Source: Accumulibacter sp. (GTDB lineage Bacteria > Pseudomonadota > Gammaproteobacteria > Burkholderiales > Rhodocyclaceae). Taken from it: DNA of 7,318 bases. This document shows positions 1 to 7,318 of the stretch, piece after piece. Position 1 is the stretch's first letter. Each line of letters opens with the position of its first letter. Both the position numbers and the translations under genes were made by a program. The stretch is taken from contig JAISQQ010000306.1 of assembly GCA_031274075.1 (NCBI GenBank), positions 1 through 7,318 on the forward strand, given 5' to 3'. Below the pieces are notes generated by a model. That model searched no databases, was not told the DNA's origin, and saw only the letters and a list, made by a program, of their open reading frames with translations.

Positions 1-183
1 CACGAGCTGAACGAAACGGTGATTGCCATGTCCCCCGCCGACCTGAAGAAGGTTCCCGACAGCCTGCTGATTTCCGGCGGCCTCTACAAGGCCGAGATCA
101 TCCGGGCGATCCTGGTTTCAGGCTACGTCAATCACCTGGTCACCGACGAAGCCGTCGCGCAGAGTCTGCTCCAGCGCGCCTGA
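1..183 (+). CDS. SorC/DeoR-family sugar-binding transcriptional regulator, C-terminal fragment
   Basis: The frame is open from the first base and ends in TGA at 181-183, giving the last 60 residues of a protein that begins outside the window. The fragment reads like the end of a SorC-type sugar-phosphate-binding domain: a VIAMSPADLKKVP segment (the 'I-x-I-x-L-x-x-L-x-x-I/V-P' stretch), then SGGLYKAEIIRAIL (the G-G-x-x-K-A-x-A-I-x-A-x-L helix) and VNHLVTDEAVAQSLL (the 'L-V-T-D-E-x-x-A-x-x-L-L' end). This order is characteristic of the family, whose members are tetrameric repressors or activators that bind phosphorylated sugars. The DNA-binding N-terminus is not visible, so neither target nor inducer can be named. 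It is convergent with the GntR-type gene to the right. Its stop codon coincides with the tip of an inverted repeat, so the last residues could have been altered by that element, although the end looks natural for the family. Confidence 0.75.
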   Translation, partial: HELNETVIAMSPADLKKVPDSLLISGGLYKAEIIRAILVSGYVNHLVTDEAVAQSLLQRA

Positions 184-530
184 GAAGCTGTTCACGATCT
201 TCCCTTGAACGTAAAGTCGACCTATGCGCGTGAAAACAACGACGGTTCGGTAGGGCGGGAAAGCGAAGCGCCTCCCGCCGATCCTTTTCACGGCGCAACG
301 CGCCGCATGATTCAAAGGCCGCAGAATAATAGAGGCGGCGGCTGCGCCGCCGGAGAGAACGACCGGCGGGAGGCGCTGCGCTTTCCCGCCCTACGGGGTG
401 CGCCAACGGTTTGGCGCCAATGCCTAGGTGGGCCGGAGACCCGCGCCCCAGGAAAATCACCACGATGCCAACGCCACAGAGTGCAATGGCCCTGCCGCGC
501 TCCCAGAGAAGATCGTAAACAGCTTCTCAG
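180..530. repeat. MITE-like or BIME-like non-coding element with 23-bp terminal inverted repeats
   Basis: The 23 bases at 180-202 (starting CTGAGAAGCTGTT) are matched as the reverse complement by 508-530 (ending AACAGCTTCTCAG), with one mismatch. They enclose about 305 bases that hold no credible gene. The interior is full of palindromes: a second inverted-repeat pair at 248-280/364-396, a 6-bp stem at 291-296/300-305, a 7-bp stem with a GCTG loop at 334-351, and a 7-bp stem at 400-406/411-417 that overlaps the perfect 10-base palindrome TTGGCGCCAA at 411-420. This design (short, non-coding, terminal inverted repeats, internal hairpins) is that of a miniature non-autonomous element or a REP/BIME cluster. 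No flanking direct duplication was found: the bases next to the tips differ. The element sits exactly between two convergent genes and provides the TGA stop of each. It may also act as a two-way transcription barrier, but no T-rich terminator tract is present. Confidence 0.7.
248..396. repeat. inner inverted pair of REP-like palindromic units
   Basis: Positions 248-280 and 364-396 are 33-base reverse complements of each other with two mismatches. Each unit is itself a hairpin: GGCGGGA at 254-260 can pair with TCCCGCC at 273-279, and the same arms bound the right unit, where an inner GCGC/GCGC pair strengthens the stem. Two such units in opposite orientation, separated by 83 bases, form the BIME/REPIN arrangement that single-domain Y1 transposases (RAYT/TnpA-REP) spread in other proteobacteria. 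No such transposase is in the window, so mobilisation in trans is inferred. Confidence 0.65.
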
Positions 531-1219
531 ATCACGCTCTTGACCCGCTCCCAGCTCTTCATGACGTGGTCGACCATGACCGTCGACAGGCGCTGGCCGT
601 CCCGCGCCTTGAGCGCCGCGATCATTTCTTCGTGTTCGGCGACGGCCGCGGCCCATGATTCTTCCGTCCGGTCGCCGATGTAGCGGATGCGCTTCATCCG
701 CGTCTGGAGAATGTCGTGCACCAGGTACAGCGACTCGTTGCCGCTCAGCGCGATCAGCGTCGAGTGGATACGCTGGTTGAGCTTGAAGTAGCGCAGGCGG
801 TCGCGCGTGGCGTAAAACTCGAGCATCTCGCCGTGCAGGCGGCAAACCTCCAGGATTTGCGTATCGGACGCGTTCTTGCAGGTGAGGTGAGCCGCCATTT
901 GCTCGAGATACGCCAGCACGTCCATCATGTCGCGCACGTCTTTATGCGTCAGCCGGCACACCACCGCGCCGCGGCTGGGAACCAGTTCGACCAGGCCTTC
1001 CGACGCCAGCACCTTGAGCGCTTCGCGCAGCGGCGTGCGCGAGACGCCCAACTGCTGGCAAAGCTGCCCTTCGTGGATGCGCGCGCCGACGTCGATCAAT
1101 CCCTCGATGATCATGTCGCGGATGCGCGAAACGACCACGTCATGCAGGCTGGCGCGTTCGATGCGCCTGTCTTCGGGAGGAGCTTCCGAAACTTCCCTAT
1201 CCTTCAAGCTAGTCAGCAC
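527..1219 (-). CDS. GntR-family transcriptional regulator, FadR subfamily with FCD ligand domain
   Basis: With the start chosen here the product has 230 residues, a normal FCD-regulator length. A winged helix-turn-helix spans about residues 24-90 and contains the signature LGVSRTPLREALKVLASEGL at 57-76 with the wing PSRGAVV. An all-helical FCD domain spans about 95-222, with likely metal or ligand residues His152 (NQRIH), His196 (EHEEM) and His218 (DHVMKS). An Asn (residue 149) stands where many relatives carry the first Asp ligand. The frame has no ATG before the DNA-binding domain. GTG at 1217-1219 was preferred because AGGTG lies six bases upstream and a promoter-like pair ends near 1260; a TTG at 1351 would add 44 poorly conserved, Arg-rich residues. 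GTG at 1228 is another option. FCD proteins usually repress a divergent catabolic operon and are released by an organic acid, which fits the divergent PdxA-like gene. The stop lies in the repeat element tip. Confidence 0.88.
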   Translation of the reverse strand: MLTSLKDREVSEAPPEDRRIERASLHDVVVSRIRDMIIEGLIDVGARIHEGQLCQQLGVSRTPLREALKVLASEGLVELVPSRGAVVCRLTHKDVRDMMDVLAYLEQMAAHLTCKNASDTQILEVCRLHGEMLEFYATRDRLRYFKLNQRIHSTLIALSGNESLYLVHDILQTRMKRIRYIGDRTEESWAAAVAEHEEMIAALKARDGQRLSTVMVDHVMKSWERVKSVI

Positions 1220-1259
1220 ACTGCTCACCTGATCCGATTCAATTTTCAGACAATCCGTA

Positions 1260-1288
1260 AATATGGCCCTGTGAACGGCAACCGTCAA
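1260..1288 (-). promoter_or_regulatory. candidate sigma70-type promoter of the GntR regulator gene
   Basis: Read on the minus strand, TTGACG (1283-1288) is followed after 17 bases by CATATT (1260-1265), a five-of-six and a four-of-six match to the consensus boxes. Transcription would begin near 1252, leaving a leader of about 30 bases before the GTG at 1219. This also argues against the longer start at 1351. It is judged by eye only. Confidence 0.4.
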
Positions 1289-1342
1289 TATTGCGCGGCC
1301 ACGAGAACCTCCCCGCCGGCCGTCAAACCGCACTCTGCATTC

Positions 1343-1357
1343 AGAATTCAAAATTCT
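1343..1357. promoter_or_regulatory. small palindrome between divergent genes, possible operator
   Basis: AGAATT and AATTCT form a perfect 6-bp inverted repeat around a CAA centre in the A/T-rich region between the divergent regulator and PdxA-like genes, just upstream of the rightward -35 box. A small dyad in this place is where an FCD regulator often binds, but the sequence is A/T-rich and such dyads arise easily by chance. Confidence 0.3.
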
Positions 1358-1368
1358 TTATTTTTAAT

Positions 1369-1398
1369 TTGACATTCCGGATAATTTAGTAGCATCAT
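1369..1398 (+). promoter_or_regulatory. candidate sigma70-type promoter of the PdxA-like gene
   Basis: A perfect TTGACA (1369-1374) is followed after 18 bases by CATCAT (1393-1398), which matches four of six positions of the -10 consensus. Transcription would start near 1405, about 30 bases before the ATG at 1436 with its GGGAGAG ribosome site. That would exclude the upstream ATG at 1397 as the translation start. The -10 box is weak, so activation or a different -10 is possible. Confidence 0.45.
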
Positions 1399-1435
1399 GC
1401 GCCTAAAGCAAATGATTCCGGGAGAGACAAAGTCC

Positions 1436-2482
1436 ATGCAAGTCCAACAGCCCACCATCGCCCTGGCCATGGGCGACCCCGCCGGCATCAGCCCGGAGCT
1501 CGCCGCCCGATTGCTGGACAATGCGGAGATCCGCGCCGCGGCCCGCTTCGTGGTTTTCGGCGACCGGCGCATCCTCGACGAGGGCGCGAAGATTGCCGGC
1601 GTGACGCTCGACATCGCGGTCGTCCCGCCGGATTCGCCGGATTTGCCATATGACGCCGCAGAACGGCCGGTGCTGGTCGACCTGGGCCATCTCGCGCCGC
1701 AAGACGTCAAGCGCGGGGAAGCCACCCCGGAAGGCGGCGCCTTCGCGCTCGAGAATTTCCGCCAGGCGCTGGTCATGGCCAGGGAAGGGCGCGCCGACGC
1801 CGTCTGCTTTACGCCCTTCAACAAGAAAGCCATGCGCTACGTCTATCCGGCCTACGACGATGAAATCCGCTACGCCGCGGAGGTGACGGGATTCCAGGGC
1901 GCCGCCCGCGAATTCAACGTGCTGGACAATCTGTGGAATTGCCGCGTCACCTCGCATATCCCCTTGTCGAAGGTGGCCTCCGCGTTGAGCGTCGAGCGCA
2001 TCGTCGGCGAGCTTGCGCTGGCCGACCGGTGCATGCGCGAAGCGGGAATCGAAAAGCCGCGCATCGCGGTCGCCGGGCTCAATCCGCATGCCGGCGAGGG
2101 CGGCAATTTCGGCCGGGAAGAAATCGAGATCATCGAACCCGCCGTCAAGCGGGCGATCGAGAAAGGCTTCACGGCCTCCGGGCCGTATCCCGCCGACACG
2201 GTGTACGTGCGCGCGCATAAAGGCGAGTTCGACGGCGTCCTGAGCATGTATCACGATCAGGGACAGATCGCCATGAAGCTGTTGGGCTTCGACCGGGGCG
2301 TCACCATGATGGGCGGTTTCCCGTTCCCGATTTGCACGCCGGCGCACGGCACCGCCTACGACATCGCCGGGCGGGGCATCGCCAGCCTGGGCGCGAGCCG
2401 GGCGGCGGTGCTGCTGGCCGCGCGCATGGCCGCCCGGAATCTGGCGGAAAAAAACAAATCCCCTGGCGCCTGTTCCAAGTAG
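1436..2482 (+). CDS. pdxA2: PdxA-family NAD-dependent dehydrogenase (PdxA2-like, catabolic subgroup)
   Basis: The 348-residue product fits the family length. Conserved blocks run in order: MGDPAGISPE (12-21), SHIPLSKVA (173-181), AGLNPHAGEGGNFGREE (213-229), GPYPADTVY (249-257), MYHDQGQIAMK (271-281) and PAHGTAYDIAGRG (302-314). His174, His218 and His273 match the three divalent-metal ligands of PdxA. The GHTE block that binds substrate in the vitamin B6 enzyme is absent; around residues 136-143 the sequence reads VYPAYDDE. PdxA paralogues include D-threonate/D-erythronate 4-phosphate dehydrogenases and the terephthalate cis-diol dehydrogenase TphB. Together with the carboxylate transporter genes and the acid-sensing type of regulator, this points to oxidative decarboxylation of a hydroxy-acid or diol rather than pyridoxal phosphate synthesis; the substrate is unknown. 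The start at 1436 was chosen for GGGAGAG nine bases upstream; ATGs at 1397 and 1412 lack a ribosome site. The last ten or so residues (from about AEKNKSPG) are unlike the rest in composition and may border a junction. Confidence 0.9.
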   Translation: MQVQQPTIALAMGDPAGISPELAARLLDNAEIRAAARFVVFGDRRILDEGAKIAGVTLDIAVVPPDSPDLPYDAAERPVLVDLGHLAPQDVKRGEATPEGGAFALENFRQALVMAREGRADAVCFTPFNKKAMRYVYPAYDDEIRYAAEVTGFQGAAREFNVLDNLWNCRVTSHIPLSKVASALSVERIVGELALADRCMREAGIEKPRIAVAGLNPHAGEGGNFGREEIEIIEPAVKRAIEKGFTASGPYPADTVYVRAHKGEFDGVLSMYHDQGQIAMKLLGFDRGVTMMGGFPFPICTPAHGTAYDIAGRGIASLGASRAAVLLAARMAARNLAEKNKSPGACSK

Positions 2483-2561
2483 TGCTGCTGTTGTTGTTGT
2501 TTACGAAGCTGTTGGCGTAACAGATGTAAAGAGGGAAGCTATATAAAACAAAGGAGTGGTC

Positions 2562-3839
2562 ATGGCGGGTGCCCTGATGATTATCGTGTTTTTCGTTCTC
2601 ATGTTTTTGGGCATCCCCATTGCGTATTCCCTGGGGCTTTCCGCGTTGTTCTACATGCTCGTTTTCGTTGATGTCCCATCCATAATCATTGTTCAGCAGA
2701 TTCTCGCCGGGGTGGACAAATTTACCCTCATGGCCATTCCTTTCTTTATTATTGCCGGTTCGCTCATGGAATTCGGAGGAATCTCCCACCGTATTGTCCG
2801 GTTTTCCAAATCGGTGGTCGGCCCTCTCCCCGGGGGGCTGGGTATTGTGACCGTCGTCTCCAGCATGATCTTTGCCGCCATGACCGGCGCCGGCGCGGCG
2901 ACCACCGCGGCGGTGGGAAGCATGATGATCCCGGCCATGCGGGATTCGGGCTATGACGAGGGGTTTGCGTGCAGTCTTCAGGCTTCCGCGGGCATCATGG
3001 GTCCGCTTATTCCTCCCAGCATTCTGATGGTGCTTTACGGCGTGACTGCCGGCGTCTCCGTGGGAGATATGCTGCTGGCGGGTCTGGTTCCCGGTATTTT
3101 CGCCGGCCTGCTGTTGATTATCGTCGTTATTGCCATAAGCATGAAAAAAAACTACAAGGGCGACGGAAAATTTTCCCTGGTGGATATCATCCAGTCCTTT
3201 ATTGACTCTATTTGGGCGATTCTTGCGCCGGTTATCATTCTGGGCGGCATTTATTCCGGCATTTTCACTCCCACCGAAGCGGCGGGAGTCACCTGTTTTT
3301 ACAGCCTTCTCGTGGGACTTTTCATTTACAGGGAAATCAAGCTCCAGGATGTGGGTCAGGTCATGTTCAAATCCTTCAAGCTGGCGGCGGGAATCATGCT
3401 GATCGTCGGAACTACCCAGGCCTTCGGCTGGGTACTTTCCAAGGAGCGGATCCCCCAGTTGGTTGCCACTTGGTTTGCTTCGCTCACCGGCGACCCGATA
3501 ATTTTCATGATCGCCGTATGTATCATGCTTCTGGTGGCGGGCTGCTTTATCGACGCCGTGCCCGCCCTGCTGGTGCTGGCGCCGATTCTGGTCCCCGCGG
3601 CGATGAAATTCAATATCAATCCGATTCACTTCGGCGTCGTCATGGTGTTTACCCTCTGCATCGGACTCGTGACGCCTCCAGTCGGCATAAATATTTTTGT
3701 GGCTTCATCGGTAAGCAGAGTTCCTGTACACCGGATTTTTCCGAAACTCTGTCCTTTCATTGCGGTGCTGTTGACCGGAATGTTCTGTGTGATGTTTTTC
3801 CCGCAGCTTTCCCTGTTTCTGGTAACACTCAATAAGTGA
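2562..3839 (+). CDS. dctM: TRAP transporter large permease subunit DctM
   Basis: The 425-residue, very hydrophobic product has about a dozen membrane helices and the usual DctM length. Family landmarks are MAIPFFIIAGSLM (57-69), the small-residue stretch TGAGAATTAAVGSMMIPAM (108-126), GIMGPLIPPSILMVLYG (144-160), GIFTPTEAAG (233-242) and GLVTPPVGINIFV (368-380). The two repeated P-P/P-T-E motifs sit in the re-entrant hairpins that bind sodium and substrate in TRAP transporters. The protein would form the inner-membrane elevator domain and take substrate from DctP using the sodium gradient, with DctQ as scaffold. AAGGAG lies five bases before the ATG at 2562; a GTG two codons earlier overlaps that site and was rejected. 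It is unusual for dctM to come first and to be separated from dctQ by two genes. Base composition is lower in G+C than the preceding gene. Confidence 0.96.
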   Translation: MAGALMIIVFFVLMFLGIPIAYSLGLSALFYMLVFVDVPSIIIVQQILAGVDKFTLMAIPFFIIAGSLMEFGGISHRIVRFSKSVVGPLPGGLGIVTVVSSMIFAAMTGAGAATTAAVGSMMIPAMRDSGYDEGFACSLQASAGIMGPLIPPSILMVLYGVTAGVSVGDMLLAGLVPGIFAGLLLIIVVIAISMKKNYKGDGKFSLVDIIQSFIDSIWAILAPVIILGGIYSGIFTPTEAAGVTCFYSLLVGLFIYREIKLQDVGQVMFKSFKLAAGIMLIVGTTQAFGWVLSKERIPQLVATWFASLTGDPIIFMIAVCIMLLVAGCFIDAVPALLVLAPILVPAAMKFNINPIHFGVVMVFTLCIGLVTPPVGINIFVASSVSRVPVHRIFPKLCPFIAVLLTGMFCVMFFPQLSLFLVTLNK

Positions 3840-3866
3840 GGAAGTAATTTTCTTAAGGAGAATCGT

Positions 3867-4856
3867 ATGAAAAAGCTATCCCTGATTTGTGCGGCGCTGC
3901 TCTGTGTAAGCCTCACGGCTTTCACGGCTGGAGCTCAGACCAAGCCCATCAAGCTGAGCGTGTTCTCTGGTTCCATTCCCAAGAACAGCCCTACTGGCGA
4001 AGCCTTGGGTTATATGGTGGAATTGATCAACAAGAATGCGGGTGGAAGCCTTCTGGCAGAGGCTTTCTACGATACCGAACTGGGAGACGCCACTTCCATG
4101 GTGCAGGGGCTCCAGCAGGGGACTATCGACATTGGCATCTCAGGTGATTCTTATTACTCCGGCCTGGTTCCGGATATCCAGGTTTACGAGCTGCCCTTCC
4201 TGTTTTCCAGCGTCGAGCAGGCGAGAAAAACCGTTGACGGCCCTACCAAGGAAACCATCTTCAAGAAACTTGAAGCAAAAGGAATCATCGGTCTCTGCTT
4301 CTGGGAAAACGGGATGCGCCAGCTTTCCAACAATGTGCGGCCCGTAAAAACCCCGGACGATCTCAAGGGCATCAAAATGAGAACCCTCCCCGCCAAGGTG
4401 CAGGTGGAAGCCTGGAAGGCCCTGGGCGCCCTGCCTACCAGCATTGATGCGGCGGAGCTATACACCGCTCTCCAGCTAGGGACTGTAAGCGCCCAGGAAA
4501 ACCCTCTGGCGGAAATCGAATTCCGGAAATTTTATGAGGTTCAGAAATACATAACCCTTTCAAACCATGTGTATACTCCCTTCCTCATGTCCTTGAGCAA
4601 AAAGACCGCGGATAAACTGAACCCTGAACAACTCAAAATTGTAAAAGAGGCCGCCCTGGCCGGGCAGACCCGCGAGCGTGAACTGGCGACCAAGGCCAAC
4701 GCCGCTGCCAAGCAACTACTCCTGGACAAGGGAATCATTTTTGAAGAAAACCCGGACCTCGATAAATTCAAGGCCCTCACCTTGCCAGTCTATACCGTGT
4801 TTACCAGCGCCAACGGTGACGAGCTTTTGAAAGCCGTTCAGAGTTCGTTGAAATAA
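3867..4856 (+). CDS. dctP: TRAP transporter periplasmic substrate-binding protein DctP
   Basis: The 329-residue protein begins with a clear signal peptide (MKK, hydrophobic core, cut near AGA-QT at about residue 23). The mature part has the DctP order: LGDATSMVQGLQQGTIDIG (72-90), VYELPFLFSSVEQAR (106-120), the MRQLSN segment (150-155), DDLKGIKMRTLPAKV (164-178) and GTVSAQENPLAEI (205-217). Arg172 in the KMRT segment is the residue expected to clamp the substrate carboxylate, and Asn212 in QENP the usual second contact, so the ligand is probably an organic acid. No finer prediction is safe. The gene follows dctM by 27 bases with TAAGGAG before its ATG. A strong hairpin lies about 30 bases after the stop, consistent with making more binding protein than permease. 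Confidence 0.95.
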   Translation: MKKLSLICAALLCVSLTAFTAGAQTKPIKLSVFSGSIPKNSPTGEALGYMVELINKNAGGSLLAEAFYDTELGDATSMVQGLQQGTIDIGISGDSYYSGLVPDIQVYELPFLFSSVEQARKTVDGPTKETIFKKLEAKGIIGLCFWENGMRQLSNNVRPVKTPDDLKGIKMRTLPAKVQVEAWKALGALPTSIDAAELYTALQLGTVSAQENPLAEIEFRKFYEVQKYITLSNHVYTPFLMSLSKKTADKLNPEQLKIVKEAALAGQTRERELATKANAAAKQLLLDKGIIFEENPDLDKFKALTLPVYTVFTSANGDELLKAVQSSLK

Positions 4857-4885
4857 ACCGTAAAGGAGCACAGCAGCGGGAAATC

Positions 4886-4911
4886 AGCGACAGGCATTCA
4901 TGCCTGTCGCT
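4886..4911 (+). promoter_or_regulatory. intercistronic perfect hairpin after dctP
   Basis: AGCGACAGGCAT and ATGCCTGTCGCT form a 12-base perfect inverted repeat around a two-base centre (in practice an 11-bp stem with a TTCA loop). No T-run follows on either strand, so it is not a standard intrinsic terminator. Its place between a binding-protein gene and the next gene of the same unit suggests an mRNA 3'-end protector or partial attenuator that raises dctP expression relative to the downstream genes. The role is inferred; the structure is directly visible. Confidence 0.65.
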
Positions 4912-4999
4912 CAAAACGAACCTGGGGCATCCTTTCCCAAGTGGCATGGTCGAGATTCCGGCCTTCAAGGCGGGGTTTCAAACCGGAGTTGGTTTTACG

Positions 5000-5686
5000 A
5001 TGAAAAAACGGATTGTCGATTTATGTTTGCCGATCGAGGAACATTGGAGGTACGGCATCAAGTTTTCAAAGCCGCGCTCCCATGCGGCGGGAGATCCTTG
5101 GCAGTGCACGGCTTTTAACCTCGAAACCCACTGGTTTACCCACATCGACGCGCCGCTTCACCACGATCCCCAGGGTGATGACCTTTCGGCGTATCCCATT
5201 CAGGATTGGTGCATGGGTGAAGCCTTGGTCCTGGATTTCGTTGATGTAAAGGACAACGAGGGAATTACCGGCGCCATGCTGGAAAAGGCGGCAGCGGGTT
5301 ATGACCGGCACTTTGATTACCTTCTTTTGCGCACCGACCGGGCAAAAAAAGTATCCTGGAAGGAATATGCTTTCTGGGATAACGCGCCCTACGTCACTCC
5401 TGACGGCGGCGACTGGATCCGTGATTACCGTCCCAAGGTGGTAGGATTCGACTTTCCTCAGGATTATGATATCCGTAAAGTCCGCCTTGCCAAGGACCTG
5501 CACGAGATTCATCAGCCCGTTCATGAGAAAGTGCTGAAGGAAGGCAAAATCCTGATGATCGAGTACATGTACAATCTCTGGAGCATCGGCTCTCCGGTCT
5601 GCACCATTGTGGCCCTGCCACTCAACATTCCCAATATCGATGGCGTTCAAATCAGGGTTATCGCCATCGTGGAAGAAGAGGGTTGA
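5000..5686 (+). CDS. cyclase-family metal-dependent hydrolase (kynurenine formamidase / isatin hydrolase-like)
   Basis: The 228-residue product matches the length of the cyclase family. The metal motif normally written H-x-G-T-H-x-D-x-P-x-H appears as HWFTHIDAPLH at residues 44-54, so His44, His48, Asp50 and His54 are retained while the usual Gly is Phe46. The second half follows the family: LLLRTDRAKK (108-117), VVGFDFPQD (147-155), HQPVHEKVLKEGK (171-183) and IEYMYNL (187-193), where the family has 'H-x-x-L-L...I-x-E-x-L-x-N-L'. Relatives hydrolyse an amide or ring bond (N-formylkynurenine, isatin) with Zn or Mn in the cytoplasm; no signal peptide is present here. Lying between dctP and dctQ, it probably acts on the imported compound or a close product. 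The start at 5000 has GGAG eleven bases upstream; an ATG at 4946 has no ribosome site. The next gene begins one base after its stop. Confidence 0.88.
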   Translation: MKKRIVDLCLPIEEHWRYGIKFSKPRSHAAGDPWQCTAFNLETHWFTHIDAPLHHDPQGDDLSAYPIQDWCMGEALVLDFVDVKDNEGITGAMLEKAAAGYDRHFDYLLLRTDRAKKVSWKEYAFWDNAPYVTPDGGDWIRDYRPKVVGFDFPQDYDIRKVRLAKDLHEIHQPVHEKVLKEGKILMIEYMYNLWSIGSPVCTIVALPLNIPNIDGVQIRVIAIVEEEG

Positions 5687-5687
5687 A

Positions 5688-6173
5688 ATGAACAAACTGG
5701 CCGCCGGTTTTGCCAGGATAGTGGAAAACCTGATCGGTTACTTTGTCGTGCTGGCCGTCTGTCTCGTCACCTATGGAGTAATCGCCCGGATGCTGAATAT
5801 TTCCGTTGCCTGGACGGACGAGCTTTTGCGCACCATCTTTTTATGGCTTATTTTCATAGCCGCCGCCATGGCGTACAAAACCGATAATCTCATAGGATTC
5901 GATTTGCTGAACGATATGATGACAAAACGGCCCAGGTTATTGTTATGCCTTAAATTTTTGCAAGGTATCGGCGCCCTGATTTTCGGCGTCTTCATGTCGG
6001 TGCACATGTTTACCATTGTTTCCACCCAGTTCAGTACCAGCGAACTCACCCCGGTTCTGAACCTCCCACTCTGGTTTGTCAATTCAGGCTGTCTTCTTGG
6101 GAGCGTGCTGACCGTCGCGTTTGTCTTTCAAAAATTCTTCCAACTGTTAACGGGGAAAAATCGGCATGAATGA
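5688..6173 (+). CDS. dctQ: TRAP transporter small permease subunit DctQ
   Basis: The 161-residue product has four predicted membrane helices (about 15-35, 47-65, 86-108, 126-150), as expected for DctQ. The conserved segment after the first helix, ISVAWTDELLRTIFLWLIF (38-56), is the family's 'W-x-[E/D]-E-x-x-x-x-x-x-x-W' region. DctQ binds DctM in the inner membrane and steadies its scaffold. The ATG lies one base after the stop of the hydrolase gene (TGA-A-ATG), with an AAGAGG-type ribosome site inside that gene, so the two are probably translationally coupled. The usual order in TRAP operons is P-Q-M; here dctQ is last and the hydrolase precedes it. Its final codons overlap an ATG (6166) in another frame that seems to be the start of a further, broken gene. 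Confidence 0.92.
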   Translation: MNKLAAGFARIVENLIGYFVVLAVCLVTYGVIARMLNISVAWTDELLRTIFLWLIFIAAAMAYKTDNLIGFDLLNDMMTKRPRLLLCLKFLQGIGALIFGVFMSVHMFTIVSTQFSTSELTPVLNLPLWFVNSGCLLGSVLTVAFVFQKFFQLLTGKNRHE

Positions 6174-6246
6174 AAAAATTTACTCAAACGTCGGTATCCA
6201 TGAATCGTTTTCGTTCCAGCGGACTAGAAGTTGTTTTTATCCTTGA
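6166..6246 (+). pseudogene. short ORF overlapping the dctQ end, possible remnant of a truncated next gene
   Basis: An ATG at 6166 overlaps the last eight bases of dctQ (ATGAATGA), the kind of coupling seen between operon genes, and has CGGGGA about ten bases upstream. It gives 26 codons starting MNEKIYSNVGIHES and stops at 6244-6246. The first 15 or so residues look like an ordinary protein start; the rest (RTRSCFYP) does not, and one arm of an inverted repeat begins at 6212. The reading offered is that the TRAP operon once continued and was cut here when the block was joined to the tctC-like gene. The parent family cannot be recognised from so few residues, and a chance ORF is possible. Confidence 0.35.
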
Positions 6247-6283
6247 TTTCTGATTTCCAAGCGAATCAGTCCAAGCTGGAACG
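6212..6283. repeat. imperfect inverted repeat at the right edge of the TRAP block
   Basis: CGTTCCAGCGGACT (6212-6225) pairs with AGTCCAAGCTGGAACG (6268-6283) with a two-base bulge; a second stem, CTGATT/AATCAG (6250-6255/6264-6269), lies inside. An A-run rather than a T-run follows on the plus strand, so it does not look like a simple terminator for dctQ. It may be the operon's 3' structure or a scar of the joining event. It lies in the 189-base stretch between dctQ and the tctC-like gene, which otherwise holds only the ORF remnant and the A/T-rich leader of that gene. Confidence 0.5.
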
Positions 6284-6362
6284 GTTGTAAAAAAACCATT
6301 CCGGTGGTTTGTTGTGTGTCGTTGTTTTATTAAATTCAATTTCAACTACGAGGAGTCATGCA

Positions 6363-7318
6363 ATGCTCAAGAGCAAACTGATTGCCACCTTGCTGGCTGG
6401 CGCGTTTTATGCGGTGGGGGCAAGCGCGGCGTGGACGCCGGACAAGCCGGTCGAATTCGTCGTTACCAGCGGCGCCGGCGGGGGGACCGATACTTTCACC
6501 CGCACCATCCAGTCGATCATTTCCAAGAACAAGCTGATGAACGCCCCGATCGTCGTGATCAACAAGGGCGGCGGCGCGGGCAGCGAGGGTTTCGTCCATG
6601 GCGCGAGCGAACAGAACAATCCCTACCGCGTCACCTTTGGCACCAACAACGAGTGGCTGCTGCCGCTGGTCGCCAAGATGGGGTACGCCACGGATGATTT
6701 CGCTCCCGTTGCCGCCATGGCGCTCGACGAATTCCTGATCTGGGTCAACGCCAAGTCGCCGTATGCGGACGCCAAGAGTTTCATCGAGGCGGCCAAGAAG
6801 GGAGACGGCCTGCGCGCGGGCGGTTCGCAATCCAAGGATACCGATCAAACCTTGATCAGCATCGTCAGCGAAGCCACGGGCGGTAAATTTACCTACATCC
6901 CGTTCAAGAGCGGCGGCGAGGCCGGCATCCAGCTCGCCGGGGGACACATCGATTTCAATGTCAACAATCCGAACGAGAACATCGGCCATTGGAAAGCCAA
7001 TCTGGTCCGTCCGCTTTGCGTGTTCAGCGTAAAGCGCATGGCCGCCGGCCCGAAAGTCACCAAGGACATGGCGTGGTCCGACATTCCGACCTGCCGTGAA
7101 GCCGGCATACCGGTCGATTCGTACCAGATGCCGCGCACCATCTGGGTCGCGGCCGGCGTGCCCAAGGAGGTCGTGGCGTTCTATTCCGATCTCATGGCCA
7201 AGGTGCGCCAGACGGACGAATGGAAGGCGTATATCGCGCGTACCTCGCAGAGCGACGCCTTCCTGGCCGGGGACGAGTTGCGCGAGTACATCACCAGGGA
7301 TACCGCGCGCGCCTATGG
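6363..7318 (+). CDS. tctC: tripartite tricarboxylate transporter substrate-binding protein (Bug/TctC family), 3' end cut by window
   Basis: The frame stays open from the ATG at 6363 to the window edge, giving 318 residues of a family usually 320-330 long, so only a few are missing. A signal peptide covers about residues 1-22 (MLKSK, hydrophobic core, ASA-AW). The mature start TPDKPVEFVVTSGAGGGTDT (25-44) is the Bug hallmark, with the glycine-rich loop that coordinates a carboxylate through backbone and water. Other family blocks are APIVVINKGGGAGSEG (61-76), AMALDEFLIWVN (118-129), SQSKDTDQT (155-163), YIPFKSGGEAGIQLAGGHID (178-197) and DIPTCREAGIP (240-250). The protein captures a carboxylic acid in the periplasm for a TctAB pair, presumably encoded further right or elsewhere. 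AGGAG lies seven bases before the ATG; an ATG five bases earlier leads to an immediate stop. A weak promoter-like pair, TTGTTG (6309-6314) and TAAATT (6331-6336), lies in its leader. Codon use resembles the PdxA-like gene, not the TRAP block. Confidence 0.93.
   Translation, partial: MLKSKLIATLLAGAFYAVGASAAWTPDKPVEFVVTSGAGGGTDTFTRTIQSIISKNKLMNAPIVVINKGGGAGSEGFVHGASEQNNPYRVTFGTNNEWLLPLVAKMGYATDDFAPVAAMALDEFLIWVNAKSPYADAKSFIEAAKKGDGLRAGGSQSKDTDQTLISIVSEATGGKFTYIPFKSGGEAGIQLAGGHIDFNVNNPNENIGHWKANLVRPLCVFSVKRMAAGPKVTKDMAWSDIPTCREAGIPVDSYQMPRTIWVAAGVPKEVVAFYSDLMAKVRQTDEWKAYIARTSQSDAFLAGDELREYITRDTARAY

Follow-up and report, generated by a model that had tools for sequence, protein, structure and literature searches.

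A TRAP transporter and cyclase-family gene block probably transferred into a native pdxA-tctC locus of Accumulibacter sp.

A 3.8-kb block of four genes, dctM-dctP-cyclase-dctQ, lies beside the pdxA stop codon and between pdxA and tctC, and our analysis indicated that it was very probably gained horizontally. In all eight same-genus genomes having both flanking genes, tctC directly followed pdxA and the insert was absent between them. Because pdxA and tctC are direct neighbours in these relatives, a distant lineage is the likely source of the block, and we regard synteny as the decisive evidence for the insertion. The window, i.e., the whole stretch of DNA analysed, is one entire contig of 7318 bp from a draft genome of 474 contigs (completeness 88.7%, contamination 2.8%), and both tctC and the first gene are therefore truncated.

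The native locus and the edges of the insert

Pfam assigned the genes of the window to the families GntR/FCD, PdxA, DctM, DctP, Cyclase, DctQ and TctC. The GntR/FCD-family regulator (527..1351, start codon not settled) is native and divergent from pdxA; it lies on the minus strand, and every other feature given here lies on the plus strand. Its homologues were 62-71% identical and occupied the matching position in the eight native loci, one of them being cut by a contig end. The native PdxA-family dehydrogenase (1436..2482) was 71-86% identical in the eight genomes. It belongs to the PdxA superfamily (288.8 bits, Pfam cut-off 27) and scored below the cut-off of NCBIfam TIGR00557 for 4-hydroxythreonine-4-phosphate dehydrogenase (260.4 vs 290.35), its best solved relative being the D-threonate 4-phosphate dehydrogenase 6e85. 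The native TctC, a TTT solute-binding protein (6363..7318, cut by the contig end), was 70-82% identical beside pdxA in the same eight genomes. Further annotation of one native locus placed a TctA gene behind tctC; the rest of the TTT system thus probably lies beyond the window. The order and orientation of GntR, PdxA and TctC were the same in these loci as in the window, whereas the 3.8 kb of TRAP/cyclase DNA was missing. The sequence-only reading had proposed a transfer of the TRAP block into an existing locus and had suggested looking for pdxA directly followed by tctC elsewhere; the eight empty sites and the lack of a close DctM in the genus (see below) support that proposal, and none of these eight relatives carried the same full order. 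It had also pointed to two uptake systems, TRAP and TTT, with one regulator, which we take as only an arrangement. Two further candidates were not counted as empty sites: a tctC paralogue on another contig of the own genome (75%), whose neighbour was an alcohol dehydrogenase gene and not pdxA, and a second pdxA-like gene in one genus genome (G024), where TctC was about 2 kb off and just 28% identical.

Tight placement of the breaks came from two of the eight native loci, those of the two closest relatives (G018 and G027), the other six spacers being too diverged. Local flank alignments to both stopped at 2460 and resumed at 6292, and MAFFT set the limits of the insert at 2460 and 6288. When the flanks are brought together, 2 native nt remain unaccounted for, and the inserted block therefore spans about 2461..6287 (about 3827 nt), after which the native pdxA-tctC spacer restarts (6288..6362). 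Junctions had been expected at 2450 and 6350 but are best set at 2460/2461 and 6287/6288. The insert start adjoins the pdxA stop codon: the final codons of pdxA (2461-2482) derive from the insert, and the native stop codon stands beside the break. At the 3' edge, a hairpin (6213..6282) was predicted by RNA folding (-27.6 kcal/mol for 6195-6300, z -2.9, 2 of 200 shuffles equally good). This edge was also considered as a host repeat, which was rejected upon finding one weak 28-nt match among 27 other genus genomes. The search for direct repeats of at least 8 common to both insert edges returned only AAAAAAAC, which is not a convincing edge repeat. No integrase was found, the four genes of the insert being transporter and cyclase genes by Pfam, and no tRNA occurs in the window. 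Thus none of the features expected of a self-mobile genomic island (an integrase, a tRNA site or convincing flanking repeats) was observed.

Genes of the block and their relatives

The block encodes DctM, the TRAP large permease subunit (2562..3839), DctP, the TRAP solute-binding protein (3867..4856), a cyclase-family, kynurenine-formamidase-like metal hydrolase (5000..5686) and DctQ, the TRAP small permease subunit (5688..6173). DctM and DctP also passed the NCBIfam dctM and dctP cut-offs. With DctP, DctQ and DctM all above the Pfam cut-offs, the subunit set of a DctP-type TRAP transporter is complete, as in known systems of this type; in contrast to them, dctP and the cyclase gene intervene between dctM and dctQ. 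The nearest solved DctP was PDB 7bbr (E 5.9e-56), which we take to be CxaP, a sugar-acid binder of Advenella. Residues R120, R151, R172 and R220 of DctP, candidates for the conserved carboxylate-binding arginine of such transporters, were invariant in 12 aligned sequences. The cyclase gene starts at 5000 and not at 4946, since close homologues start at the matching residue. Its product belongs to the Pfam Cyclase family (67.8 bits, cut-off 23.1) and fell below the cut-off for true arylformamidase (KynB), NCBIfam TIGR03035 (43.1 vs 223.05 bits).

The relatives of the block were found in other taxa, unlike those of the flanks, which are 70-86% identical within the genus. In the other 27 genomes of the genus, a search at E<=1e-95 found no DctM of more than 45% identity. 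DctM was likewise absent at E<=1e-130 from 198 other genomes of the family and 398 of the order, as was DctP at E<=1e-85 from 397 others of the phylum; a scan of genome contigs yielded two DctM relatives at 33-34% identity. The own genome held one cyclase-family match. Cyclase matches at E<=0.001 occurred in 7 of 58 other genomes and all were weak, with 33% and 28% identity in two order-level relatives and 31% in two genus genomes, while three genus genomes matched the query solely at its N-terminal end, which pointed to the miniature repeat described below. Among the best 120 matches listed for each protein, the nearest homologues were metagenome proteins (DctM 92%, DctP 92%, cyclase 94%), followed by Spirochaetales at 73-79% and named Clostridia at 47-69%. 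The matches listed for DctM included an 89% protein deposited as Betaproteobacteria bacterium FACS1894158 on a 45-kb contig; a literature search on this name returned no paper. In a DctM tree of 62 rows, the window sequence fell within a 14-row clade (100/99), Spirochaetales came next (16 rows, 100/100), and the own and genus paralogues lay outside a 44-row clade (100/100). Homologues were probably together in other organisms, judging by identical contig sizes: cyclase and DctP in Spirochaetales (3878 bp), DctP and DctM in Lachnospiraceae (38869 bp) and in Clostridium sp. AM58-1XD (219614 bp), and cyclase, DctP and DctM together on contigs of 7708, 36026 and 2784598 bp. All plasmid-borne relatives of the cyclase and DctP were below 60% identity, and of 25 pattern matches to DctP in viral contigs none was confirmed. 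Judging by titles or the start of abstracts, none of the papers listed on transfer (4 of 4 and 12 of 75) dealt with this block.

As to the route, the block may have come as a circle, its order dctM-dctP-cyclase-dctQ being a rotation of dctQ-dctM-dctP-cyclase or of dctP-cyclase-dctQ-dctM. In the block the opening falls between dctQ and dctM. Among 18 paralogous systems inspected within the genus, 15 had dctP ahead of dctM, two had dctM ahead of dctP (one being dctQ-dctM-dctP) and one showed no dctP in its stretch. However, no recombinase or attachment repeat was seen in the window and the gene order in the donor lineage may be the same as that of the block, so that we consider this route unlikely.

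Base composition and a miniature repeat before the cyclase gene

The G+C content fell from 0.67 (1436-2460) to 0.52 in the insert (2461-6287; 0.518 to three digits) and returned to 0.60 downstream. The best three-segment likelihood split, computed blind to genes, lay at 2445 and 6410, near the homology junctions. The change near the end of pdxA and its reversal before tctC were borne out; the single-line counts that had suggested it were reproduced as well (0.70 at 2041-2100, 0.483 at 4021-4080, 0.483 at 5341-5400 and 0.583 at 6721-6780). In stretches of about the insert's size from 17 other contigs of the own genome (50-nt steps), the lowest G+C was 0.563 vs 0.518 in the insert, indicating that the drop exceeds local noise within this sample. 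Codon usage was less telling. A common codon style of the two flanks was confirmed; however, the four genes of the block are low in GC3 and codon preference but not extreme, since lower GC3 was found in 15-23 and a lower codon index in 10-25 of 71 host ORFs (picked by length, two of 20 contigs being left out). Codon style alone is weak evidence for transfer, and composition was rejected as proof of it.

Between dctP and the cyclase gene we found a copy of a miniature interspersed repeat of the host family (4875..5004), which recurs elsewhere in this genome and in other members of the family; its ends were read from 35 copies. The 3' end of the repeat overlaps the cyclase start ATGAA, and the copy sits between the start codon and a Shine-Dalgarno-like AAAGGAG (4862..4868), at which ribosomes probably once bound to translate the cyclase gene. 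There were 31 further matches in the own genome, some being halves of one copy. It was also matched in 9 of the 23 other genomes searched from the genus and in 7 of the 68 family genera, against a single marginal match among 16 outgroups at order level. Its presence is patchy: none was found in the seven empty-site genomes searched (G005, G006, G013, G018, G022, G024 and G026; G027 was not among them) or in plasmids. Rfam gave no match at the gathering score, returning weak sub-threshold matches alone. An ATG stood at the repeat end in 53 of 60 copies, including that of the window. It opened a frame of at least 60 codons in 24 of the 53, compared with 18 for the +2 frame and 0 for the +1 frame; as the +1 frame is mostly stopped by TGA by construction, these counts are only suggestive, and the repeat was not accepted as a start-codon supplier. 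Shine-Dalgarno-like bases lay within 20 nt left of the repeat in 8 of the 35 copies.

The repeat also bears on whether the block is an assembly or binning artefact, in which host pdxA/tctC DNA was joined to DNA of another gut bacterium; an artificial join had been raised by the sequence-only reading as well. The composition step, the fragmented draft and its contamination would fit such an error, but two false joins would be needed, and their outer halves would have to coincide at a single native site to within 2 nt. Moreover, the block holds a repeat found again in the own genome, the genus and the family, and the 89% DctM was deposited under another name. We therefore judge a false join to be very unlikely. 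Still less credible is an ancestral pdxA-TRAP-cyclase-tctC operon lost by the sampled relatives, which the betaproteobacterial name of the 89% DctM relative would suit, but which requires clean losses in all eight empty-site genomes and is at odds with the lower G+C of the block and the grouping of DctM with Spirochaetales and Clostridia.

Proposed history and significance

Under horizontal gain, the donor lineage would lie near Spirochaetales and Clostridia, and the block probably arrived via a betaproteobacterium. Transcription from the pdxA promoter would continue into the block, DctPQM would import a sugar-acid-like carboxylate, and a lactone or amide of this carboxylate would be cleaved by the cyclase-family hydrolase, with the native TctC system remaining downstream on a ribosome site that would be its own. 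The miniature repeat probably entered after the arrival of the block, separating the ribosome site of the cyclase gene from its start codon, and it may now provide the cyclase leader. More speculatively, and in our opinion improbably as a whole, the host family may possess a mobile leader of miniature size that is as yet undescribed (80-225 nt, ends AGCAAGAAATTAGCG...GGAGTTGGTTTTACG) and that would insert immediately ahead of ATGA start codons, giving the gene a new ribosome site; here it would have landed between the ribosome site of foreign origin and the start codon of the cyclase gene, thereby capturing an operon that had just been imported and linking foreign DNA to host translation.

The block is a real, ordinary transporter block that was probably transferred, and its insertion is an unusually clean case of an ordinary process. 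With the empty site in eight relatives, the locus offers a near base-exact before-and-after view of a foreign transporter block entering a catabolic locus. Furthermore, the repeat exactly at the start codon of a foreign gene suggests a testable way in which imported genes may fit into host translation.

Native locus and edges of the insert

The window is the whole of contig C142 (7318 bp), which comes from a 3.18-Mb draft genome of 474 contigs (88.7% completeness, 2.8% contamination), probably that of a betaproteobacterium. Pfam identified a GntR/FCD regulator (527-1351, minus strand), PdxA (1436-2482), DctM (2562-3839), DctP (3867-4856), a Cyclase family protein (5000-5686), DctQ (5688-6173) and TctC (from 6363, truncated where the contig stops). 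For the cyclase gene, a start at 5000 was preferred to one at 4946, because close homologues have their first residue at the corresponding position. In 27 other same-genus genomes, PdxA (E<=1e-60) was present in eight and TctC (E<=1e-40) in the identical eight. In all eight, the GntR gene, pdxA and tctC were contiguous with tctC directly after pdxA, and in the one native locus annotated further a TctA gene lay 3' of tctC. A second TctC (75% identical) was observed elsewhere in the own genome (locus L102, 5667-7707); it follows a gene for an alcohol dehydrogenase, and a sigma-54 regulator of the PrpR type is encoded divergently. Local alignments of the flanks with the closest native loci, those of genomes G018 and G027, stopped at 2460 and resumed at 6292, leaving 2 native bases unaccounted for, while MAFFT placed the edges of the insert at 2460 and 6288. 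The tight placement came from these two genomes only; in the other six loci the spacer has diverged and local alignments ended early or overran. The native pdxA stop codon adjoins the break, and thus the final codons of the window pdxA derive from the insert.

The sequence-only reading had noticed a TRAP block of lower G+C, and its four single-line counts were exact on recount. The G+C content was 0.518 in the insert, 0.668 in pdxA upstream and 0.597 downstream of the insert, and a three-segment split of the window, blind to genes, set its boundaries at 2445 and 6410. Among 17 other own contigs, the lowest stretch of approximately insert size was not below 0.563. GC3 was 0.62-0.67 in the block genes and 0.79-0.85 in the flanks, but of 71 host ORFs sampled, 15-23 were still lower than the block genes; GC3 and codon preference were thus less telling than G+C in setting the block apart. 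That the window is an artificial contig is unlikely, since it would need two false joins whose outer halves met, by chance, at one native site, and a miniature repeat that is dispersed in the own genome has one of its copies inside the block, at 4875-5004.

Kin of the block and possible route of entry

Within the own genome, the closest other DctM was 39% identical, and DctM matches at E<=1e-95 in 13 of the 27 other genus genomes reached 45% at best. DctM at E<=1e-130 was found in none of 198 other family genomes and none of 398 other order genomes, and DctP at E<=1e-85 in none of 397 other phylum genomes; these samples partly overlapped and were drawn from larger groups, with the best 4 to 8 candidates scored per genome. 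Among the best 120 homologues each of DctM, DctP and cyclase from a set of 5.8 billion proteins, the nearest were unnamed metagenome proteins (92%, 92% and 94%, respectively) and one protein under the name Betaproteobacteria bacterium FACS1894158 (DctM, 89%), followed by Spirochaetales (73-79%) and then named Clostridia (47-69%). A tree of DctM was built from 62 rows: the window sequence, 43 selected homologues, and paralogues from the own genome (7) and the genus (11). In it, the window and FACS1894158 fell within a 14-row clade (100/99) next to Spirochaetales (16 rows, 100/100), and the own and genus paralogues lay outside a 44-row clade (100/100).

The order dctM-dctP-cyclase-dctQ can be obtained by rotating either dctP-cyclase-dctQ-dctM or dctQ-dctM-dctP-cyclase, and dctP stood ahead of dctM in 15 of 18 genus paralogous systems examined. 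It is possible from this order that the block came via a circular intermediate; however, neither a recombinase nor an attachment repeat was seen. The only direct repeat of length at least 8 common to both insert edges was AAAAAAAC, and the window held no tRNA gene. A strong hairpin was observed where the insert ends on its 3' side (6213-6282); it did not recur in the genus except for one weak 28-nt match.

The miniature repeat at 4875-5004

The own genome gave 32 repeat matches at E<=0.01, the window copy counted; some of these are two halves of a single copy. Of 23 other same-genus genomes searched, 9 also had matches (one marginal), as did, marginally, one of 16 order-level outgroups. A family-wide sample of 297 genomes from 68 genera showed the repeat in 21 genomes and 7 genera (E<=1e-6, with two candidates per genome scored). 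Searches of seven empty-site genomes (G005, G006, G013, G018, G022, G024 and G026) did not reveal it, and it is therefore patchy across the genus. Foreign genes flank it on both sides, so the block has probably resided in the host family.

The 35 copies with both ends (window copy counted, at most 4 mismatches tolerated per end) were 80-225 nt long, with a AGCAAGAAATTAGCG-like start and a GGAGTTGGTTTTACG-like end, and in most of them the 3' end was immediately 5' of an ATG. The ends were hairpin-rich, with copies at many loci (e.g., L157, L159 and L140), and the ATG of some started genes that by eye look response regulator-, RfaH- and aldo-keto reductase-like. The window copy has AAAGGAG (4862-4868) on its 5' side and the start codon of the cyclase gene on its 3' side, and reads as an insertion that would have separated an older ribosome site from the start codon. 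Its fold beat shuffles (z -2.6), with no Rfam family at gathering score and no plasmid match. The ATG opened a frame of 60 or more codons in 24 of 53 copies versus 18 of 53 for the control frame, which is only suggestive of a leader role. Next to the GntR gene, on its 3' side, nested inverted repeats were observed at 180-530 (26-nt arms 180-205/505-530, 92%, around 40-nt arms 250-289/355-394, 90%), parts of which were found again on other own contigs; this looks like another host miniature element.

Predicted transcription and function

On the plus strand of 1150-6400, the sole promoter-like site was at 1369-1398, upstream of pdxA. Promoter-like sites were no commoner than in shuffles (3 observed versus 3.6 expected), and we can therefore only infer read-through from pdxA into the block. 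The solved relatives of the cyclase were 4cog, 4cz1 and 4co9 (E 7.9e-6 to 1.5e-4); it is distantly related to kynurenine formamidase and fell below the arylformamidase cut-off, which together point to another amide or lactone as the likely substrate. The nearest solved DctP was 7bbr, which we take to be the sugar-acid binder CxaP. CxaP is described as handling xylonic, fuconic, galactonic and gluconic acids (PMC12076931). DctPQM is predicted to be an importer of an organic acid. The host draft of 3.2 Mb gave 27 DctM-like matches, a few of which may be counted with caution as fragments or distant relatives, and the bacterium is thus rich in TRAP systems.
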